This document shows positions 1-47,053 of a stretch of DNA of 47,053 nt, one piece after another. Source of the stretch: Bacilli bacterium (lineage in GTDB: Bacteria > Bacillota_I > Bacilli_A > RFN20 > CAG-826); the NCBI GenBank assembly GCA_017940265.1, contig JAGAYY010000029.1:1-47053 (forward strand), read 5' to 3'. The position numbers and the translations under genes are program-made. How positions within the stretch are numbered: position 1 is the stretch's first letter; each line of letters starts with the position of its first letter. The notes under the pieces were generated by a model that saw only the letters and a list, made by a program, of their open reading frames with translations, made no database searches and was not told the origin of the DNA.

Positions 1-73
1 AGAACAAGAGGCAACATCCTTTTGCTATGCTTTCTACATTAAATATAACTAGAAAAACCAATAATTTACAACA

Positions 74-118
74 AGAAAAAAGTCTCAATCTCACATTATG
101 CGTGCGAGCGAGACTTAT
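74..118 (-). terminator. Rho-independent terminator after uppS
   Basis: Read on the minus strand, AAGTCTC (complement of 110-116) pairs with GAGACTT (complement of 80-86) around a second, weaker inner stem. A T-rich run follows (complement of 74-80). It lies about 70 bases past the uppS stop, so it is the expected end of the ispH-abiE-uppS transcription unit. I see nothing recognisable in bases 1-73. Confidence 0.75.
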
Positions 119-188
119 TTTGTCGGTGAGTTGCAATTAATTATTCAATTAACAATTTTTTATAATGGCTAGAGCTGAGTATTGTAGA

Positions 189-902
189 TTATTCCTCAGT
201 AATCTTACCGTATCTTCTATCTCTAGTAGCGTATTCTTTTAGGCATTCTTCAAACTTATCTTTAGTGAAGTCTGGCCAATATGTTTTAGTGAAAATAAAC
301 TCAGAATAAGCGAGTTGATATAGTAAATAGTTACTTAAACGTTGTTCTCCACTTGTTCTAATCATTAAATCAATTGGAGGTAAGTTTGATGTATATAGAT
401 GATCACTAATTGTTTGTTCATCAATATCATTTATATCTAACTTATTTTCTTTTACTAAATTAGCGATTTCTTTAGTGGCTTTCACTAATTCTTGTCTACT
501 TCCATAATTAAGAGCAATGTTAAAAACATAGTTATTGTTATCTTTGGTCTTATTTAATGCTTCTAATACTGTTTTTTGTGTGTGTTTAGGGAGTCTAGTG
601 ATGTCTCCCATCACTTGGACCCTAACACCATCACGCATTAAATCTGCGATATTATCTTTAAAGAACTTATCTAGATATCTAAATAAGAGAGTGATTTCAC
701 TTTTTGGTCTATTCCAGTTTTCCGTAGAAAAAGCATATAAGGTCATACAGTAGATATGATTAGCCTTAACAGCATCAAATATTTCAATAATTCTTTTACA
801 GCCTTCTTCATGACCTGCGGTTCTAGGCAATCCTCTTTTTTTAGCCCAACGACCATTGCCATCCATGATGAGGGCAACGTGATTAATTTGATTATTTGCC
901 AT
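189..902 (-). CDS. uppS: Isoprenyl transferase (undecaprenyl diphosphate synthase)
   Basis: This cis-prenyltransferase adds isopentenyl units to farnesyl diphosphate to make the C55 lipid carrier for cell-wall precursors. The 237 residues match the usual family length. The substrate-binding motif MDGNGRWAKKRG sits at residues 13-24 with its catalytic Asp14. The YAFSTENW block and the C-terminal RTSGEQRLSNYLLYQLAYSE block are present. AAGGAG lies just upstream of the ATG. The gene starts 12 bases after the abiEii-like stop, so it is co-transcribed with the toxin pair and probably with ispH. Normal uppS neighbours such as cdsA are not seen before the window edge. Identification is firm. Confidence 0.95.
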   Translation of the reverse strand: MANNQINHVALIMDGNGRWAKKRGLPRTAGHEEGCKRIIEIFDAVKANHIYCMTLYAFSTENWNRPKSEITLLFRYLDKFFKDNIADLMRDGVRVQVMGDITRLPKHTQKTVLEALNKTKDNNNYVFNIALNYGSRQELVKATKEIANLVKENKLDINDIDEQTISDHLYTSNLPPIDLMIRTSGEQRLSNYLLYQLAYSEFIFTKTYWPDFTKDKFEECLKEYATRDRRYGKITEE

Positions 903-914
903 TTTGGTTTCTCC

Positions 915-1781
915 TTATAATTTCAAGTAATCTAGTGTAGATAGAAATAATTCTTTGCTCCATAGTGATAGAGATTCTTGATCCGTAATGAAGCTTGATA
1001 CATCTTTTCTAGCTAGATTATAGTCAACACTTGTAAATCTTTCTTGTAGCATCTTCTTAAGTAATGGAAGATCTAACTTAATGTCATTAGATATCTTATT
1101 TGAGTTTTTCAGTTTATTTTCCAAGTATTCTAAGTTTATTTTAGTTCCTTTAGCGCAGTAGAAAAGGTAATCATAATAATCCCTTCCCTTGATTCTATTT
1201 TTATATTCTCGACACAAAATAGCGTGTATCTTACCCGCGAATAATGTTGGCTCATCAAATACTTTGACCTCATATGGGGCGGGTAATAAACGATATTTAG
1301 TTTCCACTACACCACCCTCAGGATTATCAGTATCTATTTCAAATTTAATTTTAATTGTCTGATCTTTTATGACATTATCTACTTCATTATTGTTTGGGAA
1401 GAATGTCATAAGTAAGATTTGTGTATTGCCTTTGACAAAAGCGCTTTGGATGTCATTATTGTCTTTACTTTTTTCTTTTTTAACAACATCCATATCTAAA
1501 CCATATGAAATAAGTTCTTTTTTAATTGCAGGGAAATAATCCTCTATTTTGAAATCCTCATCTTTATTTAGTAACGCAAAGTCTAAATCTTCACTAAATC
1601 TATTAAGACCATGAAATATTCTAAGGCATGTTCCTCCATAAAAAACCGCTTTATCAAAGAAGCCCCCTCTAGATAAACCAGACAACACTATTTCTTGCAC
1701 TATTTCCTTAATAGCGTTTTCACGTTCACTATTATCTTTTGGCTGATATTTATTAAGCATTATTTCAAACACACTATTCAT
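915..1781 (-). CDS. AbiEii-type nucleotidyltransferase toxin
   Basis: The 288-residue protein has the nucleotidyltransferase signature of AbiEii/type IV toxins: YGGTCLRIFHG near residue 48, followed by SEDLDFAL, with the metal-binding DxD around residues 65-67. Family members transfer nucleotides to target RNA and cause growth arrest in phage abortive infection. The start ATG overlaps the stop of the upstream abiEi-like gene by 8 bases (ATGAATAG), the tight coupling typical of these pairs. uppS follows after 12 bases, so an essential gene may depend on this transcript. Function in this organism is inferred from family and pairing. Confidence 0.85.
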   Translation of the reverse strand: MNSVFEIMLNKYQPKDNSERENAIKEIVQEIVLSGLSRGGFFDKAVFYGGTCLRIFHGLNRFSEDLDFALLNKDEDFKIEDYFPAIKKELISYGLDMDVVKKEKSKDNNDIQSAFVKGNTQILLMTFFPNNNEVDNVIKDQTIKIKFEIDTDNPEGGVVETKYRLLPAPYEVKVFDEPTLFAGKIHAILCREYKNRIKGRDYYDYLFYCAKGTKINLEYLENKLKNSNKISNDIKLDLPLLKKMLQERFTSVDYNLARKDVSSFITDQESLSLWSKELFLSTLDYLKL

Positions 1782-2367
1782 GGAGATACTCCTTTCTTAT
1801 CATTTTTATCAATAAAACAAGATTAGTTTTATGGTATTGTTTAGCAATTTCAATCATGTCGAGGAAATTGCATGATTGAAATTCATCAATATCTATTCTT
1901 TTATCATCAAACATTAATTGTTTTAAGTCCTTTACGCTATGGACAACTGGCCATTTGCATAAAGAATCACATAGCGCTTTTTCTTTGGTGGCAATGCGGG
2001 CAACATAATCACCGTTAGTAATATGTGTTGTCCCTAAATAAAAGACATCAGAAGGAATATCAGTAAATGTATATCTTCCAAAACTATTGACGAAGTCTTT
2101 ATTCTTTCTGACCATAAGAGATGCTGATGTGATAGTTACCACCCGTTCAGGTATTAAACCATAATAAGATAGAGCTGTTTCAAAACTAATATAAGAAGGA
2201 GATAATAAGGGTGCCGCTAAAAACATCGGTTCAGCATGAGGATTATCTTCATATAATCCACGATTTAAGCGAATCAAAAGACCAGCATCACAATCCCTTT
2301 TTATCTTATCAATAGGATTAGCATACTTATGATATCTCTCTTTTAGCTGTGTAATAGTTAAAATCAT
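1774..2367 (-). CDS. AbiEi-like antitoxin / transcriptional regulator
   Basis: An N-terminal winged-helix region (TQLKERYHKY, then GLLIRLNRGLYED) precedes the AbiEi core YISFETALSYYGLIPE. AbiEi proteins neutralise the AbiEii toxin and repress their own operon. The frame is open up to 2421, but I place the start at 2367. AAGGTG lies 8 bases before that ATG, and a promoter with TTGAAA, a 16-base gap and TATAAT occupies 2390-2417, inside the longer frame. That leaves a protein of 197 residues. The next gene, AbiEii-like, overlaps by 8 bases. Confidence 0.83.
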   Translation of the reverse strand: MILTITQLKERYHKYANPIDKIKRDCDAGLLIRLNRGLYEDNPHAEPMFLAAPLLSPSYISFETALSYYGLIPERVVTITSASLMVRKNKDFVNSFGRYTFTDIPSDVFYLGTTHITNGDYVARIATKEKALCDSLCKWPVVHSVKDLKQLMFDDKRIDIDEFQSCNFLDMIEIAKQYHKTNLVLLIKMIRKEYLHE

Positions 2368-2389
2368 ATTGTTTGCACCTTCAAATACA

Positions 2390-2417
2390 ATTATATTGGA
2401 TTTAGTGGAGATTTCAA
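2390..2417 (-). promoter_or_regulatory. Sigma-A-type promoter for the abiE pair
   Basis: On the minus strand TTGAAA (2412-2417) and TATAAT (2390-2395) are separated by 16 bases. The expected start site falls just before the AAGGTG ribosome site of the abiEi-like gene. The promoter begins only a few bases after the ispH stop, so the toxin pair and uppS can be transcribed independently of ispH. Confidence 0.72.
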
Positions 2418-2424
2418 GCAATAC

Positions 2425-3276
2425 TCATTTATTTTCTAGATATTCTTTTATTTGATTGATTGTATTTAACGGAGTGGATGTACCACTTGCTATAACAGCG
2501 TTTTTATATTTAATATCTAACTTTTTACAATCTTCGATATTTTCTAGTAGATATATCGCTTTATTAAGATGTTTCTTTTTAGCGACTTCATATAGTTTCA
2601 TCGTATTAGATGATTTCTTACTACCAACGATGATGATAGTGTCTATATCATCCCCTAGTTCATTGATGGCCTTTTGCCTTAATAATGTCGCATCACATAT
2701 TTCATCAATGATATTAGGATTCTTGATGTTTTCTTTTATCTCTTTGTGGATATCTTCTAATTCTAGAAATGATAATGTTGTTTGATTGATGATTAATGGA
2801 TTATCAGTTTTGACTTGGGAATAGTCAAACTTCTCATTAATATCATAGAACAACACATTATCATTTTGTGTTAATGCGGCGTTTGCTTCTGGATGATTAC
2901 GTTTACCAATATAGATAGTTTCTTTACTACCTCTTATTGCATTAAAGCATTCTTTTACTTTAGGACATGTCGCATCAAAATATGTGACACCCTTAATAGA
3001 TAAGATATCTTCATAGACATCAGGATGACCATGCGCGGTAAATATCACAATATCTCTACTAGTAAATTTCTTAAGGACCTCTAATGGATTCTTATTAGTT
3101 AAATCTATTGTTTTAATGCCATAACCATCTAGTTCTTTAGTCACTTCTTCATTGTGGACGAGTAAACCAAAAACATAGATATTCTTATCTTTATATTCAT
3201 TAGCGACCTTCTTAGCAAGATTAATCGCATTTATCACACCATAACAATGGGCAATAGGTTTAAGTAGTTTAATCAT
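2425..3276 (-). CDS. ispH: 4-hydroxy-3-methylbut-2-enyl diphosphate reductase
   Basis: IspH is the last enzyme of the MEP pathway. It reduces HMBPP to IPP and DMAPP with a 4Fe-4S cluster. The three cluster cysteines are visible in AHCYGV, DATCPKV and DEICDAT, with the substrate-binding AHGHPD, HPEA and NQTTLS blocks between them. I take the second ATG (3276), because family members begin with a short strand directly before the first Cys motif. Four residues upstream (3288) is another ATG that overlaps TATAAT at 3287-3292, so the mRNA may begin close to the chosen start with almost no leader. The stop is TGA, rare in this window. Confidence 0.9.
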   Translation of the reverse strand: MIKLLKPIAHCYGVINAINLAKKVANEYKDKNIYVFGLLVHNEEVTKELDGYGIKTIDLTNKNPLEVLKKFTSRDIVIFTAHGHPDVYEDILSIKGVTYFDATCPKVKECFNAIRGSKETIYIGKRNHPEANAALTQNDNVLFYDINEKFDYSQVKTDNPLIINQTTLSFLELEDIHKEIKENIKNPNIIDEICDATLLRQKAINELGDDIDTIIIVGSKKSSNTMKLYEVAKKKHLNKAIYLLENIEDCKKLDIKYKNAVIASGTSTPLNTINQIKEYLENK

Positions 3277-3286
3277 AGCTAACGTC

Positions 3287-3292
3287 ATTATA
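3287..3292 (-). promoter_or_regulatory. Probable -10 box of ispH
   Basis: TATAAT on the minus strand ends 10 bases before the preferred ispH ATG. No clear -35 hexamer and no Shine-Dalgarno sequence is seen, consistent with a near-leaderless mRNA. Confidence 0.45.
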
Positions 3293-3362
3293 CATTTATT
3301 CTCAATACTTTGGCATATGATGAATCAAAAGATACGCCAATTTGGCACATTAGTTAGTTGGC

Positions 3363-3809
3363 TTAGTACTCTATCACTCTTTTATGCAACATTTCAAAGC
3401 CATCATAATCATCAATCATATAATCTTCTATAACATCTTCAGGTATTTCAACAATTTGTAATTTGCTAAAAATGCTACTAGCTTCATCACCAAGTTCTTC
3501 AATAACTTCAATAAGAACTGGATCAAACCTATGCTTCTCATCTAAAATCAAACACCCTTCACGTTTATTATCAAAAGAAGAACGTATTATTTTGTCCCCT
3601 AGGTCCACGAAGGAGTAAAAATATAATAACGTTGGCTCATCTTTAATAAATTCATTGAGGCTTTCTTTAGTGTAGGTAAGTGCATTTTCAGCATTATGAT
3701 TGCCTCTATAGTAATAAAGGGTTTTACCAATCTTTTCAGCATAAAGAGAATATCCTCTAGGGGAGACTCTAAATAGCCCATAGCATTTATTTAAAATAAC
3801 TTTTTTCAT
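3363..3809 (-). CDS. Conserved hypothetical protein, 148 residues
   Basis: I know this pattern only as a small uncharacterised family. It starts with KKVILNKCYGLFRVSP and ends with a block like DPVLIEVIEELGDEAS, then KLQIVEIPEDV and a DYDGFEMLHKR tail, which recurs in many bacterial and prophage proteins of unknown role. The start at 3809 is chosen because AGGAG lies 7 bases upstream. The frame continues to 3869, but those 20 residues are translated from an IS605-like end fragment and have no ribosome site. No signal peptide or membrane segment is present. No function is assigned. Confidence 0.7.
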   Translation of the reverse strand: MKKVILNKCYGLFRVSPRGYSLYAEKIGKTLYYYRGNHNAENALTYTKESLNEFIKDEPTLLYFYSFVDLGDKIIRSSFDNKREGCLILDEKHRFDPVLIEVIEELGDEASSIFSKLQIVEIPEDVIEDYMIDDYDGFEMLHKRVIEY

Positions 3810-3820
3810 ATGACTCTCCT

Positions 3821-3843
3821 GTGACGTACTTCCACCACTTATT
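3821..3843 (-). repeat. IS200/IS605-like right-end fragment
   Basis: These 23 bases match the right end of the tnpB element at 18951-18973 at 21 positions, in the same orientation. Only the tip of the end structure is left and no tnpB sequence is attached. The fragment stops where the AGGAG ribosome site of the hypothetical gene at 3363-3809 begins. Confidence 0.6.
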
Positions 3844-3932
3844 TTGCATTCCATTGATGTAGCCTCCATTTTTTTGTTCTTTCTAGACTACATTCTCATA
3901 AAGAAAAAAATGAGTCAATAGACCCACCAAAA

Positions 3933-4005
3933 TTGCCTTTTAATATTATATTAAATAGTAGGTAATCTATATCTTAGTAGGTAATAATATAATATTTAAA
4001 GGCAA
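3933..4005. repeat. 21-bp inverted repeat enclosing a duplicated 11-mer
   Basis: The arms 3933-3953 and 3985-4005 are reverse complements at 20 of 21 positions. The 31-base interior carries TAGTAGGTAAT at 3956-3966, and a second copy at 3975-3985 overlaps the start of the right arm; the copies are 19 bases apart. There is no coding capacity. It could be a miniature transposable remnant, a protein-binding cruciform or a bidirectional transcription stop; nothing decides between these. Confidence 0.7.
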
Positions 4006-4107
4006 ATTTTTTAAAATTTTCCTTTAATGCAGTATCAATAATTGCAATGTGTAAATTATGCACAATGCTTTTTCAGTTGTTGCATTTTTTGCAAATACTG
4101 TTTTTGC

Positions 4108-4145
4108 CTTAATAAAAGGCTCATGTGCAGATAATGCACACGAGC
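4108..4145 (-). terminator. Terminator after dxs
   Basis: On the minus strand an 11-base stem (complement of 4135-4145 with 4119-4129, one mismatch) closes a five-base loop and is followed by CTTTTATT. It lies about 40 bases beyond the dxs stop. Confidence 0.7.
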
Positions 4146-4183
4146 TTATGTCTTGTTTGCTTTATTAAATTCTGTGAAATCCT

Positions 4184-6031
4184 TTACAAGAGTTTCCTTA
4201 AATCATCAAAGGTGATACCAAGGTCTTTAACTTGATCTAAAACATTACCGTGCTTGATAAATGTATTTGGAATCGCTAGGACTTTGACTTTACCGTTATA
4301 ACCAAATTCGTTTAGATAATTAAGCACATATGAGGCAAAGCCTTCTTTCGTACCATAGATATCGTAAATTACTATTTGTTTCTTGTTGAATAATGGCTTT
4401 AATAATTCTTCATCTATTGGTCTAAGGAACATCGCGTTAACAATTGTGCAACCTTTGAAGTGTTCCACTAAATGGGTAATTACTGGACCATAAGAGATGA
4501 TAGCTATATCTCCATCATTAGTTTCTACTTTCCATTCCCCTAATTTAACAGGACGTGGTTCATGGTTATTTACAATTGGAGTGATGTCTTTAGGGTAACG
4601 GATTGCAAGTGGATGATGATAATCAGTGGAGAAGTTAAATAAATCAATAGCTTCTTCCATATCTTTAGCCATTGCAATAGCGACATTAGGTATAGACATG
4701 AGATAGGCGACATCATAGATACCTGAATGGGTTTCACCATCTTCACCAGGGAGGCCCGCTCTATCGATAAGGAAAGTGACATCGCTATCAAGTCTAGCAA
4801 CATCATGGCTAATTTCATCATAACTACGTTGTAAGAAGGTACTATAGATAGAATAGTAAGCATGGATATCTTTATTTAAGCCAATAGCCGCGGCAAAAAC
4901 CGCGCCATGTTCTTCAGATATACCAACATCAAATACTCTATCTGGATATTTAGTTAATAAATCATCAATACATGAGCCCACCATAGTAGCGGGATTAATT
5001 AATACCATCCTATCATCGACTTTAAGTCTATCTTTTAATAACTGAGCGTATACTTGACTCCATGATATATAGTTAGGATCTCTAACTTTAAGTGGTTTAC
5101 CTGTTTCTATATCAAATGGGCCAACACCATGCCAGTTACCAACATCATCTTCTTCGGCTAACTTATAACCACTACCTTTTTGTGTGGTGACATGTAAGAC
5201 AACTGAACTAGGAGCGTTCTTCGCGTAATTAAAGGCTTTCTCTAATTGTTTGATGTCATGTCCATCAATATTAGAGATGAAATATAAACCCATTTCTGTA
5301 AATATGTTCCTTCTAATAAAGATTTTCTTAAATTGACGTTTAATCCAACTAGTTAAGTGATAGAACCATCTAGTTAAGAAAGTCTTTTTTAAAAACCTTT
5401 GATATCTATTTTTATTTCTTAAGTAACCTTTAGATAATCTGAACTTTTCAAAGTATCTATGCATTAAGCCACGTGATTCACCGATAGAACGGTTATTGTC
5501 ATTGATGATAATGATGATTTTATGATTGAAGTTAGCGATGTTATTAAGACCTTCAAAGGCTAGGCCGTTGGCTAAAGAAGAATCACCGATAACAGCGATA
5601 ACTTCATATTTCTCTTTATTTAAATCACGGGCTAAGGCTAAACCCATAGCAGCGCTTATAGATGTAGAAGAGTGACCCGCTTCATATGGATCATATTCTG
5701 ATTCACATCTTCTTTGGAAACCTGATACACCATCACTCTTTCTTAATCTATCAAGACTTCTACCAGATAAGATTTTATGCGCATAACTTTGATGGCCAAC
5801 ATCGAATATGACCTTATCGTTAGGTAAATTAAAGCAATGATGAATAGCGACAGTTAAATCAGTGGCTCCTAAGGAACTAGCAAGGTGACCACCATTTTTA
5901 GCGCAGCTAACAATAATCTTATCTTTGATATCTTTGCTTAACTGTTCAAGTTCATCTACCTTTAAGCCTTTGATATCCGCAGGGTTAAAAGGTTTATCTA
6001 AGTCAAATCTCTTAATATCTTTCTTCTTCAT
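4184..6031 (-). CDS. dxs: 1-deoxy-D-xylulose-5-phosphate synthase
   Basis: DXS condenses pyruvate and glyceraldehyde 3-phosphate using thiamine diphosphate, the entry step of the MEP pathway that ispH completes. The landmarks are GGHLASSLG, DVGHQSYAHKIL, the ThDP motif as VIGDSSLANGLAFEGLNN (GDS rather than the usual GDG), IDGHD, the transketolase-type catalytic Glu in VGISEEHGAVFA, and DRAGLPGEDGETH. I choose the ATG at 6031, giving 615 residues, the normal size. The frame is open to 6076, but those residues match nothing and lack a ribosome site. It follows a fic gene by about 60 bases and ends at a terminator. Confidence 0.93.
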   Translation of the reverse strand: MKKKDIKRFDLDKPFNPADIKGLKVDELEQLSKDIKDKIIVSCAKNGGHLASSLGATDLTVAIHHCFNLPNDKVIFDVGHQSYAHKILSGRSLDRLRKSDGVSGFQRRCESEYDPYEAGHSSTSISAAMGLALARDLNKEKYEVIAVIGDSSLANGLAFEGLNNIANFNHKIIIIINDNNRSIGESRGLMHRYFEKFRLSKGYLRNKNRYQRFLKKTFLTRWFYHLTSWIKRQFKKIFIRRNIFTEMGLYFISNIDGHDIKQLEKAFNYAKNAPSSVVLHVTTQKGSGYKLAEEDDVGNWHGVGPFDIETGKPLKVRDPNYISWSQVYAQLLKDRLKVDDRMVLINPATMVGSCIDDLLTKYPDRVFDVGISEEHGAVFAAAIGLNKDIHAYYSIYSTFLQRSYDEISHDVARLDSDVTFLIDRAGLPGEDGETHSGIYDVAYLMSIPNVAIAMAKDMEEAIDLFNFSTDYHHPLAIRYPKDITPIVNNHEPRPVKLGEWKVETNDGDIAIISYGPVITHLVEHFKGCTIVNAMFLRPIDEELLKPLFNKKQIVIYDIYGTKEGFASYVLNYLNEFGYNGKVKVLAIPNTFIKHGNVLDQVKDLGITFDDLRKLL

Positions 6032-6091
6032 ATTCTTTAGCGTATTTATTTTCTCACATAACGCATATAATCGCAAAAAATACTATTTCTA

Positions 6092-7330
6092 TCATTTCTT
6101 TTCATAAGCAATCATCTCTTTATTTATATCAAATAGTTTTTTATTGCTTGTAGTTTCTACTTCTTTTAGAATTCCATATTCCGTAAATCTGTTAAGTATC
6201 TTAAATGCACCTTGTTTGCTTATTTGTATACGATTCCATGAGGTGAAGTCTGTATAAACAAAAGGCCCTTTAGCACTTACTAGAATTCTTTTTATATAGT
6301 CTTTATCGGTGTTTGAGATAACAATGCCTTTTTCTTTTAGAAGTGCATCTATGTGCTCGATATTTTTATAGGTCAAGAAATAGAGAATTGAAACATCAAA
6401 AATATATAAAAGGAAGTAAGTGATATCATTATGAGCATTTCTTGATTCAGAAAGAGCAGAATAATAGTTTCCCTTTGTTTGATTGATTGCATCACTAATA
6501 AAAGGTGGGTATGAATCATTGTTAATCAAGAAATAAATCCAAAGAGACACCATTCTAGCGGTTCTGCCGTTATAATCGAAATATGGATGAATATATAAAA
6601 TATAGTAATGGGCAATATGAGGCAAAAGAAATCGAATAACACTATTTTTAGCCAAATTTCCATTTACAAAATCAAATAAGGAATCCATACATTCTTCGAT
6701 TTTGTTTGATGGACATCCTTCATATCCATCCACAAATACCTTATCATCCCTATATAGTTCCTCGTCTTTTAAACGATCTTCATATTCTAGAGAATCTTTT
6801 GACAATAAATCATAAAGATATCTTAAATTCTCTTTTGTAAAAGATGGTCTTTTTAAAACATATTCAATAGCGTTAGCCATATTTTTGATAATCCTATCAT
6901 TAACATTTTTAGGCTTATCATCTTTATAGACTAATTCTTCAAATCTTCTTCTAGTTGTAGGCACATTTTCTATATCTAATGTACCCTCTACTTCCGAATA
7001 GATTCTTGACTTAAGGACCTCAGGCATATTTCTAATAGCTAAATAGTTTTCATTTTCTTCTAAATCCGCTTTTAACAAATCAAAAAAAGTATGCATTTGT
7101 ATATCGAATTCTCTGCATTTTGAAAAATATATATTCTTAGAGTTGAAACTCTTCAATGGAAGTTTTTCAAATAAATCAGATATTGTTTCACCATTGTTGT
7201 CGATAAAATCATAAAAGCCATTTAACTCTTCAAGCGAAAGATGGTAATTGTAAATGTTACTGTATTGCAGTTCTCTTGCGGTGCAATAATGTCTATTTAA
7301 TTGCTCGTTATATAGGTCTTTATAATTCAT
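6092..7330 (-). CDS. Fic-domain protein with C-terminal winged helix
   Basis: Fic enzymes usually transfer AMP to a protein hydroxyl. The core here is IHPYFDYNGRTAR, with Tyr where the common motif HPFxDGNGR has Gly; His, Asn and Arg remain. An N-terminal YSEVEGT resembles the self-inhibitory (S/T)xxxEG helix, so the protein probably controls its own activity. The last ~70 residues (WNRIQISKQGAFKILNRF) look like a winged HTH. The start at 7330 has AAGG about 9 bases upstream; the frame extends to 7354 only because it reads through the upstream repeat array. It ends with TGA followed in frame by TAG. Confidence 0.85.
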   Translation of the reverse strand: MNYKDLYNEQLNRHYCTARELQYSNIYNYHLSLEELNGFYDFIDNNGETISDLFEKLPLKSFNSKNIYFSKCREFDIQMHTFFDLLKADLEENENYLAIRNMPEVLKSRIYSEVEGTLDIENVPTTRRRFEELVYKDDKPKNVNDRIIKNMANAIEYVLKRPSFTKENLRYLYDLLSKDSLEYEDRLKDEELYRDDKVFVDGYEGCPSNKIEECMDSLFDFVNGNLAKNSVIRFLLPHIAHYYILYIHPYFDYNGRTARMVSLWIYFLINNDSYPPFISDAINQTKGNYYSALSESRNAHNDITYFLLYIFDVSILYFLTYKNIEHIDALLKEKGIVISNTDKDYIKRILVSAKGPFVYTDFTSWNRIQISKQGAFKILNRFTEYGILKEVETTSNKKLFDINKEMIAYEKK

Positions 7331-7333
7331 TTC

Positions 7334-7408
7334 GTCAACCTTCTTGTAAACCAATTGTAAACCAGTATCAAAAAATCGTCAACCAAATCGTAAACCAAAA
7401 TGTTAACT
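7334..7408 (-). promoter_or_regulatory. Phased array of GGTTKAC repeats before fic
   Basis: Five copies of GTMAACC (top strand) begin at 7334, 7346, 7357, 7378 and 7390, and a degenerate copy begins at 7402. Spacings are 12, 11, 21, 12 and 12 bases, close to whole helical turns. The array fills the gap between the vanZ-like stop and the fic start and lies on one face of the helix, as expected for cooperative repressor binding. The winged-helix domain of the Fic protein is the obvious candidate; this is inference. Confidence 0.6.
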
Positions 7409-7918
7409 ATTAGCCTGCTTCTTCCTTTGGTGTCTTATGACTAGGAACAAGACTAAACCAACAAGGAAGGCCCCTAATAAATAACCACCATAGTCGATAA
7501 GTACATCAGTAAATTCACCACTTCGTTCAGGAACATTTAATTGGATGATTTCTGTAGTCATAGCGATGATTAAACCGAATGATAAGGCAAATATAGTATT
7601 AAGGAAGTGTTTAATCCATTTGAAATCTTTGAAGATATAGTAAATCGCTAAAGAAGAGAAGATACCACTTACCACGAATAAGCCAAAGTGGCCTAATGAT
7701 TTCCTAATAAATGTCGCAAAGGCATTATGGTTTTCTGGAGTTACTGTACCTGGCCTCACTGTATTAACGACTTCTTCACTTACTTCCACGACTCCTTGTG
7801 AAGCTTGGCTACTTTGAGAACCATTTAAGCAAGAATGGTAAATGATATAAGCGTTAATAGCGAACGCTAATACGGTAAAGATGATCATTAAGACTAAATC
7901 TAACTTACTCTTTTTCAT
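7403..7918 (-). CDS. VanZ-like membrane protein
   Basis: The 171 residues contain an N-terminal membrane segment, a polar external stretch (residues ~33-65) and three further membrane segments. The VanZ landmarks are a Lys/His in SLGHFGLFVVSG, then TTEIIQLNVPERSGEFTDVLIDYGGYLLG. VanZ-family proteins occur in cell-envelope contexts and some confer low-level teicoplanin resistance; the biochemical role is unsettled. It is transcribed away from the Xre-nucleotidyltransferase gene from a promoter that abuts that gene's promoter, so the two may be co-regulated. Confidence 0.8.
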   Translation of the reverse strand: MKKSKLDLVLMIIFTVLAFAINAYIIYHSCLNGSQSSQASQGVVEVSEEVVNTVRPGTVTPENHNAFATFIRKSLGHFGLFVVSGIFSSLAIYYIFKDFKWIKHFLNTIFALSFGLIIAMTTEIIQLNVPERSGEFTDVLIDYGGYLLGAFLVGLVLFLVIRHQRKKQANS

Positions 7919-7949
7919 ACATATATTGGTAATGAGATATATTAGTGAA

Positions 7950-7977
7950 ATTATACACGAATATCTTATAATAACAA
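7950..7977 (-). promoter_or_regulatory. Promoter of the vanZ-like gene
   Basis: On the minus strand TTGTTA (7972-7977) and TATAAT (7950-7955) are 16 bases apart, leaving a leader of roughly 25-30 bases. Only one base separates this -35 box from the -35 box of the divergent gene. Confidence 0.65.
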
Positions 7978-7978
7978 G

Positions 7979-8006
7979 TTGCGCATTTTATTTTGCGCAG
8001 TATAAT
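7979..8006 (+). promoter_or_regulatory. Promoter with TTGCGCA operator repeats
   Basis: TTGCGC (7979-7984), a 16-base spacer and TATAAT (8001-8006) precede the ATG at 8013 by only six bases, so the mRNA is probably leaderless. TTGCGCA occurs at 7979-7985 and again at 7993-7999, with palindromic TGCGCA in each. Repressor bound there would cover the promoter. Confidence 0.7.
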
Positions 8007-8012
8007 ATAAGT

Positions 8013-8489
8013 ATGGAAAATATTTTAAGACAAAAAAGAAAACAATTAGGTTTGACACAAGAGCAAGCTGCGAAAGCATGCGGTGTTTCTCGTCGTACCT
8101 ATCAAACATATGAAGAAACTGGCAGAGTAAATGCCACCTATGATGATATATATGTAAAACTTGACAAATTAAGAGATTCGATGAAGTTCATTCATAGTGT
8201 GAATAGTATTAAGAAAATATGCAAACCAATATTTAGGAAAGTCCCTGAAGTAGAATGCGCATATCTATTTGGAAGTTATTCTAGAGGAGAAGCAACGTTC
8301 GAAAGTGATATCGATATCTTAGTGGTATGTCCACCTATAGGTATGAAGTTTTTTAGTATGGCCGCTGAATTAGATGCTGTACTAGGAAAAGAAGTAGATC
8401 TTCAAACCCATAGACAATTAGTTGGTGACGATACATCTTTTCTAGAAAGCTTTCTTAAAGATGCCATTAAAATCTATCGCAAGAGCTAA
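8013..8489 (+). CDS. Xre HTH - MNT nucleotidyltransferase fusion
   Basis: An Xre-type helix-turn-helix occupies residues ~1-55 (LRQKRKQLGLTQEQAAKACG). It is followed by a minimal nucleotidyltransferase domain with LFGSYSRGEATFESDIDILVV, the GSx10DxD signature of MNT proteins. Such domains act as antitoxins (AMPylating HEPN toxins) or as stand-alone modifiers. No HEPN gene is adjacent; the neighbours are a VanZ-like gene and ldhA. The start at 8013 is set by TATAAT six bases upstream and by the HTH beginning at once; the frame is open further back but has no ribosome site. The 3' end overlaps ldhA by 4 bases, tail to tail. Autoregulation through the TTGCGCA repeats is likely. Confidence 0.82.
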   Translation: MENILRQKRKQLGLTQEQAAKACGVSRRTYQTYEETGRVNATYDDIYVKLDKLRDSMKFIHSVNSIKKICKPIFRKVPEVECAYLFGSYSRGEATFESDIDILVVCPPIGMKFFSMAAELDAVLGKEVDLQTHRQLVGDDTSFLESFLKDAIKIYRKS

Positions 8490-9526
8490 AAGCATCTCTT
8501 TGTTTTAGCCCTATAACAAGCCTGTGGGTCCTTACTCTTTTCACAGTGATAACATAATTCGTTATTAATAAATGCGCCTGAGAAGTATTCATCTAAGTTT
8601 TTCACTGTGGTTTCTGTAATATTACTTAATGCTTCATTAGTGAGATAGGCTTGATGGGACGTAATAATGACATTTGGTAATTGTAAAAGAAGTGATAAGG
8701 TATCATCATTAACAATCTTTAAGGAATTATCTTTATAGAAGAGATTAGCTTCTTCTTCATAAACATCTAAGCCCACTCCTCCGATTTGTTTTTCTTTAAG
8801 ACCTTCTAGTAAAGCTTTAGAATCAATTAAGCCACCACGTGATGTATTAATAATAATTACGCCCTTCTTCATTTGTTTGATGGCTTTTTCGTCTATCATA
8901 TGTCTATTTTCATTAGTAAGTGGGCAGTGAAGAGAAATGATATCACTTCTAGCGTACATTTCTTCTAAAGAGACATATTCATAATCGCTATCTTTAATTG
9001 GATATGGGTCATAGCAGATAACATGCATACCAAATCCTTTAGCGATGTCTATAAATACTCTGCCGATTTTACCAGTACCCACAACACCGATAGTCTTTTC
9101 GTGTAAATCAAAGCCACTTAAACCTTCTAGATTAAAGTTAAAGTCTCTAGATCTAATATAGGCTTTATGGATATGTCTATTAAGTGAAAGTAATAAGGCA
9201 AAAGCATGTTCCGCGATAGCGTAAGGAGAATAAGCAGGTACTCTAGCGACATGAATCTTATTTTTATAAGCACTTGCTAAATCAACATTGTTATATCCAG
9301 CGCATCTAAGAAAAACACCATGTATACTATATTCATTAAGTTTAGTGAGTACTTCATCGTTAAGTTCATCATTAACAAAGCACATCACTGCGTCAAAGTC
9401 TTTGGCTAACGCTACTGTATGATTAGATAATCTATCTTTAAAGTAAGTAAAAGTATATTTATCTAAATAAGGTTTGAATGATGCTTCATCATATTTTTTA
9501 GCGTCGAATACGGCAATTCTTTTCAT
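8486..9526 (-). CDS. ldhA: D-lactate dehydrogenase (D-2-hydroxyacid family)
   Basis: This NAD-dependent enzyme reduces pyruvate to D-lactate, a fermentation end step. It has the Rossmann motif GVVGTGKIGR, the catalytic Arg in NTSRGGLID, the Glu in GLDVYEEEANLF and the His in TSHQAYLT. The YEEEANLFYKD stretch and PNVIITSHQAYL fit the LdhA subgroup rather than SerA or hydroxypyruvate reductase. At 346 residues it is slightly longer than usual because of a tail with four cysteines (CYHC, then two more Cys over the last 15 residues), which could bind a metal. A GGGAG ribosome site lies upstream. Confidence 0.88.
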   Translation of the reverse strand: MKRIAVFDAKKYDEASFKPYLDKYTFTYFKDRLSNHTVALAKDFDAVMCFVNDELNDEVLTKLNEYSIHGVFLRCAGYNNVDLASAYKNKIHVARVPAYSPYAIAEHAFALLLSLNRHIHKAYIRSRDFNFNLEGLSGFDLHEKTIGVVGTGKIGRVFIDIAKGFGMHVICYDPYPIKDSDYEYVSLEEMYARSDIISLHCPLTNENRHMIDEKAIKQMKKGVIIINTSRGGLIDSKALLEGLKEKQIGGVGLDVYEEEANLFYKDNSLKIVNDDTLSLLLQLPNVIITSHQAYLTNEALSNITETTVKNLDEYFSGAFINNELCYHCEKSKDPQACYRAKTKRCF

Positions 9527-9644
9527 AGTCTTATATCTCCCTATTACATAATATAGGAATAAATCTATTATTTCACATAATATGCCTTATTTCTTTTTAA
9601 CCTTATATTTATATAAGAATAATAAAAATATTTATCAAAATCGC

Positions 9645-9672
9645 TTGACTAAGTTAAAAATAAGACTATTAT
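9645..9672 (+). promoter_or_regulatory. Strong promoter of the 74-residue gene
   Basis: TTGACT (9645-9650), a 16-base spacer and TATTAT (9667-9672) make one of the best matches to the housekeeping consensus in the window. It leaves a leader of about 67 bases. Upstream, 9602-9617 is a perfect 16-base palindrome (CTTATAT-TT-ATATAAG) of unknown role. Confidence 0.75.
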
Positions 9673-9685
9673 TATGTATTCAAAT

Positions 9686-9739
9686 GCGGAATACCGCGTC
9701 CTAAGCAAGACGATAAAAGGCTATAGAAAAGAGGTATTC
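9686..9739 (+). promoter_or_regulatory. Structured leader that may hide the ribosome site
   Basis: GCGG (9686-9689) and CCGC (9694-9697) can form a hairpin, and CGTC (9697-9700) can pair with GACG (9709-9712). Alternatively GAATACC (9689-9695) is perfectly complementary to GGTATTC (9733-9739), which contains part of the GAGG ribosome site. The pairings exclude each other, the layout of a translational switch. It is not a class I recognise. Confidence 0.42.
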
Positions 9740-9745
9740 TAGTAG

Positions 9746-9970
9746 ATGAATAAGAAGTATTTATTAGAAGCGGTCGTAGAAGGAAGATTCATCAAATTCA
9801 ATAAAGAATTCAAGAGTAGAAATTCCGCGATTGATTACATCTTCAAGTATTACAATAGACACATGCTTGATCTTAGAGTTAACGAAGAATACTACGTTAA
9901 TGAAAACAAGCACGATATCGCGTATATCTCTGATTACGACAATCGCTTCAGAATTAGCAGAGCTTACTAA
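9746..9970 (+). CDS. Small hypothetical protein, 74 residues
   Basis: A short soluble protein rich in Tyr, Asn, Arg and Asp, with no signal peptide, membrane segment or motif I know. GAGG lies 11 bases before the ATG. Three things suggest a real, well-expressed gene: the near-consensus promoter, a leader that can fold, and a clean terminator right after the stop. No function is assigned. Confidence 0.7.
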   Translation: MNKKYLLEAVVEGRFIKFNKEFKSRNSAIDYIFKYYNRHMLDLRVNEEYYVNENKHDIAYISDYDNRFRISRAY

Positions 9971-9991
9971 TTCTCTTCAATCTAAAATAAT

Positions 9992-10023
9992 GGCCTACCC
10001 TATCGTGGAGTAGGCCTTTTATT
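9992..10023. terminator. Bidirectional terminator between convergent genes
   Basis: GGCCTAC (9992-9998) pairs with GTAGGCC (10010-10016), followed by TTTTATT on the plus strand; A-rich sequence on the other side serves the minus strand. It separates the 74-residue gene from the end of the ZIP gene. Confidence 0.8.
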
Positions 10024-10034
10024 ATATTTATTTA

Positions 10035-10814
10035 TTATCCAAGAGCGATATCTAATACCATCATGAGCACAAAGCCCACGGCGAGACCAATCGTTGCTAA
10101 GTTAGAATGCTTACCTTCATTAGCTTCTGGAATAAGTTCTTCCACGACGACGTAGATCATCACACCTGCGGCAAACGCTAAAACAAATGGTAAGATAACT
10201 GATACTAGATATGTAATTAATATGGCTAATCCTGCGGCAAGTGGTTCAACCGCACCACTGATAAAACCATAAAAGAATGCTTTTCCTTTAGATTCGCCTT
10301 CTTCTTTTAAAGGCATAGAAACAATTGCCCCTTCTGGGAAGTTTTGTATAGCCATACCTATTGCTAAGGCTAAGACAGCTTGTTCACTAACTTGACCCGC
10401 TAAAGCGGAAGCAATAACAACACCAACCGCTAAACCTTCAGGAACATTATGAAGAGTGACGGCTAATAACATCTTAAATGTTTTAGAATATTTATCTTTT
10501 TGAAGACCTTCTTCTTCCTTATTGATGTGCATATGAGGCACAAGATAATCGAGAAGGAGCATAAAACCAACACCTAATAAGAAACCAATGCCAGGAAATA
10601 CATAAGCTTTTCAATCCCCTTTATCATAGGAATTAATTGCAGGTTGCATAAGTGACCAAATAGAAGCGGCTATCATCACACCACTAGCGAAACCTAATAA
10701 TACCTTTTGTAATTTAGGATTGATTTCCTTTTTTAAAAAGAAAACCATCGCACTACCTAAGGTTGTGCCCACTAATGGAATAATTAAGCTAATAATAAGA
10801 ATAAATGGTCTCAT
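10035..10814 (-). pseudogene. ZIP-family metal transporter split by in-frame TGA
   Basis: The two halves together form one ZIP/GufA-type transporter of zinc or related divalent metals. The N-terminal half (10614-10814) has two membrane segments with LLGFASGVMIAASIWSLMQP. The second half carries the metal-binding HNVPEGLAVGV and NFPEGAIVSMP motifs and MVLDIALG at the end. Between them the frame continues without shift across one TGA at 10611-10613: YDKGD, stop, KAYVFPGIGFLLGVG. The first Met of the second half (10562) lies inside a membrane helix and is not a natural start. Nonsense mutation, readthrough or a sequencing error would all fit. A His-rich loop (VPHMHINKEEE) is kept. Confidence 0.8.
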
Positions 10815-10824
10815 ACCGCTATGT

Positions 10825-10853
10825 ATTGTATATGTATGCTTATACTAAAGCAA
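10825..10853 (-). promoter_or_regulatory. Promoter of the ZIP gene
   Basis: TTGCTT (10848-10853) and TACAAT (10825-10830) on the minus strand are 17 bases apart. The ATG at 10814 is only 10 bases past the -10 box and has no Shine-Dalgarno sequence. Confidence 0.55.
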
Positions 10854-10855
10854 CC

Positions 10856-11686
10856 TTATATATTATCTATCTTCTTGTTCTTATCAAATATTTCTGGATA
10901 TGGGTTTTCTTTAGGATCAACATCAGAGAGTAAACATACTGCATGGTGGCATCTTTTTGCTAAATCTATTCTTTGTTCACTTTCACTTAGTGTTTCATCT
11001 TTATATAATGGTTCCCCTATTTTTAATGTAATAGCGACTTCTTGCTTAAAGATATGTCTTCTAATCCAAGAAGGTTTTCTGAAAGAGAAACCAATCGGTA
11101 ATACTGGTTTATTAAGGCGACACGCTAATGAAAAAGCCCCTGTATGAAATGGTCTTATATATGGATAGCATTCCCACATACTACCTTCCGCATATATTTG
11201 TAATATGCCACCTTCTTTAACATATTGTTCTATCGCTTTATTAGAAGCAACTTTACCACCTAAATTACCATCAGGAATAGGTACACCACCAACAAGTCTT
11301 GCTAAAGCACCATTTTCCCCTCTTATATTAGGAGCCCAGACTAATACTCTTGTTTCTTTTGGTTTGAGAGCTTTCATAATAGCGATATAGTCCCACATAT
11401 GGACGTGATTAGATATAGTAATCACCCCATTACTTAATTCATTTTTATATTTCTTTAAGTTTTTACGTCCTTTAATTCTTAGTCCCATATAAGGTATAGA
11501 TAATGGGAAAACAATTAAATAAAGCAATACACGCACCCACCATCTTTTAAATCTAAAACTTTTAGAATTATCAATATATGGATAGTTTTCATCAAAAACC
11601 AAACCATTATTCTTTTTAACCACTAAATAATGCTGATCAGTATATTCTGGATAGTTATATCTTGTAGAATGAGGATTATACATCAT
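10856..11686 (-). CDS. plsC: 1-acyl-sn-glycerol-3-phosphate acyltransferase family protein
   Basis: PlsC-type enzymes acylate lysophosphatidate to make phosphatidate in membrane lipid synthesis. The acyltransferase motifs are in order: NHVHMWD (HX4D) near residue 93, then GGVPIPDGN, then YAEGSMWECYPYIRPFHTGA (EGS in place of EGT/R), then PVLPIGFS. The N-terminal ~50 residues have one hydrophobic segment. There is no ribosome site before the ATGATG start and no good promoter. The start lies 14 bases past the T-run of the large non-coding RNA terminator, so expression by readthrough, or from the weak TGCTAT box seven bases upstream, is possible. Confidence 0.82.
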   Translation of the reverse strand: MMYNPHSTRYNYPEYTDQHYLVVKKNNGLVFDENYPYIDNSKSFRFKRWWVRVLLYLIVFPLSIPYMGLRIKGRKNLKKYKNELSNGVITISNHVHMWDYIAIMKALKPKETRVLVWAPNIRGENGALARLVGGVPIPDGNLGGKVASNKAIEQYVKEGGILQIYAEGSMWECYPYIRPFHTGAFSLACRLNKPVLPIGFSFRKPSWIRRHIFKQEVAITLKIGEPLYKDETLSESEQRIDLAKRCHHAVCLLSDVDPKENPYPEIFDKNKKIDNI

Positions 11687-11700
11687 TTAAAGGATAGCAC

Positions 11701-11731
11701 AAAAAAGAAAGAAGCGGACAATTTCCGCTTC
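11701..11731 (-). terminator. Terminator of the large non-coding RNA
   Basis: On the minus strand GAAGCGGA and TCCGCTTC form a perfect 8-bp stem (11711-11718 with 11724-11731) with a five-base loop, followed by TTTCTTTTTT (complement of 11701-11710). It is the strongest terminator in the window. Confidence 0.88.
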
Positions 11732-12208
11732 CTTCTTTTGAACCGTTGTACCTATTACTAGATACCCAAGTTAAGCTCTTTTGGCTGGTGGTGCTTCTTG
11801 TTAAAATGCGTTTTGAACTGAGTAGCGCATTAATGGCCAGCTTCTCTAAGATATTCTCTTTAGAGCTTTCATCCTCTTCGTCATGTCCGGTGCCGGGTTT
11901 ATTCTGCCAAGCTTTAACGCAGATGCCGGTGGCTATTGCTAGTCAGGTGGGATCGTACCGATAACCACTATTTCTAATGGTTCTTTGCTAGTGCAACCAG
12001 TTAACGACGGTTCTTTAATCCTTCGAGGTTCCCGAATCAGTTACGGGAAGTGGTTGACTTATCTAGTCTTAAGTTCTTTAGGCCTTTTCTTTGTAAGATT
12101 TCCATCTGGGTTCTCTTACTATCATCTCACGTTAGGTTGAGTAATGAGATTTAGGCTTTGCGGTTAGATTTTCTCTAACTCGCTTTGTTTTTCCCTCTTT
12201 GTCTTGTG

Positions 12209-12260
12209 TCCGGCGGTGGTTTTACGCTGTTAAACTCTAACTCAGCGACCACTGTAGCAG
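12209..12260 (-). repeat. Internal module repeat of the large RNA (copy 2)
   Basis: This 52-base block is 47/52 identical to 12509-12560, exactly 300 bases away. It includes GGTGGTTTTACGCTGT and CCACTGTAGCAG. Within the block, CCACTGTAGCAG-side and GGCGGTGG-side bases are partly complementary, so it is likely a conserved helix-loop element. Confidence 0.8.
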
Positions 12261-12508
12261 TGAGGTTTGCCGTTTGGATTTCCCGAAGGATTTCCAGCCT
12301 TTTGCGATCATTGACTGGGAACTTTAATCCCAGAGCCTTACTATCAACGTCGTTTTAGTGGTGATCGTCTTACTTTTAAGGCTAAGTTTTCGCCCATTCG
12401 CTCTCTGTGCCATTACTGACCAATTAACTTATTTCAGGTTTTGAGTTGCTTTAGCCTGAATGTGGGGTGTTGATGGGTAATTGGCCTTCATCATCCTCTT
12501 CGATCTTG

Positions 12509-12560
12509 TCGGGCGGTGGTTTTACGCTGTCAAACTCTAATTCAGCATCCACTGTAGCAG
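12509..12560 (-). repeat. Internal module repeat of the large RNA (copy 1)
   Basis: Partner of 12209-12260, nearer the 5' end of the RNA. A third, diverged module at about 11870-12021 keeps the GGATTAAAG and GAAGAGGATG landmarks but has lost most of this block. Confidence 0.8.
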
Positions 12561-12747
12561 GGAGGATTTGCCCTTGATTGATTACGAGAACCAATCTGCC
12601 AGTACAATCATTGATCCAGACTTTTTCTTTAATCCTGGAAACGCTTTAGCAACTTAGATACCTGCGTTGATTGTTTTACCTGGTCTTAAGATATATAAGA
12701 ATCTATCAATTCTTATAATCTTACTCACTCGGTTTCCCGGGTGGGTT

Positions 12748-12753
12748 ATTATA
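12748..12753 (-). promoter_or_regulatory. -10 box of the large RNA
   Basis: A perfect TATAAT on the minus strand, about seven bases before the first hairpin of the RNA. The -35 position (12771-12776) is poor; TTGCAA lies 22 bases away, too far for the usual spacing. Confidence 0.5.
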
Positions 12754-12984
12754 GTATGCGCTTATTTAATTTTTATTGCAACACTTTTTTAAAAATTTTT
12801 TAATTATTTTTTATATAAATTATTTTTTCTTGATTATATCTAACTTTTTTATTTGAAAAAAATTAACAATATTTTTAATTACTATGTTTTTTATTATGTT
12901 TTTAGTTATTTTTATCATTATTTATTTATATTTTTGTGTGGGCGTGGGCATGCGCGTATTTTCTTTTTATATATTTAAGAAAGC
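12754..12984. other. AT-rich interval without a gene
   Basis: Very AT-rich DNA between the large RNA and the terminator of the surface lipoprotein gene. A plus-strand frame at 12884-13072 has no ribosome site and biased composition, and I do not accept it as a gene. Confidence 0.5.
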
Positions 12985-13010
12985 GAAAAGGCCACCGAAG
13001 CAGCCTTTTC
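12985..13010 (-). terminator. Terminator after the beta-helix lipoprotein gene
   Basis: GAAAAGGC (12985-12992) and GCCTTTTC (13003-13010) form an 8-bp stem around a ten-base apex containing TTCG. The T-run beyond it on the minus strand is weak. Confidence 0.6.
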
Positions 13011-13033
13011 AGAGAGAGAAAGGAATACGCTGT

Positions 13034-15280
13034 TTATTTCAGCGTTGCGGTTCCGAGTGCACTATAGACTAAACAACCGCGAGATGAATTTTTAAGTGTC
13101 GTTTGGTAACTAGTGTTATTACTGAACGATACTGTATGGCTTCCGCTAGCGACGCTATTAGAAGAACATAAGGTTTTGGTGATTTTGGAATTTGTTGTCG
13201 GAGTCTTTTCCGTACCACCAAAGATGATGAGAGTACCATCACTTACGCTTGCAGCTCCATCTGTATCAAGAGCAGCTGCACCCATACTATTACCACCAGC
13301 ATTACCTGGACCCTTAACGATTACAACACCACCTGATTGGGTGAATGAGCCATTACTATCGATACCATCAGTATCGCCATTTGTTGGAACTTCAACATCT
13401 AGTAAGCCACCACTGACATTAATACTTGGGGTAGCATTACCACTAGTAGCGTTAACTCCATCATCTGTTGCATAGACGTATGAGGAGCCACCACTGATGT
13501 TGATGACATTAGCTTCTAAACCTTCATAAGCACTTTTAACATTTATTTCACCATCACTGATAGTTAATGAACCATCAGCATGGATTGCATCATCACTTGC
13601 TTCCACTGTGGTATTACCACCACTAATAATGATGTTACCTAATGGTGAAGATCCATTTTCAATAATGCCATCATTATTAGCGTGGATTGCATCATCATAG
13701 GCTTTAATATCAATTGTGCCTTTTTTAATATAGATTTCATTTTCCGCTTTAATGCCTTTAGCAGAGACATCGGCGGAATTAGTATTACCACTAGCGTAGT
13801 TACTCCAACTAGAGAAACTAATAGTTGTGTTATTAACACTGATTTGCACCATATCATAAGCACTGTTGAATGCTTTAGCGTCACTCTTTGCGTTATAGGT
13901 ATCTAATGAATAACTTGTGATATTACTGCCTTTGAAACGATATAAGGTGAAACTTGTCGCATCTGCTGGTTTTTCTAATTGATAGATGTAGTAGCTTCTA
14001 CTACCTCCACCGCCACCAAAACCACCAGGTTGTTGACCGCCACTTGATTGAGTACCTTTATATGTTGCTGGATACCAATTACCATTGATATATGCGGCAT
14101 ATGTATAAGCACCATTAGAGTAGGTATTTGAGTTCATCTTTAAGTAGAAGTTAGATGTACTTGTATCAATTGTTTCTCCACTATAGGAGGAATATTTATT
14201 AGTCTTAGCCACGAATGTGGTTGGGACTGTATCATCTAGTTGATCAATAATAGCATTATATGAAGCTTGAATAGCGTCACTCCAAGAATTAATGGTTAAA
14301 GAACCACCATTGATTGTGACATTACCTCTTTGATTACCTTTAGAGGAGATATCACTATTTTCTGAATGTAAGCCATCTCCACCACAAGAGATATTAATTG
14401 TGCCACTAGTAATGGTCACACTATCATTACCTCTAATACCATGGTTAACAGCGGTGATATTTAATGTTTGTTTTTGCACTTTAACATCATCTTTACCATG
14501 AATACCATTTAAGTAATTAGCGGTGATATTTAAGGTACCTGTACCTTTATGTTTTAAGTCACCATTACTAACGAATATCGCACCTTTACCTTGACCTTCT
14601 TGATCAGTAACATAGGCTGCACGGGTATCCTTTATGTTATTAGTGGTATCCTTTTTCGCGGATATTTCAACGGTATCACAATCTTCAACATAGATTGGTG
14701 AATTAGTGTTGTTTTCTAAAGTCACACCATTAAGTTCAATAACAATGACTTTTTCAGGTGCATTAACATAGATTTGTTTATAGTTTTTAGTAATGGAGAA
14801 TGTATATTCATCCGCAGTGGAATCATATGTGCCATTACTCAATGTGCTATCAGTAATGAAATAGATATCTGTATCTGTGGTATCTGGTTCATATGGAGTT
14901 TCTTCTTCCTCAGCAATGACTGTTAAAGCACATGTTGCGGTATAGCCGCCTTCTTTAGTTTTAACAGTAATAACAGATGTACCTACACTAATCGCGGTGA
15001 TAACACCATTATTAACAGTGGCCACACTTGTATTACTACTTGTCCAAGATACTTCTTTATTAGTCGCAGTGTCTGGAGTAACTGTCGCTTTTAATGTTGC
15101 GGATTTACCTTTATACATAGTGAGTTTTTCATAGCTAAGAGAAACACCGTTAACGGCTGTATCATTTTGACTTTGATTTGCTTCACCATGACTTGGATTA
15201 TTTGGTGAAACATTACATGATGAAATAGACATTGCTAGCAAAGCTAGACATGGCAATAAGATTAGTCTCCTGTTTTTCAT
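13034..15280 (-). CDS. Surface lipoprotein: Big_2 domain plus Cthe_2159-like beta-helix
   Basis: A 748-residue exported protein. The N-terminal signal ends in a lipobox-like MSISSC with Cys22. Residues ~45-122 are an Ig-like Big_2 domain (GVSLSYEKLTMYKGKSATL, then SWTSSNTSVATVNNGVITA). From about residue 135 on come repeated strands of the type ISGGNTTVEASDDAIHADGS, the pattern of the Cthe_2159 carbohydrate/acidic-sugar-binding family. A Gly-rich insert (GGQQPGGFGGGGG) lies near residue 420. It is last in an operon with DUF4956 and VTC-domain proteins, a conserved partnership in Firmicutes. Polymer binding at the cell surface is likely; the ligand is unknown. Confidence 0.82.
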   Translation of the reverse strand: MKNRRLILLPCLALLAMSISSCNVSPNNPSHGEANQSQNDTAVNGVSLSYEKLTMYKGKSATLKATVTPDTATNKEVSWTSSNTSVATVNNGVITAISVGTSVITVKTKEGGYTATCALTVIAEEEETPYEPDTTDTDIYFITDSTLSNGTYDSTADEYTFSITKNYKQIYVNAPEKVIVIELNGVTLENNTNSPIYVEDCDTVEISAKKDTTNNIKDTRAAYVTDQEGQGKGAIFVSNGDLKHKGTGTLNITANYLNGIHGKDDVKVQKQTLNITAVNHGIRGNDSVTITSGTINISCGGDGLHSENSDISSKGNQRGNVTINGGSLTINSWSDAIQASYNAIIDQLDDTVPTTFVAKTNKYSSYSGETIDTSTSNFYLKMNSNTYSNGAYTYAAYINGNWYPATYKGTQSSGGQQPGGFGGGGGSRSYYIYQLEKPADATSFTLYRFKGSNITSYSLDTYNAKSDAKAFNSAYDMVQISVNNTTISFSSWSNYASGNTNSADVSAKGIKAENEIYIKKGTIDIKAYDDAIHANNDGIIENGSSPLGNIIISGGNTTVEASDDAIHADGSLTISDGEINVKSAYEGLEANVINISGGSSYVYATDDGVNATSGNATPSINVSGGLLDVEVPTNGDTDGIDSNGSFTQSGGVVIVKGPGNAGGNSMGAAALDTDGAASVSDGTLIIFGGTEKTPTTNSKITKTLCSSNSVASGSHTVSFSNNTSYQTTLKNSSRGCLVYSALGTATLK

Positions 15281-15295
15281 ATTTTGGTCCCCCTT

Positions 15296-15994
15296 TTATA
15301 AAGTTTTGTCTTCTCCTACGAATGGTAAGATAGATATTTCTAAGTTACCGTTCTTTGTTCTTAATTCATCGATGAACTGTTTTTCTTCCCTTTTATTTTT
15401 AAGTTCAATCTTATATGAGAGTTTGAATAATGATCCCATCGCTGTTGTTTTAACTTCTATTAATTCATTATGTTTTAAGAAGCGAGCGAATGTATCGCTG
15501 AATACATCATCATACTCAAGAGATTCTGGAATGGTAATTTTAAGCATCTTTTCTTTATCGTATCTCATATTGTTAAATAAATTAGCACTTGTTAATAAGA
15601 GATAGATAATAGCGGTAAGAGCGGCAAATATGCCAGCGAAAGCTACATAGCCTAAACCACACACTAGGCCAATAGCGATACCCGCGAAGAGCAGTAATAA
15701 TTCTTCCGCTTTTGCATTAACGCTCCTAAATCTTACTAAGCCTAAGGCCACTGCTACTGTGGCGATTCTAACCGCTCCTGAAGTTGTACTATCTAGGAAG
15801 ATTGACACCATTGAAACTACAGTAGCGACAATCATTGGCATTAAAGCACTAGTAACAAAGAAACTTTTTGTGCCTTTCATTTTTAATGAAACCACTAAGG
15901 TAAATAGCATACTAATGGCAAAGGCGATAGCGATGATAATGATGGCCACAACAACCTTGTGTAGACCATTAAGCATATTGAACAATGAATCCAT
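15296..15994 (-). CDS. DUF4956 membrane protein
   Basis: 232 residues: four membrane segments in the first ~140 (VVVAIIIIAIAFAISMLFTL and others), then a soluble domain of about 90 residues that begins KEKMLKITIPESLEYDDVF. This is the DUF4956 layout; VRFRSVNAKAEELLLLFAGIAIGL in the membrane part is its most conserved stretch. The family has no proven function but travels with VTC-type polyphosphate polymerase domain proteins and Cthe_2159-like surface proteins, as here. AAAGGAG precedes the ATG, and the start overlaps the VTC gene by 26 bases. Confidence 0.85.
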   Translation of the reverse strand: MDSLFNMLNGLHKVVVAIIIIAIAFAISMLFTLVVSLKMKGTKSFFVTSALMPMIVATVVSMVSIFLDSTTSGAVRIATVAVALGLVRFRSVNAKAEELLLLFAGIAIGLVCGLGYVAFAGIFAALTAIIYLLLTSANLFNNMRYDKEKMLKITIPESLEYDDVFSDTFARFLKHNELIEVKTTAMGSLFKLSYKIELKNKREEKQFIDELRTKNGNLEISILPFVGEDKTL

Positions 15995-16712
15995 GAGCTA
16001 ATCTCCTTTCTTGAGTTTCAACACCATTTCGATACATTAATTTGTAAGCTTCTCCAACTTTAGAGAAACTGGTCTTGTAGATTTTATATTTACTAAGAAT
16101 AGATACTAACCATAGAGGTAATTCTTGTTGCACTTTGATTTCAAGAATTGCACTACCAGGTGGTAATAGTAGATTTCCATCCATCGATGTATGAAGATTT
16201 AAATCATCATTTCGATATCTAGGATTTTCATCGATAGTTAAGCGGATATTACCGTTCACTTCAGCGTATGAAGTTCTATCATAGATAATCATGATTTTAG
16301 GTTCTAAGACTTTTAAGTAATCACGGAAATAAGCAATTTCTCTAGTGACTTGATCGTCTTTTAAATTAACATCTTGATGATTAAGGAATTCTTCTGCGAT
16401 ATCTTCTCTTAAAGCAATTCTTCTTTTATAAACAACGCCTAAGGCTTTTCTTTTAAGCTCTAGGTAGACTGTTTTATTGTTATTTGCTAAGCCATAAGAT
16501 CTTAATCTAATCTTTTCTTTATAGACTGGCTTTTCTAATGATTTCCTAATTAATAAATAATCAGGAGTATCGTAATAGATAGAGGCGATTGAAGTCTTAC
16601 CATATTGATCAACTTCCATATGACCTTTAAGGGCATCTTGAAAAGCCACTAATTGGTCCTTAGTGAGAATGAATTTCATTTCATAACGTTGCATCATTGT
16701 TACGGCGTTCAT
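15969..16712 (-). CDS. VTC/CYTH-type polyphosphate polymerase domain protein
   Basis: 247 residues with the tunnel-fold landmarks of VTC domains: RYEMKFILTKDQ near the start, SIYYDTPDYLLIRKSL, KIRLRSYG, YLELKRKALGVVYKRR, LTIDENPRYR and ILEIKVQQELP. The alternating Lys/Arg and Glu residues would line the triphosphate tunnel. Yeast VTC makes polyphosphate; bacterial members next to DUF4956 are of unproven activity and may modify a surface polymer. It heads the three-gene surface operon. AGGAG lies 7 bases before the ATG. Confidence 0.85.
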   Translation of the reverse strand: MNAVTMMQRYEMKFILTKDQLVAFQDALKGHMEVDQYGKTSIASIYYDTPDYLLIRKSLEKPVYKEKIRLRSYGLANNNKTVYLELKRKALGVVYKRRIALREDIAEEFLNHQDVNLKDDQVTREIAYFRDYLKVLEPKIMIIYDRTSYAEVNGNIRLTIDENPRYRNDDLNLHTSMDGNLLLPPGSAILEIKVQQELPLWLVSILSKYKIYKTSFSKVGEAYKLMYRNGVETQERRLAHGFIVQYA

Positions 16713-16824
16713 GTCAGTCTCCTATAAAGTTAGAAAAAGAGTGGTTAACAAAAATTAGTTAAGCTCTTTATCTACCTTAAGCATAAAAAAGTAAACTTAA
16801 ATGAACTATAATTTATAAAAATGT

Positions 16825-18183
16825 TTATAAAGCGATAGAAAAGTAGATTTTATTTTCTTTGATGGTGACAGATATTTTTCCTTTATGTAACTCTACGATT
16901 TCTTTAGCGATACTTAATCCAATACCTGAACCTTCTTTAGAGACAGAATTAGGGCTACGATAGAATCTTTCAAATAATTGTTCAGTGTCCATTTCCTTAT
17001 CTTCAACATCGTTACTAAATGTAATTTCGATCTTTTTATTTTGGTTCTTTTTAATAGTTAAAGAGGCTTCACCATTACTCTTAGTGTATTTTAAAGCGTT
17101 ATCAAAGAAGATATAGAATAACTCATTAATGAGATATCTATTACCTTTCATATCAATATCACTTGGGATATCACTACTGAATGTTAATTTCTTACTCTTA
17201 AATGTTGGGGCAAATGAATCCACACTTTCACTAGCGAGCTTTGAAAGTGAGAATTCCGCGAATGGATAGTTACTAGCGTTACCTTCATCTAATCTAGAGA
17301 GGGTCACTAGTTGTTTAGTCATAGTGTTTAATCTAATTATTTGATCATGAATAGATTCAGTCCATTCGCTTTTACCATGGTCCATTTCTACGAGTTCTAA
17401 GTCAGTAGAAATAATAGTTAAAGGTGTCTTTAATTCATGTGATGCGTTAGTAATAAATGCTTTTTGTTTCTTATATGATTCTTCACTAGTTCTAAAGACA
17501 AGCTTACTAGACAAAATAATTAAAATAGCCAATACGGTATAGCTTATACCCGCGATAACCATTGAACTCATAAAGAAGTTATTAAAGGCGTGGTTTCTTT
17601 CTGAAGTATCTAAGAAAGCGACATATGTGAACTTTAATTCTCTTTCTTCTGTGATTGGTTGACCACCTTCAGGAGTCATTTCCCAGCCTGTCACTACTTC
17701 GGCAGTTTCATCAGTGCTCGCTACTTTAAAACGAAGCTTACCAATTGTGCCTTCAGTTTCACCACTGTTATAGATCTTCGTGGACATGACTTGACGTAAT
17801 TCATCATCACTATCACCTGGGGCAATATGATTATAGTCATACCATTCAATACTGCCTTCTTCATTAAAGACAGTCACAAAGTATTGTTCATTTATTTCTT
17901 CTCTTCTTGGATAGAAGTAGCCACCTGGTTGACCACCACCTTGGCCACCTGGGCCTCCAGGTTGCCCTCCACCTGGTTGTTGCTCTTGTTGACTTGGCAT
18001 CACACCACTGTTGAATAATGCACTTTGATGTGAGTATTCAATAATGTTATTTAATGATTCAACTGTTTCATTTTCCATTTTGATATGATTAGAAACATTA
18101 ATGGCCGCAATTGTCGCGGCTAAAACAAAAAGAATCGACACTAAGGCCGCAAGAATAAAACGCAATCTTAGTTTTCTAATCAT
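16825..18183 (-). CDS. Sensor histidine kinase with Gly/Pro-rich sensor loop
   Basis: 452 residues. A membrane segment at ~9-28 and another near ~205-225 enclose an extracytoplasmic region that starts with a QQEQQPGGGQPGGPGGQGGG run. The cytoplasmic part has the phosphoacceptor FITNASHELKTPLTI, the N box ELFYIFFDNALKY and the G box EGSGIGLSIAKE, so the core is intact. Its start overlaps the response regulator stop by 8 bases (ATGATTAG). The downstream lipoprotein carries a similar QQPGG insert, which hints that kinase and surface protein share a partner or polymer. The signal is unknown. Confidence 0.88.
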   Translation of the reverse strand: MIRKLRLRFILAALVSILFVLAATIAAINVSNHIKMENETVESLNNIIEYSHQSALFNSGVMPSQQEQQPGGGQPGGPGGQGGGQPGGYFYPRREEINEQYFVTVFNEEGSIEWYDYNHIAPGDSDDELRQVMSTKIYNSGETEGTIGKLRFKVASTDETAEVVTGWEMTPEGGQPITEERELKFTYVAFLDTSERNHAFNNFFMSSMVIAGISYTVLAILIILSSKLVFRTSEESYKKQKAFITNASHELKTPLTIISTDLELVEMDHGKSEWTESIHDQIIRLNTMTKQLVTLSRLDEGNASNYPFAEFSLSKLASESVDSFAPTFKSKKLTFSSDIPSDIDMKGNRYLINELFYIFFDNALKYTKSNGEASLTIKKNQNKKIEITFSNDVEDKEMDTEQLFERFYRSPNSVSKEGSGIGLSIAKEIVELHKGKISVTIKENKIYFSIAL

Positions 18184-18856
18184 TGTTATACTCCAAGTAA
18201 TAACCTTGGTAACGAATTGATTTAATTATTACTTTTGAACCAATACTTTCTAATCTCTTTCTTAAATAGGATATAAATACCCACACGTTCTCGCTCGTGC
18301 TATATGATTCAATATCCCAAACATTTTTACTAATTGTGTCTTGAGAGACTACATTGCCGTTTGCTTTCATTAATAAAGTAATGATTTGAAGTTCTTTATT
18401 CATTAAAGTAACTTTCTTTTCGCCATTTATTAAGCAACAGTTATTAGAATCTAATACTATATCACCAAATTCTAATTTACTTTCTTCTTCATAGTTTGGC
18501 TGACGACGGAGCAACGCTCTAATACGGGCTAAAAGTTCTTCCACGACGAATGGTTTTGGTAAGTAGTCATCCGCCCCTAAATCAAGACCATGTATCTTAT
18601 CTTCTGTTGTAGACTTAGCGGTTAACATGATAATAGGCGTATCAATTTTATTAGTTCTGACTCTTTTTAATACATCTAAGCCATTAATCTTAGGAAGCAT
18701 AATATCAAGAATGATGACATCGTATTTATATTGATCGATATATAAAAGAGCTTCTTCACCATCAAAAGCACTGTCAACGATATATGAGTTACGTTTAAGA
18801 ACAGTCGTTAAAGCTTTATTTAGTTGAATTGAGTCTTCTACTAAGAGTAATTTCAT
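18176..18856 (-). CDS. OmpR-family response regulator
   Basis: From the ATG at 18856 the protein has a receiver domain (MKLLLVEDSIQLNKALTTVL, phosphoacceptor Asp in VIILDIMLPKINGLDV, Thr in MLTAKS, Lys in LPKPF) and a C-terminal winged helix (VWDIESYSTSENVWVFISYL, then IIKSIRYQGYYL). The open frame reaches back to a TTG at 18916, but the receiver begins exactly at the ATG. Direct repeats of TTTAAGG, 11 bases apart, lie 21-40 bases upstream, the usual arrangement for OmpR-type binding, so autoregulation is likely. The likely targets are the VTC-DUF4956-lipoprotein operon. Confidence 0.9.
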   Translation of the reverse strand: MKLLLVEDSIQLNKALTTVLKRNSYIVDSAFDGEEALLYIDQYKYDVIILDIMLPKINGLDVLKRVRTNKIDTPIIMLTAKSTTEDKIHGLDLGADDYLPKPFVVEELLARIRALLRRQPNYEEESKLEFGDIVLDSNNCCLINGEKKVTLMNKELQIITLLMKANGNVVSQDTISKNVWDIESYSTSENVWVFISYLRKRLESIGSKVIIKSIRYQGYYLEYNND

Positions 18857-18877
18857 ACTTAAAAAGTATCTTTTTAG

Positions 18878-18895
18878 CCTTAAATAAACCTTAAA
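18878..18895 (-). promoter_or_regulatory. TTTAAGG direct repeats, 11-bp period
   Basis: CCTTAAA occurs at 18878-18884 and 18889-18895, giving TTTAAGG-TTTA-TTTAAGG on the coding strand. A third copy in opposite orientation lies near 18940-18946, beside the IS end. Looser CTTAA motifs sit at about 16776 and 16796, upstream of the VTC operon. Confidence 0.5.
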
Positions 18896-18950
18896 TGATA
18901 TTTTTACTATTAGCAATAATTATTTATAATTATCCAACATTTAAGGTTCG

Positions 18951-18990
18951 GTGACGTGCTCCCACCACTTATTGAAGTGGGGGCTTCTTG
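18951..18990 (-). mobile_element. Right end / omega-RNA 3' hairpin of the tnpB element
   Basis: CCCACCACTT (18961-18970) and AAGTGGGGG (18975-18983) form a nine-base stem with one bulge, followed toward the element tip by GCACGTCAC (complement of 18951-18959). The hairpin overlaps the tnpB stop, as in IS200/IS605 elements where the 3' end of tnpB is also the RNA scaffold. By that model the guide would be read from the flank just below 18951. Confidence 0.65.
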
Positions 18991-20132
18991 CTCGATGACT
19001 CTAACGAGCCAAGCATAAACAAGCTATCCGGATGTGTCCCATCCTTTGTAAGTGTTTCAATTCCCTTACTTAGAATATTTTTTGCAGCGTTTATATCTCT
19101 ATCATGGACCGATCCACATTCTGGACAAGCCCATTTTCTTATTTTGAGATTTTTCACCTCTTTATTTTGATATCCACATAATGAACATAATTGGCTAGAT
19201 GGAAAAGTAGAAGGAACTTTTATTACTTTCCTACCATACCAATCAGCTTTATATAGGAGCATAGAAACGAATCTTGACCAGGAAGCATCAACGATACTTC
19301 TAGCCAGTTTATGGTTTTGTTCCATGTTCTTTACTTTCAAGTCTTCGATACAAATGATTTGGTTTTCATCAATGATCTTCTTTGAAAGTTTATGGAGATA
19401 ATCGTTTCTCTGGTTATTGATGTGACGATGAATTCTTGCGACTTTAATTCTCTGTTTATTTCTATTATTACTGCCTTTAACCATCTTAGAGAGTTTTCTT
19501 TGCTCTTTCGCTAATTTGGTTTGTGATTTAGTTAAATATTTGTTGTTCTTGTATTTCTTACCATTGCTATCGATAATTAAGTGTTTCACACCTAAATCTA
19601 GACCAACTATCTTATTCTTTGGCTCAATTTGTTTATTCTTTTCTTCAACCAATAAAGAGACGTAATATTTGTTATCACAAGTTTTAGAAACAGTGACTGA
19701 TTTAATCCTTCCATCAAAATCTCGATGTTTCTTAATTCTGATCCTCGGACACTTAAAGAGTGACAAAAGATACTTTCCGTTTTCAGAAAATTTGATTTTT
19801 CCATTTACGTTATTCGTTGTGTAACTTTGATCATTTCTTTTACTTTTAAACTTAGGGAAGCTTGATTTATGAGAAAAGAAAGCTTTAAAAGCGGTGTTTC
19901 TATTAAGTTGAGCATTACTTAAAGCAAGCGAATCTACTTCTTTTAAAAATGAATAATCTTCCTTATATGAAGCAGGAGTAATATTTTTAAATTTACCAGT
20001 GCTTTTATATATCTCGTTCATATCAGATAGAGACTTATTATAAAAGAAACGAACACACCCAAAACATTTAGCAAAGAATACTTTTTGCTCAGTGTTAGGA
20101 TAGATACGATACTTATAAGCTTTTCTAATCAT
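18969..20132 (-). CDS. tnpB: TnpB RNA-guided nuclease (IS200/IS605 family)
   Basis: 387 residues, full length. The N-terminal OrfB helix-turn-helix region ([20 protein letters not shown]) is followed by Ruv[18 protein letters not shown], Ruv[15 protein letters not shown], a CxxC-CxxC zinc finger (CSLCG and CPECG) and Ruv[16 protein letters not shown]. All three catalytic acidic residues are in the standard places, so the nuclease should be active. No tnpA transposase is nearby, making this a tnpB-only element that depends on a helper elsewhere. It lies between cardiolipin synthase and the two-component genes. The C-terminal residues (SSKKPPLQ) are translated from the end hairpin. Confidence 0.93.
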
Positions 20133-20297
20133 AATTTTGGGTAAAATAAAAGGGGCATAAAAATGGTTCCATCCATATCTATATCCCTTATCCTTATCCT
20201 ATAAATATTATATCAATTTATTGATATATTCTCAACAAATATTTGCTTTTTATATAGATATTTGCATGTTTTTATAAACATTTATAATTAGCAATTC

Positions 20298-20347
20298 ATC
20301 CCCCACATATAGAGGTAACCATCAAATTGATGTGAGGGGCTTCTTGT
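20298..20347 (-). mobile_element. IS605-like end structure downstream of cls
   Basis: On the minus strand AAGAAGCCCC is followed by a two-part palindrome: CCCCTCACAT pairs with ATGTGGGGG, and CATCAAATTGATG folds inside. The AAGAAGCCCC start matches the right end at 18981-18990. It may be the left end of the tnpB element or a solitary end of another copy. Between it and tnpB (20133-20297) I see only AT-rich sequence. Confidence 0.5.
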
Positions 20348-20361
20348 TGGAATATGTTAAA

Positions 20362-21954
20362 TTAGAACAAAGCGGAGATAATTTTGAGTACTGAACAGAT
20401 GCTCTTTTTAATGCCTTTGAATTTATAGTCTTGCGGGACTTTTTCACTGACTTCAATCATTTGTTCGAAGTCTTTAGTGATATCGTCCATACATGGGCAC
20501 TTATAGAGGATCGCGCCACATTCAAAGTGATGGACTAAACTTCTAAAGTCAAAGTTAATCGTGCCAACGAATCCTAGTTCATTATCCGCGATTGCGGTTT
20601 TCATATGATTAAAGCCTGGTCTATATAAATAGATATTTACACCAGCATCTAATAGATATCTGAAGTTAGATTTAGCCATCCAATACACGACTGGTTTATC
20701 AGGCATACCTGGAACAATAAGATTAACTTCTACACCTCTAAGCGCTGCGCTTCTTAAAGCATCTAATAAGCTATAAGTAGGCACTAAATATGGCGTACTG
20801 ATATAAACCTTTTTTTGCGCGTAATTAAGAATATTAATATACGTTTGTTCGCCTAAAAGGGCGCTCACATAATCACCTGGACCATCACCAAATGGCATCA
20901 CGTATCCACTATCTTTGTATTCTGGATAGTCAAAGTTCATCCATTTGTTATAGTCAGAAATATGACCAACAACTAAGTTAAGATTTTGTAAGAAAACAGC
21001 GATAAGGTTGTTAATAGCACTACCTTCAATCTTAATCATTGTGTCTTTCCAATAACCAAATCTATTAATCTTATTAGCGTATTCATCCGCTAAGTTCATA
21101 CCACCGGTAAAAGCCATTTGATGGTCGATAATCACAATCTTTCTATGATCACGGTTATTATAAACACCAGAAAGAATTGGTCTAAATGGATGGAATTTAT
21201 AACATTTAATGCCATATTTACCTAAGATCTTTGGTGTTCTAGCACTAATAGTGCCACCACAACCCATATCGTCATAGATGATACGAATCTCAACACCTTC
21301 TCTAGCTTTTTGAATTAATATGGCTTGTACTTCATCCCATATTTCACCATCAGTGATAATAAAGAATTCCATAAAGATAAACTCTTTAGCTAGTTTTAAT
21401 GATTCTATTAATTCAGGGAAGAACTCTTCACCGGTCGCATAGTATTTAACTCTATTATTTGGGTGTACACCTAACTTAGTGATGTTATTGATATATCTAA
21501 AAGCATTAACAGCGGTACCTAATTCTTCTCGGTATTCTTTCTTGGCTTTTTCATCTAATTGGAAGTGTTTGTTATATTCTTCTGTCGTGGTTTTAATGAT
21601 TCTCTTATCACGTCTATTTAAACCATGATTACCAAAGATTAAGAAAATAACAGATGTGAATAATGGTAAAAGAAGCATACCCACAATCCAAGGAATCTTA
21701 AATTCTGGATCTTCATGTTTATTAACGATTCTAAAGAAAATAAGCACACTGATGACAAAGACAGCCGCTCTAATGACAATCCACACAAGTTCAATGATGT
21801 CTTTGACGCGTTCGTTAATGTTAGGGTCAGTAGATATTGCTTCAATGACACCCTCAAGGAAGAACTCAATGAAAACAATAGCCGCTATTTCTATTAATAA
21901 AATTAATAAGACTAGAAAATATCCAGAGAATAGGTTTCTAAAAAACTTTTTCAT
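20362..21954 (-). CDS. cls: Cardiolipin synthase (phospholipase D type)
   Basis: Two phosphatidylglycerols are joined to cardiolipin by two HKD half-sites: HRKIVIIDHQMAFTGGMN near residue 272 and HMKTAIADNELGFVGTIN near residue 453. Two N-terminal membrane segments with the PLDc_N pattern (IPWIVGMLLLPLFTSVIFLI) anchor it, and 530 residues is the usual size. GGGGGAGA lies just before the ATG. Its transcript ends near an IS605-like end structure. Confidence 0.9.
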   Translation of the reverse strand: MKKFFRNLFSGYFLVLLILLIEIAAIVFIEFFLEGVIEAISTDPNINERVKDIIELVWIVIRAAVFVISVLIFFRIVNKHEDPEFKIPWIVGMLLLPLFTSVIFLIFGNHGLNRRDKRIIKTTTEEYNKHFQLDEKAKKEYREELGTAVNAFRYINNITKLGVHPNNRVKYYATGEEFFPELIESLKLAKEFIFMEFFIITDGEIWDEVQAILIQKAREGVEIRIIYDDMGCGGTISARTPKILGKYGIKCYKFHPFRPILSGVYNNRDHRKIVIIDHQMAFTGGMNLADEYANKINRFGYWKDTMIKIEGSAINNLIAVFLQNLNLVVGHISDYNKWMNFDYPEYKDSGYVMPFGDGPGDYVSALLGEQTYINILNYAQKKVYISTPYLVPTYSLLDALRSAALRGVEVNLIVPGMPDKPVVYWMAKSNFRYLLDAGVNIYLYRPGFNHMKTAIADNELGFVGTINFDFRSLVHHFECGAILYKCPCMDDITKDFEQMIEVSEKVPQDYKFKGIKKSICSVLKIISALF

Positions 21955-21986
21955 AGTGTCTCCCCCACTTGATGATATGTATATGT

Positions 21987-22010
21987 TAGCACATTTTTGT
22001 GCTATTTTTT
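21987..22010 (+). terminator. Perfect hairpin plus T-run before the permease gene
   Basis: TAGCACA (21987-21993), TTTT, TGTGCTA (21998-22004) and then TTTTTT. It has terminator form on the plus strand but stands between divergent genes, 35-58 bases before the permease start. It could be an attenuator in the permease leader, or an operator for cls and the permease. Confidence 0.5.
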
Positions 22011-22044
22011 TATATTTTGTATTGCTTTATAAATATAAAGGTCT

Positions 22045-23364
22045 ATGATAGTCGTTTGTATGATTGCCACGATCGTCATTTCCGTTATTACATTTCTAGG
22101 AATAACTCTATCAACATTATTCTTCCCTAGACTCAAATTAGGGAAGTTTTCTTTAGATACATATTGGCTTATTGCTTTATTAGGTGCAGTTATCTTAGTG
22201 GCCACTACTTTATGTCCAATTAAAGAGATTGGTGATTCTTGGACTAGTAGTGCTGCGATTAATCCACTGAAGATATTAGTTTTATTCTTTTCGATGACCA
22301 TACTATCAATCTTCTTAGACGAAGTTGGTCTATTTAGATTCTTAGCCTGTTTTGCCGTTAAGCACGCTAAAAATAGTCAAACAGCATTATTCTTTATTCT
22401 CTACTTCCTAGTGGCGTTCCTTACAGTATTCACTTCTAATGATATAGTGATATTAACTTTCACTCCTTTTATTTGCTTCTTCTGTAAAAGAACTAAAATT
22501 TCCCCTATTCCATTTTTAATCGCAGAATTTACCGCGGCTAATACATGGTCAATGATGTTTGTGATTGGTAATCCTACTAATATCTATTTAGCAACATCCG
22601 CAAATATTACCTTTATCGATTATTTCAAAGTGATGGCTATACCAACATTATGTGCTGGGATAGTTGAGATACTTATTATCTATCTCTTATTCCGTAAGAA
22701 ATTAGGACAAGTATTAAGCTGTGAGAACTGTGAAGCAGTCCATATTGAAAGCAAGTTTGATTTAATTATTGGTGTTGCTCACTTATTAGTGTGCTTAGTC
22801 TTCCTTATCATCTCACCATATATTCATTTAGATATGTGGCTCATATCTTTGATATGCGCTGGTTCACTATTAGTGTTTGTTATTATCACTAGATTAGTAA
22901 GAAGAAAACAGTGGCATTATTTAGTTAATCCACTTAAAAGATTACCTTATCAATTAATCCCATTTGTCTTATCAATGAGTATTATTGTTATTGCGCTTCA
23001 TTATCAAGGAGTAGCAGAGAAAATTGGTGAATTATTGAATACCATATCGCCTATCTTATCTTATGGTGTTTCTTCCTTCTTAATGGCTAATATGGTTAAT
23101 AATATCCCAATGTCTATCTTATTTGCCGATGTCCCATTAGCCTTAAATGGACAAGCATATTATCAAGCAATATACGCCACTATTATCGGTAGTAACATTG
23201 GTGCTTTCTTAACACCAGTTGGCGCTTTAGCGGGTATTATGTTTCAAAGTCTGTTATCAAAATATGGTGTTAAGTTCACCTTCAAAGATTTTGTTAAATA
23301 TGGATCAATTATTAGTGTTCCAGTTATCGCTACCGCTTTAGCGATGCTGCTTGTCTTCTGTTAA
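22045..23364 (+). CDS. ArsB/SLC13-type anion permease
   Basis: 439 residues with about eleven membrane segments arranged in two halves. The first half has FTSNDIVILTFTPF and VIGNPTNIYLATSANI (the NPTN signature); the second has LMANMVNNIPMSILFADV and GSNIGAFLTPVGALAGIM. This is the ion-transporter superfamily fold of ArsB, CitMHS and SLC13. The substrate cannot be read from sequence: arsenite, citrate-like acids and other anions are possible, and no arsR or arsC is near. AAAGG sits close to the ATG. It is convergent with the next gene, and the stop codons overlap in TTAA. Confidence 0.78.
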   Translation: MIVVCMIATIVISVITFLGITLSTLFFPRLKLGKFSLDTYWLIALLGAVILVATTLCPIKEIGDSWTSSAAINPLKILVLFFSMTILSIFLDEVGLFRFLACFAVKHAKNSQTALFFILYFLVAFLTVFTSNDIVILTFTPFICFFCKRTKISPIPFLIAEFTAANTWSMMFVIGNPTNIYLATSANITFIDYFKVMAIPTLCAGIVEILIIYLLFRKKLGQVLSCENCEAVHIESKFDLIIGVAHLLVCLVFLIISPYIHLDMWLISLICAGSLLVFVIITRLVRRKQWHYLVNPLKRLPYQLIPFVLSMSIIVIALHYQGVAEKIGELLNTISPILSYGVSSFLMANMVNNIPMSILFADVPLALNGQAYYQAIYATIIGSNIGAFLTPVGALAGIMFQSLLSKYGVKFTFKDFVKYGSIISVPVIATALAMLLVFC

Positions 23365-24017
23365 GCTTCGTATTGTCTAAAACGCTTAAACATATAGATA
23401 GGCACCATAATCATCGCTACAGCGATTATTAATGGGAAATAACTATTTAAGATTCTCATAAACGGTAAGTCGCGATAATGAGGAATAGTCTTATATAAGA
23501 ATTCTTGAATAATAACAGCGTCAGCGAGGGCGGAAACAAATGTCATTTCTTTTATACCAATGACCATGATGTCAGTTTTTGTTAATGCGCCTTTTAAATT
23601 GATGATTGATAAAACAAACATCAAAATAACAAAAGCAATAAAGATATAACCAATAATGCCTTTAAAGTTATTCTTACTAGATGTATCAATGCCACCGACT
23701 TTTAGTACAGCAAATAGTAAGAATAAGACTGCAAAAGATAACGCTAAAATCATCATGATAAAATATGATTTCTTTTTAGTTTTTCTATCAGCGTTCATAT
23801 CTTTCCAGAAAATGAATTTACAAGCACAAACCACCGCAGTGGATAATGAAGCGATAATTAAGATAATAGAGTTAGAGATAATGCCCAAACCAATCTTATA
23901 AAGGAAAGACACTAAGGAGATAAGCGCCATTAAAAGAGCAATCTTTTTTGGAGTAGCGAGTTTCTTAATCTTTTTAAGTTTGCTATTTTTCTTCTTTTCC
24001 TTTTTCTCTTTAGCCAT
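23361..24017 (-). CDS. Membrane protein of unknown function, 218 residues
   Basis: A very Lys-rich N-terminal tail (residues 1-27) precedes six likely membrane segments (for example LMALISLVSFLYKIGLGII and IIAVAMIMVPIYMF). I recognise no family. It follows the two ABC exporter half-transporters with 8 bases between, so it is probably in their operon and may be an accessory subunit. Confidence 0.65.
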   Translation of the reverse strand: MAKEKKEKKKNSKLKKIKKLATPKKIALLMALISLVSFLYKIGLGIISNSIILIIASLSTAVVCACKFIFWKDMNADRKTKKKSYFIMMILALSFAVLFLLFAVLKVGGIDTSSKNNFKGIIGYIFIAFVILMFVLSIINLKGALTKTDIMVIGIKEMTFVSALADAVIIQEFLYKTIPHYRDLPFMRILNSYFPLIIAVAMIMVPIYMFKRFRQYEA

Positions 24018-24025
24018 AGGTTACT

Positions 24026-25753
24026 TTATTTGTACTGTGAAGAATATAAGGAATAATAGAATCCTTGCTTCTTCATTAATTCTTGATGGTTGCCTGTTTC
24101 TACAATTGCACCATCTTTCATAACAATGATGATATCCGCTTTTTCAATTGTTGATAATCTATGAGCGATAACAATTGATGTTTTATCTTTCATCATATAG
24201 TCAAAAGCATCAGTAATAAGTTTTTCACTACGAGTGTCGATATTAGATGTGGCTTCGTCTAGAATCACTAATTCTGGATTTAATAACATGATTCTAGCAA
24301 TTGCTATCATTTGTCTTTGACCTTCGGATAAGCCATGTTTATTACTAACCCTAGTTAAATAGCCATTAGGTAAAGTATTAATAAAGATATCAGCATGAGC
24401 TTTCTTAGCCGCTTCTTTTACTTCTTCTTCACTAGCGGTTTTCTTATAGTAACGGATGTTATCTAAGATTGTGCCAGAGAAGATCCATGTATCTTGAAGA
24501 ACCATGCCAACATGGCTTCTTAAGGATTCCTTTTTAATATCTAAATAGGATTTATTATTGATAGAGATTAGACCACTATTAGGATCATAGAAACGCATCA
24601 GTAAATTAATGAGTGTTGTCTTACCTGCACCTGTTGGTCCAACGATGGCTACTTTCTGTCCTTTTTTGATTTCTAAATTGAAGTTTTCAATGAGTTTTCT
24701 ACTAGGCTCATAGCTGAAAGACATGTCTTTAAATTCAATGCTATCGATGCTATCAATTGAGGCTTCTCCTTCATTGATATCATCTTCAATATTTAAGAAG
24801 TTATTTATTCTTCTAAGTGACGCTTTTGCGTTTTCAAATTCGGAGACAACATTTGATATTTCATTGAATGGTTTTGAGTACTGATTTGTGTATGATAAGA
24901 AGCTTGATAATCGACCAATAGACATGACTGCGAACACGGTAATTAAGTCATCGTTAAAGCCAAGCATGATGATGCCTGCGACACCGATAATGACGTAAAT
25001 AATGTTATTAACTAATCTAGTGCTTGGATTAACCCAAGAAGCTGAAAACTGCGCAATTCTCCCTTCTTTTTTCAGTTTTTCATTAATTTGATTAAACTGG
25101 CGAATTGCAGAGTTTTCATAGTTTAAAGACTGTACAATATCGATGTTATTGAGCGTTTCTAAGGATGATGCGGACAGGTTTGCCTGTAATTCTGATTGCT
25201 TCTTATAGTGCTTATAAGAGAAGCTTGAAACAATCTTTGCCATGAGCATACTTAATGGTGTTAACACAATGACACCAAGGGCTAAAATCCAGTTCACCAT
25301 CACCATCATAATAATAGTAATAATGACAGTGAAAATACCTTGCATCAAAGTCTTAAATACGGCGAATAAACCAGAGGCAAAATTCTCCATATCTCTAATT
25401 TCAAGTTGGACAATATCGCCACGTCTTTTATTATCAAAATCCTTAAGCGGCATAGCGTTAATTTTTTGATAAACATCATCTCTTGCTTTCTTAATTACCT
25501 TTTGTGAAACATTCATCACAATGACTTCAAATAAATAGGCAAAAACAATACCAATAATGATTAGACCTAACGCTACGAATACATAGATATTAAATAGTTG
25601 ATGGTCATTATCTTTAGAGGCATCTAGGGCTCTACCTAATAAGAAAGGTTGAGCGATTTGAGCGATAACAAAGAGTAATGAAAAGACTAAAGCAATCAAG
25701 AGTGATTTACGCATTGGCTTTAAATAACTGAAAAGTCTTTGTTTGCTAGTCAT
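24026..25753 (-). CDS. ABC exporter half-transporter, consensus NBD
   Basis: A permease-ATPase fusion with six membrane segments (~residues 20-310) followed by a nucleotide-binding domain: Walker A VGPTGAGKTTLINLL, signature LSEGQRQMIAIAR (Glu for the second Gly of LSGGQ), Walker B ELVILDEATSNID and the switch His in IVIAHRLST. The ATG at 25753 is used because AAAGGA precedes it; it begins one base after the stop of the partner gene. With the 607-codon frame upstream it forms a heterodimeric exporter. Substrate unknown; drugs, peptides or lipids are typical. Confidence 0.9.
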   Translation of the reverse strand: MTSKQRLFSYLKPMRKSLLIALVFSLLFVIAQIAQPFLLGRALDASKDNDHQLFNIYVFVALGLIIIGIVFAYLFEVIVMNVSQKVIKKARDDVYQKINAMPLKDFDNKRRGDIVQLEIRDMENFASGLFAVFKTLMQGIFTVIITIIMMVMVNWILALGVIVLTPLSMLMAKIVSSFSYKHYKKQSELQANLSASSLETLNNIDIVQSLNYENSAIRQFNQINEKLKKEGRIAQFSASWVNPSTRLVNNIIYVIIGVAGIIMLGFNDDLITVFAVMSIGRLSSFLSYTNQYSKPFNEISNVVSEFENAKASLRRINNFLNIEDDINEGEASIDSIDSIEFKDMSFSYEPSRKLIENFNLEIKKGQKVAIVGPTGAGKTTLINLLMRFYDPNSGLISINNKSYLDIKKESLRSHVGMVLQDTWIFSGTILDNIRYYKKTASEEEVKEAAKKAHADIFINTLPNGYLTRVSNKHGLSEGQRQMIAIARIMLLNPELVILDEATSNIDTRSEKLITDAFDYMMKDKTSIVIAHRLSTIEKADIIIVMKDGAIVETGNHQELMKKQGFYYSLYSSQYK

Positions 25754-25754
25754 C

Positions 25755-27551
25755 TTATTCCTTTCTAATTTGGGTTTCATAGATTTCTCTATAGATTGGA
25801 CAGTTCTTTAATAAGTCAGCATGTTTACCTTGGCCAACGACTTGTCCACCTTCTAACACTAAAATGTAGTCAGCGTGCTGAATAGTAGACACTCTTTGAG
25901 ACACGATGACTTTAGTCATATCTTTAAAACTATTGATAGTTTCTCTAATACGTTTATCCGTTAATAAATCTAAAGCGGAGGTAGAATCATCTAGAATTAA
26001 GATATTTGGCTTACGAATGAGCGCTCGAGCGATACAAAGTCTTTGTCTTTGACCACCTGAGAAGTTAAGTCCACCTTCGTTTACTTCATGATTAATGCCG
26101 TCTTCGTATTTACTAACAAATTCATATGCTTGTGCTAGTTTTAAAGCTTCAATGATATCTTCATCACTAGCGGTAGGATTGCTCATTAAGAAATTTGATT
26201 TAATTGTGCCTTTAAATAAGGAACTTTTTTGATTAACTAAACCAATATCATTTCTTAAATCACTTAAGTTATAGTCTTTTAAAGATACGCCTTGATATAA
26301 GACATCACCTTTAGAGGCATCATAGAATCTTTCAATTAAATTAATGACTGTTGATTTACCACTACCGGTACCACCAATAACACCAAAAGTCTCACCTTTT
26401 CTAATTTGGAAATCTAAATCATTTAAGAAATAATTTTCATCATCTGTAAATGAGAAACTAACATGATCAAATCTAATTAGAGGAGCCTTATTATCAGTGA
26501 CGTATTGCTTATTTTCATTAATTATTGATGGATTAATAGAAAGAACGCTATCGATTCTTTTAGAAGAGACATGAGCCTTAACAATCTCAATAATTACTTG
26601 TGAGAATTGGACCACTACAAAGAAGATTTGTGATAAGTAAGCCATCTCTGCGATGATGGTTGAAGCCACTTGTGTATTAGCGGCACTAAATAGACTATTT
26701 TGTAAGAGCAAGATAATAACAATTAAGACAATTGATGTAATCGCAAATGTTAAAGGATTAATTAATGAGTTAATGCGATTAACTTTAATAGCCTTATCTT
26801 GATAGGCATTTGTTTTAATAGCGAATTCATTATTTTCTCTATCTTGTTGGTTAGAAGCTCTGACCACTCTTGCGCCATCTGTGGTTTCACTTGTTTTATT
26901 ACTTAAATCATCTAAATCGTTTTGGATTTCAACATAACCTTTAGAAGATTTTCTTAAAACAAGGAAGTTCACTAAGAAGATTAAAGGAACAATCGCAGTA
27001 AAGGCTAAACCCACTCTCCAGTCTAAAATAAATGACATCACTAATGAGCCAATTAATATAAATGGAGCGCGTATTACTAATCTCACGAATAAAAGAACTC
27101 CATGTTGTAATTGATAAGTATCACTGTTCATAACAGTTAAGATCTTAGAATTACTAACTTGCTCTCTTTCCTTTTTAGAGAGTTTAAGCATCTTATCAAA
27201 TAATGATTCTCTAACTTCAGTACCTACCGCCACAGATGCAACAGCGGCAATATATTGACTAATCATGGTTAAGCCAAAGCCCACGATACCCATGATTAGA
27301 ATAATTAATCCACCCACTAAAGCATCGCTCATAGAGCTGGAGGAATGATTAAATATTTTAATAAAAGATGCTACTCCTGCGGAGATCTGATTAGGGATAT
27401 TTTCAGGACTACCATATTGATTTAAATCAATAATGGCTTTCATAAATAAAGGTATTAATAAATCAAATATTGCTTCAATGATTTTAATAAATGGGCCAAG
27501 AGCAATACTGAAGATGTTATGTTTATATGAATCAGATACTTTTTTAATCAT
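25755..27551 (-). CDS. ABC exporter half-transporter, degenerate NBD
   Basis: Partner of the downstream half-transporter. Six membrane segments, Walker A IGGTGSGKSTVINLI, signature FSGGQRQRLCIARAL, and Walker B NILILDDSTSALD, in which Asp replaces the catalytic Glu. Such heterodimers have one weak ATP site, built from this Walker B and the partner's LSEGQ; the residues seen here fit that model exactly. I choose the ATG at 27551, seven bases after a TATTAT box, over the TTG at 27578. It diverges from the Xre-kinase-cysteine synthase gene. Confidence 0.88.
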   Translation of the reverse strand: MIKKVSDSYKHNIFSIALGPFIKIIEAIFDLLIPLFMKAIIDLNQYGSPENIPNQISAGVASFIKIFNHSSSSMSDALVGGLIILIMGIVGFGLTMISQYIAAVASVAVGTEVRESLFDKMLKLSKKEREQVSNSKILTVMNSDTYQLQHGVLLFVRLVIRAPFILIGSLVMSFILDWRVGLAFTAIVPLIFLVNFLVLRKSSKGYVEIQNDLDDLSNKTSETTDGARVVRASNQQDRENNEFAIKTNAYQDKAIKVNRINSLINPLTFAITSIVLIVIILLLQNSLFSAANTQVASTIIAEMAYLSQIFFVVVQFSQVIIEIVKAHVSSKRIDSVLSINPSIINENKQYVTDNKAPLIRFDHVSFSFTDDENYFLNDLDFQIRKGETFGVIGGTGSGKSTVINLIERFYDASKGDVLYQGVSLKDYNLSDLRNDIGLVNQKSSLFKGTIKSNFLMSNPTASDEDIIEALKLAQAYEFVSKYEDGINHEVNEGGLNFSGGQRQRLCIARALIRKPNILILDDSTSALDLLTDKRIRETINSFKDMTKVIVSQRVSTIQHADYILVLEGGQVVGQGKHADLLKNCPIYREIYETQIRKE

Positions 27552-27558
27552 CTCTACT

Positions 27559-27564
27559 ATAATA
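27559..27564 (-). promoter_or_regulatory. -10 box of the ABC exporter operon
   Basis: TATTAT on the minus strand, seven bases before the chosen ATG. No clear -35 hexamer is visible. With no convincing ribosome site, a leaderless mRNA is plausible. Confidence 0.4.
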
Positions 27565-27614
27565 CCATCTAATAGCAATTATATTGTTATTATTTTGCTC
27601 TATAATCGTAAAAG

Positions 27615-27644
27615 TTGAATGTCATTCACTTTTTGTTTTATAAT
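27615..27644 (+). promoter_or_regulatory. Promoter and palindromic operator of the Xre-PdxK-CysK gene
   Basis: TTGAAT (27615-27620), an 18-base spacer and TATAAT (27639-27644) lie six bases before the ATG at 27651. TGAATG-T-CATTCA (27616-27628) is a perfect palindrome over the -35 box, a natural operator for the HTH domain encoded just downstream. No ribosome site is present, so the mRNA is probably leaderless. Confidence 0.72.
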
Positions 27645-27650
27645 AGCGTC

Positions 27651-29654
27651 ATGAAATTTGGAATTTTAGTTAAAAAAGTTAGACAAAGATATAGACTCAC
27701 ACAAAAAGAACTCGCGGACGCTCTTGGCTATTCTCATAAGTCTATGATCAGCAAAATTGAAAAGGGCGAAACAGAAATGAGCTATGATAAAGCCGTTCTT
27801 CTCGTAGAGAAGTTTGGTTTAAATGCTAATGAATTATTCTTCGAAATTAATGAAAAACCTAGTTTAGAAGGTTGTGATAAGAAAGTTGTGACCATTCAAG
27901 ATATTTCTTGCTATGGTCAATGCTCTATTACAGTGGCACTCCCTATCTTAAGTGCCTGTGGTTATGAAACCGCTATTTTACCAACGTCTATTCTTTCTAC
28001 TCATACCGCTGGATTTAATGGTTTTGAGTATAAAGATATGGATGAGGAATTAGATAAGTTCCTCAAACATTGGGATAGAGAAGGTTTAGGATTTGACGCT
28101 ATCTATACTGGCTATTTAGGCAGTGTCTCTTTAGTGGATTTCACTTTAAGGGCCATCAAACAATTAAAGAAAGAAAACTCTTTAGTAATTGTTGATCCTG
28201 CAATGGGTGATAAAGGTAAATTATATCCAGCATTTAATGAAGAATACGCATTAAAAATGCGTGAACTCATCAAAGAAGCGGATATCATCTTACCAAATAT
28301 TACAGAAGCCGCTTTTATGAGTGGTTTCCCATATCAAGATAAATACGATAAAGAATATATCGAGAAGTTACTTAAAGAATTAAGTAAATATACATCTGCA
28401 AAGATTATTCTTACCGATGTTTCATTCCAAAAGAACGCTACTGGTGTCTATATTTATGATAATGGTTATTTCCAATATTATAAGCATCATAAAATCGGTA
28501 ATGGATATCATGGTACAGGCGATATCTTCTCCTCGACATTTGTCGCCTCTTATTTAAAGAACCGTGAATTATTTCTATCCGTTAAAATGGCCGCGGATTA
28601 TGTATATCGATGTATCAACTACACCCAAAGTGATAAGGATCACTGGTATGGTGTAAAGTTTGAACCATTATTAAATGGTTTAGTTAGCAAATTGAATGAT
28701 ATCGAAAGGACAAATAGAAAAATGATCTTAAAACATGTTGACGAAGCAGTCGGTAAGACTCCATTAGTCGAACTTACAAATTACGAACAAAATTTAAAAT
28801 TAAATGCGAGAATTATCGCTAAAGTTGAATACTTTAACCCAGCAGGTTCTGTCAAAGACAGAATCGCTAAAGCGATGATTGATAAAGGTGAAAAAGATGG
28901 CTTAATCAAAAAGGATACAATCCTTATTGAACCAACAAGTGGTAACACTGGTATCGGCTTAGCTATGGTCAGTGCTGCACGTGGCTATCGCTTAATCATC
29001 ACCATGCCTGAAACCATGTCTATTGAAAGAAGAAATCTTTTAAAAGCCTATGGTGCAGAACTCGTCTTAACAGATGGTAAGTTAGGTATGAAAGGCGCTA
29101 TCGCAAAAGCGGAAGAACTACACGCTCAATATCCTAACAGTGTGATTCCAAGCCAATTCACAAACCCTGCTAACCCAAACGCCCACTACTTAACAACAGG
29201 TCCAGAAATCTTTGAAGAATTAAGTGGCCGTGTTGATATCTTTGTCGCTGGTGTTGGTACAGGTGGCACAATCTCTGGTGTTGGTAAATATTTAAAAGAA
29301 CAAAATCCAGAAATTAAGATTGTGGCAGTTGAACCAGAATCTTCACCAGTCTTATCAAAAGGCACACCTGGTCCACACAAGATTCAAGGTATTGGTGCGG
29401 GCTTTATTCCTCAAACACTTAATACTGAAATCTATGATGAAATTATCACAGTTTCAAACGAAGATGCCTTCGCTACAGGTAAGCTATTAGCGAGAAAAGA
29501 AGGCTTACTTGTTGGTATCTCCAGTGGCGCGGCTGTTAAAGCAGCAACCATCCTCGCCCAACGTAAAGAAAATCAAAGCAAAACTATCGTGGTTCTCTTA
29601 CCAGACACTGGTGAAAGATATCTATCCACAGATATGTTCAAAGAAGAAGAATAA
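27651..29654 (+). CDS. Triple fusion: Xre HTH - pyridoxamine kinase - cysteine synthase
   Basis: One uninterrupted frame of 667 residues. Residues ~1-65: Xre HTH ([20 protein letters not shown]). Residues ~75-345: a PdxY/PdxK-type ribokinase fold ([57 protein letters not shown]) with the anion hole and catalytic Asp in [10 protein letters not shown]. Residues ~358-667: O-acetylserine sulfhydrylase with the PLP lysine in [32 protein letters not shown] and GISSGAA. A kinase that makes PLP is thus joined to an enzyme that needs PLP. AAAGGA 11 bases before the Met at 28722 could also give free cysteine synthase. Each domain is firm; their joint role (PLP hand-over, PLP- or cysteine-responsive repression) is inference. 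Confidence 0.92.
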
Positions 29655-29666
29655 AACTATTAAAAC

Positions 29667-29699
29667 AAAGGAGACGGGTAGCAATTCTGTCTCCTTTTT
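29667..29699 (+). terminator. Terminator of the fusion gene
   Basis: AAAGGAGAC (29667-29675) pairs with GTCTCCTTT (29689-29697), and the T-run continues to 29699. It stands 12 bases after the stop. Confidence 0.85.
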
Positions 29700-29714
29700 C
29701 TTTGCTTTTTATTC

Positions 29715-29800
29715 AATAATTTGGTTTAATGATTTTGCCGGTTGTTATATTATTCACGACCTTGACCTTGTCATGACTTGTCTGTGATCCGCCGGCTTTT
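29715..29800 (-). pseudogene. Duplicated 3' end of the gene at 30343-30717
   Basis: On the minus strand this stretch reads KKAGGSQTSHDKV, then NNITTGKIIKPNY and a stop; the nearby gene ends KKAGRTQNHLDGE, then TISSGKTIKTKKE. The DNA alignment runs over ~80 bases with small gaps. On the plus strand both copies also look like GCCGG...CCGGC followed by six or more T. There is no start codon, so it is a gene fragment or a mobile terminator-like repeat. Confidence 0.45.
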
Positions 29801-30268
29801 TTATTGCTTAGATTCTTTGTCTACTATAGAATCATATCCTCCACGAACAGTGCCAGGAATAAAATGAATTTCTCCGTTATTAAACACCACTTTTCCATCA
29901 GAAATACCATATTCATATAATGTTATTTTTTCTATTGTTTCAATATTGTCATTTAAATATGTGAATTGTATATCAAGCATCAAAGCATAGTTTTTGGTGT
30001 CTATACTCTTAGTTGCCTTTTCTTTGTAAGGATAAGCGCCTAAAGTGCTAATAACGCTTTCCGCAAATTCTTTTTCTTCACTAACACGAGAATCTTTAAT
30101 TTCTTCCACATATCTATTTGCTTTTTGATGGAAATACATCCTAGTTTCTATTACATCATCAGCGCTAAACGAAAAAGAGATTCGTGGCCAATCCATGGTG
30201 TTGTATCCACAAGAGGACAAAGAAAGCACTATAGGTAGTATCGCAAGGGTTAGCAACTTTTTGTTCAT
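29801..30268 (-). CDS. Putative lipoprotein, 155 residues
   Basis: The N-terminus MNKKLLTLAILPIVLSLSSC is a lipoprotein signal with lipobox LSSC and Cys20. The mature part of ~135 residues is soluble, with no domain I know; it mixes charged helices (VEEIKDSRVSEEKEFAE) and strands (KITLYEYGISDGKVVFNNGE). Its signal resembles that of the lipoprotein at 37117-38094, but the bodies do not align obviously. It stands alone on the minus strand. Confidence 0.65.
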   Translation of the reverse strand: MNKKLLTLAILPIVLSLSSCGYNTMDWPRISFSFSADDVIETRMYFHQKANRYVEEIKDSRVSEEKEFAESVISTLGAYPYKEKATKSIDTKNYALMLDIQFTYLNDNIETIEKITLYEYGISDGKVVFNNGEIHFIPGTVRGGYDSIVDKESKQ

Positions 30269-30342
30269 AACTTTAATTTACCACATTTGCTTAAAACAGT
30301 ATCGATAAATTCTAATTAATTTTAATCATTTCATTTGTGTTT

Positions 30343-30717
30343 TTATTCTTTTTTTGTTTTAATGGTTTTGCCGGATGATATTGTTGCACGTTCACCATCA
30401 AGATGATTCTGTGTCCTTCCGGCTTTTTTTATGTCTGGATAGCTAACATCGGCTTTGTGTTTTAGTTCAATTTCAAACAAACTGAATCGTGCTTTAAAAT
30501 CTCTTTTTTCTTGCTTAACAATATACATTGGTGAAGTTTGACCCTTGATAGGATTTGGCTCTATTTTCCAATTTTTTCTTCCTCCCGATGTTTTTGAATG
30601 TGTAACCCTATGGAAGTAATAAATATTTCCTTCTTCATCAACGATGTAAGCTGGGTAATTGTTTTTCAGATAAATTCTAAAATGTCTTCTAAATTCTTTC
30701 TTTTTGCGCTTTTTCAT
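30343..30717 (-). CDS. Small basic hypothetical protein, 124 residues
   Basis: A strongly basic N-terminus (KKRKKKEFRRHFRIYLKNNYP) leads into a compact domain with YIVDEEGNIYYFHRVTHSKTSG and NWKIEPNP, and a Lys-rich tail. There are no membrane segments. The composition suggests a nucleic-acid-binding or mobile-element accessory protein, but I recognise no family. AGGAGGG lies upstream of the ATG. The last ~30 codons are repeated at 29715-29800, pointing to a past duplication. Confidence 0.55.
   Translation of the reverse strand: MKKRKKKEFRRHFRIYLKNNYPAYIVDEEGNIYYFHRVTHSKTSGGRKNWKIEPNPIKGQTSPMYIVKQEKRDFKARFSLFEIELKHKADVSYPDIKKAGRTQNHLDGERATISSGKTIKTKKE
30369..30430 (+). repeat. GCCGG...CCGGC-T repeat (copy 2)
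   Basis: GCCGG begins at 30370 and CCGGC ends at 30423, followed by seven T. The ends and several internal blocks match 29737-29800. It overlaps the 3' coding end of the basic protein on the other strand. Confidence 0.45.
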
Positions 30718-30775
30718 TAAAAACCCTCCTATTAATGTAATAGGGGGATTTTTTGATTTTTGTCCGAAATATTTT

Positions 30776-33310
30776 TTATTCTCTACTTCTTGTATTATCT
30801 GCGATGTTCCAACTAGCGATGATTCTCATCGCGATTAAATGTGAAACAAGAAGCACCACTAAGATAAATCCAAGGGCCATCAAAGCGGTTGGCCAAGAGA
30901 AGACAAATGGATAAACTTGGCTATTAGATGAGGCAAGCGATAATAAGATATAGATTGATAAAGCACCTGCTGGTAAACCAAACAAAGCGGAGAAGAACAA
31001 TTGACCAACACTTTGTATAGTCCAGAAATTAGATATATCCATAACGGTAAAGCCAATAGCCCTTAGGACTGTTAATTGTCTTTGTTGCTCCATCAAAGCG
31101 TTTTGTGACATGATTGTTAAGATAATAAAGGCCATACCAATAGAGAAGGCCACCATAATGGCAATCATCACATCCATCGCATCAAAGATGTTATGTAAAT
31201 CTTTGGATAATGATGAAGTAAAGACTGTTAATGATTGATTCTTATTTTCTGCGATATAGTGCTGTAAGTCCGCTTCGGTTGTGACATTCATAATATAGCT
31301 AGTGACATAACTAACTTCTAATTTCTCCATCTGCTCTAATGAGAGATAGGCGATTGGATGGAAGTATTGATATGAAATATCACTCACTAAGACACGTTTA
31401 TTATTAATTGATATATAATCACCTTTTTTAACATTAAGTTCGTTAGCGGTTGTTTTTGGTAGGATTATACCGTTTTCTGGGACATATAACTTACCATGTC
31501 CATTAGAATTAGGAATATGGATTAATTTATCAACACTGCTATTGGAAACATCGACCGCGAGACATTCAACATAAACGTTATGATCAGTGTTATCGACTTT
31601 TAAGTAGGTATAGTAGCAGTTAACAAAATCTTCAATAAACCCACTACCGTCTGCCTTAACTTTGCCGCCCTCATAGAAACTAAGGACATCTTCTTTAGTT
31701 TCAGCTGCGGTTAAGTATACTTGTGCATCATAGTTAAGTCTTCTATCGACAGATTGACCCACCAATTCGTTTTTAGAAACACCAAATAATGTCGCTAAAA
31801 GAATCATTACTAATGAAGCGAAGATAGAGAAAGTAGAAACAAAGAATCTTCTTGGATTTTGTAAGATTGAGTTAGTGCCTAGCTTAATATTCATCGGCGC
31901 TTTATCAATGAATCTTTCAACAGGAGCGGGTAATCTCTTTCTTTTTGCTTCATTAGAGATAGTTGCATCTTTTGGCGTAATCTTAAAGATTCTTTGAGTG
32001 GATATTAATGTCGTGATAATAGTGAAGATAATTAATAATATCGCAGCGGCACCCACTACCCAAGGATTAAGGAAGGAATTAATTGTGGGAATAGAATATG
32101 TATTCTTCATAATTCCTGATAGGAAGATATTTAATGCAAAGCCCGCAGGGGCGCCTATTACAACTGAGGCTATTGCCATTAAAACAGTATAGATAAGGAA
32201 TAGCTTAATAATGTCCCATTTACCCACACCGACGGAAACAAATATACCTATTTGAGGCGTCATAGCCTTAATAATTTGGTTAATAAATAAACCAACGACA
32301 ATCATCGCTACTGTATAAAAGAAGACTGGTAAGAATACTGCAGCGATTTGTACTTGAGCCAAAGCTCGGTCCATATAGGCAATATGTGGCATATATGTTC
32401 TTACTGTTGTGCCTTTAACTTCCATACCTTTCTTTTCAAGCCTCGCGGTAATTCTATCAACAGCGTCATCTAACTTAACGCCTTCTTTATTCTTTACTAA
32501 TACTTGGTTAGACCAGTGGCTCACAAAGTGATCATCCGCTACAGCTTCAACAAGATCTGGAATTGTTATACCAGTTACAGCAATCGCTTTTTCATAATAT
32601 TCTTTATAGATTGTGTCGCCACTTTCAATGCGGTCATGAACCATCTGGCCTAATACTCTTAGACCCTTAGATAATTCAACTTCACTCGCATAGATATAAC
32701 CAAAGTCATGGTTATCAGACCAAATATAGTTATTCGCTCTTGGATAAATACCTTCAGGGGTTTCTACAATCTCAGCGATATAGAAATTAGCGTACATATT
32801 TAAGAAGCCTAGTTCCACAACATCGCCTAGTTTAAAGTTGTTATTTTTAGCGAACTTTCGACAAACTGAAATATTAGCGGCGACATCGACTTCTTTACCA
32901 CGGTAATTAATAGCCTTAGTAACATATGGTGTGCTTTCTAAAACATATCTCTTAAATATTTGATTCTTAAATTCACTCTTTGGATCATCATCATAAGAGA
33001 AGACTCTTGCCACAAGTGTTCTATTTGGTTTTCTAAGATAACAGTCTACGGTTAATCTTGAATCATATTTATCAATGACATCCGTTAATTCATCTAAACA
33101 ATCAAGGTTTTCTCTTCTAACAAACTGTGTGGACACTAGTTCATCCATATCTTGATATTCGTTAACATAGTTAATGTAATGATTTTTAGTGTTCACTATG
33201 GATGAACCAAAGCAGCACAAAAGAGCGACAGAAAGCATGCTTACGAAAACCATAGAAAAGAACAATCCAAGGAATCGTTTAAAGAATGGTTTAAGCATGG
33301 TTTTAATCAT
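30776..33310 (-). CDS. FtsX/MacB-like ABC transporter permease
   Basis: 844 residues from the ATG at 33310. One membrane segment at ~8-30, a large external domain, three segments at ~320-440, a fourth at ~490-510 and a second external domain, then three segments at the C-terminus (VMIAIMVAFSIGMAFIILTI, LFGLPAGALSIYILLSLA, LMALGFILVVLLVSHLIA). This duplicated FtsX layout is typical of LolCE-, MacB- and BceB-like permeases that work on the envelope rather than importing solutes. The start shares bases with the ATPase stop in TAATG. It is last in an operon headed by STAS-kinase and PP2C phosphatase genes. Confidence 0.85.
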   Translation of the reverse strand: MIKTMLKPFFKRFLGLFFSMVFVSMLSVALLCCFGSSIVNTKNHYINYVNEYQDMDELVSTQFVRRENLDCLDELTDVIDKYDSRLTVDCYLRKPNRTLVARVFSYDDDPKSEFKNQIFKRYVLESTPYVTKAINYRGKEVDVAANISVCRKFAKNNNFKLGDVVELGFLNMYANFYIAEIVETPEGIYPRANNYIWSDNHDFGYIYASEVELSKGLRVLGQMVHDRIESGDTIYKEYYEKAIAVTGITIPDLVEAVADDHFVSHWSNQVLVKNKEGVKLDDAVDRITARLEKKGMEVKGTTVRTYMPHIAYMDRALAQVQIAAVFLPVFFYTVAMIVVGLFINQIIKAMTPQIGIFVSVGVGKWDIIKLFLIYTVLMAIASVVIGAPAGFALNIFLSGIMKNTYSIPTINSFLNPWVVGAAAILLIIFTIITTLISTQRIFKITPKDATISNEAKRKRLPAPVERFIDKAPMNIKLGTNSILQNPRRFFVSTFSIFASLVMILLATLFGVSKNELVGQSVDRRLNYDAQVYLTAAETKEDVLSFYEGGKVKADGSGFIEDFVNCYYTYLKVDNTDHNVYVECLAVDVSNSSVDKLIHIPNSNGHGKLYVPENGIILPKTTANELNVKKGDYISINNKRVLVSDISYQYFHPIAYLSLEQMEKLEVSYVTSYIMNVTTEADLQHYIAENKNQSLTVFTSSLSKDLHNIFDAMDVMIAIMVAFSIGMAFIILTIMSQNALMEQQRQLTVLRAIGFTVMDISNFWTIQSVGQLFFSALFGLPAGALSIYILLSLASSNSQVYPFVFSWPTALMALGFILVVLLVSHLIAMRIIASWNIADNTRSRE

Positions 33311-34017
33311 TACCACTCAACCTCTTCTGCTTTAACAATATGTGGATTAATTTTATCGGAGACGACTTTACCGTTTTTCATTGTGACAATACGGTTAGCC
33401 ATCTGGGCTATTTCTTTAGTGTGTGTGACTAAAACAATAGTCTTACCTTCATTATGGATATCTTCTAATAACTTTAAGACCGCTTTACCTGAAACATCAT
33501 CTAAAGCGCCTGTTGGTTCATCACATAAAAGAATATTACTTTCTTTGTTTAACGCTCTAGCGATGGCCACTCTTTGTTGTTGACCACCTGATAGTTGCCT
33601 TGGGAATTTATCTTTCTTCTCTAATAAGCCCACTCTATCAAGGAGTTTAAGAGCTCTTTCTTTATTTCTACTACCTGGGGATAATGTGACGTTTTGATAA
33701 ACAGTAACATCATTAATTAAATTAAAGAATTGGTAGACGAAACCAACTTCATTACGACGATATAAAGTAAGACCCTTGTCGTTTAATTTAACAATATCAC
33801 GGTTGTTAACAATGATTTCACCACTGTCGACTTTGTCGATTGCCCCAATCATGTTCAAAAGAGTGGATTTACCACTACCAGAGCCACCGAGGATTACCAA
33901 GAAGTCATGTTCATAGACTGTGACAGACACATCGTTAAGCGCGTACATCAGACCTTCGCCTTCACCATATGTCTTAACAAGGTTTTTCGCCTCAATAACT
34001 GGGATGCGCTCACTCAT
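33310..34017 (-). CDS. LolD/MacB-type ABC ATPase
   Basis: 235 residues with Walker A LGGSGSGKSTLLNMIG, Q-loop VYQFFNLI, signature LSGGQQQRVAIARALN, Walker B LLCDEPTGALD and the H-loop LVTHTKE, all canonical. The preference for an FtsX-like partner matches the next gene, whose start overlaps its stop. It begins 15 bases after the PP2C phosphatase gene, so transporter and signalling proteins share a transcript. Confidence 0.92.
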   Translation of the reverse strand: MSERIPVIEAKNLVKTYGEGEGLMYALNDVSVTVYEHDFLVILGGSGSGKSTLLNMIGAIDKVDSGEIIVNNRDIVKLNDKGLTLYRRNEVGFVYQFFNLINDVTVYQNVTLSPGSRNKERALKLLDRVGLLEKKDKFPRQLSGGQQQRVAIARALNKESNILLCDEPTGALDDVSGKAVLKLLEDIHNEGKTIVLVTHTKEIAQMANRIVTMKNGKVVSDKINPHIVKAEEVEW

Positions 34018-34032
34018 AACTATTACCTCTAC

Positions 34033-35889
34033 TTAGAACTTCTTTTTCAAAGTGACAATGTTTTTATGATTGATATAGTCATAGGCATATTCACTCATTA
34101 GGTTCTTAACAATTAATATACCTAAGCCACCTTCCGCTCGTTTAGCGTAGTTACCATCAATTGGTTTATTATTCACCGTAAATGGATCAAACTTCTCCGC
34201 TCTATCGATAAGAGTCATAACAAATTCATTTTCATCTTCGTTATAAAGTAATCTAATAAAGATATCATCAGTGTATTCAGCGTAGCCGTATTTAATGATG
34301 TTAGATAGCATTTCATCAGCGACGACACATAATTTACCAATAAAGCCTTCTTCAATCTTCATTTCATGAGCGAAGTCTTCAATTAAACCAATCATCTTTG
34401 GAAGGCTTTCTTTTTCCCCTCTAAAGGTTTCTTCTTTATATAAATATCTATCACCATGATATTTCATCGTGATATAGGTCATATCATCCGCTTGATCTTC
34501 ACCATCAACGAATCTTTCAATATCGTCTTTTAAGGAGTGATGTAATTCTAATAAGCAAGAATATTTCTTTTGGTTAAAAACAGCGATTAAACGGTCTTCC
34601 CCATAGAATAGGCCCTTAGAGTTACGAGCTTCAGTAATACCATCGGTATAAAGAGTTAAAGTATCACCATTTTTAAGCTGATACGTTTCATTAGTGACAA
34701 ATACATCTTTAAGAGGGCCTAAAACAAAGCCTGGTTTACATTTTAAGTAATGATAGTCTTGTTTTTGACCAACGATTGGAGGATTATGTCCCGCATTAGC
34801 GAAGTTCATTTCACCAGTTTTAGTGTTAATCACCGCATAGAAGCAAGTGACAAACATATTAGAGTCATTACCTTTATTAATGATTCTATTCACTTCTTTT
34901 AAGACTTCTTCAGGTGTTTTATGAAGAGAAACACAGTTTCTAAAGCAAGTAATTGTTTTCATCATAAACATGGCGGCTGGGATACCTTTACCAGAGACGT
35001 CAGCGATAACTAACGCGACATGTTCATTATCTAGCAAGAAATAGTCATAGAAGTCACCACCAACACTCTTCGCAGCTTTAAGTTCCGCTTGGATTTCAAT
35101 ATCTTCACTAGTGACAAACTCCGTCGGTAATGTCGCCATTTGAATCTCTTTAGCGACGTCTAATTCAGTTCTTGTCTTTTCTTGTTCACTATTAACACTA
35201 ATCTCTTGTCTTAATAATTTATAAGTTCTGATATTTAAGGAGTTAGAAACAACAAATATTAACGCTAAGATTAATGCTCTTGGTAAGAAGGTAAATGTAA
35301 AAGCTTGTAAGTATCTATTTTGACCCGCTAAAAGTTGTTCATGTAATAAGTCAAAGCGTTCTTTAACACCAAAGACTTCCACTGCGTCATTATTAACGAC
35401 TTCTTTGATGCCTAAGATATTCGCATCATATTCACCAACGAATAAGGAGAAGTATAAGCAAATAAGCATTAAACCTGCGATGACACCAAAGGTGATTCTA
35501 CCTAACTTAGGATTATAGTAATGGTTAGTCATAACGATACATAAGGCCCAACCAATAAATGCATTTCTTGGTAAGATAACATTAAGTACTGCGATAACCA
35601 TGACGAAAGAGAAGACCACGAAGAATTTATAGTTTGGCTTCTTTAAATTATTTTTGAATTTAAATACGTATAGTAAAGGTGTTAAAAGGATTACAACGCT
35701 TATTGGGAAAGCGATGTTGATTAAAGGCATGATTTTAGGCGAAGCATAGAAAGCCCCTGTCATATAGCAAATCCAAATGCCTAAAAGTAAAGCCGCACCA
35801 AAAGCGTTAGCGATACTCATCTGTTTGTTCGCGTCCGCTTCGTTTTCATAATATGCTTCTAAATATTTATTTCTTTCAAACTCAGTCAT
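34033..35889 (-). CDS. Membrane SpoIIE-type PP2C phosphatase with HATPase domain
   Basis: 618 residues. The first ~235 hold about six membrane segments; a linker (LDVAKEIQMATLPTEF) leads to a SpoIIE/RsbU phosphatase domain with GGDFYDYF, IADVSGKGIPAAMFM, NAGHNPPIV and LYTDGITEAR, keeping the metal-binding Asp residues. The C-terminal ~130 residues are an RsbW-like HATPase (CVVADEMLSNIIKYGY, GGLGILIVKNLMS). Phosphatase and kinase-like halves of a partner switch are thus joined. The STAS-kinase gene ends two bases before this start and is the likely substrate source. The external signal is unknown. Confidence 0.9.
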   Translation of the reverse strand: MTEFERNKYLEAYYENEADANKQMSIANAFGAALLLGIWICYMTGAFYASPKIMPLINIAFPISVVILLTPLLYVFKFKNNLKKPNYKFFVVFSFVMVIAVLNVILPRNAFIGWALCIVMTNHYYNPKLGRITFGVIAGLMLICLYFSLFVGEYDANILGIKEVVNNDAVEVFGVKERFDLLHEQLLAGQNRYLQAFTFTFLPRALILALIFVVSNSLNIRTYKLLRQEISVNSEQEKTRTELDVAKEIQMATLPTEFVTSEDIEIQAELKAAKSVGGDFYDYFLLDNEHVALVIADVSGKGIPAAMFMMKTITCFRNCVSLHKTPEEVLKEVNRIINKGNDSNMFVTCFYAVINTKTGEMNFANAGHNPPIVGQKQDYHYLKCKPGFVLGPLKDVFVTNETYQLKNGDTLTLYTDGITEARNSKGLFYGEDRLIAVFNQKKYSCLLELHHSLKDDIERFVDGEDQADDMTYITMKYHGDRYLYKEETFRGEKESLPKMIGLIEDFAHEMKIEEGFIGKLCVVADEMLSNIIKYGYAEYTDDIFIRLLYNEDENEFVMTLIDRAEKFDPFTVNNKPIDGNYAKRAEGGLGILIVKNLMSEYAYDYINHKNIVTLKKKF

Positions 35890-35891
35890 AA

Positions 35892-37046
35892 TTAGATACC
35901 TATATCAATGTCGTTATATTTGTCTAATAAAGCAATTAATCTTTCCTTACAGCCATTTAATCTCTTTTGATTATCTTTCTGATTAGTTAATGTCCACCAC
36001 ACCATATGAGCGTAGCAAACTAAAGCAATCTTATCTTTGATAACTTCATCTTCTTTACCAAAGTATAAACGAACAATATCATCATAAAGTTTGACGCAGT
36101 ATTCCGCTTTCATACCGAAGAATTGTTCACAGTTACCTGGAGCGTCTTCTTCAAAAGCGACATATGGGCAGCGTAAGTTCGCTAATTCAAATATTGGATG
36201 ACCAACGGATAAGGTATCCATATCAATTAATAAGAAGTCTTCCCCTTGGACCATGATGTTCTTAAAGTGACAATCCCCATGGACAAAAGTACTTCTTTCA
36301 GGAACACTTTTCATTAAGCCTAATAATTTTTCATAATGGGCTTCATCAAGAAGATGCTTAATAGCGTCAACTTTTTCAATAAAGAATTTCTTAATAGAAG
36401 GCACTGAAGGATCAAAGCATTCAGTGGTATTAATCTTCTTTAATAAGTCGACATATTTATTTAATAATTCATCATATTTTTCTGGATATTTAATAAAGGC
36501 ATTTTTAAGAGACATACAGTCAAGCATTTCAAAACGTACGCCTAATTTATTCTTAACTTTAACGATATCAAAAGATATCGCTGTAGGAATACCTAAGACA
36601 AACGCTTGTTTAGCGAGTTTCAATTCCCTTTCAATTTGTTTTTCATCACTAGTTCTATTAAAGACCTTAATGATGGTGTCTTTATCAATACGGTAAACTG
36701 TGGAGAAGAAACCTTCACCAATGATTTCCGCACCTTCAACAGACATTTCTCTCATGGCTTTTTTGACATCCATGATGTTAGTAAAACCAGTCATTTGTAA
36801 AACATCATAAACATCCAAATTAGCGTTTATAACATGTGAGTCATCGTGTTTTTGTTTAATCTTTAAAATAATACGAAGACCCGCACTGGAGATGTAATGG
36901 AGTTTAGCAAAGTCTAAATTGAGTGTTTGAAATTTAGATGAAGATAAGACTTCATCAACCTCTTTTTCCATCACATCAGCGTTATAGGAGTTTAATTCTC
37001 CTTCAAAAAATAAAGTTAGTAAATTATCAGTAAGTTCAAAACGCAT
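35892..37046 (-). CDS. STAS domain - APH-like kinase fusion
   Basis: Residues ~1-100 are an anti-anti-sigma STAS domain with LHYISSAGLRIILKIK, where Ser is the usual phosphorylation site, and QMTGFTNI. Residues ~105-384 are an aminoglycoside/choline kinase-like fold: Gly loop IIGEGFFSTVYRI, Lys in TIIKVFN, catalytic HGDCHFKNIM and metal-binding LIDMDTLSVGHP. It is the first gene of the operon with the PP2C-HATPase protein and the ABC transporter. A paralogue lies at 39371-40495. The kinase substrate is unknown; the STAS domain suggests control by phosphorylation rather than drug resistance. Confidence 0.88.
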   Translation of the reverse strand: MRFELTDNLLTLFFEGELNSYNADVMEKEVDEVLSSSKFQTLNLDFAKLHYISSAGLRIILKIKQKHDDSHVINANLDVYDVLQMTGFTNIMDVKKAMREMSVEGAEIIGEGFFSTVYRIDKDTIIKVFNRTSDEKQIERELKLAKQAFVLGIPTAISFDIVKVKNKLGVRFEMLDCMSLKNAFIKYPEKYDELLNKYVDLLKKINTTECFDPSVPSIKKFFIEKVDAIKHLLDEAHYEKLLGLMKSVPERSTFVHGDCHFKNIMVQGEDFLLIDMDTLSVGHPIFELANLRCPYVAFEEDAPGNCEQFFGMKAEYCVKLYDDIVRLYFGKEDEVIKDKIALVCYAHMVWWTLTNQKDNQKRLNGCKERLIALLDKYNDIDIGI

Positions 37047-37067
37047 ATATTATCTCCCTTATATATG

Positions 37068-37107
37068 TATGCCTTTGCATATATTATAACGGATAATGCG
37101 TATACGC
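37068..37107 (-). promoter_or_regulatory. Promoter with two palindromes, STAS-kinase operon
   Basis: TATAAT (minus strand, 37083-37088) is flanked by two perfect palindromes: GCGTATACGC (37098-37107) in the spacer and TATGC-N4-GCATA (37068-37081) at the expected start site. AGGGAG lies before the ATG at 37046. No good -35 box is seen, which suits an activated or repressed promoter. Confidence 0.5.
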
Positions 37108-37116
37108 GCTAATTAT

Positions 37117-38094
37117 TTATGCTTGTTGGTCACTACTTGAAGATGGATTTGAACTGCTGTTACCAAAAGGATTGGTAGGAGCGCTTAATTCATAAGCTCT
37201 ATTCATGATGGCGATAAGTGAATCATCATCAATAGAGTTACGGATATGTTTAGCGTAGTTTCTATTGTATTTATCTAACGTTGAGTAATAAGCATCGATA
37301 TATTTAGCTTGTTTATCCACCATGATACTCCATATATCTGGCGAATGAACACGAATGTTGAGTGTCGCTACAGTGCCTTCGGTAGAGTAATTGCTACTAT
37401 CGTATACACCATATGTTGCGGCGTTTAGTAAATCATAGATTGAGCCATCATCTCTAAAGGTGAATGTATATGATCTTTTTGGTGTCTCATCAGTGGTAAA
37501 AGTAAACTCCATGTCGGTTATTTCTTCTTCTTTTATCTTATTGATGATTGTATGGATATCCATTGATTCGATCATTTTTTCATAATCTCTTTTGGTGTTG
37601 GCCATATCTTCTTGTTCTCTTCTTTCGTGTTCTTTGATGTATTCATATTCATCATCAACAAGTTCACAAATTTTTTTGGCTACTTTTTCATCAAATTGAT
37701 AATAGTAGGTGTAGTATTCTTTCGCTCTAGTATCATATCTGCTTGTTGAAGCATATCCGCTTTCATAGAAAACAATCGCATCAAAAGAAGGTGTCCAAAA
37801 AGATGACATTTGCAAAGATAACTCAAATGACTTTCCGTTTAGATTTGGAGTTCCTTTACAATATGTATATTCAACGGTATAGTCAATCTCATAAATAACT
37901 TTATCGACAATATCTCCTGTTAAACGATAATTGCTATAACTAATATAGTGATCACCTGAGTCATTTCTCTTTGTTAAAATGCGACTAGGATTTCGTTCTG
38001 AAATGTAGTCTCTTCTACCAAAAAGCCACGAACATGACGCTGTGGAGATAACGATAAATGTAATAGGTAACAAAAATAACGCCTTTTTGCTCAT
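37117..38094 (-). CDS. Putative lipoprotein, 325 residues
   Basis: Signal MSKKALFLLPITFIVISTAS followed by a lipobox Cys21. The mature region has a strand-rich N-terminal half (YEIDYTVEYTYCKG), a charged helical middle (EYIKEHERREQEDMANTKRD) and an Asn/Ser-rich C-terminus (NPFGNSSSNPSSSSDQQA). No domain is recognised. It is upstream of the STAS-kinase operon on the same strand with its own spacing, so it may or may not be co-transcribed. Confidence 0.65.
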   Translation of the reverse strand: MSKKALFLLPITFIVISTASCSWLFGRRDYISERNPSRILTKRNDSGDHYISYSNYRLTGDIVDKVIYEIDYTVEYTYCKGTPNLNGKSFELSLQMSSFWTPSFDAIVFYESGYASTSRYDTRAKEYYTYYYQFDEKVAKKICELVDDEYEYIKEHERREQEDMANTKRDYEKMIESMDIHTIINKIKEEEITDMEFTFTTDETPKRSYTFTFRDDGSIYDLLNAATYGVYDSSNYSTEGTVATLNIRVHSPDIWSIMVDKQAKYIDAYYSTLDKYNRNYAKHIRNSIDDDSLIAIMNRAYELSAPTNPFGNSSSNPSSSSDQQA

Positions 38095-38162
38095 AGTGGT
38101 TTACCACCTTTCACTTATTAGACGTTAATAAATATAGAAAACTGCTAAACAAATATCAATCT

Positions 38163-38327
38163 TTACGAATGATATTCCTTTAATAGCTTTTTCTTTGTGG
38201 TATCTAAATCAATCTCACCAGTAGCGTACAGATGAATAATCTTCTTTGCTTGAGGAGATGGCTCCACGCCACCAACAGAATTAATGATGTGCGCTAGGGT
38301 TTCAACATCTGTTTGTTCTTTCTTCAT
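38163..38327 (-). CDS. VbhA-like Fic antitoxin, 54 residues
   Basis: A short gene 2 bases after the fic stop, with AAGGA eight bases before its ATG. The protein HIINSVGGVEPSPQAKKIIH, LYATGEIDLD, KKLLKEY follows the antitoxin VbhA pattern (xxEGxEPSxx...YxxGEIs...LxxxY). Family members insert an (S/T)xxxEG helix to block ATP in the Fic site. Here the position aligned with the inhibitory Glu is Gly (VGGVEPS), so inhibition may work differently or be lost. Gene order is also reversed: toxin first. Confidence 0.72.
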   Translation of the reverse strand: MKKEQTDVETLAHIINSVGGVEPSPQAKKIIHLYATGEIDLDTTKKKLLKEYHS

Positions 38328-38329
38328 CG

Positions 38330-39301
38330 CTAATCCTTAACAACCCAGTGACCGAGTTTTTTGCCACCCACACGACGAACAAGTTTTAATTCCTCTAGAG
38401 ACTTAATAGCGCTTTTAACTGTCCTAACTGAATAATCAATATTAGAAGCAATTTCTTCAATTGTGATTGTTGGATCTCTTCTCATTAGAGCGATAATTCT
38501 ATTTTCACGTGTATCTTCTGCAAGACGTTCACCATATATAATATGAAGATTTCTACTTTTTAGTTCGTTATTTTCACCAAGTAAAAGGTTTCTTAAAAAT
38601 AGCACTAAATAGCTTTTATCTTCAAAAGAACCACTTCTAAAGTCATTATAATTTGCTCTAACTAAAGCATTTCTAAAATACCAAGCGTTATTAGCGAATG
38701 TATCATTAGTAACATTAAATCCTAAAGTACGGAGATATTTGATAACAAATACCGCGATGGTTCTAGTATTGCCTTCTTCAAAAGGATGTATTTGCCATAG
38801 ATTAGCGATAAAGACCGCTAAATGGTCAATTATTTTATTAATTGAAAGGCCTTTATATTTAAACTCTTTTTCAGTTTTAAGATCGTATTGTAAGGTTTCT
38901 TCTAATTCACGATAGTCACCATAGATAACGGTGTCACCATTAAGAACCCACTCACTTTTTGTGAAGTTATATGTTCTTAATTGACCAGGATGATCTAAAT
39001 GGCCTTCGAAAAGATAATGATGGATAGATAGTAACTGCCCAACAGTAAAAGAAAAAGAATCATCAGATAAGAGATCTGCGATACGAGTTGAAACATTATC
39101 AGCCTCTTTTGTTCTACTTTTATCGCCTGGCTTATTCTTATAGTACTTATCAATTCTATCTTTTAATTCATCAAGACTTATTTCACCAGAAATATACTTT
39201 TCGCTTTCTTGCAAAAAGTAGTCTGAGTTTTCAAGATGATCAACATCTTGTAAACCAATACCAGTCTTAATAAGGTACTTGTTACTGTACTTTTTCTTCA
39301 T
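38330..39301 (-). CDS. VbhT-like Fic protein with C-terminal winged helix
   Basis: Fic AMP-transferase of the antitoxin-linked class: IHPFEEGNTRTIAVFVIKYL carries the His, the acidic residue, Gly, Asn and Arg of the active loop. An N-terminal helical cap precedes it. Residues ~265-323 (DPTITIEEIASNIDYSVRTV, then LKLVRRVGGKKLGHW) form a winged helix. The promoter six bases upstream is covered by perfect 13-base tandem repeats, so the protein probably represses itself. Its small VbhA-like partner follows after two bases. Confidence 0.87.
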   Translation of the reverse strand: MKKKYSNKYLIKTGIGLQDVDHLENSDYFLQESEKYISGEISLDELKDRIDKYYKNKPGDKSRTKEADNVSTRIADLLSDDSFSFTVGQLLSIHHYLFEGHLDHPGQLRTYNFTKSEWVLNGDTVIYGDYRELEETLQYDLKTEKEFKYKGLSINKIIDHLAVFIANLWQIHPFEEGNTRTIAVFVIKYLRTLGFNVTNDTFANNAWYFRNALVRANYNDFRSGSFEDKSYLVLFLRNLLLGENNELKSRNLHIIYGERLAEDTRENRIIALMRRDPTITIEEIASNIDYSVRTVKSAIKSLEELKLVRRVGGKKLGHWVVKD

Positions 39302-39307
39302 ACTACT

Positions 39308-39351
39308 ATTTTATAGTAATATGTCTTAAAGTGCAATTTTAAAGTGCAATT
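39308..39351 (-). promoter_or_regulatory. Promoter with tandem 13-bp operator repeats
   Basis: TTGCAC (39331-39336), 17 bases and TAAAAT (39308-39313) on the minus strand; the ATG is six bases further. TTAAAGTGCAATT is repeated perfectly at 39326-39338 and 39339-39351, covering the -35 region. No ribosome site is visible. Confidence 0.7.
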
Positions 39352-39370
39352 ACACTTAAGAGATAACAAT

Positions 39371-40495
39371 TTAGATTTTCTTGAGTAATTCTCTAATATG
39401 TTCAAGGCACTTTTTCTTATCTTCTTCTGGCATATTGCGTTTTTTAAGATAATGTAAAGCGCGTATACAACCCACTAATCTAGCTTTATCAATAGCGTGT
39501 TGATATTGTTTATCATTTAAATCGCTATAGTATTTTCTGGAGATGTTTTTCCATAAATAATTCGCGGTCTCTAATGAAATACCTAAGAAGTCTTCAATTG
39601 CTTCTCGTCTAATTTCACCAAATTCAAAATATGAGTTACAAACACTAGCGATTTCAAATATTGGATTACCTGTACATAAGGTATCCATATCAATAAGCAT
39701 TAATTGATCGCCTACTAATAATTGATTCTTAAGATGGAAGTCACCATGAATTAATGTTTTAGCGTCAGGAATATCTTCAATAAACTTTTTAAGCTTTAAA
39801 TATTCTTCATCACTTAAAAAGATTCTAATATTATCGACATATTTAAGGTGACTGGCTTTCATATCTGGTAATGATTTATCATTACAAACAGTGCTATGAA
39901 TTTTCTTTAAAGTAGCGACTGCTTTATCACAGAAGTCATCTAAGTTCTTTTGACTTTCTTTAACATAGTTAACACACGACTCTGCATTTAATAATTCAAA
40001 GACTGTACCATATTGGTCACCGACTTTAACAGTGTCTAACGCAATCGCGGTAGGTAAGCCTAATACGAAAGCCTTTTTAGATAATTCTCTTTCTCTATTG
40101 ATATCCACCATTGAGGTGCCTGGTTCATAGACCTTAACAATGGTATCCGGAGCGGTAGAATATACGGTACCGTGTGCGCCCTTTCCAATAATTTTGCAGC
40201 CTTCAACTGAAACCTGACGTAAGGCTTTTTCTACGGTGACGATATTAGTAAATCCAGTCATTTCAAAGATGTCATAAACAGCGACACTGGTATTAATAAC
40301 GGATACATTTTCAAATTTCTTTTTAAGGTTTAAAACAACGCGAAGACCCGCACTAGAGATATATTTCATTCCTTGTGCATCTAAGACGATTTCATCATAG
40401 CCATGACCTTCTATTTGTTTAAGAATGTCAGCTTCGACTTCTGCATAATTATCGAAAGATAATGAAGAAGGCAATTGATAAGTAAAGATAACCAT
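39371..40495 (-). CDS. Second STAS - APH-like kinase fusion
   Basis: A paralogue of the gene at 35892-37046. The STAS part has MKYISSAGLRVVLNLK and MTGFTNIVTV; the kinase has IIGKGAHGTVYS, Lys in TIVKVYE, HGDFHLKNQL and LIDMDTLCTGNP. Blocks such as KKAFVLGLPTAIALD are nearly shared. Its start lies 6 bases after the xylanase stop and uses the GAGGGGG at the end of that gene as ribosome site, so the two are one operon. It has no phosphatase gene of its own and may be served by the PP2C protein at 34033-35889. Confidence 0.87.
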   Translation of the reverse strand: MVIFTYQLPSSLSFDNYAEVEADILKQIEGHGYDEIVLDAQGMKYISSAGLRVVLNLKKKFENVSVINTSVAVYDIFEMTGFTNIVTVEKALRQVSVEGCKIIGKGAHGTVYSTAPDTIVKVYEPGTSMVDINRERELSKKAFVLGLPTAIALDTVKVGDQYGTVFELLNAESCVNYVKESQKNLDDFCDKAVATLKKIHSTVCNDKSLPDMKASHLKYVDNIRIFLSDEEYLKLKKFIEDIPDAKTLIHGDFHLKNQLLVGDQLMLIDMDTLCTGNPIFEIASVCNSYFEFGEIRREAIEDFLGISLETANYLWKNISRKYYSDLNDKQYQHAIDKARLVGCIRALHYLKKRNMPEEDKKKCLEHIRELLKKI

Positions 40496-40501
40496 AGAAT
40501 A

Positions 40502-42190
40502 TTAGTCCCCCTCTAATTGTTCTGGTAAATATTCTTCTACTGCTTCTAAGAAGCCATAATAAGCCGGCTTTTTAGCGTAGTTTGCATTAAATAGCAATGG
40601 ATGTTGATTACGTTTCCAAGATAAGTCATCTCTGATACCCCAGAAGACAATTGCATTGATTTCTGTTTTACCACTAGCGTTACTTTCTAACACTCTAGTA
40701 CCTAATCTTTTAAAAGCGTTCTTTTGATTATTTAAATCTGCAGTGGATTCACTGTTAACAGTGATATCTAATTCTGTGATTTGGCATTTAAGACCTTTTT
40801 CTTTAATCATTTCTGCATCTTTTATAACAGCATCTAAACTAAAGTTATTTGTGTCTAAATGACCTTGAATACCAACACCATCAATAAGTTCTTCTGCGAT
40901 TGCGTCTTTTAACAATGTATTAAGAGCGAACTTACAGTTATTTGTGTCATAGTCATAAGCATAATCGTTATAGTAGAGTTCTTGACCTTCCTCTGCATAT
41001 TGTCTAGCAAATTTAAAGGCATAATAGACAAAGTCATCTCCAATTGTTTCATACCAATAGTTAGGATTCATATTGTTATTATCTTTTTTACGAATACCAC
41101 CGTTTTGGACACCTTCGTTAGAGACATCGATTGCATAGACTAAACCAGGCCATCTACTATTGATTGTTTCTAAAGCGGTTTTAATGAAGTTTTCCATACG
41201 GGCCACCATGACACTTTTAGAAACGACCGCGCCATTAGCGTCATAGTTCTTTCTGAAGAACCATTGTGGTGTTTGGTCAAACCACACAAATGTATGGTGT
41301 CTAACACCGATATGGTGCGCTTCAGCGTAGTTATAAATCTTTTCAAATGGAGATGTTCTAATCGCCACTTGTGTTTCATCAGTTTTCGCTAATTCTTGGC
41401 AAGCTGCTTGATCTAAGATTTGTTCTGGCTTGCCTTCGTTTTCTGCGGTGATGGAATTGAAGTTATGTTGAGTAATCTTTCTAAGCTCTGTATTAGCGAG
41501 CATTCTTCCTGACATACAGGTGCCAACTTTGAGATATGGCTCATAAGCTTTATATAAACTTTCATCGTTATAGACATAGTCTGTTTTAACAGTTTCTTCC
41601 CCTAATGTGATGTTGATATTATCGACGAAGAAAGTCGCGGAATCCACGCCATCAGCAATTTGATAATTCAATCGAATAGCGCCTAATGTTTCTAAAGTAT
41701 CAAAGGAAATCATTAATCTGTTCCATGATTGTTCTAGACTACTATCAATTTCTAATAAGTCACTCTTAATGCTATTGTTCATTGAAGATGGGAAAACCTC
41801 TAACTGAAAAGAAGAGATATTACCTTCACTTGGTACATAAACATATAAGGAAATAATGTCACCATTCTTTGCATCATCTTCTACGAAATATGGTTCCTCT
41901 AATAAGTCACTACCGAGGTACATGTTATTTGATTTTTTGACTTCGTATTTTAATGATGAATTATCATAGTTACCAAAATCTTTAACAATTTCACCTTTGC
42001 TATTGGTGTCCGCTAAGCCTAGAGGTAATGAATCTAAATCATAGTTAGTTCTCCATTCCTTAACGGTATCACCGATTTCTATTGGCTTAGGTTCTTCACT
42101 AGTGGTGTTCTTGTTAGAGTTACATGCCACTAGAAAAGAAAGGGATAGTAAAGATACTATGGAGCATAAAAAATATTTCTTATTATTCAT
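40502..42190 (-). CDS. GH10 endo-1,4-beta-xylanase lipoprotein
   Basis: 562 residues. A signal with lipobox FLVAC anchors it outside the membrane. Residues ~40-195 are a strand-rich domain that could bind carbohydrate. The GH10 barrel follows: RHHTFVWFDQTPQWF, acid/base Glu in AIDVSNEGV, YYNDYAYD, VGIQGHLD and nucleophile Glu in CQITELDITV, then IVFWGIRDDLSW. Both catalytic residues are present. It indicates xylan use by this organism. AAAGGAAA precedes the ATG and TATAAT lies at 42217-42222. Confidence 0.9.
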   Translation of the reverse strand: MNNKKYFLCSIVSLLSLSFLVACNSNKNTTSEEPKPIEIGDTVKEWRTNYDLDSLPLGLADTNSKGEIVKDFGNYDNSSLKYEVKKSNNMYLGSDLLEEPYFVEDDAKNGDIISLYVYVPSEGNISSFQLEVFPSSMNNSIKSDLLEIDSSLEQSWNRLMISFDTLETLGAIRLNYQIADGVDSATFFVDNINITLGEETVKTDYVYNDESLYKAYEPYLKVGTCMSGRMLANTELRKITQHNFNSITAENEGKPEQILDQAACQELAKTDETQVAIRTSPFEKIYNYAEAHHIGVRHHTFVWFDQTPQWFFRKNYDANGAVVSKSVMVARMENFIKTALETINSRWPGLVYAIDVSNEGVQNGGIRKKDNNNMNPNYWYETIGDDFVYYAFKFARQYAEEGQELYYNDYAYDYDTNNCKFALNTLLKDAIAEELIDGVGIQGHLDTNNFSLDAVIKDAEMIKEKGLKCQITELDITVNSESTADLNNQKNAFKRLGTRVLESNASGKTEINAIVFWGIRDDLSWKRNQHPLLFNANYAKKPAYYGFLEAVEEYLPEQLEGD

Positions 42191-42240
42191 AAAGCGTATT
42201 TCCTTTGGTTAAGCATATTATACCGAAAATATTTTCTTAA

Positions 42241-42271
42241 TAAAAAGCCATTTCATAATAAATGAATGGCT
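42241..42271 (-). terminator. Terminator of the 133-residue membrane protein gene
   Basis: AGCCATT and AATGGCT (42246-42252 with 42265-42271) form the stem; TTTTA follows on the minus strand. It also isolates the xylanase promoter. Confidence 0.72.
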
Positions 42272-42295
42272 CTTTATATTATTTTTAGATTTTAT

Positions 42296-42697
42296 CTAGA
42301 AATCTTTTCTATCGTCACTGCTTTTATGGAAATACGCTCTATCTTGGGCGATTTGTTTTAAACACTTTTCACCATGAATGAAGCATTGTTCATCAGTAGG
42401 CTTAACAAAGGAAGCGATTATAGCAATAATACCAGCAATCGCTAAAATGACTGAAGTGACAATTTCGACTACCATTCTAGGATCACTAAAGTACATATCA
42501 AGATATTCTTCTCCCGCTTCTCTTACGATAAGACCTGCGCCCATAAGCATAATAACAACTAATAAAAGTGAAGCAGCAAGTGCACTTATGCCAATACCAC
42601 GAGGAATCCAATATAACTTTGGATAGTGTGCTCTACCATAATCTATTACTTGTTGTCTAGTATATTCTTTATCACCAAATTGATATGTGCTTGCCAT
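42296..42697 (-). CDS. Small membrane protein of unknown function
   Basis: 133 residues from the ATG at 42697, chosen for AAGGAG eight bases upstream (a GTG three codons earlier is less likely). A soluble N-terminus of ~33 residues, two membrane segments (ISALAASLLLVVIMLMGAGL and IVTSVILAIAGIIAIIASFV) and a polar C-terminus with two Cys. No family is recognised. It is monocistronic with its own terminator. Confidence 0.65.
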   Translation of the reverse strand: MASTYQFGDKEYTRQQVIDYGRAHYPKLYWIPRGIGISALAASLLLVVIMLMGAGLIVREAGEEYLDMYFSDPRMVVEIVTSVILAIAGIIAIIASFVKPTDEQCFIHGEKCLKQIAQDRAYFHKSSDDRKDF

Positions 42698-42799
42698 AAT
42701 AGTCACTCCTTATCTATGTTTTTTCACTTTTCATTATATAAATAAACACAAAAAAGCAAAATAAAAATCAGTTATGTTTATATTTTGATAAACTATATA

Positions 42800-42814
42800 T
42801 AGCAATTATTGCTA
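42800..42814 (+). promoter_or_regulatory. 15-bp palindrome before the carbonic anhydrase gene
   Basis: TAGCAAT-T-ATTGCTA is a perfect palindrome that abuts the AGGGAG ribosome site. It could be an operator or a small RNA hairpin that affects ribosome access. Confidence 0.45.
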
Positions 42815-42825
42815 GGGAGACACTT

Positions 42826-43329
42826 ATGGATATCAAAAAAGGTAATCAAGAATTTTTAAGCATCTTGGATAACAATCAAGAATTAAAAGATAGAAGAGAT
42901 GAATTAGTAAAAGGACAACATCCTGATACTTTAGTCATCACTTGTTCTGATTCTAGAGTGGTTCCTGAATATATATTTAACGCTAGATTAGGTGAACTAT
43001 TTGTTATTAGAACCGCGGGTAATGTCATTAATGAAGGCGAACTAGCCACTGTGGAATATGCGATTGAACACTTAAAAGTAAAACGCATTATTGTTTTGGG
43101 TCACACCCACTGTGGAGCGATTCACGCCGCTATTAATGATGAGACTGGTAAATACTTAGATCCAATTTTAAGAAGAATTAAAACAAATATTAGTATCATC
43201 ACTAACGAAACTATGGCAGCTAAAATGAACTCCATTGGTGAAACTGAATATTTAAGAAGCAAGTTCCCTGATTATAAGGGCACTATTGAATCAATGATGT
43301 ACGATATCGAAACATCAGATGTATTTTAA
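42826..43329 (+). CDS. Beta-class carbonic anhydrase
   Basis: Interconverts CO2 and bicarbonate for carboxylation reactions. Zinc ligands are visible as Cys in ITCSDSRVVPE and His-x2-Cys in LGHTHCGAIHAA, with the Asp-Arg pair of the active site in SDSR and the conserved VIRTAGNVI. At 167 residues it is compact, close to the short bacterial plant-type forms. AGGGAGA lies 6 bases before the ATG. A membrane-protein gene starts 17 bases after its stop. Confidence 0.9.
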   Translation: MDIKKGNQEFLSILDNNQELKDRRDELVKGQHPDTLVITCSDSRVVPEYIFNARLGELFVIRTAGNVINEGELATVEYAIEHLKVKRIIVLGHTHCGAIHAAINDETGKYLDPILRRIKTNISIITNETMAAKMNSIGETEYLRSKFPDYKGTIESMMYDIETSDVF

Positions 43330-43346
43330 GGGTTATAATTTAATAA

Positions 43347-43979
43347 ATGGGAAACTCTAAAAAATATAAACAAGCATTTTTATTATTTACTATCTCACAG
43401 TTCTTCATGATGTTGGGCTTGTTGGAATATGGTTCTTACATAAAAGCCATATCAGAGATTATGGGGATATTTATTATCTTCCAATTAGTGGCTTTTATCA
43501 TGATGATTGCGGCAGCGACGAAGTTACATGATTTTAATAAGAATTTCTTCTATGCCTTTATCACTTCTATTATCTGTTTATTCACTTCTTTATTAGCATT
43601 CGTAGGCAGCGAATCCACGGAAGACTTCACTATTGCGTGGGCTCGTGGTATGGATATTTCTGCCACGATTTTGATATGTGTGGCCTATGCTTATTTCTTC
43701 TTAGGTTGTAAGGACTATTTCATCGAAGAAGGTATGGAAAGAAACGCGAAAAGATGTCGTTTCGGTTTCTTCTATGTCATTGGTATGACTATCCTTATTA
43801 ACTTAATGGCCTTTATTGGTAGCTTTAACGCAATAAAGACTAATTATTTAGTCGCAGCAATATTTAAATATGGCGCATTAGCAATGAAGTTAGCGATGTA
43901 TTTATTTATGTTCATTATTTTAGTGATTATGGTGCGCGCGATGAAGAAGAAAGAAAAGGAGGAAGAAGCTCATGAATAA
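43347..43979 (+). CDS. Membrane protein of unknown function, 210 residues
   Basis: Six likely membrane segments (for example FLLFTISQFFMMLGLLEYG and LVAFIMMIAAATKL), short loops and a Lys/Glu tail. No family is recognised. The ATG follows a TATAAT box (43334-43339) by seven bases and has no ribosome site, so it may start a leaderless mRNA, although readthrough from the carbonic anhydrase gene is also possible. The stop overlaps the next gene by 8 bases, and the GGAGG for that gene lies within its last codons. Confidence 0.65.
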   Translation: MGNSKKYKQAFLLFTISQFFMMLGLLEYGSYIKAISEIMGIFIIFQLVAFIMMIAAATKLHDFNKNFFYAFITSIICLFTSLLAFVGSESTEDFTIAWARGMDISATILICVAYAYFFLGCKDYFIEEGMERNAKRCRFGFFYVIGMTILINLMAFIGSFNAIKTNYLVAAIFKYGALAMKLAMYLFMFIILVIMVRAMKKKEKEEEAHE

Positions 43980-44961
43980 GTTTTTCTCCTTCTTTAAGAA
44001 ATATCCTGTCATCTTAGTGGCCTCTTTAGTCATTCCTTCTTCTATTTCAGTGGGTCAATATATCTTTACTTGGGAAGGAGCTTTCCATAATGATTATTAT
44101 CAAGGCGAAGAATTAAAGGTTGATGATAGCAAGTTTGAAATTACTGGCATTAAACATATTGGTAAAGTATCACAAAGTTCCTCTAACTTTTCCTATCAAG
44201 GTGCAGCCTGTTATAAAGATAAATATGTTGTCTGTTTAGATGGCTTAGAAGCGATTCAAATCTATGATTCTAACAATATGAAATTACTTCACCATATAGA
44301 TGGAACATTTAATAAAGAATGGCACTGTAACCAAGCTTTCTTTGGTGATCAATACTATAAGTTAACGGATGAATATCCTCTATTCTATGTTTCTATGGAA
44401 CATAAAAATGTGCATTCTACGATTGCCTTTAGGATATACACTAAAGGTGGAACATATCATTTAGAAGAAATACAAACTATTAATCTAGTCTTTGACTATG
44501 AAGAAGATACCATCTACTATCCAAACTCATATTATGACTTTGATGATGGTCTTATCTATTATGGTGGCTATACTGAAAACTCTTATATGAGAAGTGACAC
44601 TAATAAGTTAAAGTATTATTCTTTCCCAATGCCAAGTTATAGAGAAGAGTATTATGAAGTACACACTGATAATCCAATTGATACTTTTATTCTTCCTAGT
44701 GAAACCGCAACACAGGGTGGCTTTATTTCCCACCATCACTTATATCAAACATTCTCATTTGGTTCTAAAACAGATCCATTAAGAGCCCCTGTTATGAGAG
44801 TTGTGGATTTAAGAAATAAAACCATTATTAAAGAATATAAAAACTTGGGTGAACAATTTGGGGTTTATACAGAATTTGAACACCTAGCCCTTAACGATAA
44901 GGGAAGAATAATCTCATTAGGTAATCCATTTGATATTTACGAATTTGAATACAAAGGCTAG
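43972..44961 (+). CDS. Exported or anchored protein of unknown function, 329 residues
   Basis: An uncleaved-looking N-terminal segment (YPVILVASLVIPSSISVGQY) anchors ~300 external residues made mainly of strands rich in Tyr, Asp and Asn, with repeated phrases like YYPNSYYDFDDGLIYYGGY. The spacing suggests a beta-propeller, but I see no diagnostic motif. It is translationally coupled to the membrane protein upstream (8-base overlap, GGAGG site) and probably works with it. Confidence 0.62.
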   Translation: MNKFFSFFKKYPVILVASLVIPSSISVGQYIFTWEGAFHNDYYQGEELKVDDSKFEITGIKHIGKVSQSSSNFSYQGAACYKDKYVVCLDGLEAIQIYDSNNMKLLHHIDGTFNKEWHCNQAFFGDQYYKLTDEYPLFYVSMEHKNVHSTIAFRIYTKGGTYHLEEIQTINLVFDYEEDTIYYPNSYYDFDDGLIYYGGYTENSYMRSDTNKLKYYSFPMPSYREEYYEVHTDNPIDTFILPSETATQGGFISHHHLYQTFSFGSKTDPLRAPVMRVVDLRNKTIIKEYKNLGEQFGVYTEFEHLALNDKGRIISLGNPFDIYEFEYKG

Positions 44962-44997
44962 GTGACATACTAGTACCACTAAAAAGGGTGGCTTCTT
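44962..44997 (-). repeat. IS605-like end fragment between convergent genes
   Basis: On the minus strand AAGAAGCC, a CCACCC/TAGTGG hairpin and TATGTCACC repeat the plan of the tnpB right end at 18951-18990 with several changes. It fills the gap between two convergent genes almost exactly and may now act as their transcription boundary. Confidence 0.5.
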
Positions 44998-44998
44998 A

Positions 44999-45514
44999 CT
45001 AAAATATGTTAAAAGCTTCTTCAAATATCCTTAAGTTATCTCTATCAGGATAGATACATAAGTAGATATTCTTTAGTGTTTTAGGTTTGTAATCGTGTAA
45101 GGCTTGATAGCAAATCTTTACTGCTTCTTTAATTGGATAACCAAATGCTCCTGTGGAAATAGACGGGAACGCAATTGATTCTAGGCCTAATTCATCAGCG
45201 AGTTTTAAGCAGTTGATATAACAGTCATATAAAGTCACTGATGGATTAGGGTCACTATAATATCTAGGACCTACAGTATGAATGATATATTTGTTGTCTA
45301 AGTTATACGCTTTAGTGGCTTTAGCTTCTCCTGGTCTACAACCATTAAGAGTGCGGCATTCTTCTACAAGAAGAGGGCCCGCTGCGCGATGAATAGCGCC
45401 ATCAACACCACCGCCACCTAATAACGTTTCATTAGCAGCGTTAACAATCGCATCCGCGGTGCGACCTATTTTAGTAATGTCTTGGTATATAACTTTTATA
45501 TTCAATTTAAACAT
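44999..45514 (-). CDS. Macrodomain protein (O-acetyl-ADP-ribose deacetylase type)
   Basis: 171 residues, a stand-alone macrodomain. The ADP-ribose pocket is marked by DAIVNAANETLLGGGGVDGAIH (Asn and Asp catalytic in the YmdB/MacroD class) and by SIAFPSISTGAFGYP. Such enzymes remove ADP-ribose or acetyl-ADP-ribose. Nothing nearby encodes an ADP-ribosyl transferase, though two Fic genes, another nucleotide-based modification, are in the window. No clear ribosome site precedes the ATG. Confidence 0.88.
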   Translation of the reverse strand: MFKLNIKVIYQDITKIGRTADAIVNAANETLLGGGGVDGAIHRAAGPLLVEECRTLNGCRPGEAKATKAYNLDNKYIIHTVGPRYYSDPNPSVTLYDCYINCLKLADELGLESIAFPSISTGAFGYPIKEAVKICYQALHDYKPKTLKNIYLCIYPDRDNLRIFEEAFNIF

Positions 45515-45653
45515 ACGAATAATATCCCGTTATTAGTAATACTTTGATTTGATTATATAACAAAAAGTATTAGAAAAATTCTTACTTTATGTGATTAGAA
45601 AAATTTTTCGAACGTTTTAGGCGATTAAATTGTATTATAAGTGAAGGGTAACC

Positions 45654-45875
45654 ATGGCAAAAACTCTATACTCAGCATTCTTTAATAAAGAGGATTGGGC
45701 TGTTAAAGAAGTCTATTCCTACTACTCACGCTTAGTGAAGCATGTTTCTTTTGAAATACTCCACGATAATGATCTAGCAGACGATGTCGTTAGCGAAACT
45801 TTTATCAATCTATTAGAAAAAGGAAAAGTTGATAACGATAGTAACTTTGTTGCCTATATGTGCGCTAGTTTATAA
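45654..45875 (+). pseudogene. Truncated ECF-type sigma factor
   Basis: 73 residues matching sigma-70 region 2: a DWAVKEVYSYYSRLVKHVSF opening, then DLADDVVSETFINLL (the core-binding helix with DVVxETF) and FVAYMCAS. It ends at TAA, and regions 3-4 are missing. In the +1 frame a further 38 codons are open (45874-45990, KATASSMHGIYFRVKKKAQK), so a frameshift near 45870 is possible, but that part does not look like region 4. An intact family member would have ~160 residues. AAGGG precedes the ATG. Confidence 0.6.
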
Positions 45876-45949
45876 AGCCACAGCATCATCGATGCATGGC
45901 ATCTACTTTAGAGTAAAGAAAAAAGCACAAAAATTTTTGGAGGACTTTT

Positions 45950-46045
45950 ATGAGTTTGAAAAACGGATTAAAAGAAGCTTGCAGCAATAAAGTAACCGCC
46001 CGTGAACTTACTCGTCGATTGAATTGCCGAGCATTTTGGTCATGA
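45950..46045 (+). pseudogene. Short gene start cut by the tnpB element
   Basis: GGAGG six bases before an ATG opens a frame of 31 codons (MSLKNGLKEACSNKVTAREL) that runs into the 3' end of the tnpB gene on the other strand. It looks like the beginning of a gene after the sigma factor, perhaps its anti-sigma factor, destroyed by insertion. The exact element boundary is not visible. Confidence 0.4.
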
Positions 46046-47053
46046 ATTGATTTATTAAGGTGATCAATTCATTTCCTATTGGGTAGTTCCTACCCGATAT
46101 CCCTACATTACCAGCCCTACCATTCCAATTAACATAATCTTCATTCAAGAACTGGTCTGTGACAGGAATATATTTTTTAGAAGGATTAGATAATCTTATT
46201 TTAGGCATTAAGAAATTATCATTATTATTTTGCCTATAAATCCTCATAATGTTATAAGCACCTACTATATCAGCGTTGAATACGTTATTCCCTTCTTTGA
46301 ATAAGCCTCTATAAACCCTGTTAGCTTTGTTTGCGAATCGTTTGTCAACTAATGGACTATTAGGGGAACAAGAAGATGAATAAGCTTCATTAACTTTAAT
46401 TAATTCAATGCCAGCTAGTTTTAACTTGTAGTCTAGCAACGAATAGATTTTAGAAAAGTTAATTGCCCTGACATTCTGGTTATAACGATGCTTTTCTTTG
46501 TTGTTGACAAATTCATTCTTCGCACTTAGTAAGCCTGATAAATCACCGATTATAACTTTTGAGACATCATGAGATAAGCAATAATCAACAATTGTTCTTG
46601 TGGCTCGATGTAAAGCTAACTTAATCCTTTTATTCTTCTTTTCATATAAACGCTTAATCCTCTTGGTGGTCACCCCTTTCTTATGATGAGGATAGCATTT
46701 ATCAAAAAGCGATTGGTAATAAGCAATCTTTTTAGAGAAATAGTAATTGGTATTTAAGATTGAGTGACCTGAGACAATAAAAGAAGAACCGTTATTGTCA
46801 TAAACTGAAAGCAGGTTTTTAACTCCGATATCAATACTTATATAGTGCTTATTATCTTCGACTTGCTTTTTAATATCTTTTTCATATATCACATAGACTA
46901 TGTATTTATCTTTATCAACGTATGAAAACTCAATTTGTTTAATGCTTTCAAAGTGTCTTTTTAGCTTGATGTAGAAGAAGTTATCATTGATTTGATATTT
47001 ATCATTAAGGTGTTCTTTGAGCTTTTTAGGAATAGAAAAACGAATCTTATCAC
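46008..47053 (-). CDS. tnpB: TnpB nuclease, rearranged-site type, 5' end outside window
   Basis: The frame is open to the window edge; residues upstream of the GTG at 46892 (DKIRFSIPKKLKEHL, then KQIEFSYVDKDKYIVYV) are typical TnpB strands, so the gene is partial. RuvC-I is ISIDIGVKNLL and RuvC-III is FNADIVGAYNIMR. At RuvC-II the usual Glu is Gly (VIIGDLSG), while a Glu appears later in KVNEAYSSSCS, and the zinc finger is replaced by a KANRVYRGLF stretch. This matches the known TnpB group with relocated catalytic Glu. It differs in type from the tnpB at 18969-20132. Confidence 0.88.
   Translation of the reverse strand, partial: DKIRFSIPKKLKEHLNDKYQINDNFFYIKLKRHFESIKQIEFSYVDKDKYIVYVIYEKDIKKQVEDNKHYISIDIGVKNLLSVYDNNGSSFIVSGHSILNTNYYFSKKIAYYQSLFDKCYPHHKKGVTTKRIKRLYEKKNKRIKLALHRATRTIVDYCLSHDVSKVIIGDLSGLLSAKNEFVNNKEKHRYNQNVRAINFSKIYSLLDYKLKLAGIELIKVNEAYSSSCSPNSPLVDKRFANKANRVYRGLFKEGNNVFNADIVGAYNIMRIYRQNNNDNFLMPKIRLSNPSKKYIPVTDQFLNEDYVNWNGRAGNVGISGRNYPIGNELITLINQFMTKMLGNSIDE
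46042..46095 (-). ncRNA. Hairpins of the putative omega RNA scaffold
   Basis: Inside the 3' coding end of tnpB a ten-base stem (46042-46051 with 46063-46072) and a six-base GC-rich stem (46081-46086 with 46090-46095, loop TTC) can form on the transcript. The 3' end of tnpB commonly doubles as the guide RNA scaffold; assigning that role here is by analogy. Confidence 0.5.

Follow-up and report, generated by a model that had tools for sequence, protein, structure and literature searches.

A triplicated, pseudoknotted non-coding RNA with cow-rumen-1 cores from a family of Bacilli

The window, i.e. the whole stretch of 47,053 nt analysed here, carries on its minus strand (11700-12745) a non-coding RNA gene of ~1,040 nt with a conserved promoter and terminator of its own. 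The RNA is made of three diverged copies (A, B and C) of one ~300-nt fold, and we consider this anatomy, a knotted three-unit RNA under selection, practically certain. As a whole it is best explained as a highly expressed, multivalent scaffold RNA of three like domains, a reading that we regard as about evenly balanced between right and wrong. Rfam describes cow-rumen-1 as a 61-nt sRNA, and only this 61-nt piece of the unit had been catalogued before. The host family is newly given here, together with the full length, the gene borders, the three-unit plan and the three pseudoknots per unit, and with all of these at hand the RNA is open to synthesis and testing.

Three diverged copies of one fold

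Each ~300-nt unit starts with P1, followed by P2 around the hairpins P3 and P4 (P1-P4 form a base-paired cross), the variable hairpin P5, the core, P9 and P10. Unit A (12384-12685, minus strand; RNA 57-358), comprising P1-P4, the knotted core, P9, P10 and the tail, scores 167.9 bits with our unit model R1, unit B (12071-12383, minus strand; RNA 359-671) 142.7 bits, and unit C (11773-12068, minus strand; RNA 674-969), which is always the last unit, 133 bits. The core of every unit belongs to the cow-rumen-1 family (RF02946), with 80.3 bits in A (12495-12555), 77.4 bits in B (12194-12255) and 71.8 bits in C (11873-11932), all on the minus strand and all above the gathering score of 53.4. No other family reached its threshold in the Rfam scan. 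While the Rfam model is 61 nt long and has one stem, it accounts here for ~1/5 of a ~300-nt unit and occurs three times.

The positions of the Rfam core (12555-12495, 12255-12194 and 11932-11873) set the unit spacing at 300 and 323. The period of ~300-305 in the preliminary description is therefore not uniform, B and C lying 323 apart. The direct repeat that it had placed at 12209-12260 and 12509-12560 was found again as 62 nt of 89% identity at a spacing of exactly 300 (12207-12268 and 12507-12568). Its thrice-repeated motif, GGATTAAAG, occurs exactly three times on the minus strand (12627, 12322 and 12013) and is absent from the rest of the window; three chance matches are expected in 8% of shuffles, and the actual three lie in register. 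The units are preceded by a leader hairpin P0 with a GAUA loop (12688-12722, minus strand; RNA 20-54), whose inner stem is 97.7% paired with two-sided changes at 7 of 8 pairs. A 3' domain (11739-11799, minus strand) carries the conserved single-stranded AAGAAGCACCA (RNA 943-953) and CGGUU (RNA 997-1001), both present in most of 38 sequences and conserved to ≥95% at nearly every letter. A pairing of this CGGUU with 5' AACCG was discarded, since the latter is taken up by a GAAA-loop hairpin.

The fold was derived from an alignment of 38 intact three-unit copies, all with the three units in register, whose identity to the window is 62-99% across aligned columns. The drawn structure comprises 231 pairs in 50 helices. 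Across the 38 copies 93.6% of its cells are paired, compared to 27-43% in slid controls with partners shifted by 1-3 columns, a margin that is partly built in since the structure was drawn from the same alignment. This does not explain the count of two-sided changes, found at 157 pairs versus 48-67 in the slid controls, and the covariation score is 0.380 compared to 0.165 for shuffled and 0.06-0.09 for slid alignments. An unguided, background-corrected scan of all column pairs brought out helices, including long-range ones, amid many scattered single pairs. Because pseudoknots are beyond RNAalifold, its full-length run recovered the structure incompletely. The single-sequence fold of the whole RNA was rejected; it pairs the units with each other and misses the knots. 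A 3-bp helix P14 was likewise dropped, since it crosses P12 and hardly varies. In unit C the scan marked an isolated covarying pair, RNA 850-866 (window 11892 and 11876), which is C-G or U-A with a z of 16.6.

In agreement with the lack of a coding frame noticed earlier, the longest ORF of this strand has a mean length of 56 aa over the 38 relatives versus 60 aa in shuffles, and indels among the relatives disregard the reading frame. A protein-coding gene or an antisense ORF was rejected. What the homologues keep is base pairing rather than a frame, which supports the preliminary description. The higher G+C content that it had reported is real as well (0.42-0.43 within the gene versus 0.30-0.34 in the flanks).

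The order A-B-C, with three units, holds for all 38 intact copies. Arrays of five are complete at two loci, A-A-A-B-C (L052) and A-B-A-B-C (L068), and a third, cut by the contig start, reads A-B-A-B-C (L045). No complete arrays of two or four units were seen among the loci found, but departures from three are so few that the odd-number pattern may be due to chance. Single-unit-like RNAs occur as genes of their own at five loci (L046, L047, L055, L065 and L076) and score 40-66 bits with the unit model, compared to 118-185 bits for whole array units; three of them (L046, L055 and L076) are closed by a terminator-like hairpin of their own. In L055 and L065 both partners of the contact PKa (see below) are apparently missing together. 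L046 and L065 have upstream gene families in common (clusters 16, 34 and 35); for L055 and L076 the shared family, cluster 38, lies downstream. In the unit tree C forms one clade (support 100/99) and B nearly so (89/91), which dates the triplication to before the split of the genera. The position of the single-unit RNAs in this tree is unsure due to their long branches. A relation of the three ~300-nt modules by duplication, as suggested beforehand, is supported by the unit tree and by covariation.

The occurrence of one, three or five units per array, together with identical conserved unpaired elements across units, would also suit a sponge, whose triplicated transcript would titrate away a regulatory protein or RNA at one copy per unit. 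Known sponges of such a kind are repeats of short simple hairpins. Here, however, entire knotted folds persist, and the units have separated into the fixed classes A, B and C, which makes a sponge improbable in our opinion.

Knotted core and long-range contacts

In the core of each unit P8 crosses P6 around P7, forming an H-type pseudoknot. In unit A P8 (12573-12570 with 12514-12511; this and all following helices on the minus strand) crosses P6 (12567-12562 with 12498-12493), and its pairs change between GC and AU and between CG, UG and UA. P8 of unit B (12272-12269 with 12214-12211) shows CG, AU and GC, and its pair B470-531 reached a z of 11.4 in the unguided scan, whereas P8 of unit C (11960-11957 with 11891-11888) is invariant. 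Next to the knot each unit keeps the conserved unpaired letters GACA and CGAA, and A and B in addition AGUUA in the core loop.

Two further contacts are of long range. PKa is formed between the P3 and P10 loops. In unit A it pairs GUUGCU (12653-12648) with AGCAAC (12450-12445), is 95.2% paired and has two-sided changes at 3 of 6 pairs; in unit C AACUGA (12042-12037) pairs with UCAGUU (11821-11816), with 97.3% paired and again 3 of 6 pairs changed on both sides. The contact of unit B, GUUGA (12348-12344) with UCAAC (12140-12136), is 97.9% paired and hardly varies. PKb links the core hairpin loop L7 to the unit's tail, immediately ahead of the following unit. In A (12537-12532 with 12389-12384) it is 99.1% paired with two-sided changes at 4 of 6 pairs and unguided z values of 13.9 and 9.5, in B (12237-12233 with 12075-12071) 98.4% paired with unguided z values of 13.3 and 7.0, and in C (11914-11909 with 11778-11773) 96.9% paired, where the pair 828-969 appears as AU, GC, UA and CG. 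The unguided scan recovered PKa of A and C, PKb of A, B and C, and P8 of B. PKb is also present with six pairs in all five single-unit RNAs, none of which had been used to derive it.

The outer stems of RF02946 are fully supported in the 38 copies, while its innermost pairs compete with PKb. The Rfam pairs 201-208 and 501-508 of units A and B are Watson-Crick in 32 and 29 of the 38 copies, respectively, versus 36 of 38 for each of the PKb pairs 208-355 and 508-668. Since the 3' side of the innermost RF02946 stem pairs better with the unit tail, this stem may be misdrawn (window 12194-12255 and 12495-12555).

The partners of PKa and PKb match best inside their own unit. PKa of A is Watson-Crick to 0.93 with its own partner and to 0.11 with that of unit C, and PKb is fully paired with its own tail in 100, 92 and 97% of the copies compared to 29-68% with the tail of another unit. 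An exchange of contacts between A and B may occur, since their contact sequences are alike. By analogy, a covarying contact could also join separate molecules: a conserved kissing loop of ROOL, first taken as tertiary, turned out to be quaternary (PMC12286853). A homo-oligomeric particle of the ROOL or GOLLD type, with intermolecular loop contacts and a cage or ring in which the three units of each chain serve for docking, would fit the size, the several pseudoknots, the conserved strong promoter and the absent reading frame, all of which recall these two RNAs, whose conserved kissing loops are intermolecular. Against this, the contacts are matched within units, single-unit RNAs keep PKb, and folding in cis explains the data at least equally well; moreover, the likewise large raiA RNA is a monomer and the phage or tRNA setting is absent. 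We therefore consider such a particle rather unlikely, though the most serious competitor of a scaffold.

For the scaffold of three like domains, which we prefer, the units would fold autonomously as compact beads, packed with pseudo-threefold or chain-like order; an internal symmetry of the molecule is plausible. Each bead would display GACA...CGAA, the conserved unpaired element that adjoins the knot ahead of GAGG, as a putative binding site, present three times, and the RNA could hold a protein or another ligand in several copies, or build a particle. The scaffold is favoured because the conserved unpaired letters are the most promising candidate for a binding site that recurs from unit to unit; their role may instead lie in folding.

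Relation to other large RNAs

With the covariance models of GOLLD, ROOL, OLE and HEARO no match was obtained at E values up to 5 in window 11650-12800, nor at E up to 1 in the loci of ten relatives. The Infernal comparison proposed in the preliminary description thus gave no kinship to any of these four. Its view of a new class or a modular relative of a known one applies in so far as the RNA is new, modular and large, but the core was already catalogued as RF02946. In size and intricacy the RNA resembles the large ornate RNAs, but by model match it belongs to none of ROOL, GOLLD, OLE and HEARO. ROOL (RF03087) and GOLLD are also large and ornate, with several pseudoknots, conserved kissing loops and no reading frame (PMC12286853), and a covarying pseudoknotted non-coding structure is a resemblance to them, not membership. 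ROOL and GOLLD reside close to tRNA islands of phages and prophages, while this RNA is surrounded by cellular genes, has no tRNAs nearby and gave no match in phage and viral collections. For ROOL and GOLLD the literature consulted describes no internal triplication. OLE is likewise a large ornate RNA of Gram-positive bacteria, but a dimer of ~600-nt chains, and its model does not match here. The raiA motif RNA, another large structured RNA of Bacillota, was solved as a monomer, and no raiA-type family of Rfam matches the RNA. Our literature search found no paper naming cow-rumen-1 or RF02946; a fuller published description may exist.

GOLLD, ROOL and OLE are multimers of separate chains. A chain with three copies of its own domain raises the question of whether covalent fusion can replace assembly, as protein tandem repeats do, and the natural single-unit and five-unit versions are ready comparisons. 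We tentatively suggest, as a possibility that we doubt somewhat more than we believe, a first bacterial class of tandem-domain RNAs, in which a ~300-nt knotted domain, also occurring as a single-unit gene, would be fused into fixed chains of three or five units whose positions are specialised, C capping the chain and A and B lying within it, and these chains would assemble into a pseudo-symmetric particle with a role in the ruminant gut.

Gene borders, distribution and genomic setting

The promoter (12753-12781, minus strand) consists of a -35 box TTGCAA (12781-12776), a 17-nt spacer and a -10 box CATACT (12758-12753), and an A/T tract resembling an UP element precedes the -35 box. UP elements are a feature of strong promoters. 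By the strict pattern the boxes stand at equal positions in 33 of 41 readable loci, while the remaining 8 have TTG in place and differ in the -10 letters; across nearly all loci the consensus is an A/T tract, TTG-NNN, 17 or 18 nt and C/TATA-A/C-T. The preliminary description had noted a -10 box; comparison of the relatives identifies CATACT and not the adjacent TATAAT as the conserved one. Since the promoter is conserved and looks strong, the RNA would be abundant. At the other end an intrinsic terminator, found by sequence and minimum-energy fold, occupies 11700-11739 (minus strand). The long hairpin with a T tract (11739-11700) was noted before as perfect, which its pairing strictly is not; a terminator scanner reports the plus-strand face of this hairpin. 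A scan with the promoter pattern for further genes returned the RNA's own promoter as the sole match, because the pattern is too strict.

The RNA was found in 44 of 279 genomes of the window's order, all within the window's own Bacilli family, where 10 of 56 genera carry it; in the other 235 genomes it is absent or below detection. A pattern scan of 84,980 species, which covers units of the A and B kind, returned 36 stretches with titles of uncultured Bacilli, Bacillales or Erysipelotrichaceae assemblies, and the titles that name a source point to the ruminant gut, giving rumen, reticulum, reindeer, goat, buffalo or deer. No relatives beyond the family were found with RF02946 in 392 genomes of the phylum, and the unit model gave one weak match outside the family in 395 genomes of the class (L124, G667:C54:4292-4414; 25.4 bits, E 0.011). 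A phage, plasmid or viral origin was rejected, as collections of all three contain no match. Within the window's genus 10 of 16 genomes carry the RNA. It is an accessory gene, since genomes given as 93-95% complete are without it, and some genomes hold several copies.

No constant neighbour gene exists across genera; neighbours differ between genera and are mostly common to members of the window's genus. In the window the flanks are cellular, with an acyltransferase on one side and a Cthe_2159 carbohydrate-binding protein on the other, and ZIP, VTC and kinase genes also among the neighbours. The window contains no tRNA, and tRNAs lie near only 2 of 38 loci, ~5 kb away. Its own promoter and the varying neighbours define the RNA as a free-standing, independent gene, whose role would be other than that of a messenger, an antisense regulator or the leader of the next gene. 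This setting bears on two further explanations. A ribozyme or ligand-sensing RNA working via the knotted core would agree with the compact crossed helices enclosing conserved unpaired letters; no Rfam ribozyme or riboswitch model matches, however, and the RNA is not the leader of one gene, since neighbours and their strands vary, so that we see very little room for such a function. A mobile or selfish element of no benefit to the host could account for the patchy presence, the neighbours differing by genus and the multiple copies in some genomes. Yet no mobility-like neighbour gene family recurs across genera (few neighbours are named by Pfam), neighbours are shared within the genus and the structure is under strong purifying selection, making a selfish element hardly credible.

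Two observations concern the surrounding genes. At 13034-16712 (minus strand) the Cthe_2159 gene stands beside DUF4956 and VTC-domain genes, an order that recurs in relatives of the genus. The adjacent ORFs at 10035-10562 and 10611-10814 (minus strand) match a single family of ZIP zinc transporters, the former in its C-terminal and the latter in its N-terminal part, and represent a broken gene, a frameshifted gene or an assembly error.

Follow-up and report, generated by a model that had tools for sequence, protein, structure and literature searches.

A conserved STAS-APH/SpoIIE gene pair as a candidate sigma-free partner switch, beside an FtsX-type transporter that was acquired late

Partner switches are usually interpreted as controls on sigma factors. 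The Bacillus systems RsbU/RsbV/RsbW and SpoIIE/SpoIIAA/SpoIIAB each combine a PP2C phosphatase, an HATPase kinase and an acceptor serine in a STAS protein, and the same elements recur at the locus described here. In SiaABCD of Pseudomonas aeruginosa, a PP2C phosphatase and a kinase act on an anti-sigma-antagonist-like protein and the output is an enzyme, as we propose below; SiaC acts on the diguanylate cyclase SiaD and no sigma factor is involved (PMC7647112, PMC8457831). SypE of Vibrio fischeri carries a serine kinase and a PP2C-type phosphatase in one protein, again as here, and works on a STAS serine in SypA (PMC3610818, PMC8256260). CapK/CapS resembles our locus in that a GHKL kinase phosphorylates Ser54 of a STAS domain with a fused output domain, with no sigma factor (PMC13373217). 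Finally, in MlaFB a STAS protein regulates an ABC ATPase, and the role of MlaB phosphorylation was left as an open question (PMC7367683). MlaFB is thus the precedent for an initial annotation of the present locus, which proposed that STAS phosphorylation may set the activity of a neighbouring transporter or of the envelope.

The locus lies in a contig of 47,053 nucleotides from a Bacilli bacterium (GCA_017940265.1, JAGAYY010000029.1), referred to here in its entirety as the window. All four open reading frames of positions 30776-37046 lie on the minus strand, and their coordinates agree with the initial annotation. The order it described, a STAS-kinase fusion, a membrane SpoIIE/HATPase protein, a LolD-type ATPase and a double-FtsX permease, is borne out by the open reading frames and by Pfam matches that all exceed the curated cut-offs, and the junction sequences contain the reported 2-base gap, 15-base gap and TAATG overlap. 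The first gene (35892..37046) encodes a 384-residue STAS-APH fusion (Pfam STAS 38.1 bits, APH 45.9 bits), the second (34033..35889) a 618-residue SpoIIE/HATPase membrane protein (SpoIIE 179.9 bits, HATPase_c_2 64.4 bits) and the third (33310..34017) a LolD/MacB-type ABC ATPase of 235 residues (ABC_tran 116.4 bits). The permease (30776..33310), with two FtsX stretches in Pfam, has about 844 residues when counted from the ATG within TAATG; because the junction sequence shows this overlap, translation probably begins at 33310 (ATG) and not at 33316 (GTG). A 70-base leader 5' of the STAS-APH gene (37047..37116, minus strand) has a TATAAT-like element and a Shine-Dalgarno sequence and is presumed to be the operon promoter. 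The first gene does fuse a STAS domain to a kinase domain; its kinase half, however, is of the APH/choline-kinase type and not of the RsbW type, and Pfam places the RsbW-type kinase domain of the locus inside the SpoIIE protein.

The STAS domain spans residues 4-97 of the STAS-APH protein, with a putative phospho-acceptor, Ser54, equated with Ser58 of SpoIIAA by alignment. The APH/choline-kinase-type domain runs from about residue 108 onward and contains K127, an HGDxHxKN motif (256-263) and D275. Across 52 homologues, Ser54, K127, H256, D258, N263 and D275 are invariant. In an AlphaFold2 model of the protein (mean pLDDT 93.7), the STAS part is of the SpoIIAA/RsbV type, and structure comparison matched it with TM1442, SpoIIAA and RsbV (1vc1, Z 15.7, rmsd 1.5 over 96 residues; 1th8, the SpoIIAA fold, Z 15.3, rmsd 1.6 over 97 residues). 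The conserved Ser54 and the predicted SpoIIAA fold together point to a partner-switch STAS domain with its serine at the SpoIIAA position. The APH Pfam match (cut-off 23.2 bits), the HGDxxxxN and DxD motifs and the fold place the kinase part in the APH/choline kinase superfamily, with matches to 3dxq (Z 16.0, rmsd 4.5 over 251 residues) and LicA 4r7b (Z 15.0, rmsd 5.0 over 238 residues). A role of the APH half as an anti-sigma kinase is ruled out by the Pfam and fold matches. We also attempted to read its substrate from the fold and abandoned this, since choline/ethanolamine and aminoglycoside kinases match about equally well, with macrolide kinases almost tied and other kinases found too.

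The window contains a second STAS-APH paralogue of 374 residues (39371..40495, minus strand; open reading frames, Pfam and similarity search), which is absent from the initial annotation. It is 39% identical to the first over about 350 residues, lies 6 bases 3' of a GH10 glycosidase gene and has no adjoining SpoIIE gene. For both paralogues the best NCBIfam match of the kinase half is TIGR02172, at 86.5 and 100.1 bits, far below the curated cut-off of 228.2 bits; unlike the APH-like proteins of that family, both carry an extra STAS domain. As every match fell below its cut-off, naming the kinase family through NCBIfam was rejected.

The SpoIIE protein has about five predicted transmembrane helices (residues 29-214; hydropathy and conservation in a 29-sequence alignment), followed by a SpoIIE/PP2C phosphatase domain (288-477) and an RsbW-like HATPase_c_2 kinase domain (491-616). 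In the same alignment, the metal-binding aspartates expected of a PP2C phosphatase (D279, D297, D416, D468 and D469) are at least 95% conserved, and the N and G boxes of the HATPase (E526, N530, D562, G587, G588 and G590) are conserved as well. Pfam and hydropathy reveal SpoIIE, HATPase and the N-terminal transmembrane region only, with no receiver domain. These are the only SpoIIE and the only HATPase_c_2 domain in the genome assembly, which is 88% complete, a profile search having returned no other HATPase_c_2 protein.

The absence of a sigma gene from the locus, pointed out in the initial annotation, is upheld. The assembly encodes one housekeeping-like sigma factor of 435 residues, ECF-sized ones and one short fragment, and none of SigB or SigF size as judged by open-frame length only; at 88% completeness, a sigma or anti-sigma gene may be missing from it. 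The locus could still be a conventional switch. STAS-APH would then act as anti-anti-sigma factor, and a sigma factor encoded at another site would be bound by the HATPase of the SpoIIE protein or by an anti-sigma factor missing from the assembly. The three domains of a classic partner switch are all there, the STAS domain has the SpoIIAA fold and the acceptor serine, and ECF-sized sigma factors are available in the genome. We nevertheless consider this unlikely: neither a SigB/SigF-sized sigma factor nor a stand-alone HATPase_c_2 protein is found in the 88%-complete assembly, the HATPase kinase is tethered within a membrane protein, and the invariant APH active site would be left unexplained. 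The best reading of STAS-APH/SpoIIE is a sigma-free partner switch, whose output is probably the fused choline-kinase-type enzyme rather than a sigma factor. The initial annotation was right that the locus has no sigma gene; it overlooked the fused APH enzyme as the more economical output and turned instead to the transporter, which fares poorly in that role, as set out below.

A match to the STAS-APH protein is found in 64 of 196 family genomes, part of these matches being stand-alone STAS genes. Of 40 loci drawn from the genomes with a match, 30 have a SpoIIE-HATPase gene no more than 200 bp from STAS-APH, and the gap between the two genes is 2 bases in 11 loci and 1 base in 8. A wider scan of one genome per species (84,980 species) gave at least 545 relatives among the 600 pattern matches listed; in the best 80 of these, nearly all from gut or rumen Firmicutes assemblies and examined in all frames, SpoIIE and/or HATPase is fused or within 3 kb at 63 loci. 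The STAS-APH and SpoIIE-HATPase genes are therefore a conserved two-gene module. Roughly one-fifth to one-quarter of the STAS-APH loci lack a nearby SpoIIE or HATPase gene, and some of them sit at contig ends. In the window's own phylum STAS-APH is rare, being present in 12 of 382 sampled genomes. Nine Clostridia loci of the best 80 encode STAS, APH and HATPase as a single protein. We considered docking of the HATPase on the STAS serine in this three-domain fusion and set it aside because its AlphaFold model is too poor (pTM 0.46) for the domain contacts to be read. In several Clostridia, the HATPase and STAS-APH genes are separated by a gene for an HD-domain protein like the SpoT hydrolase domain.

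In two other genera, STAS-APH is immediately preceded by a stand-alone STAS gene that has the same SSAG acceptor motif. Such an arrangement would fit a circuit in which the APH domain is itself the protein kinase, acting on its own STAS domain or on the stand-alone one, with the output being STAS binding to another target. APH-like folds do include some protein kinases. Since an RsbW-type HATPase is usually there for that job, and the nearest solved folds are mostly small-molecule kinases, we regard this circuit as quite improbable and retain the fused APH-type enzyme as the likelier output.

The initial annotation staked its proposal on the four-gene neighbourhood, and this neighbourhood is not conserved. 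Besides the window, the FtsX permease adjoins the STAS-APH/SpoIIE pair in 1 of the 40 family loci, that of genome G142, whose identity to the window across these genes is about 95-99%. In the wider scan, the FtsX pair occurs at one of the best 80 loci, and this locus also belongs to G142. The permease is present in 3 of 16 genus members and absent from 13. One of the genus members, G097, has a permease 98% identical to that of the window with the same flanking genes, and its contig ends there, so its linkage is uninformative. Twelve other genomes encode a homologous transporter of two genes, the ATPase being 62-88% and the permease about 38-59% identical to those of the window; it lies on a different contig from STAS-APH, some of these contigs being short, or about 18 kb away (G134). 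The proposed link between the STAS switch and the FtsX transporter is thus not sustained: the closest relative without the transporter, G048, retains the pair, most genus members have no permease and in other genera the two are unlinked. Conservation of a STAS gene with its ABC transporter, as in MlaFB, was not observed in the 40 family loci or the best 80 of the wider scan. The ATPase itself scores below the NCBIfam cut-offs of LolD (183.7 against 307.75 bits), MacB (199.2 against 966) and FtsE (182 against 264.85). A two-subunit ABC exporter at 24026-27578 was also considered as a partner. It keeps its position near the locus within the genus and is absent there in other genera; given this and the PALP-type gene intervening at 27615, we attribute its position to general synteny and rejected it.

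Comparison with G048, whose STAS-APH and SpoIIE proteins are 92% and 94% identical to those of the window, locates the insertion. The SpoIIE gene of G048 ends with AAGTTCTAAGT; after it come, in order, TTTTCGGACAAAA, a hairpin, a T run and the neighbouring gene. The window shares the AAGTTCTAAGT ending, but there the ABC gene comes next, and the stretch made up of TTTCGGACAAAA, the CCCCCTATT/AATAGGAGGG hairpin and the T run is found instead 3' of the permease (30718..30775, minus strand); a terminator-like match at 30725-30747, reported on the plus strand, falls within it. As the retained stretch is directly 3' of the SpoIIE gene in G048, it marks the insertion point: the transporter pair entered precisely after the SpoIIE stop codon and ahead of the older terminator-like hairpin. 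Such a position makes co-transcription with the switch likely, and the transporter is probably co-transcribed. GC content gave no foreign-DNA signal for the transporter.

This insertion point and the tight spacing also bear on the possibility that STAS phosphorylation sets the activity of the adjoining LolD/FtsX transporter, as MlaB does for MlaF, since both imply co-transcription. In addition, MlaB associates with the ATPase MlaF, and their binding in pull-downs was lowered by a Thr52Glu substitution at the equivalent STAS site (PMC7367683). However, linkage was observed in the window and G142 only, G097 being uninformative, and homologous transporters in other genomes are located away from the switch. 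Nor does the ATPase show any hint of adaptation to a STAS partner, because it is 80-88% identical to several unlinked homologues. We therefore judge transporter control highly improbable and, on synteny, reject the ABC-FtsX pair as a conserved member of the system. On the sequence comparisons, the transporter appears to be a late, lineage-specific passenger and not a component of the switch.

An association with ABC exporters does recur in the family, through a different type. Sister genera have, 5' of the STAS-APH/SpoIIE pair, a stand-alone STAS gene and an NHLP-type exporter cluster, the latter encoding a C39-peptidase ABC1, an ABC2, an HlyD-like protein and a radical SAM/SPASM protein. Family-wide we found 31 NHLP ABC1 genes, most of them slightly below the model's curated cut-off; comparison of their coordinates with the STAS matches placed a STAS gene within about 5 kb of 27 of the 31, copies that are related and hence not independent events. 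A SpoIIE-HATPase gene is directly next in at least nine NHLP loci without STAS-APH, and in two Clostridia loci (L142 and L145) NHLP exporter genes lie right 3' of STAS-APH. At the same search threshold, the window genome has no NHLP ABC1. A partner switch adjoining an ABC exporter is thus a recurrent theme in the family, via peptide exporters and not via the FtsX pair. The original NHLP paper mentions no STAS, anti-sigma or phosphatase genes in its main text (PMC2887384), and we found no description of NHLP linked with STAS or SpoIIE in the open-access papers covered by our search. It is tempting to speculate that phosphorylation of partner-switch STAS proteins directly gates ABC exporters, although we hold this to be unlikely. 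The switch might then act on NHLP peptide export at the protein level, with STAS-APH as its second output arm. If true, it would answer the question raised by MlaB of whether an ABC transporter is regulated through phosphorylation of its STAS subunit; the STAS and SpoIIE genes beside NHLP exporters offer a concrete place to test such control.

For the window we propose a two-gene, sigma-free partner switch that gates an APH-type kinase, with the transporter as a passenger, a scheme to which we give an even chance. The membrane SpoIIE protein would sense a signal via its N-terminal helices, and the signal would shift the balance between its PP2C phosphatase and HATPase kinase. The HATPase would add, and the PP2C domain remove, a phosphate at STAS Ser54 of the neighbouring STAS-APH protein, whose phosphorylation state would control the attached APH/choline-kinase-type enzyme, which in turn may phosphorylate a small molecule or a protein. 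From domain content we infer the action of one domain on another and the gating of APH, as well as the action of APH on a substrate. One small lineage acquired the LolD/FtsX pair between the SpoIIE gene and its terminator; the pair is probably co-expressed with the switch and, in this scheme, no part of it.

We found no description in the open-access papers covered by our search of a STAS domain joined to an APH-type kinase with a SpoIIE-HATPase partner, and the proposed switch differs from each of its closest counterparts. MlaB is a small conserved transporter subunit, whereas the transporter next to the STAS gene here is not conserved (PMC7367683). CapS delivers its output through a DNA-binding wHTH domain, which controls immune operons, and the accessible part of the report notes no SpoIIE phosphatase gene (PMC13373217). 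Compared with the Bacillus RsbU/RsbV/RsbW and SpoIIE/SpoIIAA/SpoIIAB systems, kinase and phosphatase are fused, the STAS domain is fused to APH and a cognate sigma gene was not found in the 88%-complete assembly. SypE, a response regulator, contains a REC domain, and SypA is a bare STAS domain of unknown target (PMC3610818, PMC8256260); here the sensor sits in the membrane and has no REC domain, and the STAS domain carries an enzyme. Unlike in SiaABCD, kinase and phosphatase reside in one protein, and the enzyme is an APH-type kinase fused to the STAS domain itself. The STAS-APH/SpoIIE module is widespread in uncultured gut Firmicutes and, if the proposed scheme is correct, would show a partner switch gating an enzyme directly.

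Directly 3' of the double-FtsX permease gene, a hairpin (30718-30760) ending in a T run separates the permease from a 124-aa gene. Since the hairpin also contains the AGGAGG ribosome-binding site of the 124-aa gene, terminator and translation control may overlap here. A neighbour conserved in the genus is an unusual gene at 27615-29654, in which an HTH domain is fused to domains of a pyridoxal/PfkB-type kinase and a PLP-dependent enzyme, and a relative of this fusion is found at L041:12436-14472.

The second gene for a STAS domain fused to an APH-type kinase (STAS-APH) starts after a GH10 glycosidase gene and a 6-base gap (the two genes span 39371-42190), and this adjoining gene possibly links it to xylan use. 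Between both STAS-APH genes sits a Fic-domain protein with a winged helix (38330-39301), for which the matching stretch of G048, the closest relative without the FtsX transporter, gave no match. Towards the end of the window, a short sigma-70 region 2 fragment (45714-45863, forward strand; open frame of 76 aa) adjoins a TnpB/OrfB_IS605-like gene (46008-46892).

In other genomes, genes for a stand-alone STAS protein and a SpoIIE-HATPase protein lie 3' of NHLP peptide-export clusters, which comprise radical SAM/SPASM, HlyD-like, C39-ABC1 and ABC2 genes (loci L184, L187-L193, L202, L045, L047, L051, L052, L074 and L075). In genera g23 and g7, stand-alone STAS, STAS-APH and SpoIIE-HATPase follow 3' of the cluster in that order. 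Single Clostridia proteins of approximately 530-555 aa combine STAS, APH kinase and HATPase_c_2 domains (L146, L149, L162, L166, L167, L172, L176, L177 and L178). Several Clostridia also encode, immediately 5' of STAS-APH, a 190-aa HD-domain protein (L155:7406-7987 and L170:2259-2825) that resembles the SpoT hydrolase domain.
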